From the NCBI RefSeq assembly GCF_008122265.1, contig NZ_CP043042.1, forward strand, positions 3,162,001-3,226,000: a stretch of DNA of 64,000 nucleotides. The letters are read 5' to 3'. The notes beneath the pieces were generated by a model. It searched no databases and was not told the DNA's origin. It saw only the letters and a list, made by a program, of their open reading frames with translations. The stretch comes from Marinobacter fonticola. GTDB taxonomy: Bacteria > Pseudomonadota > Gammaproteobacteria > Pseudomonadales > Oleiphilaceae. Position numbers and translations under genes: made by a program. Below, in pieces: positions 1 to 64,000 of the stretch; position 1 is the first letter of the stretch, and every line of letters begins with the position of its first letter.

Positions 1-428
1 CTCAATTCTGAAGAAAATCGAGCACAAGGCTGTAATAAAGGGTGAAACAACTGCAATAAGAGGTGAAATGACTGCGCCTCGCACGACGTGTCGCCTGACC
101 ATAGCGAAACAACAAGCCTGCCTCGGTGCGGCGAGCTGAAACACACCTAAGACGGAAAGCCGTGTTATAAACATGAAGCCTAGAAGGCCAGCTAAAAATA
201 AATAATCGTTATAGCCGAGGTACATCTGTTTACTATCAAATCCCGTAGCATGAGGCGTGGCTTGCCTACAAATCCACGTATTGAGGCGCCGCATTCAAAG
301 GAGTGATTATTAGGTAAAAATGCCTGCAGTAATGATCTCCATGACATGTGTTGGGGATCGCCGGACACGCACGACCCAGTTTCTCTTGCTCGTGCCAGCG
401 CGATCCCCGTCCAAAAAGGAGAATCACA
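1..428. other. Intergenic region with a 21-bp direct repeat
   Basis: No convincing gene is seen before the PEP-CTERM gene. Two adjacent imperfect 21-bp units lie at 34-54 and 55-75 (each of the form AATAA-RGGTGAAA-ACTGC). The rest is presumably the leader and promoter of the PEP-CTERM gene. Short reading frames on both strands here have no recognisable domain. Confidence 0.5.
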
Positions 429-1148
429 GTGACAGTACGTCAAAACCTTGTCAGAAAGATCCTTGTTACGAGCATCGCTTTATCTCCCGCAGCAGCCTTG
501 GCTGCTCCAATGGAATATACTGCCACACTCGATTCCCTGAACGGCTCGGGGGTCACTGGCGAGGCCAACCTATCTCTCGATGGCAGTGAACTCACAGTTC
601 AGATTCAGGCCGAAGGTCTGGTGCCCGGCCAGCCACACCCACAGCATATTCACGGTCGCTTTGGCGACGACGGCGAACCGATGGATTCGGTAAACCCGAC
701 GCCAGCGGTGGATGCCGACGGTGACGGCTTTATCGAAGTGCCCGAAGGTGCAAATACCTACGGCGCGATTCTGTTGCCCTTAACCTCGCCTCCCGGCGGT
801 GCCGTGGCGGACTTCCCTACCGCGGATGACGGCACGTTGGACTTCATGCAGGTCTATAATCTCGACAATGACGAGATTTTCAACGGCGACTTCTCTTCCG
901 AGGATCTGTTTTCCCTGGATTTGCGTGAGATCGTGCTTCACGGCATGACCGTTCCCGAAGGCGTGGGCGCGGGTACGCCCAACGAAGTCAACGGCGAAGG
1001 CGGTTACAATCCCCTCGTGCCTGCAGCTTCTGGTGAAATCCGCGAAGTGGCCCAAGTACCGGAGCCTGCGTCAATCGCCTTGCTCACCGGCGGCTTGATG
1101 GCCTTTGGTGGTCGTCGCCTGGCTAAACGGAGACATACAACGGGTTGA
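429..1148 (+). CDS. CHRD-like PEP-CTERM sorting-signal protein
   Basis: Predicted secreted protein of 239 aa. I chose the GTG at 429 because it has a strong AAAAGGAG ribosome site seven bases upstream and puts a normal signal peptide (VRKILVTSIALSPAAALAA) at the N-terminus; a longer frame from 348 would add 27 residues with no signal-like character. The middle is a beta-rich domain with an HIHG motif, reminiscent of CHRD domains. The C-terminus has the tripartite PEP-CTERM signal: VPEPAS, a hydrophobic stretch, then an RRLAKRR basic tail. Such proteins are processed by an exosortase, usually together with exopolysaccharide export; no exosortase lies in this window. The CHRD assignment is weaker than the sorting signal. 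Confidence 0.85.
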   Translation: MTVRQNLVRKILVTSIALSPAAALAAPMEYTATLDSLNGSGVTGEANLSLDGSELTVQIQAEGLVPGQPHPQHIHGRFGDDGEPMDSVNPTPAVDADGDGFIEVPEGANTYGAILLPLTSPPGGAVADFPTADDGTLDFMQVYNLDNDEIFNGDFSSEDLFSLDLREIVLHGMTVPEGVGAGTPNEVNGEGGYNPLVPAASGEIREVAQVPEPASIALLTGGLMAFGGRRLAKRRHTTG

Positions 1149-1199
1149 GCTGTCGTCTAAGCTGCTTCATTAGCCGCTAAAATTTACCCGCAAATCGTA

Positions 1200-1228
1200 A
1201 AGCCCTTACGCCCCGTAAGGGCTTTTCT
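1200..1228 (+). terminator. Rho-independent terminator
   Basis: Ten-base stem AAGCCCTTAC / GTAAGGGCTT with a five-base loop followed by a short T run, placed about 50 bases after the PEP-CTERM gene. It could also serve the opposite-strand SRPBCC gene. Confidence 0.85.
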
Positions 1229-1300
1229 TGTATGGAGCCAGTGCCGCAATAGCAGCAAGAACAACCAGCGCCGACAAACGGAGCACGAACACAGCAGCCG

Positions 1301-1783
1301 TCAACGGTCGAAACGTTTGGCCGCCTCCACGTATCGGTGCAGGATAAACGGCCAGCCATAGTCCGACGACAAGGCGGCTTGGTACTCGTCCGCTCCCTGG
1401 CCATGGCGTTCAATGTTGCGGTGCTCCAGCGTCACGCTGCAGGTGTCCGAGGTCTCGGGCCGGAAATCGATGATCACAGTACTGGCCTGTTCAGGGTCCG
1501 GCTGAGGCTCTCGATTCAAGCCGATTTGCCACGTAATCACCAGTTTCTCCGGGGCCGACCACTCCAGCACACGCCCCCAGTCGCACTCGAAGCCATAGGG
1601 ACCCTGTTCGGTACAGCGGCCACTCTTGCGTGGCTCGATCCTTAGGTCCACCAGCGTACCCTGGGACCAGGTATACTCAGCCGGCCACCAGGAAGCGAGG
1701 CCGTCGGTAAACAGGCGGAATGCGTCGGACTGAATAAGGGGAACAACCACTGAATGTCGAATAGCGTTGTCGGGAATCGCCAT
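1301..1783 (-). CDS. SRPBCC (AHSA1-like) family protein
   Basis: 160-aa cytosolic protein of the START/SRPBCC fold, in the branch related to the Hsp90-ATPase activator C-terminal domain. Visible features: an N-terminal VVVPLIQSDAFRLFTDG segment, the WWP motif near residue 27, an acidic ECDWGRVLEW strand and a terminal helix with GWPFILHRYVEAA. The frame runs open upstream to 1897, but the ATG at 1783 has an AAAGGA site about ten bases before it and starts directly at the domain. Members bind hydrophobic ligands or act on unknown small molecules; no substrate can be deduced here. It stands alone, with the DUF1353 gene upstream on the same strand. Confidence 0.85.
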   Translation of the reverse strand: MAIPDNAIRHSVVVPLIQSDAFRLFTDGLASWWPAEYTWSQGTLVDLRIEPRKSGRCTEQGPYGFECDWGRVLEWSAPEKLVITWQIGLNREPQPDPEQASTVIIDFRPETSDTCSVTLEHRNIERHGQGADEYQAALSSDYGWPFILHRYVEAAKRFDR

Positions 1784-1984
1784 GGCGTTATCGTCCTTTG
1801 AATTGAAGCCTGCAGGTAAACGAGGCTGGACCGGAGCCTGTTCATGCCTCCACACGTCCCCGAAAGGCCAAGAGCCCCACAGCGTTTTTCCCATCATTCA
1901 TTGTTGGCGAGTCAGGCGTTAAAAACAATGCTCCTTAGATAAGTACGCTCTTGCTCGAGCATATTTTGTTTTCCCGATGCGTGA

Positions 1985-2446
1985 TTATTCCTCACTCAAC
2001 GCGTGATCGAACGCCGCCTCGACAACGTCGAAGTCCGGATCGTTCGGATTCAGTGGATCGAATGACTCTGGCGCTTCGCCCGCGCGCCATTGGGGCCCAA
2101 AGGCCCGGACCGCCATATAGAACAGCAATGCCCGCCGGCGGTCGACGCCGTCTTCCAGCATCGCTTCGTAAAACATGCGGTGCGCCTCACGGGAACTGCG
2201 AATATGTTTGTCGATAGCCACATCGTGAACCACGCTCGCCCTCCGGTAGTCGCCGACAAACGGCGTGCCGGCGATCCTGGACCAGATGGCCTCGGGTAGG
2301 CTGGCACCGTTGATGGTATCGCCCGCTTCGGCGGGCCAGGTACGGCCCTCCCCGTCGATAAAGGCGAAAGGCGCCAGCAGTTCCATCTTGCGGTCCAAGC
2401 CGCTTTCCACGATCCAGCGCGTTTCAACATCTCCTACAAACGGCAT
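1985..2446 (-). CDS. DUF1353 domain protein
   Basis: 153-aa protein matching the DUF1353 family, known from phages and bacterial chromosomes, function unknown. The pattern seen is an N-terminal beta segment (FAFIDGEGRTWPAEAG), the INGASLPEAIWSRIAGTPF core, and a C-terminal helical part with HDVAID and a YEAM/YMAVRAFGP segment. The conserved His-Asp after the GASLP core suggests a hydrolase-like site, but this is inference. Reads on the same strand as the SRPBCC gene with a 200-base gap, so cotranscription is possible but not evident. Confidence 0.85.
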   Translation of the reverse strand: MPFVGDVETRWIVESGLDRKMELLAPFAFIDGEGRTWPAEAGDTINGASLPEAIWSRIAGTPFVGDYRRASVVHDVAIDKHIRSSREAHRMFYEAMLEDGVDRRRALLFYMAVRAFGPQWRAGEAPESFDPLNPNDPDFDVVEAAFDHALSEE

Positions 2447-2509
2447 AACTGAAGCTCCTCTTTCGCCAAACCCAACGCTCGTTCAATTTAAATATAGCCA
2501 CTACTCATA

Positions 2510-2541
2510 TAGAACGTACTGAGACTAGAACGTACTGAGAC
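2510..2541. repeat. Perfect 16-bp tandem duplication
   Basis: TAGAACGTACTGAGAC occurs twice head to tail (2510-2525 and 2526-2541) in the gap between the divergent DUF1353 and AraC-family genes. Confidence 0.9.
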
Positions 2542-2711
2542 CAACCCGATACCGGTATCGCAACGCAAGCTCGCTGATTGAATCGGATCTCGTTACTCAG
2601 CTCACCTCTATCTTCCAGACCTCGAATATCCTAGCAATATTGTCCAAGCCATCATCCCGAGCGAGCGTTAAGGTATGCTTAGTTTCAGCGGAGATACCGC
2701 AGGGGTCGGCA

Positions 2712-3542
2712 ATGGAACAGCAGAGTCAGTTTCGGTTTATTAAAAGCACGCACTTACTGGAGGTGACCGCTCTCGAGGCCGCTATGGACGGCTTCACCTA
2801 CGACAAGCACGCTCACGAGGAATATGCCTTCGGCGTCACCCTGAGCGGCCGCCAGGATTTCTTCAGCAACGGTGTCTATCATCGTAGTCCGCCGGGCCAT
2901 GTTATCCAGCTCAATCCCGATGAAGTTCACGACGGTAATTCCGGCGGTGACGATCCACTTAACTATGTGATGCTCTACGTCCACCCGCGTCAGATCGAGC
3001 CCTTGTTTGCCGATGCCGCTGGCGTCGAAAGCGCCAAGGATATTCGTATGAGCGAAACGCTGATGCACGACCCGGTCCTGCGCGGCTACATCAACGAATT
3101 GGTCCGGCTGATGGCCCACAACGTCGGTAGTCGTATCGAGCAGGAACACGCGCTCTATCAGATCGCCTCGCGCGTGGTGCAGCGGGTGGGCAAATTCGAG
3201 CCGAATGAGCTGGCGCGGCGGGCTGACGGACTGTTACGGCGCGCCAAGGATTTCATCCATAACCACGTGGATGCAGACCTTTCCCTCGAGGACATCAGCG
3301 AAGCCGCCAACCTCTCCAAATACCACTTTCTCAGGCTGTTCCGGCGCCAGTACGGCATTACCCCGCACCAATACGTGATCAACTGCCGCATCAACGCTGC
3401 ACGCACCGAACTGGATGCAGGTGCGTCCCTGAACGATGTGGTCTATCGCTACGGCTTCTCCGACCTGAGCCACTTTAACCGGCGCTTCAAACGCATCTAC
3501 GGCATGACCCCGAAGCGGTACCAGGCGAGCGTCACGGCCTGA
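2712..3542 (+). CDS. AraC-family transcriptional regulator
   Basis: 276-aa regulator. N-terminal cupin-type sensing domain (roughly residues 1-130, with the HAHEEYAFG and PDEVHDG metal/ligand-pocket strands) followed by a C-terminal double helix-turn-helix (residues ~185-276: LSLEDISEAANLSKYHFLRL and the FSDLSHFNRRFKRIYGMTPK signature). The open frame starts at 2640, but the ATG at 2712 follows an AGGGG site and begins at the domain. It is followed 44 bases later by a LysE-type exporter gene; this AraC plus LysE pair is common and suggests ligand-dependent activation of export of an amino acid or similar small molecule. Confidence 0.93.
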   Translation: MEQQSQFRFIKSTHLLEVTALEAAMDGFTYDKHAHEEYAFGVTLSGRQDFFSNGVYHRSPPGHVIQLNPDEVHDGNSGGDDPLNYVMLYVHPRQIEPLFADAAGVESAKDIRMSETLMHDPVLRGYINELVRLMAHNVGSRIEQEHALYQIASRVVQRVGKFEPNELARRADGLLRRAKDFIHNHVDADLSLEDISEAANLSKYHFLRLFRRQYGITPHQYVINCRINAARTELDAGASLNDVVYRYGFSDLSHFNRRFKRIYGMTPKRYQASVTA

Positions 3543-3586
3543 CCGACCACATCCGACCAGCACGCTAATCCTCGATAGGTCCGATC

Positions 3587-4195
3587 ATGATCGAAATCTT
3601 CGCCTATGCCATAGGCGTGATGTACACGCCTGGGCCCGTAAACCTGCTTGGCCTGAATTCCGGTATCAACGGGCATTTCCGCGCCTCCATCGGTTTCTAC
3701 GTCGGTGTCGGCGCCGCCATGCTGATCCTGTTCCTACTGTTCGGCTGGGTCGGCTCGAACATCGTCGGCGCTGACGGCCTGGTGCTGGTCAGCACAATCG
3801 GCTGCGGTTACATCGCCTACCTGGCATTCAAAATCCTGCGCGCCAGCGTCGACATCGATGCGACCAGCCACGCCACGCGTCCCTTGCGCTTCCGTGAGGG
3901 GCTGGTCACCCAGCTGCTCAATCCCAAAGGTATCGTGGCCACATTGCCTATCGCCACAATCCAGTTTCCTGGCGTGGGGATTCACGGCATCGCGCTGATT
4001 CTCTGGTCTGGCGTGCTCGCTTTGCTCGCGATAGGCGCGCCCGGGAGTTATTCGCTGGTGGGCAGCCTGGTGGGCAAACGCATCCATAATCCGGCGTTCT
4101 TCCGGTGGTTCAACCGGATTATGGCGTTGCTATTAATCTATGTGGCGATGACCATCGGCTATGAATATATCTATCTGCCGCTCTTGGGCGTCTGA
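3587..4195 (+). CDS. LysE family translocator
   Basis: 202-aa inner-membrane protein with about six hydrophobic segments, of the LysE/RhtB exporter superfamily. The family hallmark near the N-terminus, GVMYTPGPVNLLGLNSG, is present, as is the LNPKG loop in the second half. Members export amino acids or their derivatives with the proton gradient. Directly downstream of an AraC-type regulator on the same strand, which probably controls it. The exported compound cannot be read from sequence. Confidence 0.92.
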   Translation: MIEIFAYAIGVMYTPGPVNLLGLNSGINGHFRASIGFYVGVGAAMLILFLLFGWVGSNIVGADGLVLVSTIGCGYIAYLAFKILRASVDIDATSHATRPLRFREGLVTQLLNPKGIVATLPIATIQFPGVGIHGIALILWSGVLALLAIGAPGSYSLVGSLVGKRIHNPAFFRWFNRIMALLLIYVAMTIGYEYIYLPLLGV

Positions 4196-4210
4196 AACAC
4201 GTTAGTCGGA

Positions 4211-5164
4211 TCAATGAAACGGAAACAGATAATTCATCCACGCCGACATCCGTAGCAGGATCTTGCGCATGACGGCCACATGATGGAAATGTTCGCTATA
4301 GAGCGCCATCTGGCCATAGGCGCCGCCCGGTAGGTGCTGGCGGTACTTGTCGAAAGACGGATCGGTGATGCGGATGGTCACAGGGATGCGCCCCGGTGGA
4401 GCCGCATCTATAGCCAGGTCGCCGGAGGGTTGCAGCTGACCTTCCGCCAGGATGGGCATCACAAGGTTTACCTCACCGGCAAAGACCTGGCCGGGGATGC
4501 CGTCAAAAGCGACTTCGGCTTCATCGCCTTCTTTCAGCCGAAGCAGGCTGTTCTGGCGGAACCAGCCGGTAAACACATCGGCTTCCTGATGGACGAACAC
4601 CATGGACGGCCGCAAGGGAAGGCTGACCGCCATCATCCCCGGGCGCAGGAAAACCTGGGATACGTAGCCCCGGGTCGGCGCCTTGACGACTGTTTCGTCG
4701 AGGTTGTACTCAGCGGAGATCAACTGGTTCCTGAGGTCATCGTAACGCGCCTGGGCCAGGTCCTGATCCCGCCGTGCGCCGGCACCCCGGCTTGCCAACT
4801 GAGTCGCCCGGTCCAGGTCCATTTTCGCCGACTTGAGCTGAGCTTGCAGTGAATCCACCTTTGCCTGATATCGGGTTGGATCCAGCCGGAATAGAACATC
4901 GCCCTTTTCCAGCAACGTATTGGGGCTCGCTTCGACGCTGACCACCCGGCCTTTCACCGTAGGGATAATGGGCGTCGTCAGCTCGTACTTGCGCGCGCGC
5001 TCGGAATACGGGTGGTTGTAGTTCATCACCATGATCAACGCACCGATGAGCACCACGCCCCCGAGTACAGCCGTCGGGACCGTCCACTTGTTCAGGGGCA
5101 CCCGGAATACCTTAAAGATCACGACGCAGATCGCGGTATAGGTCAGAATCAGCAGTAGATCCAT
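4211..5164 (-). CDS. yiaV: HlyD-family membrane fusion protein, YiaV-like
   Basis: 317-aa periplasmic adaptor anchored by N-terminal hydrophobic segments (about residues 2-20 and 30-47). It then shows the biotinyl-lipoyl half motif (TPIIPTVKGRVVSVEASPN), a coiled-coil hairpin (residues ~95-160: DSLQAQLKSAKMDLDRATQL) and the second lipoyl half (VVKAPTRGYVSQVFLRPGMM), ending in a beta-barrel domain. These are features of HlyD/EmrA adaptors. Its partner two bases upstream is a DUF3302 protein, the same arrangement as Escherichia coli yiaW-yiaV and yibI-yibH. No outer-membrane channel or pump is adjacent. Export role is inferred. Confidence 0.88.
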   Translation of the reverse strand: MDLLLILTYTAICVVIFKVFRVPLNKWTVPTAVLGGVVLIGALIMVMNYNHPYSERARKYELTTPIIPTVKGRVVSVEASPNTLLEKGDVLFRLDPTRYQAKVDSLQAQLKSAKMDLDRATQLASRGAGARRDQDLAQARYDDLRNQLISAEYNLDETVVKAPTRGYVSQVFLRPGMMAVSLPLRPSMVFVHQEADVFTGWFRQNSLLRLKEGDEAEVAFDGIPGQVFAGEVNLVMPILAEGQLQPSGDLAIDAAPPGRIPVTIRITDPSFDKYRQHLPGGAYGQMALYSEHFHHVAVMRKILLRMSAWMNYLFPFH

Positions 5165-5166
5165 GC

Positions 5167-5511
5167 TCAGGCCTCCGGCTCGCTTGCGGACCGGTTGGCC
5201 TCGTAGCGGTCTAGGCGGGCTTTGAGTTCCGAAACCTGGGTTTCGAGACTGGCAAGATGCTCGTGATCCGACCGCCCATCCTTAAACCCCCATCCCCGGT
5301 CAGGCCGGTAGAGCGTCGCCCAGATCCAAAGGAAGGGCCAGAGAATGTGCAGCGTCAACAGGCTGATCCAGCCGGTAACGTGGATCGCATCCTGATGGGG
5401 ATGGCCACGCTTTTTCGCGATCTCATAGGGAATATCATGGATGGCGATAATGCCGTAGAACAGCACGATTACCACGAAAAACAACAAGAACAGCGCCACG
5501 TAGTCGAGCAT
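5167..5511 (-). CDS. yiaW: DUF3302 inner-membrane protein, YiaW-like
   Basis: 114-aa protein of the DUF3302 family. The start at 5511 (MLDYVALFLL) follows an AGAGGA site and matches the way this family begins; the frame stays open to 5559. Two hydrophobic segments (residues ~3-27 and ~45-65) flank the family motif IHDIPYEIAKKRGHPH, and a charged coiled C-terminus (LETQVSELKARLDRYEA) follows. It overlaps no neighbour but ends two bases before yiaV, so the two form an operon. Function in the family is unknown; association with an HlyD adaptor suggests a transport or envelope role. Confidence 0.9.
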   Translation of the reverse strand: MLDYVALFLLFFVVIVLFYGIIAIHDIPYEIAKKRGHPHQDAIHVTGWISLLTLHILWPFLWIWATLYRPDRGWGFKDGRSDHEHLASLETQVSELKARLDRYEANRSASEPEA

Positions 5512-5725
5512 GGGTCCGAAATCCTCTCGGTATACCTTTCCTTTAGGGAAGACTAGCACTGTTCAACTAACGCGCCTGTTTTTTAGATTTGTATTAACTG
5601 CCAACGTGATTTCGTGCCATCCCCCTGCCTAGGCTATCCTGGGTCATTTACAAGTCAGGTAAGGACGTACATCGTTAAGTGAGCGCGACATAGCATCAGT
5701 GTTTCGTCATTATCAAGGAGAGTAT

Positions 5726-6676
5726 ATGGATTACCAGCCACTGCTGTTTGCCCTGGAAGGAAGCGAACATTTGGGTCAGGCCGTTGCCGACGAGCTTGGC
5801 ATCCAACTGGCCGAACACGAACTCCGGGAGTTCGAGGATGGCGAGCACAAGGCCCGTCCGCTGCAGAGCGTGCGTGGACGCGATGTCTACGTGCTGCATA
5901 CCCTATTCGGCGACGAGGCGCACAACGTCAACGATAAGCTCATGCAGCTGCTGTTTTTTATCGGCAGCGTCAAAGACGCGGGCGCCCATCGTGTCACCGC
6001 CCTGCTGCCTTACCTGGCCTATGCCCGCAAGGACCGCCGGACCAAAGAGCGTGATCCGATCACCACCCGCTATGTCGCCCAGTTATTGGAGACTATGGGT
6101 ACGGATTGCGTCGTCGCTCTGGAAGTGCACAATCGCGCAGCGTTCGACAATGCCTTCCGGTGCAGGGCGGTCCACCTCGAAGCTCACCGCTTGTTTGTCG
6201 ACGCCTTGAAAGAAAAAATCGGCGACCAGCCGGTGGTCGTGGTTTCTCCAGATGCCGGCGGCACCAAGCGCGCCGACCGTTTCCGCGATGTATGGACCGA
6301 AATCACCGGAGACGAACCACCTACCGCTTTCATGGAGAAGCATCGCAGCAAGGGTGAAGTAACCGGGGACGCCGTGGTGGGCGACATGACCGACCGCGTG
6401 GCCATTATCATCGACGATATGGTGTCTGGTGGAACGACGCTACTACGTGCGGTGGAAGCGTGCAGAAATAACGGTGCAACTGCGGTATATGGCGTGATCA
6501 CCCACGCCCTGTTCCGTCCGGGCTCGGAAAAACTCTATGATGCTGAGGTGATGGACGAGTTGCTGATCACCGACAGCGTGAAGCCCCAGCGCGAGGCGGC
6601 TGATACCAGTAAGGTGACTGTAATTCCGGTGGCTGAATTGTTCGCTGATGCCATCCGGGACCTGCATGACGGTTGA
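5726..6676 (+). CDS. Ribose-phosphate pyrophosphokinase (PRPP synthetase)
   Basis: 316-aa cytosolic enzyme that makes 5-phosphoribosyl diphosphate from ribose-5-phosphate and ATP. The ATG at 5726 follows a clear AAGGAG site. Motifs: FEDGEHKARP near the N-terminus, LLPYLAYARKDRRTKERDP (the ATP-binding loop), EVHNRAAF, and the PRPP-binding loop IIIDDMVSGGTTL near residue 235. Sequence differs noticeably from the canonical 315-aa Prs, starting with its N-terminus, so this is probably the divergent paralogue type rather than the essential housekeeping copy. A decayed fragment of a related gene lies at 8454-8603. Confidence 0.9.
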   Translation: MDYQPLLFALEGSEHLGQAVADELGIQLAEHELREFEDGEHKARPLQSVRGRDVYVLHTLFGDEAHNVNDKLMQLLFFIGSVKDAGAHRVTALLPYLAYARKDRRTKERDPITTRYVAQLLETMGTDCVVALEVHNRAAFDNAFRCRAVHLEAHRLFVDALKEKIGDQPVVVVSPDAGGTKRADRFRDVWTEITGDEPPTAFMEKHRSKGEVTGDAVVGDMTDRVAIIIDDMVSGGTTLLRAVEACRNNGATAVYGVITHALFRPGSEKLYDAEVMDELLITDSVKPQREAADTSKVTVIPVAELFADAIRDLHDG

Positions 6677-7497
6677 GTGTTTGAAGGGACGTTTGATAGC
6701 AGCACCCGGGGGTCTAAGGAGTTTTGGGCAGGTTCCGGCCCTAACTCCCCGGGGTCAAGCCATCTCCGTAGCTATCGCCGTCAAATTCAATAAGGCATAA
6801 ACCATGGCCGAACGGATCCGAGAAAGCCAGGCAGCGCGAACCGTGAATAGGTATCTCGCTCATCGCCTATCAACGGTGAATGATGAAGCACCAGAAGCGG
6901 AATCCAGTCACAGCTGCAACGGCGACATGTAACCGCGACGGTGTCAGAATCTCTTACAGCATGCATGGCAACTTATTGTAATAAAGGAAAAATTTCGTCA
7001 ATCCCTGGCCATTCCGTAATATAATGCGCATGCGTTTTAACCCTCCGTTTTAGCTCATTTGTCTCCTCTGGCTGGCAAGCCTACCCTCTCCAAAATCCGC
7101 ATGTTGCGGCCAAAAATGAACACGGCGTCATTCGTCACACGGGTCAGTCGTTTCATTACATAGGTTGTAGCAGGAACCCATCCAAAAATCGGCTCGTATG
7201 CAGCGAAACGACGCTAACAGGCGGCTCAAAACATAAAAACCCGTTAAGGGTCGACTCTAAACTAAACAAATATTAATTATATCAATGATTTATAGGCATC
7301 TTTTGACAGAATTGTTTACATATAAACGAGCACTCCCGCCGCAAAGATGTTTCGCAATTTCACAGTCACCTGTTTACTGGAGGATTTTTATCGGTGGCAC
7401 AAGCTTTGAATACCGGCGGGTGCCTCTGATAACGACGAAGCCGTTCAACTGGATGGCCCGGAGGCGTTACTCAACCAATGAAGCAGGAAGAAGCACT
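6677..7497. other. Long intergenic region with a large hairpin
   Basis: About 820 bases with no convincing gene. A two-part inverted repeat lies at 6704-6755: outer arms ACCCGGGGG / CCCCGGGGT and inner arms GGAGTT-TTGGG / CCCT-AACTCC. It lacks a T run, so it may stabilise the 3' end of the PRPP synthetase mRNA rather than terminate. Further on, AT-rich sequence (about 7255-7330) precedes the second PEP-CTERM gene and probably holds its promoter, although I find no well-spaced -35/-10 pair. Confidence 0.4.
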
Positions 7498-8136
7498 ATG
7501 CTGAAAAACCAGAAAGTACTCGCCGCCGCGGTAAGTCTGTCCTTGGCAGGCGCGGCTGGAACGGCCGCAGCAAAGCCGATCGAGGGTACCCTCCTGTTCG
7601 CAGGTCAGGCCGAATACCTGAATGAAGCCGGCAAAAAAACCGAGTCCGTTCTTGACGCTCGGGAGATACAGTTCCAATCACAGGGCGATGACACTGAAGA
7701 CAACGCGAGCCTCGTGGGTGTCGAGGGAGATTTCGCCAACACTCTGTCCATAGGCGACAGCGGCCAGTTCAATGATCTGGTTTTCAACCCGCCCTATTCT
7801 GTTGAGGGAGACAGCCTGTGGTCGTTCGGCGATTTCAGCTTCGCGCTGTCCTCCATGGAAATCGTCAACCAGGAAGAAACCTTCCTGTCGTTGTATGGCG
7901 AGGGCACCCTGAGCTCGACGCTGGAAGGCTACGAGGACACCGACTTTGTCTGGTCCTTTAGCAGTGACGCAACAGGAAACAACGGCGGAACCTTTGCGTT
8001 CTCTTCTACTGCGACAGAAAACGAGAACCCCTCGACTGATACACCGTCCGAAGTCCCCGAGCCTGCAACGCTGGCCCTGTTCGGTCTGGGCCTCGCAGGT
8101 ATTGGCGCGGCCAAAGGTCGCAAGAAGGCTGCCTGA
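7498..8136 (+). CDS. PEP-CTERM sorting-signal protein
   Basis: 212-aa predicted secreted protein. The frame is open from 7285, but ATG 7498 has an AGGAAG site and is followed by a proper signal peptide (KVLAAAVSLSLAGAAGTAAA). The body is acidic and rich in Ser, Asp and Glu with no recognised domain. The C-terminus carries VPEPATLALFGLGLAGIG then a basic KGRKKAA tail, the PEP-CTERM signal for exosortase processing. It is the second such protein in the window and shares no obvious similarity with the first outside the sorting signal. Likely an extracellular-matrix protein, by family analogy. Confidence 0.85.
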   Translation: MLKNQKVLAAAVSLSLAGAAGTAAAKPIEGTLLFAGQAEYLNEAGKKTESVLDAREIQFQSQGDDTEDNASLVGVEGDFANTLSIGDSGQFNDLVFNPPYSVEGDSLWSFGDFSFALSSMEIVNQEETFLSLYGEGTLSSTLEGYEDTDFVWSFSSDATGNNGGTFAFSSTATENENPSTDTPSEVPEPATLALFGLGLAGIGAAKGRKKAA

Positions 8137-8290
8137 AACGCCTGACTAGCTCAGCGTTGAGGGGTGACACATCGCGTCCTGCGCCGGTGACGCAACCCCT
8201 GGTTTAGCCAGTAGTATGCGGGACCGTCGGTTCGGATTCATCGAAGGACCAACGGTCTCGTAGTCCAGTTTCCTGCACGAACCTTGCTTT

Positions 8291-8386
8291 TTGCGTATTC
8301 CAGACCAAGGTTGCCACTGATTCCAGACGAAACCTGCCACCCATTCCACGCGAAAGCTGCCACTGACTCCACGGCAAAGCTGCCAC
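8291..8386. repeat. 23-bp tandem repeats resembling an IS21-family end
   Basis: The hexamer TGCCAC recurs at 8312, 8335, 8358 and 8381, exactly 23 bases apart, each inside a unit like TGCCACTGATTCCACGCGAA; a degenerate earlier unit starts near 8291. Repeated units of this look are typical of the multi-repeat termini of IS21-like elements. No istA/istB gene is present, so this would be a relic. The assignment rests on memory of the motif. Confidence 0.55.
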
Positions 8387-8453
8387 CCCGGCGAGCTGCC
8401 TGACTCACCCCATCAAAACCGTCCGACGCGGGCTAACTACCGGTATTCTGACC

Positions 8454-8603
8454 CTTTTCATCCACGATGCCGATCTCATGGACCAGCTGCTGATCACCGA
8501 CAGCGTCAAGCCTCAGCGTGAATCGGATCAGACTGACAAGGTTACGGTCGTCCCGGTAACAGAACTGTTTGCCGATGCCACACGACGGCTAAACACCGGT
8601 TGA
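8454..8603 (+). pseudogene. 3' fragment of a second PRPP synthetase gene
   Basis: From about 8457 to the TGA at 8601-8603 one frame reads HDADLMDQLLITDSVKPQRE, then VTVVPVTELFADATRRLNTG, closely parallel to the last 40 or so residues of the intact enzyme encoded at 5726-6676 (VMDELLITDSVKPQREAADT, VTVIPVAELFADAIRD). Codon-level differences are many, so it is an old paralogue remnant, not a recent duplication. The rest of the gene is missing; the sequence just upstream is the IS21-like repeat tract, which suggests insertion or deletion removed it. Confidence 0.8.
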
Positions 8604-8647
8604 TAGGCGCTGCCGTCGACAGCCGGTACGTCACGGCGGTTAAGGGC

Positions 8648-9679
8648 TCACTCCCCGGCCCTTTGCGGAGCGAGCGCATTCAATCCCAGGCGAACATAGC
8701 CTCGGGTTATTTCGCGCCAGGGTTTCCGGTCGTCGTTGCGCTTCAGATGACGGGCCGTCAGTACGGCCCAAAGCAACGCCCGGTAACCCTGATAAACCGC
8801 CAGCAAGGCCTCTGGCGCAGGATCGTCCGAACATTCCCGATAAACCTGAATGAAGCGGCGCCCGATCCAGGTCACGCCGATGCGGTCACATTCCAGGGCG
8901 AAAAAGGCCAGCTCCTCCAACGGATCCATTGACCGCAGCTCGGCATTGAACTCCAACCGATCGATAAACACAGGCTCTTCGCAGAGATAGACGTGCTCAG
9001 GACGAAGATCGCCGTGCACGTCAATCCGATGCCGGCCGGCGAGCGCCGACTGCGCCTCATCCAACGCCGCCAGCAGTCGTTCCACAAGCGTACTTAAGGC
9101 ATCGCCCAGTTCGACCGGTAATTCATCGAGTTCCCGTTTGAACGCCCGCACCTCTTCGGAGTAGCGATCCACCGCAACATAGCCTTGGAAATCACGGCTG
9201 GTGTAGAAATTCGCCAGCTTTGTGGCAACTTCGTCGACTTCCGTTTCCACTACGGCAGCGTTATGGATCAGGTACTCGAGATTGCATGTCTCCGATAGCC
9301 GTCGCATCTTCACGAGGTAGTCCAGTGGCTCTCCCCGCCCCTCCAGATTAAACCCTTGGTCATCCCGGGCGAGCGTCAACACACCTTGGTAGACATCGGG
9401 CGCCAGTTCGGAGTTAATCCTCACTTCGGTTTCACAATTGCGTAAACGCGCCTCGCGCGTGCTGAAATCCAGGAAGGTGTAGGTCAACGGCTTCTTGAGC
9501 TTGTAGACGAAATCCTCCGTCAAAAAGACACAAGACAAGTGCGTCTCCGTGAATTCGACGCCCGAAGTCGACTCGGAATAGGTCTCTGGGCGACACAAAT
9601 AGCGGATTATCTCGTTCCATGAATCGGTGGACGCGTGCCCGGTCGCGCTTACGCTCCCGGCTGGCTCCTGTCCTTCCAT
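8648..9679 (-). CDS. Aminoglycoside phosphotransferase-like kinase domain protein
   Basis: 343-aa protein related to the N-terminal APH-like half of proteins annotated as aminoglycoside phosphotransferase/ATP-binding fusions. Visible: N-terminal lobe (HLSCVFLTEDFVYKLKKPL with a nucleotide-lobe Lys), the catalytic loop HGDLRPEHVYL near residue 233, and a following FIDRLEFN strand with the metal-binding Asp. Here the partner AAA/kinase domain of the longer fusions is absent. These proteins are chromosomal and not known to give antibiotic resistance; the substrate is unknown. Starts from an ATG at 9679; no operon partner is evident. Confidence 0.85.
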   Translation of the reverse strand: MEGQEPAGSVSATGHASTDSWNEIIRYLCRPETYSESTSGVEFTETHLSCVFLTEDFVYKLKKPLTYTFLDFSTREARLRNCETEVRINSELAPDVYQGVLTLARDDQGFNLEGRGEPLDYLVKMRRLSETCNLEYLIHNAAVVETEVDEVATKLANFYTSRDFQGYVAVDRYSEEVRAFKRELDELPVELGDALSTLVERLLAALDEAQSALAGRHRIDVHGDLRPEHVYLCEEPVFIDRLEFNAELRSMDPLEELAFFALECDRIGVTWIGRRFIQVYRECSDDPAPEALLAVYQGYRALLWAVLTARHLKRNDDRKPWREITRGYVRLGLNALAPQRAGE

Positions 9680-10269
9680 TATGTACCGGCCTCCTTGTGC
9701 CGCTATTGGCGGGCTTTGGCATGTCTACACTCACACTGCGCTTCACGACTCAGCGGGTCTCTTTATCATCGTTGTAGCTATCGTCGTTGTAGCTCCCGCA
9801 GTTGAAGCTAACGTTGCTTAAGCTAGCGTAGTTTAAGCGGCCAGTACGACACCAGCGGTTTACCTAAGCCTCCTTAACGGGCGGCAATGTCGTTCTGACC
9901 GATAGCCAAACCCAGCAGATTTCCTACCTCTTCCATGAATATTTTATATAAGCTTCATAAACAAACCCCTCGGGCAACGGCCGGCGCGATGCGGCCAGTT
10001 TCTTCTAAAGGCCCGCCATAGCGGCCTTTCAGGTCATTCGGGCTAACCAATACCAAGCCTGCGAGCGGCACGATTGAGCCAAGCGGGTTTCTTGACTGAG
10101 ATCGCCACTGCGCCGAGGATTAGTGTGCTCTAAATCGAAGTAAGCGCGATTTTCCCGCTAGGCGGTTTCCCGGTCATTCAGGATGGAACAAGGTCTGTTA
10201 AAGACTTCGAAGTAATGACCGCGAACTGGTTGGACGTCGCTTCAAAGTGAAGATAAGGGAGACCTCACG
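9680..10269. other. Intergenic region between kinase-like and catalase genes
   Basis: Divergent promoter region with no supported gene. It holds a run of five 15-bp degenerate repeats (9765-9839, separate entry) and a terminator-like hairpin at 10006-10030 (AAAGGCC / GGCCTTT). The catalase ribosome site (AAGGGAG) is just before 10270. I could not identify an OxyR site with confidence. Confidence 0.4.
9765..9839. repeat. Five degenerate 15-bp tandem repeats
   Basis: Units at 9765, 9780, 9795, 9810 and 9825 have the form ATCGTCGTTGTAGCT drifting to AACGTTGCTTAAGCT. The period is exactly 15 bases with GTTG and AGCT the best kept parts. It lies upstream of the APH-like gene start at 9679. Confidence 0.8.
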
Positions 10270-11724
10270 ATGAGCAATGATAATAAGCCGACAACGACCG
10301 ATGCAGGCATACCCGTAGCCAGCGACGAAGATTCACTCTCCATCGGTCCGGACGGCCCCTTACTGCTGCACGATCACTATCTGATCGAGCAGATGGCCAA
10401 CTTCAACCGGGAGCGTATTCCCGAGCGCCAGCCCCACGCTAAGGGCGGCGGCGCATTCGGCCATTTCGAAACCACCGAGGATGTGAGCCAGTACACCAAG
10501 GCGGCGGTATTCCAGAAAGGTACCAAGACCGATGTCGTGATGCGTTTTTCTACCGTTGCGGGTGAACGCGGTAGTCCCGACACTTGGCGCGATCCTCGCG
10601 GGTTTTCCATCAAGTTCTATACCAGTGAAGGCAACTACGACATGGTGGGCAACAACACGCCGGTGTTCTTCGTCCGCGACCCGATGAAATTCCAGCACTT
10701 CATTCGCTCGCAGAAGCGTCGTGCCGACAACCACCTGCGTGACCATGACATGCAGTGGGATTTCTGGACCCTGTCGCCGGAGTCCGCTCACCAGGTCACC
10801 TGGCTGATGGGTGATCGGGGTATTCCCAAGACCTGGCGCCATATGAACGGCTATTCCAGCCACACGTATATGTGGACCAACGCCCAAGGCGAGAAATTCT
10901 GGGTCAAGTACCACTTCAAGACCGAACAGGGCATCGAGTGCCTGACTCAAGAAGATGCGGATCGCATTTGTGGTGAAGATAACGATTACCACACGCGCGA
11001 CCTGTACGAGTCCATCGACCGTGGCGAGCATCCAAGCTGGACGCTCTACATGCAGATCATGCCGTTCAAGGACGCCGAAACCTATCGGATCAATCCATTC
11101 GACCTGACCAAAGTCTGGCCGCATGACGATTATCCGCTGATTAAGGTCGGCAAGCTGACCCTTAATCGCAACCCGACCGACTACCATGCCGAGATCGAGC
11201 AAGCGGCCTTCGAACCGAACAACCTCGTGCCGGGTATCGGCATCAGTCCGGATAAAATGCTCATCGGCCGCGTGTTTTCCTATGCAGACGCGCACCGGCA
11301 CCGGCTCGGGGTCAATTACAAGCAGATTCCCGTCAACGCACCTAAGGTCCCAGTCCATAGCTACAGCAAGGACGGCGCTATGCGGATCAATAACGTATCG
11401 GATCCCGTCTACGCACCAAACTCCAAAGGTGGCCCTTCAGCCATGGGCGAGCGTTATCCGACGGACTCCACCTGGGAAACCAGTGGCAACATGGTCCGAG
11501 CCGCCTATACCCTGCGGGAAGGAGACGATGACTACAGCCAGCCTCGCGACATGATCAACAAGGTCATGGACCAGGCCGCCCGCGACCGCTTGGTGAACAA
11601 CGTGGTCGGCCACGTATCCGGCGGCGTGAAGGAACCGGTGCTGTCCCGGGTATTCGAGTACTGGAAAAACATCGACCCGGAAATCGGCGCCCGCATTGAG
11701 AAGGGCGTTAAGGAAGGCATGTAA
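10270..11724 (+). CDS. Catalase (monofunctional, haem)
   Basis: 484-aa small-subunit haem catalase, converting hydrogen peroxide to water and oxygen. The proximal active-site signature [19 protein letters not shown] contains the distal His; the Asn of [12 protein letters not shown] and the haem-ligand Tyr in [14 protein letters not shown] are all present. Length fits clade 3 catalases. There is no signal peptide, so it is cytosolic. The gene is monocistronic, with an AAGGGAG site before ATG and an intrinsic terminator after a repeat tract downstream. Peroxide-responsive control is likely but no binding site was identified. Confidence 0.97.
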
Positions 11725-11790
11725 CGCGGGTATTGCCCGTTATGGAGGCACTTCTTGCGAGGGGTGCCAATCCAATCGTTCTAATCCACC

Positions 11791-11860
11791 AGTACTAAAC
11801 CATTAGTACTAAACCATTAGTGCTAAACCATTAGTGCTAAACGAATAGTACTAAACGAAT
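11791..11860. repeat. Five 14-bp tandem repeats in the catalase 3' region
   Basis: Units start at 11791, 11805, 11819, 11833 and 11847 with the form AGTACTAAACCATT, ending as AGTACTAAACGAAT, and a partial sixth copy runs into the terminator stem. They lie between the catalase stop codon and its terminator and so would be transcribed. Confidence 0.95.
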
Positions 11861-11867
11861 AGTGCCG

Positions 11868-11906
11868 AAAGCCCGCCACGGTTGTTCCGCCGGCGGGCTT
11901 TTTTTC
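11868..11906 (+). terminator. Rho-independent terminator of catalase
   Basis: Stem AAAGCCCGCC / GGCGGGCTTT with a 14-base loop, followed by a run of T residues. It lies directly after the 14-bp repeat tract. Confidence 0.93.
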
Positions 11907-11922
11907 AGGCTTGCGCACAAGT

Positions 11923-11976
11923 ACCGCGCAACGCAGCGATTCGCCGCAGCGTGGACTTCTCAGAGGTTCCCGTTAA
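11923..11976. repeat. Partial copy of the GGAGCCTCTGAA inverted-repeat element
   Basis: The sequence ACCGCGCAACGCAGCGATTC through CAGAGGTTCCCGTTAA closely matches the right half of the complete element at 26228-26377 (about 26326-26377). The left half is missing. It lies between the catalase terminator and the PIG-L operon. Confidence 0.75.
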
Positions 11977-12058
11977 TTCGGCAACCGCAACACAACCTAT
12001 GTGAGTAGGATCGACTAGGAATAAGGCGTATTGTTCTTATCAGGAGGCAAGCTTACCA

Positions 12059-12847
12059 ATGGATCAACTCACGTGCGTTAAGAGCGTATTTTGCTCAGAC
12101 CCTTCGTACGACCCCCGCTCGGGGCTTGTCGACGACGACATGCACGTTATTCCCTTCGAGGAACTGGGCCCCATTGTTGTGGTTTCGCCGCATCCAGACG
12201 ATGAAAGCCTTGGCTGCGGCGGGCTCATCGCTCGTTGCGCCAGCTTGGCCGTTCCGGTGACGGTGCTCGCCATGACCGATGGCGAAGCGTCGCATCCCGG
12301 TGATCGCGCTTGGCGCGTGGAACTCGCCAGCATTCGCAAGAGAGAGCAGCGTAATGCATTGAAGGTTCTGGGATTAGTTCGGCCGGACATCGTTTCGCTG
12401 GGCCTCCCCGACGGCGGCCTGCACGCGATTGAGGGACAGATGCGAGAACGCATCGTCGCCCTGATCCAGGATGTTGTCCAATCCCGAATGATTCGAAGCG
12501 TCTTTGTGCCGGCGGTTGACGATCGTCACGACGACCACCGGGAAACGGCGATGCTCATCGCCGAGGTGGTTCGACGCTGCCCCGTGGAGCATGTATTCAG
12601 CTACCAAATCTGGCCACCGGAGAAGCGTTCAGCGCGGGTTCAGGCCAACGAAACGCGCTATCACCACGATATTTCGGATTTACAACCATTGAAGCAACGT
12701 GCAATCCACGAACATCAATCCCAGTTTGCTGCGCCGGATCTTGCCCATGCCGAAGGCTTCCAGATCCCGCCTGACTTACTGGAAGCCAAGCTCAAGAACA
12801 AGGAAACCTACGCGCTGGTTAGCGACGTATCCGCATGGAGCGCATGA
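12059..12847 (+). CDS. PIG-L family deacetylase
   Basis: 262-aa LmbE/PIG-L metal-dependent deacetylase. The zinc motif HPDDESLGCGG (around residue 43) and the second metal/catalytic region VDDRHDDHRETA (around residue 156) are intact. Family members remove N-acetyl from GlcNAc-containing glycosides (GlcNAc-PI, mycothiol and bacillithiol precursors, antibiotics). AGGAGG stands 11 bases before the start. It is the first gene of a six-gene co-directional cluster with three glycosyltransferase modules and a NodS-like methyltransferase, which suggests that the substrate is an N-acetylated sugar made by its neighbours. The exact substrate is unknown. Confidence 0.93.
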   Translation: MDQLTCVKSVFCSDPSYDPRSGLVDDDMHVIPFEELGPIVVVSPHPDDESLGCGGLIARCASLAVPVTVLAMTDGEASHPGDRAWRVELASIRKREQRNALKVLGLVRPDIVSLGLPDGGLHAIEGQMRERIVALIQDVVQSRMIRSVFVPAVDDRHDDHRETAMLIAEVVRRCPVEHVFSYQIWPPEKRSARVQANETRYHHDISDLQPLKQRAIHEHQSQFAAPDLAHAEGFQIPPDLLEAKLKNKETYALVSDVSAWSA

Positions 12848-12851
12848 GGAA

Positions 12852-12879
12852 AACGCTGTGAGGTGATGTCCACAGCGTT
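12852..12879. promoter_or_regulatory. Hairpin between operon genes 1 and 2
   Basis: Perfect nine-base arms AACGCTGTG and CACAGCGTT with a ten-base loop, directly after the deacetylase stop codon, in the only sizeable gap (103 bases) of the operon. There is no T run, so it may be an mRNA processing or stability element rather than a terminator. Confidence 0.6.
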
Positions 12880-12950
12880 AGCGCCATGCGCATTGAGGCG
12901 AGAGGTATTAATGCGATGATCGCCGGCGCGCCGCATATACAAGGAAAGAT

Positions 12951-15287
12951 ATGGCCAAGGACATCACCAGAACCCAGCGTTCGTGGAGCTTGCCAGGCGA
13001 CGGTACACGTTCGGCCATCGACAGGCCGGAGAACCTACCCGTGCAAACGGGGCTGGTCATGCACATCGCGCTTCAGGGCTGTTTACGCGCCGGCGACATC
13101 CCCTACGGTTTGACGGCCGATACCGGCGGCCACATTCGCTATCTGTTAGAGCTGGTGGAAGCACTCTCGCAACGCCCTGAGGTCAGCCACCAGATCATTG
13201 TCACCCGCGCTTTTAACGACCCCAAACTCGGTGCGGACTACCATTGTCGCGAAGAAGCGTTAGGGCATAACGTCACGCTTTGGCGCTGCAATGGAAAAAC
13301 AACAGATTATCTCCCCAAGGAGGCTCTCTGGCGCGAGCTACCCACGCTGACGGAGGCGCTGATACAAAGAGTAATCCAGCACGGCGTGCGGCCCGAACTC
13401 ATACACGCACATTATGCCGATGCCGGCGTCGTTGCCCGGCATGTGGAAGAGAGATTGAGAATCCCCTACATTTTTACGGCGCACTCTCTGGGCGCATCCA
13501 AAGCCCGGCACCAGCCTGAAGCCGGGATTGCCAGCAAACCTTTGAGACGCCGCATCCTCTCCGAGGAAAGCGCCATCGAGCGCGCTCGATGGCTCGTTGC
13601 CAGTTCGGAACATGAAGCTCGCATCCAGTACGGCATGTACCGGCACCACGATTCAGGCAAGACGCTCGTCAATCCGCCAGGTTGCGAGTTGGCGCAGTTC
13701 CGCAACCCCGCACCAAGGGTATACGCGAATCAGGTCGACACGTCGCTACGACGCTTCCTCCGTCACCCCGAGCGGCCCTGTCTGCTGGCTATCGCGCGCC
13801 CCGTAGCAAAAAAGAACCTGCAAACACTGTTACGAGCTTACGGCGAGAGTCCTGAACTCCGCGAGAAGGCCAACCTGGTCATCTATGCCGGTACCCGCCA
13901 CGATATTGACTCCGGCGAGTCCGAAGCGCGGGACGTCTGGCTGGAACTATTGAAGTTAATCGACGACTACGACCTCTATGGCCTGGTTGCCTACCCCAAA
14001 CAGCATCAATTTCATCACATCCCGGCGATCTACCAGTGGGCCGCCCAGCGCCGGGGCGTGTTTGTGAATCCAGCGCTCAATGAACCCTTTGGATTGACTT
14101 TACTCGAAGCGGCGGCGGCCGGCCTGCCGGTGGTCGCCACACGGGAAGGCGGCCCCGTCGATATCGTTCGCCGCTGCGGCAATGGGCGCGTTATCCCACC
14201 CACCGATGCCAAGGCTATCGGCGAGGCTTGTCTCCAGATTCTGTCCGACGATGTGGGATGGCGACGGCTTAGCGCTTGCGGACAGAAGAACGTCGGATTT
14301 TACACCTGGACACGGCACGCCCAGCAATACGTGAATGAGCTGAACATAGGCCAGCCCCCGGCGCCGGCCCGATCCGACCACAGGCCAGACTCCGAACTAT
14401 TGGCATGCGAACACTTACTCGCCTGCGATATGGACGGCACATTGCTAGGCCACCGCGCAGGTCTTCAACGGCTTCGGCACTGGCTCGTGAGCAACCGCCA
14501 ATTCTTGTTCGTGGTAGCCACGGGCCGTTCCGCGCCGGAGGCGCTGGCCGAACTTGAAGCCTGGTCTGCGCCACTACCGGATTTCCTGATCGCCGATGTG
14601 GGCTCGTCAATCTACCGGATAGATGCGCAGGGACGGCCTCGCCTGCTTCCTTCTTGGCAACGTCAACTGGACGAAGGCTGGCAACGCGCGTCTTGTCAAC
14701 AACGGCTCGATCGTTTGGAAGACATCCTGTTGCAACCGGCACAGACCCAGTCGGCTTATAAGTTGAGCTATTACACCGATAGCGCCAAGGTCCCCACAGC
14801 CATACTTGTCGCTCGAGTCGAACGCACACTTGCGGAAGCTGGCCTGGAGGCCCGGGTGGTGCACTCCCACGGCCATCTTTTGGACATTCTTCCAGCACGT
14901 AGCGGCAAAGCCCTGGCGGTGGATTTTCTGCGCCGGCGGTTCAGTATGAATCGCCAACAGATCGTTGCCGCAGGCGATTCCGGCAACGATGAGGACCTCA
15001 TGCGCTACGCAGCATTGGGCATCGTCGTGGCCAACCACAGCCATGAGCTCGATGCCCTGCGGGCGTGTGACAACATCTACTGGGCGCGGTCTGAAAGCGC
15101 GTCCGGCATTCTCGAAGGCCTAAACCACCGCGAGAACAGTCTCGACGGTCGCCACGTCCAAGCATCGACAGTCGGCCGGCCACGCGCACCATTGGAGGCT
15201 GCCGAGGAACAAACAACTCAATCCAAAACCGAACTTGCCAAAGCCGACCTTGAAAGCGGCACCACGGGTATCGAAGCAGGAGCTTGA
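12951..15287 (+). CDS. Sucrose-phosphate-synthase-like glycosyltransferase fused to HAD phosphatase
   Basis: 778-aa two-domain protein. Residues ~35-470 form a GT4 transferase of the sucrose-phosphate synthase type: GLTADTGGHIRYLLELVEAL, HAHYADAG (about 151), TAHSLG, and the donor-site ENPFGL-type motif NEPFGLTLLEAAAAGLPVV (about 376). Residues ~485-740 form a HAD phosphatase of the sucrose-phosphatase type, with nucleophile loop DMDGTLLG (about 491), VVATGRS, a Lys in ARSGKALAV and GDSGNDEDL (about 675), so it looks catalytically complete. The predicted role is to transfer a sugar to a sugar phosphate and then dephosphorylate the product, giving sucrose or a related glycoside. The neighbours argue for something other than plain osmolyte sucrose. 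AAGGAAAG precedes the ATG. Confidence 0.9.
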   Translation: MAKDITRTQRSWSLPGDGTRSAIDRPENLPVQTGLVMHIALQGCLRAGDIPYGLTADTGGHIRYLLELVEALSQRPEVSHQIIVTRAFNDPKLGADYHCREEALGHNVTLWRCNGKTTDYLPKEALWRELPTLTEALIQRVIQHGVRPELIHAHYADAGVVARHVEERLRIPYIFTAHSLGASKARHQPEAGIASKPLRRRILSEESAIERARWLVASSEHEARIQYGMYRHHDSGKTLVNPPGCELAQFRNPAPRVYANQVDTSLRRFLRHPERPCLLAIARPVAKKNLQTLLRAYGESPELREKANLVIYAGTRHDIDSGESEARDVWLELLKLIDDYDLYGLVAYPKQHQFHHIPAIYQWAAQRRGVFVNPALNEPFGLTLLEAAAAGLPVVATREGGPVDIVRRCGNGRVIPPTDAKAIGEACLQILSDDVGWRRLSACGQKNVGFYTWTRHAQQYVNELNIGQPPAPARSDHRPDSELLACEHLLACDMDGTLLGHRAGLQRLRHWLVSNRQFLFVVATGRSAPEALAELEAWSAPLPDFLIADVGSSIYRIDAQGRPRLLPSWQRQLDEGWQRASCQQRLDRLEDILLQPAQTQSAYKLSYYTDSAKVPTAILVARVERTLAEAGLEARVVHSHGHLLDILPARSGKALAVDFLRRRFSMNRQQIVAAGDSGNDEDLMRYAALGIVVANHSHELDALRACDNIYWARSESASGILEGLNHRENSLDGRHVQASTVGRPRAPLEAAEEQTTQSKTELAKADLESGTTGIEAGA

Positions 15288-15288
15288 T

Positions 15289-16533
15289 ATGTCCTCACTA
15301 CAAACCGTCGTAAACGACATGGCATTCGCCCGGCGTCCGGTGGGGTATTTTGTCCACCATCACGGGCACGGGCATGCCAAGCGCTGCTTGGCGATCACCC
15401 GGCAAATGCACCCCCGCCCCGTGACGATTTTCTGCGCCAAGCCGGAAATTTTTCCAGACCTGCCGGACAACGCGAACATCGTGCGGATACCTGATTTCCA
15501 CGGCAAACAGGCGCGATCGGAACAGTTGCACAACCAGCCGGCCTGTCTTGCCCTGGATTGCGCCCCCGTCGGCGTATCGGCGATTCGCGGCACCGGCGGC
15601 ATCATCGCGTCCTGGCTCGCCCGCGAGGATCCGGCCCTGTTTGTCGTGGACGTGTCGGCAGAACTGGCTCTGCTTGGCCGCATCTGTAGTGTGCCGGTGG
15701 TGAAAATCCGTATGCATGGCGATAGGGGCGATCAGGCGCATCAAGCTGCCTACTCAGCTTGCGCAGCTATGCTGGCGCCTTACGATGCCTCCCTGGAGCA
15801 GGCGGATTGGCCGTCCCATTTCCGCCAGCGCACCTTCTATACCGGCGGCCTTATCGATACCAGCGTGGCTGTGCCGAGCAAAGCCGAAGCCCGGGAGCGC
15901 CTGGGTTTATCGCAAGACCAGCACATTTTTACCGTTGTAGCCGGCAACGGCGGCGTAGGCATTCCCATTGCCCCCGTGACACTCGCTGCCCGTGCCTATC
16001 CGGATGCCCTGTGGCTCACGGTCGGAAAAACGGTGCGCTATGGCCACGAAACGGATTTCTCCAATCTGATGGATGTGGGCTGGGTCGACAACGTCAACGA
16101 TTACCTGGCTGCAGCCGACGTGGTGGTAGCAACGCCAGGCGACACCCTAACTCATGAGATCGCTCGAGTTGGCAGGCCGCTCATTTGTATCCCCGAGTGG
16201 TGCTATTACGACGAACAGGCATGCAAAGCCCAAGCCCTCGAGGCGCGTAATCTTGCGGCCTATTCACCCACTTGGCCTGCCAGCTTCGAGCAGTGGCGGC
16301 AGCTGGTTGCTCGGGCCAACGATTGCGACATACCCAGTCAGCACCTGCTGGTTGACGATCAGGCGGCTCGTCGCGCCGCGGATTATCTCGAGGGTCTGAT
16401 CCGCGACCTCTGGCTTGAAAGCCGGCCCGATGAACTGGCGGAAGATGAGCTTCCGGGTCTCCACCGAGCGATGACCGCCTCGCCTGCCCCGGCCAGTACG
16501 GCGTACGAAGAAACGGTTCCCGGCTCGGAATGA
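15289..16533 (+). CDS. GT28/UGT-like glycosyltransferase
   Basis: 414-aa GT-B fold transferase. The ATG at 15289 lies one base after the stop of the preceding gene with CAGGAGC before it; the frame is open from 15235. The N-terminus has the family-type acceptor motif GYFVHHHGHGHAKR. The C-terminal half carries the donor-binding region VVVATPGDTLTHEIARVGRP followed by the CIPEW loop, similar to MurG and UDP-glycosyltransferases. It presumably transfers a nucleotide sugar to the product of the upstream fused enzyme. It overlaps the next gene by four bases (ATGA), implying translational coupling. Donor and acceptor are not readable. Confidence 0.85.
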   Translation: MSSLQTVVNDMAFARRPVGYFVHHHGHGHAKRCLAITRQMHPRPVTIFCAKPEIFPDLPDNANIVRIPDFHGKQARSEQLHNQPACLALDCAPVGVSAIRGTGGIIASWLAREDPALFVVDVSAELALLGRICSVPVVKIRMHGDRGDQAHQAAYSACAAMLAPYDASLEQADWPSHFRQRTFYTGGLIDTSVAVPSKAEARERLGLSQDQHIFTVVAGNGGVGIPIAPVTLAARAYPDALWLTVGKTVRYGHETDFSNLMDVGWVDNVNDYLAAADVVVATPGDTLTHEIARVGRPLICIPEWCYYDEQACKAQALEARNLAAYSPTWPASFEQWRQLVARANDCDIPSQHLLVDDQAARRAADYLEGLIRDLWLESRPDELAEDELPGLHRAMTASPAPASTAYEETVPGSE

Positions 16534-17441
16534 CGTCCATGGTCGACATGCAAGACAGCGGGCATACACCCAAAGCCAGCGTTTTAACGCTGGTACGGGG
16601 CCGGCAAGCGCATCTCGATGCGCTCGTCGAAGGTCTGCAAAAGCAGACCGAACCGGAGTTCGAGCTGGTCATAGCAAGCATGCAGCCCGAGCCTCCGAGG
16701 GTCAGGTCCGGCCTGCCCTTCCCGGTATCCATCGTCACGATACCGGGGGATAAACTGCCGTTGGCCGCGGCGAGAAACGCCGCAGCTAAAGCGGCCCGTT
16801 CCGACCGGCTTGTCTTCCTCGACGTCGACTGCATTCCCAGCCCCGGCCTGGTCCGCCAGTATGTTCGTCAGCTCGGCGACTCAGGCCGGTGCCTGCTCGG
16901 TGAAGTGCGGTACCTGCCGGGCACCGTTCCGGCCTGCCAGTTAACATCGGCCACCTTTGCCGATCTCGCAGCACGGGCACTTCGTCACCCTGCGCGGCCT
17001 GCCCTGCACGGCAATGCCTGGATCGACGAGCCTGAACACCGGGCGCTCTGGGGACTTTCATTTGCGCTCAGCCGGCAACAATACCTGGCTGCGGGCGGCA
17101 TGGATGAACGCTACGTGGGCTATGGCGGCGAGGAGACCGACTTCGCCGAGCGGCTCGCGGCAAGTGGAATCCGCTTGGCGTGGTGCCCTCATGCACTGGC
17201 CCTTCATCAATATCATCCGGTCTATACGCCGCCCCTGGACCGGTTCGACGACATTCTCGATAACGCCACCCGCTTCCATGGCACCTGGGGCAGTTGGTGC
17301 ATGGAGTACTGGCTCGACTATTTTGTCCGCCACGGCCTCATTCGCTGGACACCCGGGGCTGAACAGATTGAGATTCTACGACGCCCCACGCCAGGGGAGA
17401 TCGAAGCCTGCCGACAAACACCGGAGGTTGCCTTCGCATGA
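16530..17441 (+). CDS. GT2-family glycosyltransferase
   Basis: 303-aa GT-A fold transferase. SVLTLVRGRQAHLDALVEGL opens the domain; the metal-binding DxD region is VFLDVDCIPSPG (about residue 95); a galactosyltransferase-type C-terminal motif WGLSFALSRQQYLAAGGMDE then GYGGEETDFAERL follows (residues ~174-210). No membrane segment is seen, so it acts in the cytosol. It overlaps both neighbours by four bases, so it is firmly inside the operon. The sugar donor is unknown; the C-terminal motif is shared with polypeptide and proteoglycan galactosyl/GalNAc-transferases and with bacterial GT2 enzymes. Confidence 0.9.
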   Translation: MTSMVDMQDSGHTPKASVLTLVRGRQAHLDALVEGLQKQTEPEFELVIASMQPEPPRVRSGLPFPVSIVTIPGDKLPLAAARNAAAKAARSDRLVFLDVDCIPSPGLVRQYVRQLGDSGRCLLGEVRYLPGTVPACQLTSATFADLAARALRHPARPALHGNAWIDEPEHRALWGLSFALSRQQYLAAGGMDERYVGYGGEETDFAERLAASGIRLAWCPHALALHQYHPVYTPPLDRFDDILDNATRFHGTWGSWCMEYWLDYFVRHGLIRWTPGAEQIEILRRPTPGEIEACRQTPEVAFA

Positions 17442-18037
17442 CATCGCATACTCAAGCATTTTCGCCGGATACTTCTCCTGAATTCTTCGAAAGCCTATAC
17501 CGCAATTCGGAGGACCCGTGGGACTTTCGTTCCTCCGCCTACGAGCGTAACCGTTATAGCGATATCGTCGGAGGCATTAACGACCGACACTACACCAACG
17601 CATTCGAACCCGGCTGCGCCATCGGCGAGCTGACGGCCCTGCTCGCACCCTACTGCCAGTCGCTGCACGCCATGGATTGCTCAGCGGCCGCTGTCCAAAG
17701 CGCACAGCGTCGATGCGACGAGTTTGCCCACGTTGATATACGCAAAGGCAGTTTGCCGGGCGATCTCCCAGGGCAGACCTTCGACCTGATCGTATTTTCG
17801 GAAGTGGGCTACTACTTCACGCGCCACGATCTTGCCCTGCTAGTGGCTCGCCTATGGACACGACTGAAACCCGGTGGACGGATAATCGCCTGTCATTGGC
17901 TTGGTTCCTCCAGGGATCACCGTCTCCACGGGTCGGTGGTACACCAAACCATGGATCAGGTCATTCGCACGCCTGGGGACTTCGATATCGCGAACCCGGG
18001 CTACGCGCTAAAACGCTGGACCAAACCGGGAAGCTAA
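17438..18037 (+). CDS. NodS-like SAM-dependent methyltransferase
   Basis: 199-aa class I methyltransferase resembling nodulation protein S. Its start FFESLYRNSEDPWDFRSSAY is typical of the NodS family, followed by the SAM-binding loop FEPGCAIGELTALLAPY (about residue 58) and the acidic post-loop MDCSAAAV. NodS N-methylates the free amine of a deacetylated glucosamine in lipochitooligosaccharides; by analogy this enzyme could methylate an amine exposed by the PIG-L deacetylase of the same operon. It overlaps the upstream gene by four bases. That functional link is inference. Confidence 0.88.
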   Translation: MTSHTQAFSPDTSPEFFESLYRNSEDPWDFRSSAYERNRYSDIVGGINDRHYTNAFEPGCAIGELTALLAPYCQSLHAMDCSAAAVQSAQRRCDEFAHVDIRKGSLPGDLPGQTFDLIVFSEVGYYFTRHDLALLVARLWTRLKPGGRIIACHWLGSSRDHRLHGSVVHQTMDQVIRTPGDFDIANPGYALKRWTKPGS

Positions 18038-18039
18038 CC

Positions 18040-19056
18040 ATGGACGACACCGCTCTCAACCGGGTACTGGCCGCGTTGCCGCCTACACCCAGCGCTGACG
18101 ATTACCGGCATATCGCGCATCAGCTATTGCCGTATATTCAGGCTGAGGTGCCGGCTATGGGCGAAGGCGAAAGCCTCGAACGGCTTCGCTTTTTGATGCA
18201 GGTGGCGCGCCGTGATCTGGGTCTTGCCCGAATCATCGAGGGCCATCTCGATGCGACACAGATCCTGTATGAAGCCCGGCATCCTTTGCACGACGAGTCG
18301 CTTTACGGCATATGGGCATCGGGCGGGCCCGCCGATTCCACACAAATCGACCACGACAGCCCGACGGGATCCGGCAAACTGTTGGGCAGCAAACCCTTTT
18401 GTAGCGGCTCGGACATCGTCGATCGGGCCTTGGTCTATATCTATTCCAGCGAACAGTTGATCGACATCGACATGCGGAGCGCCGCGGCTGAAAGCAGGCT
18501 CCACTTCGAGGCGGAACACTGGAAAGCGCCGGCCTTTGCCGAGACCCATACCTGGACCGTCGCCTTCGATAGCCTACTGGTTCGTCCAACGCAGCGCATT
18601 GGCCAGCCCAGATGGTACTTCGAACGGCCCGGTTTCTGTCTCGGGGCTTTGGCACCCGCTGCATGCTGGGCAGGCGGCGCCTTCGGCCTGGTTGACCATG
18701 TGCGGCAGCAGACTCTTAAAAACGGCCACGCCAAGGCCCACCTCGGTGCCATGGTCGCGGCAACGACGAGCATGCGGACGATGCTCGCATGGGGAGCGGA
18801 GCGGATCGATGCCGACCCCGGCAACGACGGTGGGCACCTGTTTCCAACGGCGCTGCTCGTTCGGCATCATATCGAGCGCGGTTGTGCCGATATCCTGGAC
18901 CGCTTCGGCCGGACACTCGGGCCGCGGCCCTTGGCGTTCGATGCTGAGAACGCCCGTCGTGTTAGCGAGCTCAGCCTCTATATGCGTCAATGTCATGCCG
19001 AGAGCGATCTGGAAGAGCTCGGGGTTCACCTGGAAAAGCACCCCGGCTTCCCTTGA
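18040..19056 (+). CDS. Short acyl-CoA-dehydrogenase-like protein
   Basis: 338-aa protein starting two bases after the methyltransferase stop; an overlapping longer frame from 17854 runs through the methyltransferase and is not credible. It has a weak acyl-CoA dehydrogenase fold: middle beta domain (GSKPFCSGSDIVDRALVYIY) and C-terminal helical bundle ending LGPRPLAFDAENARRVSELS then LYMRQCHAESDLEELG. It is shorter than the usual 380 aa, and I could not assign the catalytic Glu. From memory such proteins recur beside PIG-L, NodS-like and GT2 genes in other proteobacteria. It may oxidise a sugar or an amine rather than an acyl-CoA. Last gene of the operon, convergent with the next. Confidence 0.75.
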   Translation: MDDTALNRVLAALPPTPSADDYRHIAHQLLPYIQAEVPAMGEGESLERLRFLMQVARRDLGLARIIEGHLDATQILYEARHPLHDESLYGIWASGGPADSTQIDHDSPTGSGKLLGSKPFCSGSDIVDRALVYIYSSEQLIDIDMRSAAAESRLHFEAEHWKAPAFAETHTWTVAFDSLLVRPTQRIGQPRWYFERPGFCLGALAPAACWAGGAFGLVDHVRQQTLKNGHAKAHLGAMVAATTSMRTMLAWGAERIDADPGNDGGHLFPTALLVRHHIERGCADILDRFGRTLGPRPLAFDAENARRVSELSLYMRQCHAESDLEELGVHLEKHPGFP

Positions 19057-19096
19057 GTTTTGGGTACCCGCCAATCTATCCCCCTAGCATTTGCCG

Positions 19097-20116
19097 CTAC
19101 GGCAATGCTTTGGCAAAGACCTCCTTGAAGCGATCGAAAGCCTCGATCTGGGGTAGATGTCCCAGGTCCGACAACTCGTAAAGCTGGATATCTTCGTTGC
19201 GCGCACGAATAGCACGGCCCAGTTGGTCGTAGCGCCCAAGCTCGTACTCCACTCCGTCTTTCTTCCAGTTGCGGCCCGGACCGGTACGGTCGCGGGTACC
19301 GAGAATCAGTGCGGCCGGGACGTCCAGATCGTCATATTCCTCCACGACTGGCTGGGTAAAAATCATGTCGTAGGTCAGCGCGCTAACGTAAGCCAGGTCC
19401 TTCCAATCCGGACCCTGGACCCAGCCAACCAGCGGCTCGGTCAGCGCGGCGTAGCGATCATTCCAGTCGCCGGCGTAGTAGTTCTTTTTCTGGTATGCCG
19501 TTATCTTTTCCGGGGTTTTCTTCAATTCGCTCTGGTAGAAGAAACCGACATCCTTGTATTGGACAAAGCGCAGATAGTTCTCAAGGCCAATGGGGTTGAC
19601 CAGAACCAGCTTCTCGGTCGCGCTCGGATAGTTCAGCGCAAAGCGCGAAGCCAGCATGCCACCCATGGAATGACCGACAATCACGGCTTTTTCGATATCC
19701 AGGGACTTCATCAGCTCACGGGTGTTGTTGGCCAGCACCGGGAACGAGTATTGATAACCGGTTGGCTTGGAGGACTTGCCGAAGCCAATCTGGTCCGGCA
19801 TCAGCACGCCGTAACCCTGGTCTTGAAGAAACTGCGCCGTCTGTTCCCAGTAGGCACCGTTGAAGTTCTTGCCATGCAGCAGAGTGACGACCGGCTTGTC
19901 ACCTTTCGCTGGCAAGTACATGTAGGTCATCTCCAGTTTCTGATTTTGAGAATCGAAACTGAAGGTCTTCACGTCGAAGGGGTATTCATAGCCGGACAGG
20001 CGTTTGTCGTACGAGAGATCGTCCATCGACGACGGGGTACTGTTCTTTTCTTCGGCATGTACTGGCACTGAAAAAACAAGCACTGCGGATGTAATTAAGG
20101 GCAATAGATAGCGCAC
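19097..20116 (-). CDS. Secreted alpha/beta hydrolase
   Basis: 339-aa protein with a signal peptide (YLLPLITSAVLVFSVPVHA) so exported to periplasm or beyond. Alpha/beta hydrolase fold: oxyanion LLHGKNFNGAYWEQ, nucleophile elbow VGHSMGGMLA (about residue 168), acid loop LGTRDRTGPG and catalytic His in DLGHLPQIE. The lid between residues 205 and 260 is rich in Tyr and Lys. Family members are esterases, lipases or C-C hydrolases; the substrate is unknown. Single gene, convergent with the glycoside operon. Confidence 0.9.
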   Translation of the reverse strand: MRYLLPLITSAVLVFSVPVHAEEKNSTPSSMDDLSYDKRLSGYEYPFDVKTFSFDSQNQKLEMTYMYLPAKGDKPVVTLLHGKNFNGAYWEQTAQFLQDQGYGVLMPDQIGFGKSSKPTGYQYSFPVLANNTRELMKSLDIEKAVIVGHSMGGMLASRFALNYPSATEKLVLVNPIGLENYLRFVQYKDVGFFYQSELKKTPEKITAYQKKNYYAGDWNDRYAALTEPLVGWVQGPDWKDLAYVSALTYDMIFTQPVVEEYDDLDVPAALILGTRDRTGPGRNWKKDGVEYELGRYDQLGRAIRARNEDIQLYELSDLGHLPQIEAFDRFKEVFAKALP

Positions 20117-20233
20117 GAGGAACTCCTTTCCCGATTCGCATTCATGGCTTAAAACCTAGAAATCAATATTTTGATGGAATCAGGGCATGGGAGTTCCGCG
20201 CATACGATCAGATCGTGTTTGCCAGCGAAGGTT

Positions 20234-20497
20234 TCACGCCCGCCAGAACGGCTTTCCGGCCTCCTCGGCCAGTGAGCCTACGGGTAACCCGACATCCTTC
20301 TCCGCCAGATAGGCATCCATCTCGCGCAATTGCCGGCGCAGCCGCGCACGGGACCGGTAGCGCCGGACCCAAGCACGAAGGGTCGCGCTGATCGTTACCC
20401 AGGCCCTCGCGCGCCGGGCTGGGCGCTCCTCCGATGGACAGGCTCCGGGCGACGGGATGAAAACAGCCGGTTTCCGGGATGACGCCGCATTCTGCAT
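20234..20497 (-). CDS. DUF1127 (YjiS-like) small protein
   Basis: 87-aa basic protein. The ATG at 20497 has GGAGGAAGG directly upstream and is preferred over an ATG five codons earlier. The C-terminal half, RRYRSRARLRRQLREMDAYL followed by a GLPVGSLAEEAGKPFW tail, is the DUF1127 pattern of an arginine-rich helix, which in alphaproteobacterial members binds RNA or affects phosphate/RNA metabolism. It is divergent from a LysR regulator, a common pairing, so the regulator probably controls it. Confidence 0.85.
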   Translation of the reverse strand: MQNAASSRKPAVFIPSPGACPSEERPARRARAWVTISATLRAWVRRYRSRARLRRQLREMDAYLAEKDVGLPVGSLAEEAGKPFWRA

Positions 20498-20605
20498 AAT
20501 ACCTTCCTCCATAAAAGACGAATTGAGCCAAGCCTGTCATTGCCATTAAACTGCGGCTAGGAAGGCGCATCCATCAGTCATTCTTGAAAGCGGCGTTCGT
20601 GAAAT

Positions 20606-21562
20606 ATGAACATAAAACTCGACAAGCTTCGCTCCTTCGTTTTGGTGGCGGATGAAGGCAACCTGACGCGGGCAGCCCATCGCCGTCACACCACTCCATC
20701 AGCCGTGAGTGAACACTTGCGCCAGTTGGAAGATCATTTCGGGGTGCCGTTGTTCGAACGCTCGTCGAGGGGAATGAAGCTGACGCCGGAAGGGCGCAAG
20801 CTTGTCATGCCGGCACGGCAGGCACTGCTGCAGGTGGCTGAGCTGGATGAGATCGCGCGAACGCTGCGCTGCGAGAAGCCTGCGCGCCTGTTCCTGGGCC
20901 TGAACGCGCCGCCGGAATATCTGAAGGTGGATCAACTGCTGCGTCAGGTCGCGCGGGATATCCCGGAAGTCTCTCTTGAACTGGGCACCAGCGCGTCCTA
21001 CCTGATTGCCGACCAGGTGGGAGGCGGCAAGATGGATCTCGGTTTCGTGTACGGTGACGTGCTGGACGATCGGATACAGAACATCCGGCTTTCGACCATT
21101 CGCATCTGCATCGTCGGCCCTATGGAGGACGGGCTGGAAGCCCTTCCGCAAGACCCTAAAGCCTTGCAGCGCCTGCCTTGGATCTGGCCATCCTGCAGCT
21201 GTCCTTTCGACCGGTTGATGCCGGAAATTATCGGCTGCGGCCGGGATGAGGCGAATGCCGTCAGCACCTCCGAGGACGAACACACCACCCTGTCGATGAT
21301 CCGCGCCGGCATTGGCTACGGCATCCTCGAGTACGAATTGGCCAAACACTGGGCTGACCGCGGCAGCGTACGCATCTACGAAAAACCCGACAGCACGGTC
21401 AGCCTGAACCTGTTAGTACGACGAGACCAGCTTGCGCGCAAGCCGATTCATGCGTTGGTTGAGCTAGTGAGGCAACTTTGGGCACCCGAGCACGCCGTCC
21501 TGGATAGCGCAGAAGCTATATCCGAGAGCGTAGCGAATAAAGTGGAGAGCACAGCGGAATAA
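20606..21562 (+). CDS. LysR-family transcriptional regulator
   Basis: 318-aa regulator. N-terminal winged helix (LRSFVLVADEGNLTRAAHRR, then SAVSEHLRQLEDHFGVPLFE) and a C-terminal periplasmic-binding-like effector domain (about residues 90-300). Divergent from a DUF1127 gene 108 bases away, its likely target; convergent with an MFS transporter gene downstream. Ligand unknown. Confidence 0.93.
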   Translation: MNIKLDKLRSFVLVADEGNLTRAAHRRHTTPSAVSEHLRQLEDHFGVPLFERSSRGMKLTPEGRKLVMPARQALLQVAELDEIARTLRCEKPARLFLGLNAPPEYLKVDQLLRQVARDIPEVSLELGTSASYLIADQVGGGKMDLGFVYGDVLDDRIQNIRLSTIRICIVGPMEDGLEALPQDPKALQRLPWIWPSCSCPFDRLMPEIIGCGRDEANAVSTSEDEHTTLSMIRAGIGYGILEYELAKHWADRGSVRIYEKPDSTVSLNLLVRRDQLARKPIHALVELVRQLWAPEHAVLDSAEAISESVANKVESTAE

Positions 21563-21611
21563 TCGCGGATAGACAGATACAAAAATACCCAAAAACGTAT
21601 ACCGAACGCTC

Positions 21612-23009
21612 TCAACGCACCACATGCTTCTGCGATAGAGACGTCTGCCGCTGCAGCACCATCGCTGTTGCCAAGGTAAGCAGAGATAACACACCCAATG
21701 CGGCGAATGCCCAAATGTAGGCCTCTACAGTGGTCAGGCCACTCACCTGCTGCAGAATAATGACAACCCCCACCGCCCCGATAGCGCCAAACACCCGTTG
21801 TACGATATTGACCAACGTCGTTGCATCGCCCATCTCGCGGGCCCGCGCAGCCGTGTAAGCCGCCGCTACCGCAGGCATCAGTGCCAGGGCCAATCCGGCG
21901 CCACGCGCAGCCAGCGCAAACGCCAGCACGCCATCGGTAAGCGCCGCCGGAAATAGAAATGGAATGGTACTGATCAACAACAAACCGGCACCGGTCAGGG
22001 ATATCGGACCTGCGCCGTAGCGATCCGTCAACGAGCCTGCCACCGGCAGCGCCAAAGCGGTGCCCAGGCCCATGACGAGCAAGCAAATCCCGGTCGAGCC
22101 CGGCCCCAACCCCATCACGATCTGCAAGTAAAGCGGCAGAAGAAGCAAACCAGCGTACATGTTCGCCCCGGTAAAACCGGTGATCGCGGTGGCCGCGGAA
22201 AAGCGCTTGGAGGCCAGCAGGTGAAGGTCGATCAGCGGATACCGCGTGTGCAGTGTACGCAGGACAAAGGCAACAATCAGGAGGGCGCCCAGCGAACCCG
22301 ACACGAACGCTAACGGCACAAGGCCGTTAGCGCCTATCTCCGTCATCCCATAGAGCACCAGGGGTAGCCCCAAACTTATTAACAGTAAACCACTGACATC
22401 CAGCCGGCGCTCCGGATGCCTCCGCCCCTCCGGCACGACACGAATCGCTGCCAGTAACGCCATCACCCCAAAGGGCACGTTAATCCAAAACAACCATCGC
22501 CAGGACACCACATCGAGCAGGAGGCCGCCCACAGCGGGACCTATGGCGGGTCCTAACGCGATCACCAACCCCAGAAAACCCATGATCCGCCCGAGCTGAC
22601 GACCGCCGGCAATGGCGCCTATCACTGCCTGGCCAGCCGGCACCATCAATCCCCCCGCCAGCCCTTGGAGCAAACGCGCGGCGATCAGCATTAGCGGACT
22701 TGTCGCCACTGCGCAGAAAGCCGATGCCATGACGAAAAATGCCAGGCTGATCGCCCAAATCCGGCCATAACCATAGCGGCCGCCCAGCCAGGCAGCCGCA
22801 GGCAGAGAAACGGCAAGCGCCACCAGATAGCCCGTACTGACCCACTGAACCACCGGCAAGGTCGTCGCAAAGTCTACGCGGATGGATTCCAGCGCGAGAT
22901 TGGCCACCGTAGAATCGAGCATAGCCATAAAGGCGCCCGCGCCCGTGACCGCAGCGATGCTCCAGGTCCGGCCCGGGATGGGAGGATTCGCGCTCCCCTG
23001 CCTATCCAT
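21612..23009 (-). CDS. MFS drug-efflux transporter (DHA2/EmrB-QacA type)
   Basis: 465-aa inner-membrane transporter with about 14 hydrophobic segments. Motifs: N-terminal MLDSTVANLALESI (the DHA2 motif with conserved Asp in TM1), WVSTGYLVALAVSLPAAAWL, GRRYGR-type loop GGRYGYGRIWA, and motif C FLGLVIALGPAIGPAVGGLL. Such proteins export drugs or metabolites by proton antiport. No adaptor protein is adjacent, so it may work alone. TAGGAG precedes the start. Confidence 0.92.
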   Translation of the reverse strand: MDRQGSANPPIPGRTWSIAAVTGAGAFMAMLDSTVANLALESIRVDFATTLPVVQWVSTGYLVALAVSLPAAAWLGGRYGYGRIWAISLAFFVMASAFCAVATSPLMLIAARLLQGLAGGLMVPAGQAVIGAIAGGRQLGRIMGFLGLVIALGPAIGPAVGGLLLDVVSWRWLFWINVPFGVMALLAAIRVVPEGRRHPERRLDVSGLLLISLGLPLVLYGMTEIGANGLVPLAFVSGSLGALLIVAFVLRTLHTRYPLIDLHLLASKRFSAATAITGFTGANMYAGLLLLPLYLQIVMGLGPGSTGICLLVMGLGTALALPVAGSLTDRYGAGPISLTGAGLLLISTIPFLFPAALTDGVLAFALAARGAGLALALMPAVAAAYTAARAREMGDATTLVNIVQRVFGAIGAVGVVIILQQVSGLTTVEAYIWAFAALGVLSLLTLATAMVLQRQTSLSQKHVVR

Positions 23010-23274
23010 TGCGCACTCCTAACGGCTCGGCCTGTGATGAAAAAGTTTGGATTAAGAAGTTGGCAACACCTATTTGAAACTAGTCGGTTAGTCGACGATT
23101 CGCATTAACACTGGATACGTCGACCGAAATGGCAGGTAATAGGTCATCAATAAGGGGACTGGGGGAAAAGCTGTTTTCCGGGGGTGAAAATAGCCGGGAG
23201 GGCCGTTCACATCGCCGACTCTCAAGCGCTGAAACCGTCGAGTACCGTGCCGACCCTCCTCTCTATCTTTCCGC

Positions 23275-23784
23275 TTAAACCGCTCCGCGGGGCGATTTCC
23301 TCACACCTGATCTGTAGAGGGCCCAGCCACCAATCAGCATGGCGGCGCCCCACACCAGAAATCCAATATCCCAATAGAGCCATTCCGATGGCGGCACAGT
23401 TTCATTGACGTGATGGATGCCCAGCAACTGATGGTTGATAAGTCCTTCAACCACGTTGAAAAGGCCAAACCCCATGAGCAAAGAACCGATCAGAAGCTTT
23501 GCGGACCACCACAAGCGCGAGCGGTGCGACGTCCGCCATAACAGAACGAGCCCCACGACAACAAAAATATAGGTGCTTGCGTGAAACAGACCGTCCCATA
23601 GCGTATTGATCTTCAGGTTGGTTAAGCTCGTATCGGGATAGCCGGCGCTCGTCAGCATATGGTGCCATTGCAGAATCTGGTGCAGCACAATGCCATCGAA
23701 AAAACCGCCCAGACCTAAACCAAAGAATATGCCCGCCGCGGTTGGAAAAGTTCGATCTTTTTGGTGCGCCTGATCACTGGCCAT
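23275..23784 (-). CDS. DUF2243 membrane protein
   Basis: 169-aa protein with four hydrophobic segments. The ATG at 23784 has an AAGGGA site; an ATG eight codons upstream has none. The family motifs GFFDGIVLHQILQWHHML and LFNVVEGLINHQLLGIHHV are complete; the paired His residues in them may bind a metal or haem. Family function is unknown. It stands alone. Confidence 0.9.
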   Translation of the reverse strand: MASDQAHQKDRTFPTAAGIFFGLGLGGFFDGIVLHQILQWHHMLTSAGYPDTSLTNLKINTLWDGLFHASTYIFVVVGLVLLWRTSHRSRLWWSAKLLIGSLLMGFGLFNVVEGLINHQLLGIHHVNETVPPSEWLYWDIGFLVWGAAMLIGGWALYRSGVRKSPRGAV

Positions 23785-23879
23785 GGGACTGCTCCCTTTG
23801 TCGTCCATGATATGCGGTTACCGAAGCTTGGCACATTTCCCCATCCATTATGGGGATTTAACTTATCGTAATTTGTGTT

Positions 23880-24068
23880 CTAAGGAGCCTCTGAATAACT
23901 CCTGGACCGCCTCTGCGTGCTCTGAAGGCTGTAGCTGCAAGGCGTGGCTCGCTGGTAATGGCCGTAGCCCTTGCCAAGAGCCGCAACGCGGCAGATGCAG
24001 CCTTCAGAGCGCGCCCTTCGGGCTTTTAGAGCCAGAGGCGATCCAGGAGTTGTTCAGAGGCTCCCTAA
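23880..24068. mobile_element. MITE-like inverted-repeat element (GGAGCCTCTGAA ends), copy A
   Basis: Terminal inverted repeats of about 26 bases: left end CTAAGGAGCCTCTGAATAAC at 23880, continuing to 23906, mirrored at 24042-24068. The interior also folds back (CGCCTCTG and GCTCTGAAGGC arms). There is no coding capacity. The right end overlaps the stop codon of the DUF421 gene. The same ends occur at 26228-26377. Confidence 0.8.
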
Positions 24069-24601
24069 CCAACCCGTCGCACCTCGAAGCCCCGGACATC
24101 AGCCAGGCTGGAATTTTCACTGTGCGCCTCATGGCGTACGACGCTGAACGAGCCGTCCGTTTCCAGCACTACCGCCTGAACCACATCCAGGTTGGCTACT
24201 CCCGCCGTTCGTACCGCGGCAAGCACCTCGCCCTTCGTGATACGGGCACGAAGCAGGGCTTCAGGAATAAAGCGCCCCCTTTCGAGAAGCAGTTGCGGCT
24301 CTCCCGTTACAATCTTTCGGACCCATTGGATACGCACACTGGACCAGGTCACTACGAACTGTAGAGCGATTAAAAGCATGAACGCGAGAACGCCTTCAGC
24401 GAGCGCGACGTTTTTACTCAAGATGATCGATGCCAAGGTCGAGCCCAGAGAAACGGTCACGATCAGATCGAAAGCGTTCATCTTCGCCAAGGTACGTTTA
24501 CCTGAGATGCGCAGGCAAAGAATCAAACAGGCATAGGCGAGAACACCGATCACCAGAATGCGCGCCAGTCCTTCCCACCCGTCGTAAAGAATATTTTCCA
24601 A
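24065..24601 (-). CDS. DUF421 (YetF-like) membrane protein
   Basis: 178-aa protein. I chose a TTG start at 24601 because AGGAGG lies just upstream and the resulting N-terminus ENILYDGWEGLARILVIG matches how this family begins; an ATG at 24637 would add 12 polar residues. Three hydrophobic segments precede a cytosolic DUF421 domain (residues ~95-178) with RKIVTGEPQLLLERGRFIPE and ARITKGEVLAAVRTAGV. Family role is unclear. The stop codon lies inside the end of an inverted-repeat element, so the original C-terminus may have been altered. Confidence 0.88.
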   Translation of the reverse strand: MENILYDGWEGLARILVIGVLAYACLILCLRISGKRTLAKMNAFDLIVTVSLGSTLASIILSKNVALAEGVLAFMLLIALQFVVTWSSVRIQWVRKIVTGEPQLLLERGRFIPEALLRARITKGEVLAAVRTAGVANLDVVQAVVLETDGSFSVVRHEAHSENSSLADVRGFEVRRVG

Positions 24602-24727
24602 GGTTCCCTCCTGTCTGTAACGCCCAGGTCGAGGCAAGGGCGGCTTCGAATCACGAGGCCGCAGGTTTACGAACGGGACAGCACCGACCGAGATCGGCGT
24701 CCCTGCGCCGCCTTCAGGGATTGCCGT

Positions 24728-25075
24728 TTAGCTCGACGGCCAACCGGCCTTTTGCGAACTGCTCGGCGAACATGCCCGATCGTCTCCCCGTAAAGCCAGA
24801 TACAGCAGCGGGCCGGCCGAAACGAATACTGCGGTTAACACGAAAAATGGAGCGATATACAGCATCCCCTTACCCCGGCTTTTCGCATCCTGATACATCC
24901 AGATACAGCCCAAGACCGCGAATATATAAAGATCGATAACGACCTGGGCCGTGTCCGGACTGGACATTAACGCCATACCAAACGCGAGGAGCGATTGCTC
25001 TGCGCCTGCCATTACCCAGAAGGGGTAAGCCATGAATGCACAGAAAACAACAAGAGGGAGGGGTGAGATTCTCAT
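24728..25075 (-). CDS. Small integral membrane protein, DUF2834-like
   Basis: 115-aa protein with three hydrophobic segments (residues ~5-23, ~45-62 and ~70-93), of which the middle one carries VVIDLYIFAVLGCIWMYQDA. The layout resembles DUF2834 proteins; I am not certain. Nothing nearby points to a function. Confidence 0.6.
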   Translation of the reverse strand: MRISPLPLVVFCAFMAYPFWVMAGAEQSLLAFGMALMSSPDTAQVVIDLYIFAVLGCIWMYQDAKSRGKGMLYIAPFFVLTAVFVSAGPLLYLALRGDDRACSPSSSQKAGWPSS

Positions 25076-25262
25076 GATCGTCCTTGGTTGTGAGTAAACA
25101 ATGACCCGGGGCTCAATCTAGAGCGCTAGAGCCAGGCGAAGCTACCGGTCATTAAACCCGTTTTTCGCAACAATTGCTTCCATGCATGCCTCAATAAGAG
25201 ACACTCGGAACTAGGAATTTCGGATTTCGAATTGCTTGGCGCCGGAAAAATGAAGACGGTTC

Positions 25263-26114
25263 TCAGTCGTTTGCCGCGGTCGGAAGCTGGCTGAACCTCT
25301 CAGTGCGGGGGAGATGGCCTAACGCTACGATGTCGAACCGCTCGGCCAGGAGCCCATACGCGGGCTCTTCCCGGAATCGCCGGTAGGCCTGCGCAAAAAC
25401 GGCAGCTTTGCGCGAGTCCTCTTCGTAAGCCGTCAGAGCGTCTGGCCGGGCAAACGCGATATACATCTGTTTGCCAGCAAAACGCGCACCTTTGAGAGGC
25501 TGAACTTGATGATGGAGGCCCTCGATTCCTGACCCGGCCCGATTCCGCGCTATAGCGGCACCAAAAACGGCATCGTAACGGTCACTAAGCAGCATGTCGA
25601 AGAGCTGCGATTGCGTCACGGTAGGCCGCTCAATGGGAGCGCCCTCTGCCAGTAAGCCACTGATGCTGTCGCTCATATAGTAGCCGTTGGGAACGGCAGT
25701 CCGCCACTGGCGCACCATCCGATCCAGGGGCGGCTGATACTGAATCTCTTCCGCACGGCTCGTCCTGATGTAGAGGAGGGTGTCGGAAATATGCAACAAA
25801 TTGTCCGGCAGGAAGACAGCAAACTGCGACCGTTCATAGGAGTAAGCCATGTAGGTCACCGCGTCGACTTCGGCCTCCTCCAGCGCACGCATCGCGCGCT
25901 TCCAGGGGTAGCGCCGAAAGATCACCCTCCACCCGAGCCGTTCCGCCACCGCCCGCACGATTTCAACGTGAAACCCTGTTAGTTGAGCATTCTCGTCCAA
26001 GTATTCGAACGGCGCGTTATTGGCATCTTCCATGCCCACCACCAAGGTTTGCGCCGCTGACTGTGCAGCGCAACTCAGCCCCAAAAGCAAAACTATAAGA
26101 ACAATTTTTCCCAT
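25263..26114 (-). CDS. Periplasmic solute-binding protein (PBP2, family 3)
   Basis: 283-aa protein with signal peptide (VLIVLLLGLSCAAQSAAQ) and the amino-acid-binding-protein fold: VVGMEDANNAPFEYLDENAQ, TGFHVEIVRAVAERLGW, and DAVTYMAYSYERSQFAVFLP. No ABC permease or ATPase genes adjoin, so it may be an orphan binding protein or serve a sensor or distant transporter. The ligand is unknown. Confidence 0.87.
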   Translation of the reverse strand: MGKIVLIVLLLGLSCAAQSAAQTLVVGMEDANNAPFEYLDENAQLTGFHVEIVRAVAERLGWRVIFRRYPWKRAMRALEEAEVDAVTYMAYSYERSQFAVFLPDNLLHISDTLLYIRTSRAEEIQYQPPLDRMVRQWRTAVPNGYYMSDSISGLLAEGAPIERPTVTQSQLFDMLLSDRYDAVFGAAIARNRAGSGIEGLHHQVQPLKGARFAGKQMYIAFARPDALTAYEEDSRKAAVFAQAYRRFREEPAYGLLAERFDIVALGHLPRTERFSQLPTAAND

Positions 26115-26531
26115 CTGTACGCCCAGGTTCCGGGACTGCGCTAATCCTGGTCATTCAGAATCCAGTATCTGTACGAACGCCATCCGGTTTACGCCCACAA
26201 ACGCCGCCCTCCGGCGCATCGGGACTGTTAGGGAGCCTCTGAAAAAGTTCAGGCTGTGGATGAAGCGCAAGGCGCACGGAGCGCAAGACGCGAGACATAC
26301 CTTGCTGGTAGGCGAGTGTCTGAGCACCGCGCAACGCAGTGATTCGCCGCAGAATGGACTTTTTCAGAGGCTCCTTAGTTCAAGCATAGCCAAGTTCGGG
26401 GAATGCGAAAAAGATTCTCTGCACCGATGCCGGATAATTGAAGCATCCGCACACGCGCAGGATAGCGGGCTCTCATCCAGAGCAGTATTGCCTGAAGGAT
26501 GTCCACAAAACCTGTGGTGCATTCGTCCGGT
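26115..26531. other. Intergenic region containing an inverted-repeat element
   Basis: 417 bases between same-strand genes. Most of it is the MITE-like element at 26228-26377. The remaining sequence near 26115-26227 should hold the promoter for the solute-binding protein; no clear boxes were seen. Confidence 0.5.
26228..26377. mobile_element. MITE-like inverted-repeat element (GGAGCCTCTGAA ends), copy B
   Basis: Left end TTAGGGAGCCTCTGAAAAAG at 26228 and its mirror image ending at 26377 give about 20-base terminal inverted repeats around a 150-bp non-coding element. Ends match copy A at 23880-24068; the right half matches the relic at 11923-11976. Confidence 0.82.
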
Positions 26532-26882
26532 TTATTCGTGCTGCAGGATGTTGAGCAGCTTTCCAAACGGGTCGCGAACGTAGAAGCGCCGCACGCCCCA
26601 CGGTTCGCTTACAGGCCCGTATTCAATGGGAACGCCCGCCTCGTTGAACCTCGCCAGTGCCGTGTCCAGATCGTCCACTTCGATGGACAAATCCGGCACA
26701 GGTGTGCCTGAGCCACCCTCGGAGCCAAAACTCACCTGGACCGTCATGTCTTCGGTCGAGCCGTAAGTCTGGAACCAGCCGTGGTCCATCAACAGCTCAA
26801 GACCCAGAATGCCTCCGTAAAAGGCGGCGGCCTTGTCGAGATCCGGCGTCGCCGTGTTCGCCATAATGCGTTTTACTTTCAT
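26532..26882 (-). CDS. VOC-family (glyoxalase-like) protein
   Basis: 116-aa single VOC-fold protein with two beta-alpha-beta modules. MANTATPDLDKAAAFYGGIL opens the first, DLSIEVDDLDTALARFNEAG the second, and FYVRDPFGKLLNILQHE ends it with the conserved Glu-type strand. VOC proteins include metal-dependent dioxygenases and resistance proteins; the specific reaction is unknown. It lies 50 bases from the sirtuin gene on the same strand and may share its transcript. Confidence 0.88.
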   Translation of the reverse strand: MKVKRIMANTATPDLDKAAAFYGGILGLELLMDHGWFQTYGSTEDMTVQVSFGSEGGSGTPVPDLSIEVDDLDTALARFNEAGVPIEYGPVSEPWGVRRFYVRDPFGKLLNILQHE

Positions 26883-26932
26883 CGTTCGCCCCTGGGCTCA
26901 ATAGATTCTAACGAACTCGATAACCGCCTTTC

Positions 26933-27610
26933 TCAATGACGCAAAGACGCCATCCACTCCAAAACCCCTTCACTTGCCGGCTTCCGAATCACCCGCGCCC
27001 GGGACACATTCGACTCACCCGGATCAATCACGGTGATCGGCACATCGAAATCCACGAAGTCCACTAGACCGGCTGCTGGGTATACCTGTAGCGATGTGCC
27101 GACGATTAACAGGTGATCGGCGGTGCCAACCACATCAGCCGCAGTTTCGATCATGGGGACGGCTTCGCCGAACCAGACGACATTGGGGCGCATCTGGCTG
27201 CCCTGGTCGCAGGTGTCGCCCAGCCGAATCTCGTTGTAGCCAATATCGTAAACGAGGTCTTCGCGTTTGCTGCTACGGGCTTCGGTGAGTTTGCCGTGGA
27301 GATGGACCACGTTGGTCGAGCCGGCACGTTCGTGAAGGTCGTCGACGTTCTGGGTGACGATGGTGACGCGATAGTCCTTCTCCAACTCCGCCAGGACCTT
27401 ATGGGCGGGATTGGGCTGGGCGCCTTTCAACTGGCGGCGGCGTTCGTTGTAGAAGCGCAGGACCAGTTCGGGATTGCGCTGGAAGGCTTCGGGGGTAGCG
27501 ACGTCGTAAACATCGTGTTTTTCCCACAGGCCGCCGTTGTCGCGAAAGGTGGCCAGCCCACTCTCGGCGCTCATGCCAGCGCCGGTGAGGACGACGATGT
27601 GATCTTGCAT
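26933..27610 (-). CDS. Sir2-family NAD-dependent protein deacylase lacking zinc cysteines
   Basis: 225-aa sirtuin. NAD-binding and catalytic motifs are present: LTGAGMSAESGLATFRDNGG, TQNVDDLHERAG, catalytic His in VVHLHGKL, and MRPNVVWFGEAVP. The FYNERRR segment has the Tyr and Arg associated with desuccinylase-type (class III) sirtuins. In place of the four Cys of the usual zinc module, the region ARSSKREDLVYDIGYNEIRL then GDTCDQGSQ has one Cys, so zinc is probably not bound. From memory, similar zinc-less forms occur in Bacteroidetes. It removes acyl groups from lysine using NAD. Confidence 0.9.
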   Translation of the reverse strand: MQDHIVVLTGAGMSAESGLATFRDNGGLWEKHDVYDVATPEAFQRNPELVLRFYNERRRQLKGAQPNPAHKVLAELEKDYRVTIVTQNVDDLHERAGSTNVVHLHGKLTEARSSKREDLVYDIGYNEIRLGDTCDQGSQMRPNVVWFGEAVPMIETAADVVGTADHLLIVGTSLQVYPAAGLVDFVDFDVPITVIDPGESNVSRARVIRKPASEGVLEWMASLRH

Positions 27611-27746
27611 ATCCGGCCTCGCATGCGTTGGAAATGTATTGACACTTTAGCAGTTGCCAACGGCTGAGTGGAGACGGACTTATCGGGAAGGTAATGCTGA
27701 TGCCGGATGACCGGCCTGGACTATCCAGACCGGTGATCGCTTCGGG

Positions 27747-29141
27747 TTAAAGATCGAAGATCTTGCCCGGATTCATAATGCCCTTCGGGTCGAACACCTG
27801 CTTGATGCCTTTCAGGTAGGCGATCTCAGCTTCGCTTCGGGTATATTGCAGATAGGGCTTCTTGGTCATGCCCACGCCGTGCTCGGCGGAAACGCTGCCG
27901 TTATAGCGCTCGACGATCTCGAATACCCACTTGTTGACCTGCTGACACTTGTCGAAGAACACCTCCTTGGCCATGTCCTCCGGCTTGAGGATATTGAGGT
28001 GCAGGTTGCCATCGCCGATGTGGCCGAACCAGATGATTTCGAAGTCCGGGTAATGCTCGGTGACCACGGCGTTGATCTCGGTCAGGAATTCCGGAACCCT
28101 GGAAACCACCACAGAAATATCGTTCTTGTAGGGCGTGCGCGGGGCAATGGACTCGGAGATGCCTTCGCGCAGCATCCATAGACTCTTGGCCTGGGTCTCG
28201 CTCTGGCTGATGGCGCCGTCCAACACCCAGCCGTTCTCGACGGTTTGCTCGAAGAGGCTCATGGCGGTGTCCATCACTTCGTCGGAAATAGCCTCGAACT
28301 CCAGCAGTGCGTAATACGGCGCTTCGGTTTCGAACGGCGCCTGCACTTGGCCATGGGCGAGCACGAACTGCATCGCCTCATGCGAGAAGAACTCGTAGGC
28401 GGTCAGGTCGATCTGCTTCTGGAAAGCCTGCAGCACGTCCATGGTATTCGTCAGGTCCGCCAGCCCCAACACCAACACCGTAAGGTTGTCCGGCTTGCGG
28501 GTCAGCTTCATGGTCGCTTCGGTGATAAAACCCAGCGTGCCCTCGGCGCCGATGAACAGGTGGCGCAAATCGTAGCCGGTATTGTTCTTCTCCAGATCTT
28601 TGTTCAGGTGAAGAATGTCTCCCTTGCCGGTAACGACCGTCAGGCCGCCAACCCAGTCACGGCTCATGCCGTAACGGATGACTTTGATACCGCCGGCATT
28701 GGTGGAGAGGTTGCCGCCTAGCTGGCTGGAGCCTGCGGACGCAAAATCGACCGGGTAGTAGAGGTCGTTGTCTTCGGCGAAGTTCTGCAGCTGCTCGGTA
28801 ATCACGCCTGCCTGGCAGCGCACCGTACGGTCGCTGGCGCTGAAATCGAGGATCCGGTTCATGTAGTCGAATGCGACCACCACCTCGCCATTGGCCGCAA
28901 CGGCACCCGCGCTGAGACCGGTACGACCGCCCGAAGGCACCAGGGCAACTTGATTCTCGTTGGCGAAGCGGACCAGCGCCTGCACCTGCTCGGTAGTCTT
29001 GGGGAAAACGATGGCGACCGGCTTGGGCGGGTAGATCTTGGTCCAGTCCTTGCCGAAGTTGTCGAGATCGTCCGGGTCCGTGAGCACCTTGCCGTCGTCT
29101 ACAAGGTCTTTGAGGGCATCAATAATCGGGTCGGCAGTCAT
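27747..29141 (-). CDS. FAD-binding oxidoreductase, D-2-hydroxyglutarate dehydrogenase type
   Basis: 464-aa flavoenzyme of the VAO/GlcD class. FAD-binding motifs: PSGGRTGLSAGAV and ASAGSSQLGGNLSTNAGG (about residues 65-150); C-terminal oxidase domain with the substrate/metal region WFGHIGDGNLHLNIL and VSAEHGVGMTKKPYL. I favour the ATG at 29141, where the domain begins; the frame extends to a TTG at 29183. It is divergent from serA. In Pseudomonas stutzeri this pairing is functional: SerA makes D-2-hydroxyglutarate in a side reaction and this enzyme recycles it to 2-oxoglutarate. Confidence 0.88.
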   Translation of the reverse strand: MTADPIIDALKDLVDDGKVLTDPDDLDNFGKDWTKIYPPKPVAIVFPKTTEQVQALVRFANENQVALVPSGGRTGLSAGAVAANGEVVVAFDYMNRILDFSASDRTVRCQAGVITEQLQNFAEDNDLYYPVDFASAGSSQLGGNLSTNAGGIKVIRYGMSRDWVGGLTVVTGKGDILHLNKDLEKNNTGYDLRHLFIGAEGTLGFITEATMKLTRKPDNLTVLVLGLADLTNTMDVLQAFQKQIDLTAYEFFSHEAMQFVLAHGQVQAPFETEAPYYALLEFEAISDEVMDTAMSLFEQTVENGWVLDGAISQSETQAKSLWMLREGISESIAPRTPYKNDISVVVSRVPEFLTEINAVVTEHYPDFEIIWFGHIGDGNLHLNILKPEDMAKEVFFDKCQQVNKWVFEIVERYNGSVSAEHGVGMTKKPYLQYTRSEAEIAYLKGIKQVFDPKGIMNPGKIFDL

Positions 29142-29352
29142 GTAGATGTAGGTCTCGTGAAAGGCAAATCCACGGCGTTTCAATCAGTTCCCAGCGCTGC
29201 GGTGGCAGGCGTCACAGGGATTTGATGGAAGTCACCGAACACAATGTCAAAACGGGCGATTATGGTATCATACCGGCCCTATTCTGCGAGCCCGGCCGCC
29301 TGGACGGCTGCGGACACGGTTTACATCACGCGACGAAAGGTCTGTTAAGCCC

Positions 29353-30582
29353 ATGGCAAATACGTCCCTCGACAAGAGCAAGATTCGGATCCTGCTGCTG
29401 GAAGGTGTCCACCAGTCTGCGCTGGATACGTTGCACGAAGCGGGTTACACCAACATTGAGTACCTGAAGCACTCCCTGGCAGAGGACGAGCTAAAGGAAA
29501 AGATCGCTGACGCGCACTTTGTCGGTCTCCGCTCCCGCACTCAGCTAACCGAAGACGTATTCGAGGCGGCCAAGAAGCTGGTTGCCGTGGGCTGTTTCTG
29601 CATCGGCACGAATCAAGTGGACCTGAAGGCGGCGACCCGCCGTGGCGTGGCGGTGTTCAATGCACCGTTCTCCAACACCCGTAGCGTGGCCGAGCTGGTG
29701 CTGGCGCAGGCCATCCTGCTGCTGCGCGGGGTTCCCGAAAAAAATGCCAAGGCCCACCGCGGCGAGTGGCTCAAGTCCGCCAAGGATAGCTACGAGATCC
29801 GCGGTAAGAACCTGGGCATCATCGGCTACGGCAATATCGGCACGCAATTCAGTGTGCTCGCCGAATCCCTCGGCATGAAAGTCTATTTCTACGACGTGGT
29901 ATCCAAGCTGACTATCGGCAATGCCACCCAGGTCAGTTCCCTCAAGGAGCTGCTGAACATCGCTGACGTGGTGAGCCTGCATGTTCCCGAAACCGCGGCC
30001 ACAAAGTACATGTTTGGCGCCGAGCAATTGGCTCAGATGAAGCCGGGCAGCATTCTAATGAATGCGTCTCGCGGCACGGTGGTAGACATTGAAGCCCTGG
30101 CGGAAACCATGAAGAGCGGCAAGCTGCTCGGCGCTGCGATTGACGTCTTCCCAGTCGAACCGAAGTCCAACGAGGAGGAGTTCGTCTCCCCGCTGCGGGA
30201 GTTCGACAACGTGATCCTGACGCCACACGTCGGTGGTTCCACCATCGAGGCGCAGGAAAACATTGGCCGCGAGGTGGCGGAAAAGCTAGCGATGTACAGC
30301 GATAACGGAACCACCGTCTCGTCCGTCAACTTCCCCGAAGTGGCGCTGCCTTCCCATCCGAACCAGCACCGCCTGCTGCACATTCACGAGAACATCCCGG
30401 GCGTCATGTCCGAAATCAACCATGTGTTCTCGGACAATGGCATCAACATCTGCGGCCAGTACCTGCAGACCCAGGAAGACATCGGCTACGTGGTCATCGA
30501 CGTGGACAAGGCCTATGGCGAGCTTGCACTGGAGAAGCTCAAATCCGTTCATGGCACCATCCGCTGCCGCGTTCTTTTCTAA
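29353..30582 (+). CDS. serA: D-3-phosphoglycerate dehydrogenase
   Basis: 409-aa enzyme for the first step of serine synthesis, oxidising 3-phosphoglycerate with NAD. N-terminal substrate domain, Rossmann NAD domain with NLGIIGYGNIGTQFSVLAES (about residue 155), catalytic Arg in NASRGTVVDIEALAE, Glu-His pair with LTPHVGGSTIEAQENI, and a C-terminal ACT domain (LLHIHENIPGVMSEINHVFS, about 337-409) for serine feedback. Length and order match the Escherichia coli type. It is divergent from a D-2-hydroxyglutarate dehydrogenase gene and followed by a strong terminator. Confidence 0.97.
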   Translation: MANTSLDKSKIRILLLEGVHQSALDTLHEAGYTNIEYLKHSLAEDELKEKIADAHFVGLRSRTQLTEDVFEAAKKLVAVGCFCIGTNQVDLKAATRRGVAVFNAPFSNTRSVAELVLAQAILLLRGVPEKNAKAHRGEWLKSAKDSYEIRGKNLGIIGYGNIGTQFSVLAESLGMKVYFYDVVSKLTIGNATQVSSLKELLNIADVVSLHVPETAATKYMFGAEQLAQMKPGSILMNASRGTVVDIEALAETMKSGKLLGAAIDVFPVEPKSNEEEFVSPLREFDNVILTPHVGGSTIEAQENIGREVAEKLAMYSDNGTTVSSVNFPEVALPSHPNQHRLLHIHENIPGVMSEINHVFSDNGINICGQYLQTQEDIGYVVIDVDKAYGELALEKLKSVHGTIRCRVLF

Positions 30583-30606
30583 TCGGACTGCCTCCCGATA
30601 AGAACT

Positions 30607-30642
30607 AAAAAGGCGTGGTCCCTTGGGAGCACGCCTTTTTTA
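30607..30642 (+). terminator. Rho-independent terminator after serA
   Basis: Stem AAAAAGGCGTG / CACGCCTTTTT with a 12-base loop, followed by further T residues. As the stem is flanked by A and T runs it can act in both directions, serving also the convergent OmpA-family gene. Confidence 0.93.
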
Positions 30643-30657
30643 TTACCGAGGGCGCTG

Positions 30658-31317
30658 TTAACCCTGCATCGGCACCAGCGTCAGTTCGACGCGGCGATTC
30701 TGCTCGCGGCCGGCTGCCGAGTCGTTGGAGGCAACCGGGTGTTGCTCGCCATAGCCCGTTGCCCGTGTCCGTGATGAGGTAATGCCCTGGTTGAGCAGGA
30801 AATCCCGAACGGACGAAGCGCGGCGCTCACTAAGCATTTGATTGTAGGACGTCGAGCCGGTGCTATCGGTATAGCCCTCAATCTGGATCATGGTCTCGTC
30901 ATATTCTTTGAGAACCAAAGCCACGGATTCCAGGACACCGGTGAATGTCGGCCGGATCGAGGCCTGGTCGACATCGAAGGTGATGTTGCCCGGCATGATC
31001 AGCTCGATCTGGTTGCCGTTGCGCTTGACGCGAACGCCTGTGCCTTCAAGTTTGTGGCGCAATTGCGCTTCCTGGCGATCCATATAGTAGCCGATGCCAC
31101 CGCCCGCTGCGCCACCCGCGGCTGCGCCGATCAGGGCGCCCTTTCCACGGTCGCTTTTGCTGGAAGTCGCCGCGCCTACAGCCGCCCCGGAGATGGCGCC
31201 GATCACACTGCCTTTGGTGGCACTGGATACTTTCTCTTCTCCCGAATACGGGTCGTAAGTCATACAACCGCTGAGCGTGGCCCCTGCAACCACGACTGCC
31301 ATGATCGTTTTCTTCAT
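30658..31317 (-). CDS. yiaD: OmpA-family lipoprotein, YiaD-like
   Basis: 219-aa lipoprotein with lipobox LSGC at residue ~18. A glycine-zipper domain follows (residues ~35-80, GAISGAAVGAATSS, GKGALIGAAAGGAAGGGIGY), then an OmpA-like peptidoglycan-binding domain (residues ~105-215) with TFDVDQASIRPTF, IQIEGYTDSTGSTSYNQ, LSERRASSVRDFL and a C-terminal NRRVEL. The conserved Asp and Arg of the peptidoglycan site are present. It anchors the outer membrane to the cell wall. Single gene. Confidence 0.93.
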   Translation of the reverse strand: MKKTIMAVVVAGATLSGCMTYDPYSGEEKVSSATKGSVIGAISGAAVGAATSSKSDRGKGALIGAAAGGAAGGGIGYYMDRQEAQLRHKLEGTGVRVKRNGNQIELIMPGNITFDVDQASIRPTFTGVLESVALVLKEYDETMIQIEGYTDSTGSTSYNQMLSERRASSVRDFLLNQGITSSRTRATGYGEQHPVASNDSAAGREQNRRVELTLVPMQG

Positions 31318-31350
31318 CCTACATCACTCCCTAACTGCTTTTTACGTCTA

Positions 31351-32418
31351 CTACACGCCGGCGGCTGATTTGGCCTCGGCCGTTTCATTGCTTCGTTCAA
31401 CGAACGCGTTGATCGTCACGTTGAACACCGTTGCCTGAAGGTCGGTCGCCTCGTTTACGAGGTGGTGACGGCCATTGGGCAACCGGCGCTCGGTGACCGA
31501 CGAAAACTTATTCTTGATAATCCTTAGATTATGCTGCCAGTCGACCGTCAGGTCCTTCTCCCCCTGAATCACGGTGACCGGGAAATCCACCGGTGGCGCG
31601 GCCTCGATCAGCGGCACCCATTGGCGCAACGCCGATACCCAGTCCACGTGGACCGCGCGAGCCTGCAACGGGTCATGTTCGCGCAGGAAACGAAGGAAGC
31701 GGGAATTGCCGCTGTTCGCCGAGAACATCCTGCGCCAGCGCGAAATAAACGGACGCATCACGCTATGCAGCACCTTCGCGCCGATCCAGCCCGCCGGGCG
31801 CACCAGGGGCGCCAGTAAAACGACGTGTCTGAATGCAGGCTTGCCGCTGAGCGCGGTGTTCAGCAAGTAGTCAATCAGTACCCCGCCGCCGGTGCTCTGT
31901 CCCACCGCAAACCAGGGGCCGCGAGCTCTGTCTCTGGCGGCATCGAGCACATTGGCCAATACTTGCTGATACTCCAGAAAGCTGCCAATCGCCGCAGGCG
32001 TGCCACTTGAAAGGCCATGGCCCGGCTGGTCGTAGGCCAGCACGTCAAAACCCGCCCCCAAACAGCGATCGATCAGTTGGCTGTATAGGCCAACATGATC
32101 GAAATAACCGTGCAGGATAAAAACCGTGCCACGCGATTGCGGCAGGCGGTAATAATGGATCGCCACACGGTGGGCGCCGGCTTTGAGGTTACCGACGGTG
32201 TACTGTACATCCGGGTGCTCGACCCACAGATCCAGGCCGTAGAAGCGGCAGTAGGCGGCGATCTCCTCCTGCAGCTCTGCCCGCCCGTCACGCGCTGCTC
32301 CCTGGACCTCGCCAATGGCGAAATCAGGCAACAGTGAGATCAGGCTGGCCCGTTCCCACTCGGGCATATCCAGATTATCGGTTTTCCAATACACAGTGAA
32401 TTCGCCGTTTGCGGACAT
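31351..32418 (-). CDS. Alpha/beta hydrolase (serine aminopeptidase S33-like)
   Basis: 355-aa cytosolic hydrolase. FILHGYFDHVGLYSQLIDRC is the oxyanion region, AYDQPGHGLSSG a typical loop, nucleophile elbow VGQSTGGGVLIDYLL (about residue 194), and a terminal GRHHLVNEA with the catalytic His. Similar proteins are annotated as monoacylglycerol-lipase-like or lysophospholipase-like. It is divergent from a second, unrelated hydrolase gene; a 22-base palindrome sits between them just upstream of its start. Confidence 0.88.
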   Translation of the reverse strand: MSANGEFTVYWKTDNLDMPEWERASLISLLPDFAIGEVQGAARDGRAELQEEIAAYCRFYGLDLWVEHPDVQYTVGNLKAGAHRVAIHYYRLPQSRGTVFILHGYFDHVGLYSQLIDRCLGAGFDVLAYDQPGHGLSSGTPAAIGSFLEYQQVLANVLDAARDRARGPWFAVGQSTGGGVLIDYLLNTALSGKPAFRHVVLLAPLVRPAGWIGAKVLHSVMRPFISRWRRMFSANSGNSRFLRFLREHDPLQARAVHVDWVSALRQWVPLIEAAPPVDFPVTVIQGEKDLTVDWQHNLRIIKNKFSSVTERRLPNGRHHLVNEATDLQATVFNVTINAFVERSNETAEAKSAAGV

Positions 32419-32434
32419 TCTACGAAAGGGGTTT

Positions 32435-32456
32435 CAGAGACGTGATTACGTCTCTG
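32435..32456. promoter_or_regulatory. Palindromic operator candidate between divergent hydrolases
   Basis: Perfect arms CAGAGACG and CGTCTCTG around a six-base TGATTA centre, 17 bases upstream of the start of the S33-like hydrolase. The size and symmetry suit a dimeric repressor such as a TetR-type protein. No regulator gene is adjacent, so the binder is unknown. Confidence 0.5.
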
Positions 32457-32649
32457 TCATCTGGATGACGCCAAACCGATTTGCCGCGACAATTCAGTGC
32501 AACCAGATTTCAGTGGAACTACATTATCACAACGTGAGGGGGTGCGATGGTGCTGTATTGACCCAAATACACGCGTGCTCACGGGTATATGGCCACATCA
32601 ATCCGCAAGTCGATCAGTGACAATGGCCGGAATGGCAACGGAGTTCTCG

Positions 32650-33549
32650 ATGCTGCAAAGCGCTTTACAGAATGCTCTCAGATTTACCCTGCAAACCACG
32701 GTCAAGCCGCTGCTCCGGCCCGGGATGCCGGTGGGCATTCAACGCGCGTTGATCCGCCAGGCCTATCGATTATCGCCGCCACCTCGCCAATGCCTGTTTT
32801 CCCGGTCAAAAATCAACAACGTCCCCTACATGAAGGTGACCCACGGCGCCCCCAACGCCACCGCCATGCTCTATCTGCATGGCGGCGCCTATACCATCGG
32901 ATCGGCGCAGACCCATAAAGGGATAACCGGCCATATCGCCAAGGCATCCGGGGGAACTATCTTCGTTCCGGATTATCGTCTGGCTCCGGAGCATCCGTTC
33001 CCTGCCGCGCTGGAAGATGCCTTGGCCATCTATCGGCACCTGCTGGGGCTCGGTTACCGCCCGAACCGCATCAGTATTGCCGGAGATTCGGCTGGCGGGG
33101 GCCTGACTCTGGCGCTGGCGCTGAAGCTCAAGCAGGAAAAGCTGCCGCTGCCCGGAGCGCTGATCATGTTATCGCCATGGCTGGATCTCACCCACCGCCA
33201 TATCCACACGCCGGACATCGAGCCCGTCCTGCAATTGGGCTGGATCAGAAAAGCCGCCGAAAACTACTGCAGCGGACTGTCGCTTGAAGAGCCGTTCATC
33301 TCTCCGCTCTACGGCAACATCGATGGGCTGCCGCCGATGCTGATACAGGCCGGCACGCAGGAAATACTGTTGAACGATGCCCGCCGACTGTCCGAGAAGG
33401 CACGCCTGGCCGGCGTCAATGCGACGCTGGAGGAGTACACCGACCTCTGGCATGTCTTTCAGATTCACGCTGGCCCTCTGGACGCCGCCAACGAAGCTAT
33501 ACGGCGGATAGCGGAACATCTGGCCCACTACGTCAATACCCCGCGCTGA
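32650..33549 (+). CDS. Alpha/beta hydrolase of the hormone-sensitive-lipase family
   Basis: 299-aa esterase/lipase. The family hallmark HGGAYTIGSA (oxyanion hole) and nucleophile elbow GDSAGGGLTLAL are clear, with FVPDYRLAPEHPFPAAL between them; the acid-loop region IQAGTQEILLNDARR and the His in DLWHVFQIHAG complete the triad. I picked the ATG at 32650 because CGGAG precedes it; several in-frame ATGs from 32623 are possible. It hydrolyses short to medium acyl esters by family. Divergent from the S33-like hydrolase. Confidence 0.88.
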   Translation: MLQSALQNALRFTLQTTVKPLLRPGMPVGIQRALIRQAYRLSPPPRQCLFSRSKINNVPYMKVTHGAPNATAMLYLHGGAYTIGSAQTHKGITGHIAKASGGTIFVPDYRLAPEHPFPAALEDALAIYRHLLGLGYRPNRISIAGDSAGGGLTLALALKLKQEKLPLPGALIMLSPWLDLTHRHIHTPDIEPVLQLGWIRKAAENYCSGLSLEEPFISPLYGNIDGLPPMLIQAGTQEILLNDARRLSEKARLAGVNATLEEYTDLWHVFQIHAGPLDAANEAIRRIAEHLAHYVNTPR

Positions 33550-33695
33550 ATCAATCACATCTTAAAGCGCCGCGACCGCATACTGCTTCTTCTGTTCAGG
33601 ATTGACCTTGGGCCTGACCGATATCGAACACGTGGCTACACAACGGTATTACGCGCCAGTTGACTGGGCTACTGAGCAGGACCTGACACCACGCC

Positions 33696-33974
33696 TTAAA
33701 GCTCAATGTCTTCCAGGCGAATCATGCCGGCAATCAATCGTTCTTTGCGTACACGCGGCCAGCGTTTGAGCGCATACTCGAGCTGCGCCGCCCGGGTACG
33801 GTCCCCAACCTTCACGGAGTAGGCCAGCGCCAGCGGCCCTTTGCCGCGCAGGCTACGCGCCGTGCGAGCGCCACCGGATTGGTGTTCTGCGAAGCGGCGT
33901 TTCACATCTGTGGTAATACCGGTGTAAAGCGTGCCGGTGCGGGTCCGCACCAGGTAAAGAAACCAGGGTGTCAT
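33696..33974 (-). CDS. GIY-YIG nuclease superfamily protein (UPF0213/YhbQ type)
   Basis: 92-aa protein consisting of one GIY-YIG domain: [20 protein letters not shown], then the catalytic Arg in KRRFAEH and Glu in [11 protein letters not shown]. The frame is open to 34022, but the ATG at 33974 overlaps the stop of the EamA gene (ATGA) and begins at the domain. Stand-alone small GIY-YIG proteins are presumed DNA-processing nucleases. Translationally coupled to the transporter gene, though the functions seem unrelated. Confidence 0.9.
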
Positions 33975-34873
33975 CGTGCTTCGGCGACCCTTTCCCGTCT
34001 CCGCCCCCTTTGCTGCCACCATAACCCCACAACGATCAGTATCAGTCCCACGTAGGTGGAATTAAGGATCTCCTCACCCAGAATGAAATGGATGAATACC
34101 AGCGAAAGGAACGGCGATATAAAAATAAGATTGCTCACCTGGGACGTATTTTCCGCTTTTTTCATGGCGAACATCCACAGAACGAACGCAATGCCCATCT
34201 CAAAGACACCGACATACACCGACGCCAGCAAGGCCGTGTTGGAGCCCGTGGGCAACCCGTCGGTCACCATGCAGATGACCACGATAAACGGTAAACCGAA
34301 GAGAAAGTTAAGGAACAGCCCGACCAGAGGGTCGCGGGTATCCCGGGTGTTGGCAATCCAGTAGACCGCCCAAATTACCGTGCTGGCCAGGGCCATGAAG
34401 ACACCCACCGCATCGGAAAACGCCAGCGCCAGCACATCGCCCCGCGTGGCAATCACCACCACCCCGCTGTAACAAATCAAGCCAGCGACGATATCGGCCA
34501 GGCTCAGCCGCTGGCCTAATAAGGGCACCGAAAGGTAAGCCAGGGTTAAGGCCCAGGTGTAGTTGAGGGGCTGGGCCTCCTGCGCCGGAAGGCGATCGAA
34601 CGCCTCGAACAGCACCAGATAGTAAAGCACCGGGTTGAGCAGCCCCATTACCACTGACCCCAGGTACTGGCGGCCAGTCAATTCAAACAGCGCCGGTACC
34701 CGTCGCTGGATCACGATAATCGCCGCCAGCACCGCCACCGATGTCGTGCAGGCGATCAGCATCAACTGCAGCGGCGCCAGATCCCTCAGGGAGAGCTTGA
34801 AAGCGGTTGCCACTGTGGACCAGAGCAGCACAGTGGCGCCCCCGAACATCAGTGCATGCTTCTGGTTTTTCAT
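33971..34873 (-). CDS. EamA (DMT superfamily) transporter
   Basis: 300-aa inner-membrane protein with ten hydrophobic segments in two EamA repeats (residues ~5-140 and ~150-285; [17 protein letters not shown] in the first, [20 protein letters not shown] in the second). These transporters export amino acids, purines or other metabolites. Its start lies only 25 bases from the end of an inverted-repeat element at 34899-35044, so its promoter is either inside or beyond that element. It overlaps the GIY-YIG gene by four bases. Confidence 0.92.
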
Positions 34874-35377
34874 ATTCTTCCAGGCTCGCGCAGTGGCTTA
34901 AGAGGGTGCTGCAAAACTACTGCGCTCGGCCATGCGGCGTTGGAAATTCGCTCAAAATGCTCATTTACTATTAGTAAACTGCGCTTTTTCGCGGATTTCC
35001 GCCTTGCCTGGCCTTCGCTCGCTACGTTTTGCAACACCCTCTTAGGCGAACATCGCACAATACCCCAAGAGACCCTTTTCCCGCCAGAGATCCGGGCTCC
35101 CGAACGGCCTGGGAGCGACCTTTCAGCGTTGTTCTTTATGGACAAAGAATGGGTAATCCTTAACTTGAACCAAAAAGCAGAACTGGCAAGGTGATGAGTG
35201 TCAGAGACGGATGGGTTGTCGCTCATGTGTTGGCGCCATCCACGAGAGCCTCTGGGTAAGTCGTCACTTACGCAGGTGCTTCTTTTACAGCACTTTTGGG
35301 AAAGCAGTACGCGAGAAACGAGTTAGCGAAACAACTTGTCAGCGAAAAATCAGCGAAAAAATAGTGAGGAGATTTCT
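34874..35377. other. Intergenic region with an inverted-repeat element
   Basis: About 500 bases between divergent genes. An inverted-repeat element fills 34899-35044. The rest, 35045-35377, has no credible gene and leads into the DUF4168 gene, whose GAGGAG site is at its end. Confidence 0.5.
34899..35044. mobile_element. MITE-like inverted-repeat element (AAGAGGGTG ends)
   Basis: A 146-bp element with 19-base terminal inverted repeats (TAAGAGGGTGCTGCAAAAC at the left, mirrored with one mismatch at 35026-35044) and a central palindrome TTTACTATTAGTAAA at 34964-34978. The two halves are imperfectly complementary along their whole length, so the transcript would fold into one long hairpin. No coding capacity. 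It has no similarity to the GGAGCCTCTGAA element family. Confidence 0.85.
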
Positions 35378-35779
35378 ATGAAAACATTGATGACCTCCCT
35401 TGCAGTTTCCATGTCGATGCTCGCCGCCGGTCCCACCCTGGCGCAATCCACCGAAAGCCAGAGCCAGACCCAAAACCAGCAGAGCCAGGGCTACCAGAAT
35501 CCCTCGGCCACGGGCACGCAGAAAACCAACTATACCGATGCACAGCTGAAGAAGTTCGTTAAAGTCCAAGAGGACATCAGCGGCATCCGTGAGGAGTACA
35601 TCCCTCAGATCGAGAAGACCGATGACCAGAACAAGGCCCAGAAACTGCAGATGGAGGCCAACGACAAGATGGTCACTGCCATTCAGGACAAGGGTTTGGA
35701 CATCCCCACCTACAATGCCATCGCGACCGCTTACAACAGCGAGCCGAAAGTGCGTAACCGTGTGGATGCCTTGATGTAA
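35378..35779 (+). CDS. DUF4168 secreted protein
   Basis: 133-aa protein. ATG 35378 has GAGGAG upstream and starts a signal peptide (SLAVSMSMLAAGPTLAQ). A Gln/Ser-rich linker (residues ~24-55) leads to a DUF4168 helical domain: YTDAQLKKFVKVQEDISGI and YNAIATAYNSEPKVRNRV. The family is widespread in bacterial envelopes with unknown function. Monocistronic with its own terminator. Confidence 0.88.
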   Translation: MKTLMTSLAVSMSMLAAGPTLAQSTESQSQTQNQQSQGYQNPSATGTQKTNYTDAQLKKFVKVQEDISGIREEYIPQIEKTDDQNKAQKLQMEANDKMVTAIQDKGLDIPTYNAIATAYNSEPKVRNRVDALM

Positions 35780-35795
35780 TTTTCAATTCAGCATC

Positions 35796-35827
35796 AAAAA
35801 ACCCCGCTTCGCCAGCGGGGTTTTTTT
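35796..35827 (+). terminator. Rho-independent terminator after DUF4168 gene
   Basis: Stem ACCCCGCT / AGCGGGGT with a five-base loop, preceded by A residues and followed by seven T. It is probably bidirectional, also ending the convergent TRAP permease transcript. Confidence 0.93.
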
Positions 35828-35856
35828 GTGCCTGACTGTTAGGCTCCTTAGCTTCG

Positions 35857-37188
35857 CTACTCCATTAATCCAGGCAGGAACAACGCGATCTGCGGGAACA
35901 TAATGAGCAGTACCGTCGACAGGAGCAACAGCACAATAAACGGCGGCGTACCGGCGATTACCTCCAGATACGGTCGCCTGAATATCGCGACGGCGGTAAA
36001 TATGTCGCAGCCGAACGGTGGCGTTGCCGAGCCAATCGCGGCCTGCAGTGTCACCAGCGTACCGACCAGTACCGGATCGATACCGGCCGCTTCCACGGCG
36101 GGCGCGAAAATCGGCGTCAGGATGAGGATCACGACAATCGGGTCCACGAACATGCAGCCGATAAAGTAGGACACGGCGATCAAGCCCAGAATGAAGTACG
36201 GGCTGTCCGCGGCGTTGGCGACCACGTCACCCAGCAGCAAGTCCGGAATCTTGGCAAAGGAAATCACCCAGGAAAAGGCTGTCCCTGCGGCTACGAGGAT
36301 AAAGACAACCGCCGTGATCAACCCGGTCGAGAGTGCAACGGACGGCAAATCGCTGATCTTGACCTGACGGAAAATCACCACCTCCAGCAACAGCGCGTAG
36401 GCCACGGACATGGACGCCGCTTCGGTGGGACTGAACATCCCCGAATAGATACCGCCGATGATGATGACCGGGAACCCCATGGGCAAAATCGCTTTTTTAA
36501 GCGCAGCCCCCCGCTCGGACCAGCTGGCCTTCTCCTTGGTCGGAATTTTGAGCCGCACCGACTTGAAATAGCAGTAGACCGAAAAGAGCACCAGGATCAT
36601 TAGCCCTGGACCGATGCCCGCGATAAACAGATCGCCGACGGAGGTGCCGGAAACTACGCCATAGATAATCATGCCGATGGACGGCGGGATCAGAAGCGCG
36701 ATGTCGCTGGCATTGATAATCAAGGCCATCGCGAATTTATCGGTATAGCCGGCCTCGATAAGTTTGGGTCGAAGCGGCTGGCCCATGGCCACTACTGTCG
36801 CCTGGGTGGAGCCAGAAACGGCGCCGAACAGCGTACAGGATACGGCAGTGGTCATGGGCAGGCCGCCGCGCAGGTGGCCGACGAACTTGGACACCACATC
36901 CAGCAACCGATCAGCCGTGTGCCCTTTGATCATGATATCCGCCGCCAGGATAAACATCGGGACCGCTACGAGTACGCTCTGGGAAATGCCGCCGATCATC
37001 TGCTGGATCAGAACCGTCCCTTCTAGGAACGGAAACTGGGAAAATAGTAAAACCATGGCTCCGATCAGCAGCGGCACCATCATAGGAAAGCCCAGCAGCA
37101 GGAACACAAGCATGATGACCGCGACCACAATCGCCGTGGTAAACGTGCTCATGCCCGCCAGGCCAATAAACTCCATGACCTTATCCAT
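35857..37188 (-). CDS. dctM: TRAP transporter large permease
   Basis: 443-aa inner-membrane protein with about 12 hydrophobic segments, the DctM/IT-family subunit that moves substrate with sodium. Motifs include VPMFILAADIMIKG, TLFGAVSGSTQATVVAMG, LIINASDIALLIPPSIGMII and FSPTEAASMSVAYAL. The ATG at 37188 has AAGGAG in the end of the upstream gene and overlaps it by eight bases; the frame extends farther but without support. With dctQ and the divergent binding-protein gene it makes a full tripartite system. Confidence 0.95.
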   Translation of the reverse strand: MDKVMEFIGLAGMSTFTTAIVVAVIMLVFLLLGFPMMVPLLIGAMVLLFSQFPFLEGTVLIQQMIGGISQSVLVAVPMFILAADIMIKGHTADRLLDVVSKFVGHLRGGLPMTTAVSCTLFGAVSGSTQATVVAMGQPLRPKLIEAGYTDKFAMALIINASDIALLIPPSIGMIIYGVVSGTSVGDLFIAGIGPGLMILVLFSVYCYFKSVRLKIPTKEKASWSERGAALKKAILPMGFPVIIIGGIYSGMFSPTEAASMSVAYALLLEVVIFRQVKISDLPSVALSTGLITAVVFILVAAGTAFSWVISFAKIPDLLLGDVVANAADSPYFILGLIAVSYFIGCMFVDPIVVILILTPIFAPAVEAAGIDPVLVGTLVTLQAAIGSATPPFGCDIFTAVAIFRRPYLEVIAGTPPFIVLLLLSTVLLIMFPQIALFLPGLME

Positions 37189-37864
37189 TGGACTTCTCCT
37201 TGTCGTCGGCGTTCGGCGCTTCGTTCTCGCGTTCGAAGTGCTCCTGCTGTTCCGACGAGAGCCCCGCTTCAATGGCCAGTTCTTCTTCGTATTCGTCCGG
37301 ATTATGCCAGGATAGCCAAGCGCCCTCGCTGATTATGTTACGTACACCGGCCAGGAAAAACTGGGCCGAACCCACGATCAGACCGACGGGGACGATGAGG
37401 TAGGGAATCCACAGAGGCAATTGCATCGAGGGCATCACCCGACCGGAGTTCTGCAGATTGTCGATGTAGTGGATGGAGTACACTGCGAGCAGCGCCAACA
37501 GAGCGCAGGAGAAAAAACTCACAAAGGTGAGCAATATTTTTTGGCCTTTTTTCGGCAACATGTCGTGCAGGGCAGAAACGCGAATGTGACGTGCGTTACG
37601 CACCCCGTGACCGACACCGACAAAGGTCACGATAACCACAAGGATCTGCGCGAGTTCGTCGACGAAGGATAGGCTGTGCCCCATATTCCTGGCGAAGACG
37701 CCAACGATACTGGTCGCAGCCATAACCAGTATGCCGGTAATGAGAATACCCTGCTCAACGACGTTGAGCCCGGTATCGAGCATGTGAAAGGGCCCCTGCT
37801 TTTTTCCCTTTCCCTTTTTTTCTGGTTCTTCCGGGCCATCGGATGCGCCCCTGGGTGATGCCAT
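37181..37864 (-). CDS. dctQ: TRAP transporter small permease
   Basis: 227-aa protein with four hydrophobic segments (residues ~37-55, ~73-92, ~108-130 and ~148-167) and the DctQ pattern SFVDELAQILVVIVTFVGVG and GHGVRNARHIRVSALHDM. Start at 37864 follows a TGGAG site. It has an unusually long charged N-terminus (EEPEKKGKGKKQ) and an acidic 50-residue C-terminal tail (EEELAIEAGLSSEQQEHFER). It scaffolds the large permease. Transcribed with dctM and divergent from dctP. Confidence 0.92.
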   Translation of the reverse strand: MASPRGASDGPEEPEKKGKGKKQGPFHMLDTGLNVVEQGILITGILVMAATSIVGVFARNMGHSLSFVDELAQILVVIVTFVGVGHGVRNARHIRVSALHDMLPKKGQKILLTFVSFFSCALLALLAVYSIHYIDNLQNSGRVMPSMQLPLWIPYLIVPVGLIVGSAQFFLAGVRNIISEGAWLSWHNPDEYEEELAIEAGLSSEQQEHFERENEAPNADDKEKSNG

Positions 37865-37993
37865 GGTTTCGCTCCATTTTCTTTTCAGGTAAATACAGTA
37901 TACGTTGTAATAGATGGCAAACTTCAAGAAATATGTCTATTTGATAGTGTGTTATCGTGGCGATGTTGGTTAGAACTCAAAGGAGAAAAGAAC

Positions 37994-39127
37994 ATGAGAA
38001 TACTCATCCGCTGGCTGGGAAGCCTGACCCTTCTGATGTCATTCGTACTGGTCGGATGCTCGGATTCAGGCGATGACAGCGCGAATCAGGAAGCCAATAC
38101 CCAACAACAGCAATCCTCAAGCTCGTCATCTGAAACTGCCGCTAAAAGTGAGCCTGTAACCTGGCGCTTCGCCCTCGAAGAAATCGAAGGAAGCGTACAG
38201 GATGCCTACGCTCAGGAATTCAAGAAGCGCATGGAAGAGAAGTCCGACGGTCAAGTGAAGATTGAGGTTTATCCTTACGGTTCGCTGGGTACTTCATCTC
38301 AGCTGACCGAACTGGTCCAGCAAAAAGCCGTCGAGCTGGCCTTCGCCTCCCCGGGCCATTTGGCGTCCGTCATTCCGGAAGTCGGTATTTTCACGCTGCA
38401 CTTCGTGCTTTCCGATGACAACCAAGTCAACAAGGAAGTGCTGTCCAGCCAGGACGTACACGACATTCTGGCGCCGGAATACGCCAGCCAGAACCTTCAG
38501 CTGCTGAGCATTGTGCCCGAAGGCTGGATGGTATGGACCGCCAACAAGCCGTTGCGCACACCGGCCGACTTCAATGATTTCAAGATCCGCACCATGACGT
38601 CGCCGATCCTGACCCAATCCTACGAGGCCTACGGTGCCAACCCGACGCCGATGCCCTACTCCGAAGTCTATAGCGGGCTGCAGCTCAAGCAGATCGAAGG
38701 CCAGGTCAATCCGATCTTCGCCATTGAAGAAATGAGCTTCTACGAAGTTCAGGACTACATGATCATCGCCAAGCACGCGCAGTTCATCGCTACGGTCATT
38801 GCCAACGACGAGTGGTATGGAAACCTGCCTGAGGAACAGCGCAAGTGGGTCGATGCAACCCGCGACGAGATGGTGGACTTCATCTACGACAAGCAGGAGG
38901 AGTTCAACCAGCAGCGTTTGGAGAAGATCAAGAGCAACAGCGACACCGAAGTTATCACGCTGAGCGATGAAGAGCGTCAGGCTTTCCGCGAGGCGAGCAT
39001 GGGTGTACGCGACACCTATGTCGAGCAGGCTGGCGAAAAAGGCCAACAACTGCTGGACACCGTCACTTCGATGGTTAAAGAGAAAGACGGCGGCTCAGGT
39101 TCTGAATCAGGCTCAGGCCAGCAGTAA
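37994..39127 (+). CDS. dctP: TRAP transporter substrate-binding lipoprotein
   Basis: 377-aa DctP-type solute-binding protein. AAAGGAG precedes the start at 37994. The N-terminus has a lipobox (VLVGC, Cys ~22), so it is probably a lipoprotein rather than freely periplasmic, followed by a Gln/Ser linker. DctP motifs: SDGQVKIEVYPYGSLGTSSQ, DFNDFKIRTMTSPILTQSYE with the conserved Arg that binds the carboxylate, and YSGLQLKQIEGQVNP. The ligand is probably an organic acid. Divergent from dctQM with about 130 bases of shared control region. Confidence 0.93.
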   Translation: MRILIRWLGSLTLLMSFVLVGCSDSGDDSANQEANTQQQQSSSSSSETAAKSEPVTWRFALEEIEGSVQDAYAQEFKKRMEEKSDGQVKIEVYPYGSLGTSSQLTELVQQKAVELAFASPGHLASVIPEVGIFTLHFVLSDDNQVNKEVLSSQDVHDILAPEYASQNLQLLSIVPEGWMVWTANKPLRTPADFNDFKIRTMTSPILTQSYEAYGANPTPMPYSEVYSGLQLKQIEGQVNPIFAIEEMSFYEVQDYMIIAKHAQFIATVIANDEWYGNLPEEQRKWVDATRDEMVDFIYDKQEEFNQQRLEKIKSNSDTEVITLSDEERQAFREASMGVRDTYVEQAGEKGQQLLDTVTSMVKEKDGGSGSESGSGQQ

Positions 39128-39148
39128 CCTCTCGAGGCTTCCTGCCTG

Positions 39149-39176
39149 AAGGCGTGGCTCCGGCCACGCCTTTTTT
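39149..39176 (+). terminator. Rho-independent terminator after dctP
   Basis: Stem GGCGTGGC / GCCACGCC with a four-base loop, followed by six T residues. Confidence 0.93.
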
Positions 39177-39217
39177 AATGGTTTACCCGCCAATACCCGT
39201 ATGCAAAACGCACTGAC

Positions 39218-40243
39218 CTACTTGAGCATCCCGGCCTGAAACTGCGCTAAAACCTTCCCATCTTCGGTCATCAGCAACAAGGTTTCGCCCTCGATGGCAA
39301 AACGCTGAGTACGGTCCAACGCCACAAAAAGAGCATTTTCCGTTCCCGCCCGGTCCGGGCACATCATGCGCGTCGAGGCCAACGGCCCAAGCGCGAGACT
39401 GTCCTTGCTACGCGCGTAGGGTCCGCTGAAACGATTGCAGCCGGCGAGGCCTGAAAGCTTTCGCTCCGCATCGAAAACAATGTGAACATCCCGCTTGCCT
39501 TGTACCGGTTCAATCGATTCGTTACCCAGCGTCTTCAGTACCCAGTAGGTTTTCTGCAAGCCCACTTGAGGGCAGTTTTCCTCCCCCGGCTCCATAATCG
39601 CATCCAGAGCAACGGCACGTAGGTACAGCACGTCGCCGCTGCCTTCCGGCGCATCGTCCATAATCCAGTGCGCGGTTACCTGCATGGGGAGGCGCGCTGG
39701 CGGCTGCAACCCGGAGCCGCTATAGGCCGCTTCAAGCTGCGGATAGGCCGCCTCCATTTGTACCGGCCAATTGCGGCGAGTACGCGGTTCATAGGCAAGC
39801 GGCGCGTCGGCCTGAGTCATGAAACAGACCGTCATGGGGCGTTCGGTTTCCAGGGGTTCGGCGTCGTCTTCGCGGTAGAGGACCGAAGCGTCAGCAGACT
39901 CGGAGCGCTTCAGGGTGACCGCTTCCGCCGATTGCACATCGAGAAAGTAGCGGGACGCATCGCCGCCACGCGCAATGGCCACACCCATACCATTGATATC
40001 GTGCCATTGACCCCAATCGAACTGGGGATCAGCTTCGGCAGTCTCGTCTCTCACGATGGATCGCTCGAACATGCCGTTCTCCCAGAACGCCCAAACCTGC
40101 CGCTCATCTTCGGAGGTATAGGTTCCCGGGCTCAGTGGCAGCGTTCGATCACCTCCGCCATCGACTGGCCCCTTGCTGGCGCAACCCGCCATCAGCCCGG
40201 CAACCGAAAACAAAACAACCGGCAGCGATAGACTAGCCTTCAT
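39218..40243 (-). CDS. META/HslJ-domain lipoprotein
   Basis: 341-aa lipoprotein (lipobox LMAGC, Cys ~21). The middle (residues ~120-230) contains YEPRTRRNWPVQMEAAYPQL and a beta-rich region of the YbaY/DUF kind that I cannot name with certainty. The C-terminal 100 residues form a META domain like heat-shock protein HslJ: YWVLKTLGNESIEPVQGKRD, LSGLAGCNRFSGPYARSKDS and STRMMCPDRAGTEN with its paired Cys. Role is envelope-stress-like by analogy. Single gene. Confidence 0.85.
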   Translation of the reverse strand: MKASLSLPVVLFSVAGLMAGCASKGPVDGGGDRTLPLSPGTYTSEDERQVWAFWENGMFERSIVRDETAEADPQFDWGQWHDINGMGVAIARGGDASRYFLDVQSAEAVTLKRSESADASVLYREDDAEPLETERPMTVCFMTQADAPLAYEPRTRRNWPVQMEAAYPQLEAAYSGSGLQPPARLPMQVTAHWIMDDAPEGSGDVLYLRAVALDAIMEPGEENCPQVGLQKTYWVLKTLGNESIEPVQGKRDVHIVFDAERKLSGLAGCNRFSGPYARSKDSLALGPLASTRMMCPDRAGTENALFVALDRTQRFAIEGETLLLMTEDGKVLAQFQAGMLK

Positions 40244-40261
40244 ATAGATTCCTTAATCGAA

Positions 40262-40316
40262 TACTCAATCGGTCGACACTTTTGATCGGCGCTTTTAATC
40301 AGCGCTTTTAATCGGT
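40262..40316. repeat. Degenerate 13-bp repeats upstream of the META lipoprotein
   Basis: CGGCGCTTTTAAT and CAGCGCTTTTAAT stand head to tail (about 40287-40312), with weaker flanking units beginning CGGTCGAC and CGGTACC. They lie about 20-70 bases upstream of the gene start at 40243. Confidence 0.65.
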
Positions 40317-40480
40317 ACCTGCGTCACGACGACCGGCCGCAAAGTTCGGAGGAGAAGCAGACGTCACCGTGTGTTGCGAGTCGCCAGGCCAGTTTTACAT
40401 TGGAACAGATCTCGGCCCCCAGAAAATCTTGCTCCTACGAGAGCATCCCATCTCTTCCCGGAGGCCACACCGTTCGATCC

Positions 40481-40891
40481 TCAACGGTTTTTCGGCCGGG
40501 TCGCAATCAGTCGCGAATCCGCCAGCGCCGCCGTACGGTGATGAACCACAGCCTGGTATTCCGGATCGCCGGTCATCGCGAGGAACGCTTCTGCGGAGGG
40601 ATAGCGCACCAGCAATACCTCGTGCCACACCTCATCCTCGGGCGCGATCACGTTGGTCATCGCCTCGCCCACCCATTCCGGCTTCGCGCCTACCTTTTCC
40701 AGCTGGGCGAGCGCCAGCTTGCTATATCGGGCATAGGCTTCACGGCCCGTGCAGGGCTTTTCTCGATCCTCCGGCTTATAGTTCGCCTGATCGTGAAAGC
40801 GCAGCAAATTCAGCATGACGACCGGCTCATCCGGCGAGAAATGCCGAACCAGCGATTCCAGGCTTGCGCGAGAAGGATGGATCGATGACAT
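40481..40891 (-). CDS. DUF1330 family protein
   Basis: 136-aa protein with a dimeric alpha-beta barrel pattern: EPVVMLNLLRFHDQANYKPE, then HEVLLVRYPSAEAFLAMTGD and EYQAVVHHRTAALADSRLIA. That arrangement is typical of DUF1330/EthD-like small proteins of unknown function. It is followed by rlmJ on the same strand upstream (66 bases), probably without functional relation. Confidence 0.8.
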   Translation of the reverse strand: MSSIHPSRASLESLVRHFSPDEPVVMLNLLRFHDQANYKPEDREKPCTGREAYARYSKLALAQLEKVGAKPEWVGEAMTNVIAPEDEVWHEVLLVRYPSAEAFLAMTGDPEYQAVVHHRTAALADSRLIATRPKNR

Positions 40892-40957
40892 AAACTAGAC
40901 TCCTTGTTTTTGAAAGATAAGATCCAATTTTCAATAGCAAAGGTTCGATTGGGTTGG

Positions 40958-41794
40958 TTATTCCGGCACCGCCCAGTCCAGACGATGGTGGGCCGCAATA
41001 GCGCCGCTCCCAGCGATTTCGTCCAAGAGGGCCTGCAAGGTCTCGCCCCACTCCCAGGGCGGATTGACCAGCAACAATCCGGAGCCCCTCATGCCCCGCG
41101 CCGGTGCCTGGTCGAGCACGTACTGGCTGTGCAGTACCTTTCTGACCGGGCTTGCCTGAAGACGCTGGATCATCGTTTCGAATTGGGCCCCGGGCAGGAC
41201 CGGATACCAGATGAGGTAGACACCGTGCCGACACTGCTTCCACGCGTTAATCACCGTGTCGGCAGTCGTTGCGTAGTCGTCTTTCACTTCATAAGGCGGG
41301 TCGATCAACGTGAACAGCCGGGGTTCGGAAGGAGGCAAAGACGCCAGCAAGCCTTTGAACCCATCGCCAGCCGTTACGCGTACATCCCGTGTTTTTGCCC
41401 ATTGTTGCAACCGGGTGCTCTCATTCGAGTGCAGTTCGAACGCTGTGATCCGGTCCTGCTGCCGCTTCAAACCATAGAGCCAGGCGGGCGAGCCCGGATA
41501 GTAGCGGATGGTAGAGGCCCCGTCGGCCTCCCCTATAACACCCCAGATATCGCGCCACAGCATGTGTTTAAGCTTGTCGCGCTGGGCCCATACCCGTTGG
41601 ATACCGCCTTCCGCCTCCGACGTTTTTCTGGCTTGTTCGCCCGTCAGGTCGTAGTGCGCGCTGCCCCCATGCGTATCGAAGCAGGCAATAGGCGTCGCCT
41701 TGCGCTGCATTAGGTGCAAGGCGATGTAAAGACCAAGGTGCTTATGCACATCGGCAAAATTGCCCGCGTGGAAGGCATGAAGATAACTCAGCAT
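40958..41794 (-). CDS. rlmJ: 23S rRNA (adenine(2030)-N6)-methyltransferase
   Basis: 278-aa RlmJ, methylating A2030 of 23S rRNA. The start at 41794 gives the standard N-terminus MLSYLHAFHAGNFADVHKHL; the frame is open to 41869. SAM site FDTHGGSAHYDL, the catalytic DPPYEVKDDY motif (about residue 164), and a C-terminal GSGLLLVNPPWEWGE complete the family pattern. Length matches the family (about 280 aa). Confidence 0.96.
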   Translation of the reverse strand: MLSYLHAFHAGNFADVHKHLGLYIALHLMQRKATPIACFDTHGGSAHYDLTGEQARKTSEAEGGIQRVWAQRDKLKHMLWRDIWGVIGEADGASTIRYYPGSPAWLYGLKRQQDRITAFELHSNESTRLQQWAKTRDVRVTAGDGFKGLLASLPPSEPRLFTLIDPPYEVKDDYATTADTVINAWKQCRHGVYLIWYPVLPGAQFETMIQRLQASPVRKVLHSQYVLDQAPARGMRGSGLLLVNPPWEWGETLQALLDEIAGSGAIAAHHRLDWAVPE

Positions 41795-41933
41795 AAAAGA
41801 ACAGGTTTCCGGTCGAGGCGAAGGCATTTCGAGAAGAACCATTAAGCCGCAAGACGAGGCGTCCAGCAACCATCTGCCAAACCGTCGTCAGCCATTCCAT
41901 CAACACTGGCCATCCCGACGAAGGCCGCTTGCA

Positions 41934-41984
41934 TTGCAAATCTTTAAGCCCGGCCTATAATCGCAAATACAAATAACTATCATT
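41934..41984 (+). promoter_or_regulatory. Promoter with Fur-box-like site for the imelysin operon
   Basis: TTGCAA (41934-41939), a 16-base spacer and TATAAT (41956-41961) make a good sigma-70 promoter. Immediately downstream, 41963-41984 contains AAATAACTATCATT, whose reverse complement AATGATAGTTATTT resembles the Fur consensus AATGATAATNATTATC. Placement over the transcription start would give iron repression of the operon beginning at 42024. Confidence 0.7.
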
Positions 41985-42023
41985 AAAATTTTAAACAACG
42001 GTATTCCACCAGGGAGTAGTTCG

Positions 42024-43325
42024 ATGAGGGCTCGCTTTTCGCTTACAACGCTGGCTATTGCAGTCGCTGCACCGGCCTTGATCACCGCATGCAGTTCGCT
42101 CGATAGCGATGCCGCCATGAACGAAAAACCGGCCACCCCGGCCAATGTGGTCGAGCAGTATACCGATGTCGCCTACGCCACCTACCAAGACGCACTGAAT
42201 ACAGCAAAAGCCCTGAACGAGGCGACCGATACCCTGATTGAAAAACCCACCGCCGACAATCTTGCCGCAGCCAAAACGGCCTGGATTGAAGCGCGCGTAC
42301 CCTACCAGCAAAGCGAAGTCTTCCGTTTCGGCAACGCGATCGTCGATGACTGGGAAGGCCAGCTCAATGCCTGGCCGTTGGACGAGGGTCTGATCGACTA
42401 CGTTGCAACCTCGGACTACCAGTACGAACTGGGCAACCAAGGCGCAACGGTCAATATCGTCGCGAGCGAGGAAGTCAATGTCGGCGGCGAAACCGTCGAT
42501 GTCGCCACGCTGACCCCGGAACTGCTGGCCGAACTCAATGAAATCGGCGGCTCGGAGGCTAATGTCGCCACGGGCTATCATGCGGTCGAGTTTCTGTTAT
42601 GGGGCCAGGACCGGCACGGCTTCGAAGCGGGCAACGGCGAACGCCCGGCAACCGATTACGCCACAGGCGACGCGTGTACTCACGGGCACTGCGAACGCCG
42701 CGCCGCTTATCTGGATGCCGTGACAGACCTACTGGTGTCCGATCTGGAATGGATGGCGTCCCAGTGGGCACCGGACAGCAACGACAACTACCGTGCAGAG
42801 CTGCTAGCCATGGATCCGCAAGCGGCGGCCCAGAAGATGCTGTTCGGTATGGGTTCCCTGTCGCTGGGCGAGCTTGCCGGCGAGCGGATGAAAGTCGCGC
42901 TGGAAGCGAACTCCTACGAGGACGAACACGACTGCTTCAGTGACAACACCCATAATTCTCACTATTACAACGCGATGGGCATCCGCAACGTCTACACGGG
43001 CACCTATACGCGCGTGGATGGTAGCGCCGTATCCGGTCCTTCGCTGTCCGACCTGATGGCTAAAACCGACCCGGAGCTGGACAAGCGTCTGCGCTCTGAC
43101 CTGAACGCTTCGGTCAATGCTCTCCAGGACATGAAGGATCGCGCCGAAGCATCGACTCATGCGATGACCTTCGACATGATGATCGCGCCAGGCAACGACG
43201 AAGGTGCCGCCTTGATCAATGACGCCATTGCCGCGCTGGTCGCACAAACAGGTTCCATCGAGAAAGCGTCCAGATCCCTGGGCGTCGACGCCCTTCAGCC
43301 GGACGATGCTGGGCACACCTTCTAA
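42024..43325 (+). CDS. Imelysin-family iron-regulated lipoprotein (IrpA-like)
   Basis: 433-aa protein with a signal peptide and lipobox (ITACSS), so probably outer-membrane or periplasmic-side lipoprotein. Two imelysin helical repeats; the GxHxxE metal motif is seen as TGYHAVEFLLWGQD (about residue 191). Also LNAWPLDEGLIDYV and MGSLSLGELAGERMKVALE. Imelysin proteins take part in iron uptake. It is the first gene of an operon with a di-heme protein, a second imelysin and a DUF1513 protein, behind a Fur-like box. Confidence 0.92.
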   Translation: MRARFSLTTLAIAVAAPALITACSSLDSDAAMNEKPATPANVVEQYTDVAYATYQDALNTAKALNEATDTLIEKPTADNLAAAKTAWIEARVPYQQSEVFRFGNAIVDDWEGQLNAWPLDEGLIDYVATSDYQYELGNQGATVNIVASEEVNVGGETVDVATLTPELLAELNEIGGSEANVATGYHAVEFLLWGQDRHGFEAGNGERPATDYATGDACTHGHCERRAAYLDAVTDLLVSDLEWMASQWAPDSNDNYRAELLAMDPQAAAQKMLFGMGSLSLGELAGERMKVALEANSYEDEHDCFSDNTHNSHYYNAMGIRNVYTGTYTRVDGSAVSGPSLSDLMAKTDPELDKRLRSDLNASVNALQDMKDRAEASTHAMTFDMMIAPGNDEGAALINDAIAALVAQTGSIEKASRSLGVDALQPDDAGHTF

Positions 43326-43349
43326 GGTCGCCCGAAATCGTCTACTCTT

Positions 43350-43410
43350 TGGGGCCCTCTTTGCGGGCCCCAACATTGACGACACCCGATTCCGCGGAAT
43401 CGGGTGTCGT
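43350..43410. promoter_or_regulatory. Two consecutive perfect hairpins between operon genes
   Basis: First: TTGGGGCCC / GGGCCCCAA (43350-43374, seven-base loop). Second: CGACACCCGATTCCG and its exact reverse complement with no loop (43381-43410). Neither is followed by a T run. They probably stabilise the upstream mRNA or set differential expression of the lipoprotein gene relative to the downstream genes. Confidence 0.75.
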
Positions 43411-43464
43411 GCCATTCCTAAGCGCATCATAAAGCCGCATAAAAAGTTGCATCAAAGTCATCCC

Positions 43465-44871
43465 ATGAGCGCCAAAAGCCGTTTCACCCTGGCAATGACA
43501 GTCCTCCTTTCGACCGGCGCCCTGGAGGTCGCCCCAGCTCCGGCTATTCAGGAGACGCCGATGACCGGCGGTGAGGGTTCGGTAAAGCAGTTCGATCACA
43601 ACGCCTATTCCCTGCCCCAGTCCAATCTCTCCATGACCAAGCGTCTGGACTTCAGCGTGGGCAACAGTTTTTTTCGCAATCCTTGGGTAGAGGCACCCTC
43701 GAGCACCGATGCGCGGGACGGCTTAGGCCCGCTCTTTAACACCAACTCCTGTCAGGGCTGCCACATCAAGGATGGCCGCGGCCATCCCCCCAGCGTCGAC
43801 CAGCCTTCGGTATCGCTTTTTCTACGCCTCGCGGTACCGGCGGATCCCCAAATCGATGCCGAGATCCTGAAAACTCACGGTTTCAAACCGGCGCCTGTTT
43901 ACGGCAGCCAACTGCAAACCGCAGCCATCCCGGGCCACAAGCCGGAGGCCAACCTCAAACTCACCTGGGAAGCTGTCGAGCAAACCCTGCCGGATGGCAC
44001 GGCGGTAACGCTGGAGCGCCCGGTCTACCACATCGAAAACCCGAACTACGGGCCGCTACCTGAGAACCTTCAGGTGTCCCCTCGCGTCGCCCCGCAGATG
44101 ATTGGCCTGGGGCTGCTGGCCGCCATTCCCGAAGACCGAATCTTGGCCGGAACCGACCCGCAGGACGACAACGGCGACGGCATCTCCGGCCGGGCGAATC
44201 GCGTTTGGGATAAAAAGGCGGAAACAACCGTGTTGGGCCGCTTTGGCTGGAAAGCCGGCGAACCCAGCATCTTCCAGCAAAGCATGGGTGCTTTCTCAGG
44301 AGACATGGGCCTGACCTCCACACTGAGGGCCAGTACCGATTGCTCAGCGCAACAGAAATGCGACGAATTTCCTAACGGCGGCACCCCTGAAGTTAGCGAC
44401 AAGATCGCCCGTTTTATCGATTTCTACGCCAGCAGCCTGGCCGTACCGATGCGCCGCAACATGGAAAATCCACAGGTGCAGCGGGGCGCCAAGCTATTCA
44501 ACGACATTGGCTGCGCCGGCTGCCATACGCCGCGTCACACCACAGAAGAAGTGACTGACCGGCCGGACCTTAGCCATCAGACCATTTGGCCATACACCGA
44601 CCTGCTTCTACACGACATGGGGCCGGAACTGGCGGACGGTAGGGGCGAGTTCAAAGCCGATGGCAATGAGTGGCGCACGGCACCGCTCTGGGGCCTGGGC
44701 CTGGCGCAAACGGTTAACCCTCGGGCCGGGTTCCTGCATGACGGTCGAGCCCGCACCCCTGAGGAAGCCATCCTCTGGCATGGCGGCGAGGCCCGGTCCG
44801 TTACCGAAAACTACCGTGACCTGCAGCCGGGCGAACGTGACGCCCTACTGCAATTTCTCGATTCACTCTGA
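43465..44871 (+). CDS. Di-heme cytochrome-type protein (DUF1111, thiol oxidoreductase-like)
   Basis: 468-aa exported protein; ATG 43465 gives a signal-like N-terminus (FTLAMTVLLSTGALEVAPA), the frame being open much earlier. Two haem c motifs: NSCQGCHIKDGRG (about residue 96) and GCAGCHTPRH (about 350). Conserved WGLGLAQTVN and FLHDGRARTPEEAI blocks identify DUF1111, annotated as di-heme oxidoreductase. It may oxidise or reduce iron at the cell surface in the imelysin system; that role is inferred. It follows the first imelysin gene after two hairpins and is 14 bases before the second. Confidence 0.93.
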   Translation: MSAKSRFTLAMTVLLSTGALEVAPAPAIQETPMTGGEGSVKQFDHNAYSLPQSNLSMTKRLDFSVGNSFFRNPWVEAPSSTDARDGLGPLFNTNSCQGCHIKDGRGHPPSVDQPSVSLFLRLAVPADPQIDAEILKTHGFKPAPVYGSQLQTAAIPGHKPEANLKLTWEAVEQTLPDGTAVTLERPVYHIENPNYGPLPENLQVSPRVAPQMIGLGLLAAIPEDRILAGTDPQDDNGDGISGRANRVWDKKAETTVLGRFGWKAGEPSIFQQSMGAFSGDMGLTSTLRASTDCSAQQKCDEFPNGGTPEVSDKIARFIDFYASSLAVPMRRNMENPQVQRGAKLFNDIGCAGCHTPRHTTEEVTDRPDLSHQTIWPYTDLLLHDMGPELADGRGEFKADGNEWRTAPLWGLGLAQTVNPRAGFLHDGRARTPEEAILWHGGEARSVTENYRDLQPGERDALLQFLDSL

Positions 44872-44885
44872 CAGGAGCGCTTGCG

Positions 44886-45905
44886 ATGCCCGCCCTGCGT
44901 CATCTCATCGCCGTCCCCCTTTTCGTCCTGACGCCATGGGCGCTGGCTACGGAGACACCCCGCAAACAGTGGCTGGCGGATATTGGAGACGGCTACCAAT
45001 CGCTCGCCAACCGCGCCGCCGAGCTACAGCGCGTTGCCGAGGACTATTGCGCCGTCCCCGGAACGGATGGCCGCACTCAGGTGGAAACGGCCTGGAAAGA
45101 GGCCTTCCTCGATTGGCAAGCGGTCCGTTTTGTCGATTTCGGCCCTATCGAGCAACACAGCCGGGCCTGGCAAATCCAGTTCTGGCCAGACAGCAAAAAC
45201 TTGGTGGCCCGCAAGGTGGGTTTTGCACTGGACCAATCTGCGATAACCCAGCAGCAAATCGATGAAGCCGGCGTAGCGCTGCAAGGCTTTCCCGCCCTGG
45301 AATACCTGTTATTCGATTCCCGTATGGGGCAGTCTGAGCAGGCACTGCCGGCTGACCAAACCTGCCAGTTGCTGACGGCCATTGCAGGCCACCTCGAAAC
45401 GACTACCGCCAACCTGGCAGAAGACTGGCAGCATTTCGCCCCCCACTACCTGAGCATGGAAAGCTACACCGCCCGTACCGTCGAAGCGGGACTCAATGGT
45501 CTCGAGATTCTGCAGGCCCGGCGCTTAGCCGAACCCATGGGGTTGCGGAATACCAAAAAGCGCAACCCCTACCTGGGCGACGCCTGGCGCAGTGGTCACT
45601 CACTGGCTGCGATCGGCGCCAGCGTAGATGGCCTGTACCGCTACCTGTACCCGGGCTTAAAGACGTTACTGCGCCAGCACAACAAACCCGAATTGGCGGA
45701 GCGCTTGGCCAAGCAGTTCGATAGCACCCTTGAGGAGCTGAACGCCTTACCCGATGCATTAGCGCCTTCCCTGGAAGACGACGAGAAGTATCGCGAGCTA
45801 CAGTCGCTGTTTATCGAAATCACACAGCTTGAGCAGGTTCTGGCCAACCGTGTCGCCCCGGCCCTTGGTATCAGCCGTGGTTTCAACTCGAGTGACGGCG
45901 ACTGA
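44886..45905 (+). CDS. Second imelysin-family protein
   Basis: 339-aa periplasmic protein with signal peptide (HLIAVPLFVLTPWALA). Imelysin fold, shorter than the first paralogue. The GxHxxE position reads GFPALEYLLFD (about residue 137), so the His is replaced by Pro and metal binding there is doubtful. CAGGAGC precedes the ATG. It ends one base before the DUF1513 gene. It may be a structural partner of the first imelysin. Confidence 0.9.
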   Translation: MPALRHLIAVPLFVLTPWALATETPRKQWLADIGDGYQSLANRAAELQRVAEDYCAVPGTDGRTQVETAWKEAFLDWQAVRFVDFGPIEQHSRAWQIQFWPDSKNLVARKVGFALDQSAITQQQIDEAGVALQGFPALEYLLFDSRMGQSEQALPADQTCQLLTAIAGHLETTTANLAEDWQHFAPHYLSMESYTARTVEAGLNGLEILQARRLAEPMGLRNTKKRNPYLGDAWRSGHSLAAIGASVDGLYRYLYPGLKTLLRQHNKPELAERLAKQFDSTLEELNALPDALAPSLEDDEKYRELQSLFIEITQLEQVLANRVAPALGISRGFNSSDGD

Positions 45906-45906
45906 G

Positions 45907-47013
45907 ATGATGACTCGCAGGCGTCTTTTGCAAACCGGCCTTGCGAGCATAACCTTGGCAGGATTGAGCCCCCGCCTCGCGTTGGCCAGCAACACTCAGG
46001 AGCACCCGCTAATCCTGAGTGCAGTAGACGGACCGGATGGCCAGCATTTCGTCGCAGGATTCGACCCCGTGGGCCGCACCCGTTTCAAACTCCCGGTGGA
46101 GGACCGTTGCCACGGTGGGTGCCAGCGCCCGGCATCGGATCAGGCATTGCTCTTCGCCCGGCGCCCTGGCCGGCATTTCTATGTGATCGATACCCGCCGC
46201 GGTGAGCACGCCGCGCGTGTCGAAGCGGGCAACGAGTTTCACTTCTATGGCCACGGCGTTTTTAGCCCGGATGGGCGTTATCTGTATGTCACCGCCAACC
46301 ATTTTCCTTCTGGCCAAGGCGTGATCAGAGTTTACGATGCCAGCGAAAACTACCGCCAGGTGACCGACTACACACTGAACGGCATCGGTCCGCACGAACT
46401 GCGCCTGCATCCGGATGGCGAGACCCTGGTGATCGCGCTCGGCGGCATCAAGACCCATCCCGACTACGACCGCATTAAGCTCAACCTGGACACCATGGCG
46501 CCGGCCCTGCTGCTCATGGACCGCCGGACCGGCACCATCCGCCAGCGCTATACCCCTTCCGATCATCAACTGAGCTGCCGCCACCTGGATGTCGGGCCGG
46601 ACGGTACTGTCATTGCCGGTTACCAGTACCAAGGCCCCGAATGGGAGGCTCCCCCTCTAATCGCCCGCCTGGATGGCATCACTGGCGAATTCAATGAAAT
46701 CGCCCTGCCGGAGGACCAGCAGGCCTTGCTGCGCAACTATACCGCCAGCATTGCCGTGCATCCTCACACGCCGTTTTGCGCCATTACAGCGCCGCGGGGC
46801 AGTCGGGTAGTGCTGATCGATTACCACAACGGCACCTATCTGCACAGCATCGAGGTACCCGATGTCGCCGGCGCCCTGCCCCTGGCGGACGGCCAGTTCG
46901 TTGTTTCCTCCGGTAACGGTTCGGTCCAACTGATCCATCCTCATAAAAAAACTACAAAGCTGCTAACCCACCTGGACCTCCGCTGGGACAATCATCTGAC
47001 GCTCGCTAGCTAG
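45907..47013 (+). CDS. DUF1513 beta-propeller protein, Tat-exported
   Basis: 368-aa protein. The N-terminus MMTRRRLLQTGLASITLAGL is a twin-arginine signal peptide ending LALA, so it is exported folded. The body has repeated blades such as FYGHGVFSPDGRYLYVTAN and HELRLHPDGETLVIALGG, typical of DUF1513. Family members sit in imelysin/DUF1111 operons; function is unproven. Starts one base after the preceding stop; ATG 45907 and 45910 are both possible. Confidence 0.92.
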   Translation: MMTRRRLLQTGLASITLAGLSPRLALASNTQEHPLILSAVDGPDGQHFVAGFDPVGRTRFKLPVEDRCHGGCQRPASDQALLFARRPGRHFYVIDTRRGEHAARVEAGNEFHFYGHGVFSPDGRYLYVTANHFPSGQGVIRVYDASENYRQVTDYTLNGIGPHELRLHPDGETLVIALGGIKTHPDYDRIKLNLDTMAPALLLMDRRTGTIRQRYTPSDHQLSCRHLDVGPDGTVIAGYQYQGPEWEAPPLIARLDGITGEFNEIALPEDQQALLRNYTASIAVHPHTPFCAITAPRGSRVVLIDYHNGTYLHSIEVPDVAGALPLADGQFVVSSGNGSVQLIHPHKKTTKLLTHLDLRWDNHLTLAS

Positions 47014-47123
47014 TGTGCCGTGCGGTTCGCGCTCTGACGACTAACGCAACATATCGCCTGTAAGCGGTGCCCTTGCGCTGCTACTATCTCGACCTTTTCG
47101 AATGATCTAGAGGGAGCCTCTCT

Positions 47124-48431
47124 TTGGCCAGCCAGCGTCGCGATACCGCCGAACAACTCTATAGCCTGATTGCCAACGAAGAAGATGCCCGGTTGTGCAA
47201 GGATATTCCCGACAATGCCTGCCACGATGTGCCACGCAATTTTTTCCTGATTCTGGGTAGCCTGGTGCTAACCAAATTGGGCGACCTGCTGGTAAACCCA
47301 AAAACGGTGCTGGCCTGGCTGCTGGGCGCGGTAGGCGCCTCCGGTCTTGTGGCTTGGTTGGTCCCCATCAGAGAATCCGGCTCACTGATCCCGCAAATGG
47401 CCATCGGGGCGTGGGTCCGGCAAAAGCCTGTGCGTAAATGGTTCTGGATTGGCGGCAGTCTGGGACAAGCCGCCAGTGTGGCAGCCATGGCTGCCAGCGT
47501 CTGGTTTCTGGAGGGCAATGCCGCCGGCCTTGGCGTGATTGGCGCGCTGATCGTCTTTTCTCTGGCGCGGGGGTTCTGCTCGGTTGCGATGAAAGATGTC
47601 CAGGGCAAGAGCGTTCCCAAAACCCGCCGCGGTCGCCTGTCGGGGCTGGCCACCACTTTGGGCGGCAGTGCAACCGTCGTGCTAACGGTGCTCCTGTTCT
47701 GGAATCAGGGCGACCCATCGACCGGTTTTTACGTTGCCCTGCTGGGCATGGCCGCCCTCCTTTGGGTGATTGCAGGCGTCCTGTTCGCCGGCATCGAAGA
47801 AGAACCCGGCGAGACCGGCGGTGGCGGCCATGCTCTGCAGGAGGCCATACGCAGTTTATCGCTCCTGCGGGATGATCCGCCTTTTCGGCACTTCGTCGTG
47901 ACCCGATCGCTTCTGCTGTGCTCTGCCCTGGCATCGCCGTACTTCGTCTTGCTCGCCCAACAGCAGGGCGACGGCAGCGGGTTGCTGGCGGGTTTTCTGC
48001 TCGCCAGCAGCCTGGCCAGCTCAGTCAGCGCTACAATCTGGGGCTGGATGGCGGACACATCGAGCCGCCGGGTGATGATTCGCGGCGCCGCGATTGCCAG
48101 CGGTGTCTGTCTGGCCGTCGGTGGGCTCAACTTGTTTTCCGAGGCCAATCTGCGCAGCGCCTGGCTCTACCCGTTGGCTTTCTTTGTCCTCGGTATTGCG
48201 CATGCCGGCGTACGTTTGGGGCGCAAAACCTACCTGGTGGACATGGCTGGCGGCAATAAGCGGACCGACTACACCGCCGTCAGCAACAGCGTGATCGGTG
48301 TACTGCTGCTGGTCACGGGCGGGTTGAGTGCACTGGCCTCGCTGATCTCGGCCACGGCGGTCATTATCCTGCTTGGTCTTATGGGGGCATTGGGAACCGT
48401 TAGCGCTATACGCATGAAGGAAGTGGAGTAG
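47124..48431 (+). CDS. MFS-type transporter
   Basis: 435-aa membrane protein with about 12 hydrophobic segments; the TTG at 47124 is the start, with an AGGGAG site seven bases upstream. It begins with a 35-residue cytosolic stretch that contains two Cys and Asp-rich residues, then SLVLTKLGDLLVNPKTVLAW. A loop SVPKTRRGRLSGL and the second-half IWGWMADTSSRRVMIRG resemble MFS motif A-like loops. The substrate is unknown. It follows the imelysin operon on the same strand after 110 bases, so an iron-related role is possible. Confidence 0.8.
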   Translation: MASQRRDTAEQLYSLIANEEDARLCKDIPDNACHDVPRNFFLILGSLVLTKLGDLLVNPKTVLAWLLGAVGASGLVAWLVPIRESGSLIPQMAIGAWVRQKPVRKWFWIGGSLGQAASVAAMAASVWFLEGNAAGLGVIGALIVFSLARGFCSVAMKDVQGKSVPKTRRGRLSGLATTLGGSATVVLTVLLFWNQGDPSTGFYVALLGMAALLWVIAGVLFAGIEEEPGETGGGGHALQEAIRSLSLLRDDPPFRHFVVTRSLLLCSALASPYFVLLAQQQGDGSGLLAGFLLASSLASSVSATIWGWMADTSSRRVMIRGAAIASGVCLAVGGLNLFSEANLRSAWLYPLAFFVLGIAHAGVRLGRKTYLVDMAGGNKRTDYTAVSNSVIGVLLLVTGGLSALASLISATAVIILLGLMGALGTVSAIRMKEVE

Positions 48432-48648
48432 GGCCGCCCAAAAGGCACCATTTTCCCATCTTTTAAAATTCCTCCGGCATTAACGTAAGTTTTTGCTACA
48501 TAGCGCAACATTGCGTAAATTAACGGTTGGCCTTTACGGAACGTCCAGGGAGGCAAACTGGCCAAGTGCATTGAGCACGCCGTCCGGCAGACTACCGGAC
48601 ATCGTTGTAACGCCTCCCGGCCGGGCAAAACCATTGGAAGGATTCGAG

Positions 48649-48948
48649 ATGACAGTAGTCAAGCAGCAGTTCTCGCCCATTCGCACCGAGCGCTTTATCC
48701 ATACGCTGATCGGCTGGTACGTTCGGACCCGGGAGCAAGTCGATCTTGGCCCCTTTGCCGATGCCGCCGCCGCAGAAACGGCGCTAAAAGGTCACCTTGA
48801 CCAGTACCGCGACCTCAATCGTCCGCGCACGACCACCACGCTGCACCATGGCATGGACATCCATGATCCAGCCGCCTGCCGCAAGAGCAATTGCGCCGTT
48901 TGCATGGAGGCCCGTATCGTCTCACAGAGCATGGGTTTGCAGGCATAG
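48649..48948 (+). CDS. DUF6316 family small protein
   Basis: 99-aa protein; ATG 48649 has GGAAGGA upstream, while the frame is open earlier. It contains FFSPIRTERF-type start (FSPIRTERFIHTLIGWYVRT), a GPFADAAAAETALKGHL helix, and a C-terminal region with two nearby Cys (CRKSNCAVCMEA) that may bind metal. The family is found in Pseudomonas-like bacteria with unknown function. Confidence 0.75.
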   Translation: MTVVKQQFSPIRTERFIHTLIGWYVRTREQVDLGPFADAAAAETALKGHLDQYRDLNRPRTTTTLHHGMDIHDPAACRKSNCAVCMEARIVSQSMGLQA

Positions 48949-48994
48949 CACCGGACTGGATTTTGAATGAGCCCCAGCCCTAAGCCATAAGAAA

Positions 48995-49020
48995 CCTGCA
49001 GGCACTCGCACTGCAGGCTT
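48995..49020. terminator. Possible terminator hairpin
   Basis: Seven-base stem CCTGCAG / CTGCAGG with a nine-base loop between convergent genes, followed by only a short CTTT. Weak candidate. Confidence 0.4.
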
Positions 49021-49038
49021 TCGTCGTCCGGGATCTAC

Positions 49039-49404
49039 TCAGGGCGCCTTGCCGTCGTTCAGCGCCAACGCGCCCTTGACGATGCGATAGATCACCCAGA
49101 TCGAAATACCCAGCAGGACAAACCAGCCAACCAGAATGGGTAGGGTGATAAAGCCGATGACGCACCAGAGCAAACCTATCCAGAACGTCCGGATCTGCCA
49201 GCGGAAGTGCGGTTCGATCCAGGTATCGCGGACGTCATCCAGCTTCACGTAGTTAACGATGACGCCTGCCAGGCCGCTGATGCCACCAAGGAAAAAGGAT
49301 AAGGCCTGCAGAATGTACACCAGTACGGCCAGGTTTCGAGACGTTTCCCCACGACGCACGATAGGATCGTCACTAGCGATTGAGCGGGCTTCATGTTCGT
49401 TCAA
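49039..49404 (-). CDS. DUF4870-like membrane protein
   Basis: 121-aa protein with three hydrophobic segments: NLAVLVYILQALSFFLGGIS, TFWIGLLWCVIGFITLPILV and the C-terminal WFVLLGISIWVIYRIVKGAL. The HFRWQIRTFW segment between the first two is a known pattern of small DUF4870-type proteins. Function unknown. Single gene. Confidence 0.75.
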   Translation of the reverse strand: MNEHEARSIASDDPIVRRGETSRNLAVLVYILQALSFFLGGISGLAGVIVNYVKLDDVRDTWIEPHFRWQIRTFWIGLLWCVIGFITLPILVGWFVLLGISIWVIYRIVKGALALNDGKAP

Positions 49405-49455
49405 GACTAAGTCCTCATAGACCAGGCATTTCGGCCAGTATAGAGGAATATGCCG

Positions 49456-50085
49456 CTAGTTTGCGCCAGGCACCGGTACGTGAATCCCGTTAACGATCAG
49501 ATGGATGGCAATCGATAGCATCATCAGCGAAATGAGGCCGTCGATAATGCGCCAGGCCAGCGGACGTGACAGCACCGGAGCCAGCGCCGATCCGCCCCAT
49601 GCCAGCAGCGCGAACCACATGACGGAGGCACTGCTGGCGCCTGCCGCAAACACCATCGGCTCCGGCTGCTGGGCGCCAATCGACGGAATGAGTAGCAACG
49701 TATCCAGGTAAACCTGCGGATTGAGCAGGGTGACCGCCAGTGTCGTCATCAGCACCGCGCTAAGGCTGCGCCGAGAGCTGTCATCCGCCACCAGAGCGCC
49801 GCGGCCCTTAACCGCTCGCACAAACGCCGTAAATGACATCCACAGCAGGAAAGCCACGCCTGCCCAGCGAAGCGCATCAAGGGCAGAGGGGAAGGCGATC
49901 AGCGCCGCACTTACGCCCAGCATGCCTATGGTGAAGAGCGCGATGTCGGCACTCATGCACAGCGCCGCCGACCACCAGTGATGCTCACGCCGAAAAGCCT
50001 GTCCCAGCAAATAGGCATTCTGTGCTCCGATCGCGATGATGATACCGCCACAAACCACGAGGCCGGTCAGATAACTCTGTAACAT
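49456..50085 (-). CDS. argO: LysE/ArgO-family amino acid exporter
   Basis: 209-aa inner-membrane protein with six hydrophobic segments. The ArgO-type N-terminus GIIIAIGAQNAYLLGQAFRR and TLLNPQVYLDTLLLIPSIGA are present. ATG 50085 follows GAGGGAG. It is divergent from an ArgP-like LysR regulator 88 bases away, exactly the arrangement of argP-argO, so it probably exports arginine or lysine under that regulator. Confidence 0.87.
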   Translation of the reverse strand: MLQSYLTGLVVCGGIIIAIGAQNAYLLGQAFRREHHWWSAALCMSADIALFTIGMLGVSAALIAFPSALDALRWAGVAFLLWMSFTAFVRAVKGRGALVADDSSRRSLSAVLMTTLAVTLLNPQVYLDTLLLIPSIGAQQPEPMVFAAGASSASVMWFALLAWGGSALAPVLSRPLAWRIIDGLISLMMLSIAIHLIVNGIHVPVPGAN

Positions 50086-50173
50086 GGTGCTCTCCCTCAA
50101 TCTGCAGGGGAAAGCGTACGCAAAACCGGCTATAGTAAAAAATCATATTGCTAATGCTGCATTAATTTTACTT

Positions 50174-51076
50174 ATGCTCGACTATAAACTTTTGGAAGCC
50201 CTGATCACCGTCGTCGAAACGGGCGGCTTCGAACGCGCAGGCCTCGTGCTGGGCTTGTCCCAATCCGCCGTCTCCCAGCGCATCAAGCTGCTGGAATCCC
50301 GTCTCGGCCAGCCGGTACTCACCCGGCACCCTCACCTTCAGGCCACGCCCGCCGGGCGGCGTTTGCTGAATCATGCTCAGCAGGTGCAATTGCTGGAACG
50401 CGACCTGCGGCGGCAAATCCCCGCCCTTTCCGAAGACCGGACCCGTCTGCGGATTGCACTCAACGCCGATAGTCTTGCCACGTGGTGGGGAGACGCCATC
50501 GGCGACTTCTGCCAGGAGGAAGGTCTACTGTTGGATATGGTGGTTGAAGATCAGGATGTCGGCTTGCGGCGGATGCGCGAAGGGGACGTCGCAGCCTGTC
50601 TGTGCAGCAGCGATCAGCCGGTCGCAGGCGCGCGCTGCATGGCGCTGGGCAATATGCCCTACCGCGCCTGGGCGCACCGGAACTATGTGCCGCGCTATTT
50701 CCCCGAAGGGTTGACGGCTCGGGCGTTCCAGGAAGCGCCGGCCATTGTCTTCGGCCCCCATGACCAGCTCCAGCACCGGTTTCTCGCTCAGTGCGGCTAC
50801 CATGGCCGGTTCCCCTATCACCTGTGTCCATCGTCCGAGGGGTTTATCCGGCTCGCGATGGCTGGCATGGGCTACGGCATGATTCCTGACAACATGATTA
50901 GCAACCGCCAAACAACGCTGCTGGTGCCCGAGGGGGAACTAATCAATCTGGCTGAGGAGGTCGTCGTCAACGTTCCGCTCTACTGGCATTACTGGCGTCA
51001 CGGCGGCGAGTTTATGGAGCGCCTGACCCGGGCTATCGCCCGAGCCGGTAGCGCTTTGCTCGAGCCGTTGCCCTAG
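50174..51076 (+). CDS. argP: ArgP/IciA-like LysR regulator
   Basis: 300-aa LysR regulator. ATG 50174 begins at the winged helix ([40 protein letters not shown]); the frame extends to 50084 through the promoter. The effector domain (about residues 90-290) matches the ArgP type. It activates amino-acid export, probably the divergent argO, in response to basic amino acids. Its stop codon overlaps that of the convergent chemoreceptor gene by sharing CTAG (51073-51076). Confidence 0.88.
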
Positions 51077-52719
51077 CGAGACGTTTCCTGCGGTCGGTAA
51101 CCCAACCGGAAACCGCCCCAATGCCGGCCCTTGACGTAGATCGGCACCGACAGGTCATGCATGATCTCGCCGGTATCCCGCCGGTAGGTCTGCAACAACA
51201 TATCCTGCTTGTGACTGCCGCAGCGCTTCCCGGTGCGGTCGTTGAACAGGCGCTTGCTGCGGCTTTTCACCAGATCCACTTTGGGGTCCCCTGTCGGCGC
51301 ATTGGCGAACGCTTTGTTATGCGTCGGCACATAGCCGTCAGGCGCGCAGGCAATGGCAAACACCAAGGCCTTATGGGCCTCTTTCACCGGTTCCTGGATG
51401 GCGTGCAGGTGCTGGTCGGTGAAGCGGTCAAAACCGCTGTGGTATTTCTGCGGATTGGTATTGGCCACCGGCACACGCTTGCTGTCGAACAGCTGGGATT
51501 CGGTCAGCTTGCCATCACTCATAGCCTTCTCGAACATGGCGCCGATCCGGTCGGCGCCTTCACGAGCCCGGTGGTAGAAGAAGCGGTGATAGCTGGCCTC
51601 GCTGTTGAGTGCGAAGGCGGCGTTGGCATTCTCGGCAATTTCCATCAGTCGGGACGCTTGCCCGGCCAGCGCCTGTACACTGACATCGCTCTCGGTCATC
51701 TCGTCCCGTAGGGTGGCTATCGCCTGAAACATTTGCTGCAGGCTAGCTTCGTTGTGCTGATCGCCTTCAGCGATACCGGATACCTGCCGCTCCACCTGAT
51801 CGGTCTGGGCACGGATCTCGTTCAAGCGCTCCCCGACGCTTTCTACCGATTCCAGTCCGCTTTCTATACTTCCCGCCAATTTTTCGATCTGGGATACGAT
51901 CAGCCCGGTATCGCCCCTGATGGCCTGCAGTGTTTCCGCAACCTCGCCGGTAGCCTGCGCCGTGCGCCCCGCCAGTTGGCGAACCTCATCCGCCACCACC
52001 GCAAACCCCCGGCCCTGCTCACCCGCCCGCGCGGCTTCAATCGCGGCGTTAAGCGCGAGCAGATTGGTCTGCTCGGCGATGCCCTGGATAGTGCTCGTCA
52101 CACCCTGGATCTTTTCGGATTTCTCATTCAGCGCCTGAATCTGGCGCAATGTCTCGCTCGACTGTTGGTGCACAAGGCGCACTTCTTCAATCGCCTTGGA
52201 TAGCGCTTGGCGACCACTGACGCTGAGCTCGCTGGCTTGGTGCGACATGGCGGCTGCCTGTTTGGCCTGTTCGGCCGACTGACGGACGGTTTCGGTGATC
52301 TGGCCAGCATAATCGGCCATCTGCGACGTCTCGGCCACCTGGCGATCCAGCCGGGACTTCAACTGGTCCGCTGCGAAGGAGACCTCCGCTGCGGAAATGG
52401 CATTGGCGTCGGCTCCGGACGAGAGGGATTCAACCAGCGAATTGCCCGAGCGTGCTTGCTGTAACAACGACGGAATCCATCTCGCCGCCGGGTTGTCGAC
52501 ATCGGTTTCACCGGCTTCCAACTTGGCGAAGCCACGCTCCAAAGGATCGAGCACACGAACGATCAGCATCAACGTCGCGACCACAAGCCCGACAATCAAC
52601 CCCACAACTAGAGAGGCCGCATCCAGGCCCAGCATTGGCGACATGAAATACCCCAAAACCACAATAATCAGCGCAACGACACCCACAGCAGCGATGGCTG
52701 AACGACCGATAAATTTCAT
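51073..52719 (-). CDS. Methyl-accepting chemotaxis protein with C-terminal sensor domain
   Basis: 548-aa receptor. Two hydrophobic segments (residues ~8-25 and ~35-55) enclose only a short loop, so there is no periplasmic sensor. The cytosolic signalling domain with tip [20 protein letters not shown] (about 215-235) follows. A further ~140 residues come after it (about 400-548), including [34 protein letters not shown] and [17 protein letters not shown], resembling a Cache/PAS-like sensor placed at the C-terminus, inside the cell. It would sense a cytosolic signal. Ligand unknown. Confidence 0.9.
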
Positions 52720-52855
52720 TGAATCGCGATCCTCTGAACGAAATGCCCGCTAACGCCTGTTGCTAGGAGCCATATTATTGTTGTTTTCCACGGACTCGCC
52801 TTTGTCTAGAGCCCTGCCCAGATTAAGCAAACATATGCGACAGATATCTCCTACT

Positions 52856-52923
52856 TTAGTTGATATCTGTACATTAATCGGTATGCGCCTTAATCAGCAT
52901 CTGTAATTTAGTTGGTATTTGGT
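52856..52923. repeat. Four degenerate 17-bp tandem repeats
   Basis: Units start at 52856, 52873, 52890 and 52908, with the form TTAGTTGATATCTGTAC drifting to TTAGTTGGTATTTGGT. They lie between the chemoreceptor start and the end of the next gene, 8 bases before its stop codon. Confidence 0.65.
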
Positions 52924-52930
52924 AACCGGA

Positions 52931-53476
52931 TCAGGACGAACCGTTATTGCGCTTTGGAACGCCTTGCAGGAATAAGCGCACCCGTTCGGCGATCTCGTCA
53001 TCCTGCATGAAGTCGAGGTCGATGCTGTTCAGATTGGGCGTGCGACCCGTGCGCAGGGTGGTGTCGCCGTCACGCAAATACAGCAGCAGGCGTCCGGATT
53101 CGACCGGCTCGACCATGGGTACGATCCGGTCCGTTCGGCTCAACCGAATGAGGATCGAAAAATCTCCGTTTTGGTCAACCAACTCGTATCCACGGTTTTT
53201 CAGTTGAGAAATGACAGCGTGTTCTACTTTCCCCAGAAATCGAAACCGGCCGGGTGCGGGTCTGACATCGATATGAAAGGTGCGTGCCGACTCAGGAAGG
53301 GGCTGTGCTCCTGCATCCAGAGCTAGGGGTTGGACAGGCTGTAGGGAACAAGCTGAAAATATCAACGCACTCATAACCGCTATAAACCGGCGAAAGCCTG
53401 CGGTCAGCCGGTGCGTAAACCATGAAGGGATATTTCGGACAGGCGGAATAAAGCAGAAATCCGGGATGGTCTCCAT
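52931..53476 (-). CDS. Putative lipoprotein with DUF4136-like domain
   Basis: 181-aa protein; the ATG at 53476 has GGAGC before it, but a shorter start at 53374 (SALIFSACSLQP) gives a cleaner lipoprotein signal. The lipobox FSAC is clear. The mature part is a beta-alpha domain (RTFHIDVRPAPGRFRFLGKV, LKNRGYELVDQNGDFSILIR) like small outer-membrane lipoproteins of the DUF4136 type. Role unknown. The start is uncertain. Confidence 0.65.
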   Translation of the reverse strand: METIPDFCFIPPVRNIPSWFTHRLTAGFRRFIAVMSALIFSACSLQPVQPLALDAGAQPLPESARTFHIDVRPAPGRFRFLGKVEHAVISQLKNRGYELVDQNGDFSILIRLSRTDRIVPMVEPVESGRLLLYLRDGDTTLRTGRTPNLNSIDLDFMQDDEIAERVRLFLQGVPKRNNGSS

Positions 53477-53611
53477 GCGCTGCTCCAATGAATCCAGATG
53501 CGCTAATCACAACAGAACTCAGGTCTCTTAATCAGAGCAGCCAGACGACCACCCCGTAACCGCTCGATCAGCAAGACAGTCTGCCGAGCGGTTTAGACGG
53601 GTAAGTGACGC

Positions 53612-53881
53612 TTAGTTGTTGGTCGCGTCTTCGGCCGTATCTTCCACGGCTTCGCCGGCTTCTTCAGCGCTTTCCTCAGCATTCTCTCCCATGCTGTCGG
53701 ACTGGCCAGTCGCATCCTCGTAGGTTTCTTCCATAGAGTCGCCAGCGTCTTCAGCCATGTCGCCTGCGTTCTCAGCCGCCTGATCTACGGATTCACCCGC
53801 CTCTTCGGCCGGGCCTTCGTCACAACCCACGAGTGCCAACCCCATCAGAGCTGCGAACGTACCTGCGATTAATTTGTTCAT
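53612..53881 (-). CDS. Small acidic repetitive lipoprotein
   Basis: 89-aa protein with lipobox (LVGC, Cys ~20) and a very acidic, Ala/Glu/Gly-rich mature part of repeated segments such as ESVDQAAENAGDMAEDAGDS and EESAEEAGEAVEDTAEDATN, suggesting an amphipathic helix with an approximately 11-residue period, like LEA- or CsbD-like stress proteins. No recognised family. Single gene. Confidence 0.75.
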   Translation of the reverse strand: MNKLIAGTFAALMGLALVGCDEGPAEEAGESVDQAAENAGDMAEDAGDSMEETYEDATGQSDSMGENAEESAEEAGEAVEDTAEDATNN

Positions 53882-54057
53882 GCGCTTTCCCTCAGCAAAT
53901 TATGAATTCCAAACGAACGTTTGATTACGCGAGCAGTGTATGAGGGAGCGGCACATCAATACAATAAAAGCGCGATTACGTTTTCTTTAATAACTAAAGA
54001 ACGTAAGTACGCCACGCGCATGGGATACAGGCGAACCGTCATGAAAGCCATAGCCCA

Positions 54058-54312
54058 TCAGGCCGAAACCTTACCTCCCTGGGTCACCGGCTTTCCATCG
54101 ACCAGTATGAGGTGGTCCAAGCGGATCAACTGTCCTCGTTCCAATAAGAGAAACTCTTCTCCCGCACGGGTGAATACATCGCGAATGCGATCATGAAAGT
54201 TCTGAATCTGACCCGCTTCATCCCGAAAGATAATTTCGACAGTTCGATGGAAGGTGGCCACCTCCAACAGAATGTCGTGAACGGCGCAATCAATGGGGCG
54301 GTAGTTTGTCAT
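54058..54312 (-). CDS. rof: Rho-binding antiterminator Rof (YaeO)
   Basis: 84-aa protein. The start at 54312 has an AAAGGA site and gives the family N-terminus MTNYRPIDCAVHDILLEVAT; the frame is open to 54372. An OB/Sm-like beta barrel follows, with VEIIFRDEAGQIQNFHDRIR and LIRLDHLILVDGKPV. Rof binds Rho and inhibits transcription termination. Confidence 0.93.
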   Translation of the reverse strand: MTNYRPIDCAVHDILLEVATFHRTVEIIFRDEAGQIQNFHDRIRDVFTRAGEEFLLLERGQLIRLDHLILVDGKPVTQGGKVSA

Positions 54313-54523
54313 GGAGCATCCTTTGCCTGACGGTGCCGCGTTCCGGAACCCGAACGCCACTAAAAGTATCACGTGCTGTGTATTACAAGACGTCTACCCA
54401 GTCTGGTTCAGGATAAGCGTTAATGCCAGCCACCGACGACTGCCGGCGGCTGGCAAACCACGAGGGAACCTCGAAGATATCGCCGCCCCTATTTTGGGCG
54501 CTATTGGAAACACCGTAAGACGA

Positions 54524-56329
54524 TCAGAACCACTCGGCTTTCATTGTCAGACAGGTGTCGTCCCTATTCTGTAACAGCACGATATCCTGAGCCACGGTTG
54601 GCAGCTCCCAGTGGAAGAAGTATTGCGCGGCCTGCAACTTGCCCTCGAGGAAATTGCGGTCCTGCTCGGACAAGCCCGGGGAAGCCAGTTTGAACTCCGC
54701 CACATTGGCCTGACGCAGCCACATCCAGGCTACGGTAATGTGACCGAACATATGAAGATAACAGGACGCATTGGCCAGCACCGCGTCCGGGTTCTCTTTC
54801 GTCAGGGCGGCACCCAAGTCCTGGGTCACCTTAACGGCCCGCTGCAAGGTTTCACTCAGTGACAGAGCCCATTGCTGGCAACGGGCCGTCGTGGCCGCTT
54901 CAAGATCCACCTGCATTCGCTTCATCAACAGTTGCAGACCGTAACTCTTATTCTGCCAAACCTTACGCCCCAGCAGATCCAGCGCCTGGATACCGTTGGT
55001 GCCTTCGTGAATCGGGTTCAGGCGATTGTCGCGCCAGCACTGCTCAACCGGATACTCCCGCGTATAGCCAGCTCCGCCATAGACCTGGATCGCCAGATCA
55101 TTCGCCTTGGGGCCGTATTCCGACGGCCACGCCTTCATGATCGGCGTCAGCAGATCCAGCAAGAAGCCCGACTGCTCGCGCACGTCAGGGTCCGGATGGG
55201 TGTGCTGATCGTCCACCAGACGCGTTCCGTAAAGGCACAGCGCCAAACCACCCTCACAATACGCCTTTTGAGCCAACAGCATACGCCGCACATCGGCGTG
55301 CTCGATGAGGGCTACCGGCGGCGTTGTGGGATCGGACTGGGACGGCTTGCGGCCCTGCAACCGGTCTTTGGCATAGTCCAGACTATGCAGGTAGCCGCGA
55401 TAGCCGATCACCGCTGCGCCGAAGCCAACCCCAAGGCGCGCTTCGTTCATCATTTGGAACATGTACTTCAGCCCCTGGTGGGGCTCGCCGACCAGATAGC
55501 CATGGCAAGGTGCGTCGTCGCCGAAACTTAGCGCAGTCGATGTGGTACCCCGGTAACCCAGCTTGTGGATTAGCCCCGCCAGGGCCACGCCGTTGCGACC
55601 GGTGACCTGGCCATCGGCCGTTGTCAGGAACTTGGGCACGATAAATAGTGAGATTCCCTTCACCCCGGGAGGCGCGCCCTTGATCTTCGCCAAAACCAGG
55701 TGAACGATATTCTCGGTAATGGACTGCTCGCCACCGGAGATATAGATCTTCGCTCCCTTAATTAGGTAATGGCCGTCGTCGGTCGGCGAGGCCGAAGTGC
55801 GGATATCGCTCAACGAAGATCCGGCATGGGGTTCGGTAAGCGCCATCGTGCCGGAATAGCGGCCATCCATCATCGGCGGCAGATACTTATCCTTCTGCGC
55901 GCCGGAACCAAATACGCGAATCAGGTTGGCCGCTGCCGTCGTCAGGAAGGCGTAGCCAGCCGTACCCGGATTGGCGGCGGTAAAAAAGCCATTACAAGCG
56001 GCCATGACGGACTCCGGCAATTGCATCCCGCCCAAGTCCTGGTCGTAGCGACCCGCCAGGAAGCCGGCCTCCGCGTAGGCCTGGAACGCCTCTATCACCT
56101 GCGGCAGCATCTCCACCTGGCCATTGACGAAGCTGGGTTCCTGCTTGTCCGCGAGGCTGTTATGCGTTGCGAACTTCTCGCGGGCCATGCGGTCGGCTGT
56201 CTCGATCACCGCATCGAATGTCTCGCGGCTATGGTCCTGGAAACGGTCACGGCTGCACAGCGCGCCGGTATCCATAACGTCGTAGAGCAGGAAATCCAGA
56301 TCGCGTCGGTCAATGAGGGTGTCAGTCAT
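54524..56329 (-). CDS. Acyl-CoA dehydrogenase with extended C-terminal domain
   Basis: 601-aa flavoenzyme. Core ACAD domains: FAD/substrate region GTMALTEPHAGSSLSDIRTS (about residue 165), GGEQSITENIVHLVLAKI and VQVYGGAGYTREYPVEQCWR-type motif AIQVYGGAGYTREYPVEQCW (about 450), followed by a ~140-residue C-terminal extension that separates this class from short-chain dehydrogenases. That layout matches 3-methylmercaptopropionyl-CoA dehydrogenase-like (DmdC) and some FadE enzymes. The start at 56329 begins at TDTLIDRRDLDFLLYDVMD; an open frame reaches 56731 into the divergent gene. Substrate unknown. Confidence 0.9.
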   Translation of the reverse strand: MTDTLIDRRDLDFLLYDVMDTGALCSRDRFQDHSRETFDAVIETADRMAREKFATHNSLADKQEPSFVNGQVEMLPQVIEAFQAYAEAGFLAGRYDQDLGGMQLPESVMAACNGFFTAANPGTAGYAFLTTAAANLIRVFGSGAQKDKYLPPMMDGRYSGTMALTEPHAGSSLSDIRTSASPTDDGHYLIKGAKIYISGGEQSITENIVHLVLAKIKGAPPGVKGISLFIVPKFLTTADGQVTGRNGVALAGLIHKLGYRGTTSTALSFGDDAPCHGYLVGEPHQGLKYMFQMMNEARLGVGFGAAVIGYRGYLHSLDYAKDRLQGRKPSQSDPTTPPVALIEHADVRRMLLAQKAYCEGGLALCLYGTRLVDDQHTHPDPDVREQSGFLLDLLTPIMKAWPSEYGPKANDLAIQVYGGAGYTREYPVEQCWRDNRLNPIHEGTNGIQALDLLGRKVWQNKSYGLQLLMKRMQVDLEAATTARCQQWALSLSETLQRAVKVTQDLGAALTKENPDAVLANASCYLHMFGHITVAWMWLRQANVAEFKLASPGLSEQDRNFLEGKLQAAQYFFHWELPTVAQDIVLLQNRDDTCLTMKAEWF

Positions 56330-56471
56330 TACGGCTACCTTATTTTGAGAAATCGGTCCAAAGCCTTTTGAGAGATCGATCAAGGGTCGCATAGGGCGGG
56401 TTTGGTGAAAACCGTCACATCTGACACACTTTAGGCCAAATCCGCCAGCCACACCGTTACAGCGTGCAACC

Positions 56472-57446
56472 ATGAGACAGGTCTCCATCCTCGGCTTTCC
56501 GGGCGCCCTGGCCAGCGCAATCACAGGCATGATCGATCTTTTCCGGCTAGCTGGCGTCACCTGGGCGCGCATCCAGGGCACCGAACCGGAGAGATATTTC
56601 GAGGTACAGCTTCTGACCGAAGACGGTGCGCCCTGCCGTTGTCTCAACGGTATTTCCCTGTTGGCCGACGGCAGCTTCGCAGCCCATGAACCCGGCGACC
56701 TGATCCTGGTACCGACTATCGGTGGCCCCATTGTGCCGACGCTGGACGAGTCAGGCGCGCTTCTGGAATGGCTAAAACGTCAGGCCGCGGAGGGCCGTGA
56801 AATCGCCAGCAACTGTACGGGCGCCTTCCTGCTGGCCGAAGCCGGACTACTCGACAGCCGCAAGGCGACGACGCACTGGGGCTACAGCGCACTGTTCCAG
56901 CAACGCTATCCCCAGGTGGATTTCCACCCGGAACAATTGGTGACGCTGGACGGGCCGATCGCCTGCGCCGGGGGCGGAACCGCCTGGTGGGATCTGGGTA
57001 TTCTGCTGGTCGAACGCTATACCGGGGCCCAAGTCGCGCGGGAGTTGGCCAAGGCTTTCGTGATCGACGCAGGCCGGCGCAGCCAGGCCCCTTACGCGGC
57101 GCTACAAACCAAGCGCTACCACCAAGACGATGCGATACTCGCGCTTCAGGACTGGCTCGACCAGCGCTACGCCCGCCCACTGGGCACCGATGACCTGGTA
57201 CGCCAATCGGGCTTGAGCAGCCGTTCGCTATTACGCCGTTTCAAAGCCGCGACCGGGGAGACTCCCCAGCATTATCTACAGGCGCTACGCATAGAAGCGG
57301 CCAAATCGCAGTTGGAGTCCTCCCGTCTGCCGGTGGAGCAAATCACCCAGGCTGTTGGCTACGAAGATGTGAGCTCTTTCAGCCGACTGTTCCGACGCCA
57401 GACCGGCTTGACGCCCAGCGATTATCGCGCGCGGTTCGGTCGCTAG
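56472..57446 (+). CDS. GlxA-family AraC-type regulator
   Basis: 324-aa regulator. N-terminal DJ-1/PfpI-like domain (RQVSILGFPGALASAITGMI through IASNCTGAFLLAEAGLLDSR with the conserved Cys at ~115, then THWGYSALF) and a C-terminal AraC HTH (LGTDDLVRQSGLSSRSLLRR, YEDVSSFSRLFRRQTGLTPS). Such regulators control catabolic genes. It is divergent from the acyl-CoA dehydrogenase gene 142 bases away, so that gene is its probable target. ATG start at 56472. Confidence 0.92.
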   Translation: MRQVSILGFPGALASAITGMIDLFRLAGVTWARIQGTEPERYFEVQLLTEDGAPCRCLNGISLLADGSFAAHEPGDLILVPTIGGPIVPTLDESGALLEWLKRQAAEGREIASNCTGAFLLAEAGLLDSRKATTHWGYSALFQQRYPQVDFHPEQLVTLDGPIACAGGGTAWWDLGILLVERYTGAQVARELAKAFVIDAGRRSQAPYAALQTKRYHQDDAILALQDWLDQRYARPLGTDDLVRQSGLSSRSLLRRFKAATGETPQHYLQALRIEAAKSQLESSRLPVEQITQAVGYEDVSSFSRLFRRQTGLTPSDYRARFGR

Positions 57447-57713
57447 CGAGCGGGCGACCACCCGTAGCAGCCTGATCGAACCGGGCGGTGGTAATCGCCT
57501 CCGGGGTCACGTAATATCGCCTGTTTGCAGAGATACGTTACCTTTCCGTAATCCCTTTCACGGTGATGGGACGGATAAAGATCTGCTGGACAGGTCTGAC
57601 GGATAGGGATGATGACCAGGGATCTGATAAACAAGAGCCCTGCCACCCTGGGTTCGCCGCCGGCGATGGATCGGAATCAGATCGTACAGAGACTCAGGGA
57701 TGGGTGAGCCCAC

Positions 57714-58811
57714 ATGTTTTTCCTACTTCGCAAGCGTCATCAGTCCTACACCCGGATTACCCGCCAACTCGACGTCAACCTCCGGGGGCGTCTGACTCGC
57801 GCCCTGCTTTGGTTGCTCGGCCTGGCCGGCGTCCACGTCGTCGCAATGATCGTGTTTGAAGACCTGGGTCTCGGCGATGCCATCTGGCTCACCCTCACCA
57901 CCTTGACCACGGTAGGCTATGGCGACTTTTCCGCATCGACCGTCCCCGGCCGCATCGCCACCACGTTCCTGCTGTATTTCGCCGGCATTACGTTGCTGGC
58001 CCAGCTCGCGAGCGACTACATCGATTACCGCCTCAAGCAAAAGGAATACATGATCAAAGGCCTCTGGAGATGGCGTATGAAAGATCACGTGCTGATTATC
58101 AATAGCCCCCTTAACAATCCTGCCGTCTACTTCCAGCGTCTGGTTAGCCAGTTCCGTGCAACCAAGGCCTTCGCCGAGACGCCCATCCTGGTCCTGACCG
58201 ACGCCTTTCCGGAAGGTCTTCCCTCGCATTTACGGGAAATGGGCGTCGTCCACTATCACGGGGAATCCACCGACCGCAATGCCATCGAGGCCGTGACCCC
58301 GGAGCATGCCCGGGCCATCATCGTGCTCGCACGCGACGAACACAGCCGGATTTCCGACAGCGTCACTCTCGATGTCCTGCTCCGGATCAGCAACCGCTGC
58401 GGCGACAAGCTACCCTACACCGTGACCGAGTGCGTCGACGAGGATAATCGACAGCGTACCGAAGCGGCCGGCGCCAATGCTACGCTACGCCCGATCCGCG
58501 CCTACCCCGAAATCCTGGTACGGTCGCTGGTAGCGCCCGGCGCCGAGAAAATCCTGGAGAACCTCTTCACCCATCATGACGACCATGCCATGCGCTTCAA
58601 CGTCGAAGTCACGGACGCCCTGTGGTCGGATACTGCCTGTAAACTGATCAAAGCCGGGCATGGCACGCTCATGGCCTATGTGACCGATAGCGGCCGGGTG
58701 GAATGCCATCCGGCCCCCGATCACCGCTTCAATGCCAGCGCCTTAATCCTGATGGTGCGCGAGGAGGCCATCCCGACTGAACAGGATCTCAGGCACTGCC
58801 TGCAAACCTGA
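57714..58811 (+). CDS. Two-helix K+ channel with RCK/TrkA-like domain
   Basis: 365-aa channel. Two hydrophobic segments (about residues 30-48 and 78-100) surround a pore loop with the selectivity filter TTLTTVGYGDFS (about residue 66). The cytosolic rest (about 115-365) is a TrkA-N/RCK-type Rossmann domain (VLIINSPLNNPAVYFQRLVS, ILVLTDAFPEG, VVHYHGESTDRNAIEAVTPE). Such proteins pass potassium and are gated by ligands. It is the first gene of a co-directional cluster of membrane-stress genes. GTGAGCC precedes the ATG; the ribosome site is weak. Confidence 0.93.
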   Translation: MFFLLRKRHQSYTRITRQLDVNLRGRLTRALLWLLGLAGVHVVAMIVFEDLGLGDAIWLTLTTLTTVGYGDFSASTVPGRIATTFLLYFAGITLLAQLASDYIDYRLKQKEYMIKGLWRWRMKDHVLIINSPLNNPAVYFQRLVSQFRATKAFAETPILVLTDAFPEGLPSHLREMGVVHYHGESTDRNAIEAVTPEHARAIIVLARDEHSRISDSVTLDVLLRISNRCGDKLPYTVTECVDEDNRQRTEAAGANATLRPIRAYPEILVRSLVAPGAEKILENLFTHHDDHAMRFNVEVTDALWSDTACKLIKAGHGTLMAYVTDSGRVECHPAPDHRFNASALILMVREEAIPTEQDLRHCLQT

Positions 58812-58866
58812 AACGCCGTAACCTTGCCCGCCAACTAGAGCGGGCTGTCTTCAAGGAGCGATACTC

Positions 58867-59277
58867 ATGAATACTGCCTATTCCACCGTCAAGGCGTACG
58901 TGCAGCAATTGCCGCTCACGGTCGTCGACGAACATCCCGACGACCAGCTCCTGATCGTCGAGGCGCCCGCCCAGGGCATCCATAACCTGATCCTGGACTG
59001 CGAGGACGACATTCTGGTGATCGAGCAGTTTATTACCCACCTGCCCGGCGCCGATGCGGCCTGTTATCGGACCCTGCTGCAAATCAACCGGGAACTGGTT
59101 CACGGTGCGCTGTGCCTCGACGAAGACGGCGAACGGCTGATCTTCCGCGACACGCTGCAACTGGAAAATCTCGATCTGAACGAACTCGAGGGTTCGATCA
59201 ACGCTCTCAGCCTGATGCTCGCCGAGCATGCCGACCAATTGATTCAATACGCCCGCCAGGGAGGAGCCACCGCATGA
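58867..59277 (+). CDS. yjfI: YjfI (DUF2170) protein
   Basis: 136-aa cytosolic protein of the YjfI family: VVDEHPDDQLLIVEAPAQGI, ILVIEQFITHLPGADAACYR and LQINRELVHGALCLDEDGER. AAGGAGCG precedes the ATG. In enteric bacteria the gene precedes a PspA-type gene (yjfI-yjfJ), as here, where they overlap by four bases. Function unknown; probably a PspA partner. Confidence 0.92.
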   Translation: MNTAYSTVKAYVQQLPLTVVDEHPDDQLLIVEAPAQGIHNLILDCEDDILVIEQFITHLPGADAACYRTLLQINRELVHGALCLDEDGERLIFRDTLQLENLDLNELEGSINALSLMLAEHADQLIQYARQGGATA

Positions 59278-59999
59278 ACCTGTTCAAGCGTCTATTCAAG
59301 GTTAGTTCGTCCGAAGCGCATGCCGCCCTCGACAAGCTGGAAGACCCCATCAAGATGAGCGAGCAGGCGATTCGCGACCTCAAGGCGGATATCGACAAGA
59401 GCCTGCAAAGCCTTGCCGAAATCAAGGCCATCGGCATTCGCAGCCGGCGCGAGCTGGAAGCGGCCCAGGCCGATGCGGAAGACTACAAGGTCAAAGCGAT
59501 GCGTCTGCTGCAAAAGGCATCCGCGGGCGAACTGGCTGCGGACGAGGCCGACCGGTTGGCCACGCGGGCACTGGAGCAACAGGCACAGGCCCAGAAGCAG
59601 GCCGAGCAACATCGCCAGGAAAAGGACAAGTACGAGCGGCTCTCGGCGGACCTGGAACACCGTATCCAGGACTTGCGCGCCCAGACCACCCAGTGGGAAA
59701 ACGAGTTAAAGACCCTCAAGGCGCGCGCCAAGGTCAGCTCCGCCACCAAGAAAATCAACAAACAGATGGCGCAGATCGACTCATCCTCCACCATTGCTAC
59801 GCTGGAAAAGATGCGTAGCCGGGTGGAAGAAGAGGAAGCCCTGGCCGAGTCCTACGGCGACATGATCAAACCCAACCGCAACCTGAATGACGAAATCGAT
59901 CAGGCGCTGGCCGGTGGATCCCCCGGCGGCGATGCGCTGAGCGATCTCAAGAAACAGATGAGCCTCCACGGCAAGGATGAGCCGTCCAACCCGTCCTGA
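59274..59999 (+). CDS. PspA/IM30 family protein (YjfJ-like)
   Basis: 241-aa protein that is almost wholly coiled coil (about residues 20-205), the PspA/IM30/Vipp1 fold that binds and repairs stressed membranes. The N-terminal amphipathic helix MNLFKRLFKVSSSEAHAAL is present, then LEDPIKMSEQAIRDLKADID and coiled coil to about RVEEEEALAESYGDMIKPNR. It overlaps yjfI by ATGA and is followed by a DUF4178 gene. This is the YjfJ-type branch, not the pspABC type with its PspF activator. Confidence 0.93.
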   Translation: MNLFKRLFKVSSSEAHAALDKLEDPIKMSEQAIRDLKADIDKSLQSLAEIKAIGIRSRRELEAAQADAEDYKVKAMRLLQKASAGELAADEADRLATRALEQQAQAQKQAEQHRQEKDKYERLSADLEHRIQDLRAQTTQWENELKTLKARAKVSSATKKINKQMAQIDSSSTIATLEKMRSRVEEEEALAESYGDMIKPNRNLNDEIDQALAGGSPGGDALSDLKKQMSLHGKDEPSNPS

Positions 60000-60021
60000 G
60001 GACGTCCTGAGGAGAGAGACT

Positions 60022-60651
60022 GTGCTTTCAGAGCTTCTGTTACTGCTGGTGTTTGGTGTGCTCGGGTATGGAGCCTATCGGCTCTGGTCGAACCGGCAGC
60101 AGAATGGCAATCGTGCCTCGCCGCTGTCCACATCAACGCCGTCCAACGCCACCATTGAGCAGGTGCGACCCGGGGGCATGATTCAGTTGCCGCCGCATGG
60201 CGAGGATATGGAAGAGCGCGATGTCCAGATTACGGCGCGCCACGCCTATCGCCAGGACGGTTTCAACTGGTACGAGCTGGAAGGCCAGTCCGGCGCCGGT
60301 ACGGTCTGGCTGGATGTCGAGCACGACGACGAGCTGGAGACCAGCGTGACCTTGCAGCGATTGGCGCTCGACGACATCGGCCTGACCACCGACGCCCTCG
60401 CCGGTCTCAAGCAGGGAGCTACCGTCAACTGGCAGGATAAAGCCTTTCGTTTTGCCGAAAAAGGCCGCGCCCAGTTCCTGAAGAATGGCGATGCCCAGAG
60501 CGCCGAGGCACTTGAATTCTGGGACTTCGAAGGTGACGACGAGCGCCACGATCTGGGCATCGAACGCTGGGATCAGGATTACCGCGTCTACGTGACCCAG
60601 CGCATCGACCCGGCCCGCATCAGAATCTACAGCCTGGGAGACAATACGTGA
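60022..60651 (+). CDS. DUF4178-domain membrane-anchored protein
   Basis: 209-aa protein with a GTG start (AGGAGA six bases upstream). One hydrophobic segment at the N-terminus (LLLLLVFGVLGYGAYRLW) then a cytosolic beta-rich DUF4178 domain: ITARHAYRQDGFNWYELEGQ, TVWLDVEHDDELETSVTLQR and KGRAQFLKNG. DUF4178 proteins are regularly found in PspA gene neighbourhoods. Biochemical role unknown. It overlaps the DUF350 gene by four bases (GTGA). Confidence 0.88.
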   Translation: MLSELLLLLVFGVLGYGAYRLWSNRQQNGNRASPLSTSTPSNATIEQVRPGGMIQLPPHGEDMEERDVQITARHAYRQDGFNWYELEGQSGAGTVWLDVEHDDELETSVTLQRLALDDIGLTTDALAGLKQGATVNWQDKAFRFAEKGRAQFLKNGDAQSAEALEFWDFEGDDERHDLGIERWDQDYRVYVTQRIDPARIRIYSLGDNT

Positions 60652-61502
60652 TCGATCTGGACATCGACCTCCAGCTCCTCTTGCGCGGCGCCAGCATGCT
60701 GCTGCTGTTTGTGCTGCTATTCGTGGTAGCCAAGTACCTCAAGCGGCTACTGACGCCCTACGATATCGAGCAGGAACTGACCGGAGTCGACAATCTCGCC
60801 CAGGCCACCAGCCTGGCGGGCTACTATATCGGCTTCACCATCCTGTTCTGCGGCGCGTATCTGGGCCCGAGCGAGGGCTGGTTGACAGATCTGGCCGCCG
60901 TCACCGGCTATACCCTTCTCGGGCTGGTGCTGCTGAATATATCGCGCCACCTCAACGACCGTTTTATTCTGCATTCCTTTTCCGTGGCGGCCGCAATCCG
61001 CGACCAGCACAACCAGGCGGCCGGCGTTATCCAAGGCGCCAATTATGTCGCTTCGGCTCTGGTGGTCGCTGGCGCCATCCACGGCGAAGGTGGCGGCATT
61101 GTCACCGCGCTCGTGTTCTACGTGATCGGCCAGGTCGCCCTGATGCTGTTCAGTCAACTCTACGAGTGGCTCACGCCCTACCGCATCCAGGCGGAGATCG
61201 GGAAAGACAACCTCGCTGCCGGACTGGGCTTCGGCGGCAGTATGATCGCGCTCAGTATCGTTATTATGGCTTCGGTCAACGGCGACTTCGTCAGCTGGAG
61301 TTACAACCTCTCTTGGGTCGCTATCAACATCCTTGGGGTTTTCCTTTTCCTGATCATTGTGCGGGTGTTTTTCGACAAGGTGATCATCAGCCGCGACGAC
61401 CTGAATAAGGAAATCGCCGACGACCGCAATGTTGGGGCTGGCCTGCTTGAGTTTGCCATGGCCGTCAGCTTCGCCTCCGTCCTGTATTTCATGATCGGAT
61501 AA
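60648..61502 (+). CDS. Double DUF350 membrane protein (YjfL-like)
   Basis: 284-aa protein with eight predicted membrane segments in two DUF350 repeats (about residues 10-140 and 145-284); repeats share LAQATSLAGYYIGFTILFCG and LAAGLGFGGSMIALSIVIMA blocks. Escherichia coli YjfL has one copy of this repeat, so this is a duplicated-fused form. GTG start overlapping the upstream stop. Function unknown; likely a membrane partner of the PspA protein. Confidence 0.9.
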   Translation: MIDLDIDLQLLLRGASMLLLFVLLFVVAKYLKRLLTPYDIEQELTGVDNLAQATSLAGYYIGFTILFCGAYLGPSEGWLTDLAAVTGYTLLGLVLLNISRHLNDRFILHSFSVAAAIRDQHNQAAGVIQGANYVASALVVAGAIHGEGGGIVTALVFYVIGQVALMLFSQLYEWLTPYRIQAEIGKDNLAAGLGFGGSMIALSIVIMASVNGDFVSWSYNLSWVAINILGVFLFLIIVRVFFDKVIISRDDLNKEIADDRNVGAGLLEFAMAVSFASVLYFMIG

Positions 61503-61506
61503 CGCC

Positions 61507-62091
61507 ATGACCCAGAATCAACCGCACCCTCAAATGCGCATCGTCGGGCGCTGCCTCTTTATTTTCGCCGTGGTTTCTCTGATTACGGCCTTTATCCTGA
61601 GTGTGCTGGGCGGCACCGACAAGCTCCGCGAGAACGTCCCGGCCGATGGTGGCATTATCGGCCCGTTCCACATCGAGGAGGGCAATACCGTCCTTCGCGC
61701 CAACGTCCACCAGAACCTTCCCGTCAACCAGTGGAGCTTCGTCACGCTTGCGTTACTCGACAGCCAGAAACAGTATCTCACCGGCTTCGGCGAAGGCTTC
61801 TGGGACGAAGACGGCTATGATTCCGACGGCTACTACTGGCGGGAGGCCGAAGAATCCTACGAGGCCAAGGTCACGGTCGCCCAGCCCGGCGACTACTACC
61901 TGGAGGTGACGCCGGAGAGCAATCTCTCCGCCAGCCAGGTCTCGGGCACTCCGATCAGCGTGCAGGTAGCGACCCTCGGTTTCAGCCCCATTCCCCACAT
62001 GGCTACGGGCATCATCGCGTTGATTGCCTATGTCGTGCTGCGTTTCTTCAGCCGATCAAGCAGCACGCTCGACTTGCTCCGGGAACACTAA
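61507..62091 (+). CDS. Unrecognised membrane protein with extracytoplasmic beta domain
   Basis: 194-aa protein with one N-terminal membrane segment (CLFIFAVVSLITAFILSVLG) and one near the C-terminus (MATGIIALIAYVVLRFF), leaving about 110 residues between them outside the inner membrane. That part has Gly/Tyr/Asp-rich patches (GFWDEDGYDSDGYYWREAEE) and TVAQPGDYYLEVTPESNLSA, suggesting a jelly-roll-like beta sandwich. I do not recognise a family. Four bases downstream of the DUF350 gene and clearly part of its operon. Confidence 0.8.
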   Translation: MTQNQPHPQMRIVGRCLFIFAVVSLITAFILSVLGGTDKLRENVPADGGIIGPFHIEEGNTVLRANVHQNLPVNQWSFVTLALLDSQKQYLTGFGEGFWDEDGYDSDGYYWREAEESYEAKVTVAQPGDYYLEVTPESNLSASQVSGTPISVQVATLGFSPIPHMATGIIALIAYVVLRFFSRSSSTLDLLREH

Positions 62092-62108
62092 TCAACAGGG
62101 ACGTCACT

Positions 62109-62333
62109 ATGCGTTTAATCACCGGCATGACTCTGGCACTACTGGGCATCCTCTATCTCGGCATGTTCGCCTTTGCCAGCGACGGCTACGGCTACTCCGG
62201 CCACGATGGCTACAATAGCGGCCCCTCGTTCTGGTATTTCGGTGGCCCGCGCTACTACCCCAACCGTTCCGTCCGCAACGGCAGTGTCGGCGGCCCGGGC
62301 GACCGCGGCGCCGGCATCCATTACGGCAAGTAG
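62109..62333 (+). CDS. Small Gly/Tyr-rich exported protein
   Basis: 74-aa protein with a signal peptide or membrane anchor (LITGMTLALLGILYLGMFAF) and a mature part of Gly, Tyr, Ser and Arg (DGYGYSGHDGYNSGPSFWYF). No known family. Its position 17 bases after the previous gene and 11 before the next supports a real gene. Confidence 0.7.
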   Translation: MRLITGMTLALLGILYLGMFAFASDGYGYSGHDGYNSGPSFWYFGGPRYYPNRSVRNGSVGGPGDRGAGIHYGK

Positions 62334-62344
62334 GTACCGAGTCC

Positions 62345-63895
62345 TTGTTATCCGATACGTCGCAACATCAAGGAAAACTGCAACGCCAGAAACAGGTGCT
62401 GATCGGCTCCATCCTGATCGCGGGGCTGTGCTCGATTATCTACGAGCTGCTGATCAGCACCACCGCTTCGTATTTCCTCGGCGACAGTGTGCGCCAATTC
62501 TCGATTACGATCGGTATCTACATGGCGGCCATGGGCCTGGGATCGTGGCTGTCCCGTTGGATAAACGGCAACCTGCTGATGGCGTTTATCGCCGTGGAGT
62601 TGGTGCTGGGGCTGATTGGCGGCCTGTGCGTGCCGTTCATGTACCTGGCCTACGCCTACACCGACCTGGTGCAGCCGGTCATGATCCTGCTGATTTTGAC
62701 GGTGGGCACACTGACCGGACTGGAAGTCCCCCTGCTGACGCGTCTGCTCGAACATCAGGACGTTCTCGCCAGGAACCTGTCCAACGTGTTGTCGCTCGAC
62801 TACCTGGGGGCGCTGCTGGCAACTCTCGCCTTCCCGTTCCTGGTGCTGCCCTGGATGGGTGTGTTCCAGTCGTCGCTGGTTTTCGGCCTGCTCAATATCG
62901 GCCTGGGGCTGCTCAACCTCTGGTACTTCGCGCCGCAGCTCGACCTGTCGCGCAAGCGGCTGCTGGGCTGGTCGGGCGCCCTCGTGACCTCATTCCTGGC
63001 CGTGCTGCTGATCTTCTCCCAGGGGCTGCTCTCTCACTGGACCAACAGTCTGTATAGCGACCGCGTGGTCCATCGCGAACAAACGCCCTATCAGACCATC
63101 GTGCTCACGCAATACAAAGACGACACCCGGCTGTTTCTTAACGGCAACCTGCAATTCTCGTCCGTTGACGAATACCGTTATCACGAGGCGCTGGTGCATA
63201 TTCCCCTGTCCCAGCACCGGGCGCCGCGCCGGGTTCTCCTGCTCGGTGCTGGAGACGGCATGGCTGCGAGGGAGCTGCTCAAGTATCCCGGGGTCCAGTC
63301 CATCACCATGGTGGACCTCGATCCCGCCGTGGTCGAGTTGGCCCGAACGGATCATCGCTTGATCACACTGAACCAGGGCAGCCTGGATGACCCGCGAGTC
63401 ACGACCGTGGCTCATGACGCCATGCTGTTTCTCAAGGAATCCACGGAACACTACGACGTTATCCTCGCGGACCTGCCGGACCCGAACAACGTCTCGCTGG
63501 CTCGTCTGTACAGCCGGGAATTCTATCGGCTAGCGAAGAAGCGCTTGGCCCCGGGAGGCATCTTCACAACCCAGGCCACGAGTCCCTACTTTGCGCCCAA
63601 GGCGTTCTGGTCCATTCACGCGTCGCTGGCAGCGGCAGGGTTTGAGCGGGTCATCCCCTATCATGTGCAGGTGCCGTCGTTCGGAGAGTGGGGCTTCGTG
63701 TACGCCAGCCGCTTGGAACAACCGCTGAAGCCGACCGAACCGGCCGTCCAGACCCGATTCCTGGACCGCACCACGTTTGCCGAAGCCTTAACCTTCCCCC
63801 GGGACCTCATGCCGACCGACCCGGTGAAACTCAGCTCCCTGGATAATCCGACCGTCCACGACTACTACATGGACGGCTGGACTTACTGGCACTGA
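62345..63895 (+). CDS. Membrane-bound spermidine-synthase-like protein
   Basis: 516-aa protein. N-terminal half with about seven membrane segments (residues ~15-225), C-terminal polyamine aminopropyltransferase domain: VDEYRYHEALVHIPL (about residue 277), the SAM-site LLLGAGDGMAARELLKYPGV (about 300), DLDPAVVELAR and the catalytic-type ILADLPDPNNVSLARLYSRE. This membrane class is known beside PspA/DUF350 genes. It might transfer aminopropyl groups onto an unknown acceptor. The start is a TTG at 62345 with a weak ribosome site, but no ATG occurs before the first membrane segment. Confidence 0.88.
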   Translation: MLSDTSQHQGKLQRQKQVLIGSILIAGLCSIIYELLISTTASYFLGDSVRQFSITIGIYMAAMGLGSWLSRWINGNLLMAFIAVELVLGLIGGLCVPFMYLAYAYTDLVQPVMILLILTVGTLTGLEVPLLTRLLEHQDVLARNLSNVLSLDYLGALLATLAFPFLVLPWMGVFQSSLVFGLLNIGLGLLNLWYFAPQLDLSRKRLLGWSGALVTSFLAVLLIFSQGLLSHWTNSLYSDRVVHREQTPYQTIVLTQYKDDTRLFLNGNLQFSSVDEYRYHEALVHIPLSQHRAPRRVLLLGAGDGMAARELLKYPGVQSITMVDLDPAVVELARTDHRLITLNQGSLDDPRVTTVAHDAMLFLKESTEHYDVILADLPDPNNVSLARLYSREFYRLAKKRLAPGGIFTTQATSPYFAPKAFWSIHASLAAAGFERVIPYHVQVPSFGEWGFVYASRLEQPLKPTEPAVQTRFLDRTTFAEALTFPRDLMPTDPVKLSSLDNPTVHDYYMDGWTYWH

Positions 63896-64000
63896 CGAGG
63901 ATCTGGCAGGCGCAAGCGGTGACGATCAGGCCCAGCGTTATTTGTGCCGTTGACCTGCATATTGACTCAAACGCCGGCTCCAGCGCTGCTTGGCATATCG
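63896..64000. other. Window end without gene
   Basis: No gene or terminator is recognisable in the last 105 bases. Confidence 0.4.

Follow-up and report, generated by a model that had tools for sequence, protein, structure and literature searches.

A six-gene Marinobacter operon that joins two modules and may make a modified amino-oligosaccharide

Six tightly spaced open frames on the plus strand, at positions 12059-19056 of the window (the whole 64,000-nucleotide stretch of DNA that was analysed), form an operon that is a join of two modules: core B, with an SPS-like GT4/HAD protein, a GT28-like transferase and a GT2 transferase, and module A, with a PIG-L deacetylase, a NodS-like methyltransferase and an ACAD-fold protein. 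The gene set, the kept motifs and the recurrent physical coupling of the modules were observed directly. Our reading of them is tentative: the operon may make a small cytosolic amino-oligosaccharide by glycosyl transfer, deacetylation, N-methylation and N-hydroxylation.

All six genes lie on the plus strand. The operon opens with a PIG-L family N-deacetylase of 262 aa (12059..12847; PF02585, 6.4e-26), followed by an SPS-like GT4 fused to an S6PP-type HAD phosphatase (778 aa; 12951..15287; PF00534, 2.4e-20; PF05116, 2.4e-60), a GT28-like glycosyltransferase with a GT-B fold (414 aa; 15289..16533; GT1/GT28-type structure matches) and a GT2 glycosyltransferase (303 aa; 16530..17441; PF02709, 4.9e-10; PF10111; PF00535). 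A NodS-like SAM-dependent methyltransferase (199 aa; 17438..18037; PF05401, 4e-18) comes next, and the last gene, which starts at 18040, encodes an ACAD-fold flavoprotein, a candidate flavin monooxygenase (338 aa; 18040..19056; modelled fold). The preliminary description had the genes running tail to head at -4 to +2 bases after the first gap, which agrees with the gaps of +103, +1, -4, -4 and +2 bases, and the six families it named were confirmed by Pfam and NCBIfam matches or, for the ACAD-like protein, by the modelled fold. Between 11600 and 19250, no sigma-70-type promoters were found (3.3 expected) and terminators numbered 7 versus 6.3 expected, while the 64,000 nucleotides contained no tRNA genes or Rfam matches. 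Control by EcfG was considered and is unsupported, because the 64 loci classed by title as alphaproteobacterial held 7 GGAAC-N16/17-CGTT sites versus 14 in one shuffled set, and sites upstream of a cluster gene occurred only in L018 (2 sites); 16 other loci had two EcfG-type sites, none in that position.

All six genes occur in identical order in four named Marinobacter loci (L002-L005), continuously and without a large gap in three of them; in L005, the PIG-L gene lies about 6.9 kb upstream of the SPS gene. In the loci read, the six-gene neighbourhood was not conserved widely as a unit: the row including SPS was seen in Marinobacter relatives only, and the GT28-like gene was present in 5 of 121 family genomes. 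Side-by-side placement of module A and core B was nevertheless seen in distantly related bacteria, including alphaproteobacteria. About 2-8 kb separates the module A trio from core B in seven other loci (L012, L014, L016, L049, L061, L064 and L163). L070 (SPS-GT2-GT28-PIGL-MT) and L160 and L162 (GT4-GT2-GT28-ACAD-PIGL-MT-GT2) carry their genes on a single strand, and L049, L061, L064 and L070 encode PIG-L and the methyltransferase in a single frame (Pfam-checked for L064). The trio itself is present in several families of Pseudomonadota, and its reported recurrence together with GT2 was upheld, GT2 accompanying it in 25 of 27 trio loci. The seeds of the HMMs used in these locus searches were window proteins or loci that were themselves among those searched. 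In a phylum sample, the ACAD-like gene was found in at least 13 of the 15 genomes with a GT28-like gene versus at least 19 of 383 others, at bit thresholds set after the scores were seen and among related genomes that are not independent, and in an alphaproteobacterial sample it was found in at least 3 of 385 genomes at 1e-12; both sets of counts are lower bounds, with up to 4 or 5 candidates scored per genome. The modules also function separately, since a complete trio is present in just 10 of 80 core B loci within the stretch read and the Pseudomonas-type trio loci are without core B.

The SPS-like protein fell below both sucrose-related cut-offs, with 445.6 bits against 576 for TIGR02472 and 183.4 against 209.75 for TIGR02471, as did five core B relatives (0/6 in all); 1 of 14 control genomes reached the TIGR02472 cut-off. 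In the part of the TeSPS report available to us (PMC7264703), His158 and Glu331 are catalytic, Arg105, Arg178, Arg249 and Arg253 are basic phosphate contacts, and Gln51 contacts fructose. In the alignment, the SPS-like protein keeps the equivalents of His158 and Glu331, has Arg at 178 and 249 and has Lys at 105 and 253. Pattern searches found HSLG in 69/70 and E.FG....E in 70/70 of the SPS-like proteins. The N-terminal acceptor loop, GGQ in aligned 2r60 and 4rbn, reads GGH in all 69 pattern matches and in L006, so that Gln is replaced by His in 70/70; Gln51 of TeSPS presumably corresponds to the Gln of this loop. Plain sucrose is a doubtful product for these proteins, because none of the six reaches the sucrose cut-offs and the acceptor-loop Gln is His throughout. 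No GH32 sucrose hydrolase was found in the operon's own genome. The GT28-like protein had no Pfam match of its own and a weak match to MurG (TIGR01133, 1.5e-4); many of its relatives carry PF04101, and its structure model had a pLDDT of 84.7.

The PIG-L protein, over the PF02585 cut-off, contains the metal-site motifs HPDDE and RHDDH, and its best solved relatives were 3wl4 (titled uncharacterized) and diacetylchitobiose deacetylase (1.7e-15). Across the trio loci, the HPDDE-type pattern occurred in 25/27 PIG-L proteins and the HxDH-type pattern in 14/27 in its stricter form and 27/27 in its looser form. For the methyltransferase, the solved relatives were 4isc (1.6e-24) and NodS 3ofj (3.9e-14); it scored below the NodS equivalog NF041650 (73.8 versus 300) and passed the broader PF05401 (66.4 versus 24 bits). 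A glycine motif was matched in 4/27 of the trio methyltransferases by a poor pattern that carries no weight. The methyltransferase also gave the sole match in an anti-phage defence scan (mad2, 4.8e-13), which we took as a generic methyltransferase domain, and a defence role was rejected.

From the families and the kept residues, the SPS-like GT4 would use a nucleotide sugar as hexose donor and a sugar phosphate as acceptor; dephosphorylation by the fused HAD domain would then leave a disaccharide near sucrose, perhaps not sucrose itself. The GT28-like and GT2 enzymes would then each attach one sugar, one of them an N-acetylhexosamine, after which PIG-L would remove the acetyl group and the NodS-like enzyme would methylate the freed amine. 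In the least certain step, the ACAD-fold protein may hydroxylate this amine with reduced flavin from a reductase encoded elsewhere; none of the six operon genes encodes a flavin reductase, a point against this step. In the scheme of assembly, dephosphorylation, deacetylation, N-methylation and oxidation proposed earlier, the transfer, dephosphorylation and deacetylation parts are supported by kept motifs, and "oxidises" is narrowed to a possible and unproven flavin monooxygenation.

The ACAD-like protein matched nothing in Pfam or NCBIfam at 1e-3, and its model had an ACAD fold (pLDDT 93.6; Foldseek E about 1e-11). A profile search placed three DszC sequences first (7-8e-5) and CarC, an ACAD-type reductase subunit, next (1.3e-3), and an FCSG-like motif common to DszC was present in 26/27 trio loci; judged by sequence, the protein appears somewhat closer to flavin monooxygenases (DszC, TdsC, nitrososynthases) than to dehydrogenases. 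The lead of DszC in the profile search and the FCSG-like motif weigh against a rather unlikely alternative, the same pathway with the ACAD-fold protein acting as a dehydrogenase or oxidase, for example converting an amine or N-methylamine to an imine. That alternative draws on the fold, since VIA-align Z scores did not separate the classes (30.6-32.1 for DszC/TdsC versus 31.0 for isovaleryl-CoA dehydrogenases), on PF00441 or PF02770 matches in some relatives and on a C-terminal loop acid (E or D) kept in the trio loci read, which makes a dehydrogenase base possible. Among the best 50 listed Foldseek matches, 27 were DszC/TdsC, MsuC, another flavin monooxygenase, nitrososynthases or KijD3, 5 were titled acyl-CoA dehydrogenase and 4 were ColB1, titled cysteine dehydrogenating flavoprotein, the last again in line with dehydrogenation. 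N-oxygenation of the amino sugar is therefore preferred but not established, as the sequence leans to monooxygenases but the fold scores tie.

It is unlikely, and slightly more so, that the operon holds two independent pathways, with core B making a sucrose-like compatible solute and the PIG-L, methyltransferase and ACAD-like proteins modifying another amino compound. Either module does occur without the other, and the ACAD-like tree places Marinobacter and alphaproteobacterial core-B-side proteins in separate deep parts (with long branches at L018 and L016), but the coupling recurs in several arrangements, the ACAD-like gene is concentrated in GT28 genomes as counted above and no SPS-like protein passed the SPS cut-offs. 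A surface glycan or lipid-linked sugar is improbable: the three glycosyltransferases and the resemblance of GT2 to EpsD (5.4e-16) and MftF would fit it, but flippase, polymerase and lipid-carrier transferase were absent from the six genes and ten neighbours scanned, in keeping with the earlier remark on lipid-transfer genes, and an SPS-like GT4 with a phosphatase would imply a soluble sugar phosphate acceptor. Least probable by far is a thiol cofactor resembling mycothiol or bacillithiol, for which PIG-L scored 76.7 bits to BshB1 and GT4 94.5 bits to MshA, far under the cut-offs of 182.5 and 462.5; as previously described, no thiol ligase family was found among the six proteins (Pfam, NCBIfam).

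Returning to the amino-oligosaccharide, an N-methyl-N-hydroxylamine group is exactly what would result if one amine were deacetylated, N-methylated and N-oxygenated, and it is conceivable, if quite unlikely, that the product is an oligosaccharide bearing this group, or a derived nitrone or nitroxide, serving as a sugar-built redox-active radical scavenger under stress. In several lineages the trio has catalase genes nearby, and glycogen/trehalose-type neighbours also occur; these neighbours hint at a stress-protective role, which is suggested, not shown. Searches of open-licence PMC text turned up no publication describing this set of genes or what it makes, consistent with the lack of an assigned product noted before. 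The coupling in Marinobacter and alphaproteobacteria offers a compact six-gene system for pathway rebuilding and product identification, and, should the last step prove to be N-oxygenation, bacterial sugars would gain an unexpected chemistry.

In Nod factor synthesis, glucosamine is deacetylated and then N-methylated at the NodB/NodS step. The proposed operon logic is alike and the methyltransferase is NodS-like, but PIG-L replaces the NodB-type deacetylase, the methyltransferase is below the NodS equivalog cut-off and no acyl transferase or chitin synthase is among the six. Like bacterial SPS with a fused phosphatase, the window protein has GT4 and S6PP-type HAD in one chain with the donor His/Glu kept; it differs in its scores below TIGR02472/TIGR02471, in GGH rather than GGQ in the N-terminal loop and in its coupling to a deacetylase, a methyltransferase and a flavoprotein. 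Adding further sugars to a sucrose-type core has precedent: the glucosylsucrose synthase TeGSS extends sucrose, according to the part of PMC9909042 available to us. The ACAD-like protein shares its fold with the nitrososynthases (ORF36 3mxl, DnmZ, KijD3) and DszC/TdsC, which are among its best 50 listed Foldseek matches, and the FCSG motif with DszC, but it is shorter, has 11-18% identity to them in structural alignments and lacks the C-terminal loop His in one clade. The mycothiol and bacillithiol pathways likewise use GT4 first and a PIG-L deacetylase later, whereas the operon, below all MshA/BshA and MshB/BshB equivalog cut-offs and with no thiol-adding enzyme seen, has methylation and flavin chemistry instead.

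The operon is real and coherent, and each of its components belongs to a known family. Its six genes follow one another on the + strand in the order PIG-L deacetylase (12059-12847), SPS-like GT4 fused to a HAD phosphatase (12951-15287), GT28-like transferase (15289-16533), GT2 transferase (16530-17441), NodS-like methyltransferase (MT; 17438-18037), and ACAD-like protein (18040-19056), with spacings of 103, 1, -4, -4, and 2 bases. The families named in the preliminary description held for the first five genes, but the ACAD-like protein matched no Pfam or NCBIfam model at a threshold of 1e-3. No assigned product for the operon was found in the literature searched. The host genome is 4.54 Mb in one contig, with Marinobacter as the closest named relatives of the window; at 7285-8136, the window also encodes a protein bearing a PEP-CTERM sorting motif.

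The GT28-like gene was present in 5 of the 121 genomes of the family, counting the window genome, and 408 stretches of named genomes encoded a relative. Among the best 80 of these 408 stretches, all six genes occurred in identical order in four Marinobacter loci (in L005, 22-7783, Marinobacter sp. ATCH36, PIG-L lies approximately 6.9 kb upstream of the rest, with several frames intervening). The SPS-like protein scored >700 bits in 69 of the 80 loci and was weaker and divided in L018; in L017 (11993-14014, Qipengyuania pacifica), its frame is split in two pieces in the assembly. The complete trio of ACAD-like, PIG-L, and MT genes was found in 10 of the 80 (L002-L005, L012, L014, L016, L049, L061, and L064). 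L070 had PIG-L and MT with no ACAD-like gene seen, L018 had an ACAD match only, and L035 was truncated by the end of the stretch. Some matches outside Marinobacter, among them P0054, P0179, and P0347, have a longest contig of identical length (13501), suggesting that the full set may also exist in other genera.

In 398 sampled Pseudomonadota genomes, the ACAD-like profile (minimum, 58 bits) matched at least 32 and the GT28 profile (minimum, 239 bits) at least 15. With these thresholds chosen post hoc and related genomes not independent, the ACAD-like gene was present in 13 of the 15 GT28-positive genomes versus 19 of the 383 others (Fisher, 4e-14). Twenty stretches were taken from the sampled genomes, and in the 18 centered on the ACAD-like gene, MT adjoined it in all 18 and PIG-L in 17, no PIG-L gene being found in L153. 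Altogether, the trio was present in 27 of the 100 loci examined, 25 of them with one of three kinds of GT2, which were absent from L146 and L155. L145 and L146 each have an additional PIG-L gene, which in L146 (11308-12123) comes after the trio. A second GT28-like subfamily (approximately 240 to 260 bits) with its own GT2 was seen in L160, L161, L162, and L164, adjoining the trio in L160-L162.

The trio lay approximately 2 to 8 kb from the SPS-like, GT28-like, and GT2 genes (core B) in L012, L014, L016, L049, L061, L064, and L163. In succession on one strand, L160 and L162 carry GT4 (a weak SPS match), GT2, GT28, ACAD, PIG-L, MT, and GT2, and L070 (titled Aureimonas frigidaquae) carries SPS, GT2, GT28, and a PIG-L-MT frame. 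PIG-L and MT shared a single open frame in L049, L061, L064, and L070, as checked with Pfam in L064, and one GT28-like relative (P0039, 602 amino acids) additionally bears GT2-type Pfam domains. A P450-reductase fusion protein is encoded near the cluster in L064 (4699-8100, Jiella mangrovi).

In the ACAD tree, the alphaproteobacterial proteins on the core B side and L160-L162 formed one part (support, 98/95), the Pseudomonas-type proteins a second (99/96), and Marinobacter with other proteins a third (98/97); the last two joined (97/96), and L018 fell outside all three on a very long branch. Coupling to core B occurred in the alphaproteobacterial and Marinobacter parts and was not seen in the Pseudomonas-type part; it either is old and was then lost or arose twice. 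The window ACAD-like protein scored 104 to 136 bits against Pseudomonas-type loci L145-L159 versus 44 to 67 against the alphaproteobacterial side, and the MT scored 94 to 132 versus 56 to 89; against L160-L162, they scored 60 to 67 and 97 to 125 bits, respectively.

Neighboring genes give weak hints to a role. Immediately upstream of the operon, and on its strand, the window encodes a catalase (10270-11724); catalase was found in 4 of the 27 trio loci (L012, L016, L161, and L162) versus 0 of the 73 others and was absent from all four other Marinobacter loci. The trio of L146 comes after two genes, one of the alpha-amylase family and one of isoamylase type, which we read as trehalose/glycogen genes. 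A search for the EcfG promoter motif gave no support for EcfG control.

The glucose-donor and phosphate-contact residues of the reference sucrose-phosphate synthase TeSPS are kept or conservatively replaced in the SPS-like protein, and the HAD motifs were present in all or nearly all of the SPS-like proteins compared (DxDxT, 70/70; GDSGND, 68/70). None of the six SPS-like proteins scored reached the SPS cutoffs, and the window's own genome had no further SPS match of >39 bits and no GH32. The N-terminal loop was GGH in 70 of 70 (69 by pattern and L006 by eye), with GGQ at the corresponding loop in 2r60 and 4rbn. Gln51 of TeSPS is reported to bond to fructose (PMC7264703), and the Gln of GGQ is probably that residue. 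We read these results as pointing to an altered acceptor, although one residue is no proof.

For the ACAD-like protein, N-oxygenation is the preferred candidate reaction, not an established one. The structure model had a pLDDT of 93.6, and among the 50 Foldseek matches listed, 27 were of monooxygenase/nitrososynthase type (DszC/TdsC, 15; MsuC, 2; other flavin-containing monooxygenase, 1; nitrososynthases, 7; KijD3, 2), 5 had acyl-CoA dehydrogenase titles, 4 were ColB1, and the remainder were other or unlabelled. VIA-align scores tied (DszC/TdsC, 30.6 to 32.1; isovaleryl-CoA dehydrogenases, 31.0; KijD3, 30.1). The profile search gave three DszC sequences at 7 to 8e-5, followed by the ACAD-type reductase subunit CarC (1.3e-3), TdsC (0.016), and MsuC (0.25). 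In the window protein, the sequence of the C-terminal loop is RQCHAESD; Pseudomonas-type proteins have RQ[ST]H[AG][ED] there, and those of the alphaproteobacterial type mostly have RQ[AP]xPD. The acid was retained throughout the trio loci, whereas the His was not. His391 of DszC is reported to help protonate oxygen, and DszA, like DszC, is proposed to use a Ser/His pair on the flavin (PMC11134501). An FCSG-like motif was found in 26 of the 27 trio loci, and the FCSG Ser of the ACAD-like protein aligns with DszC.
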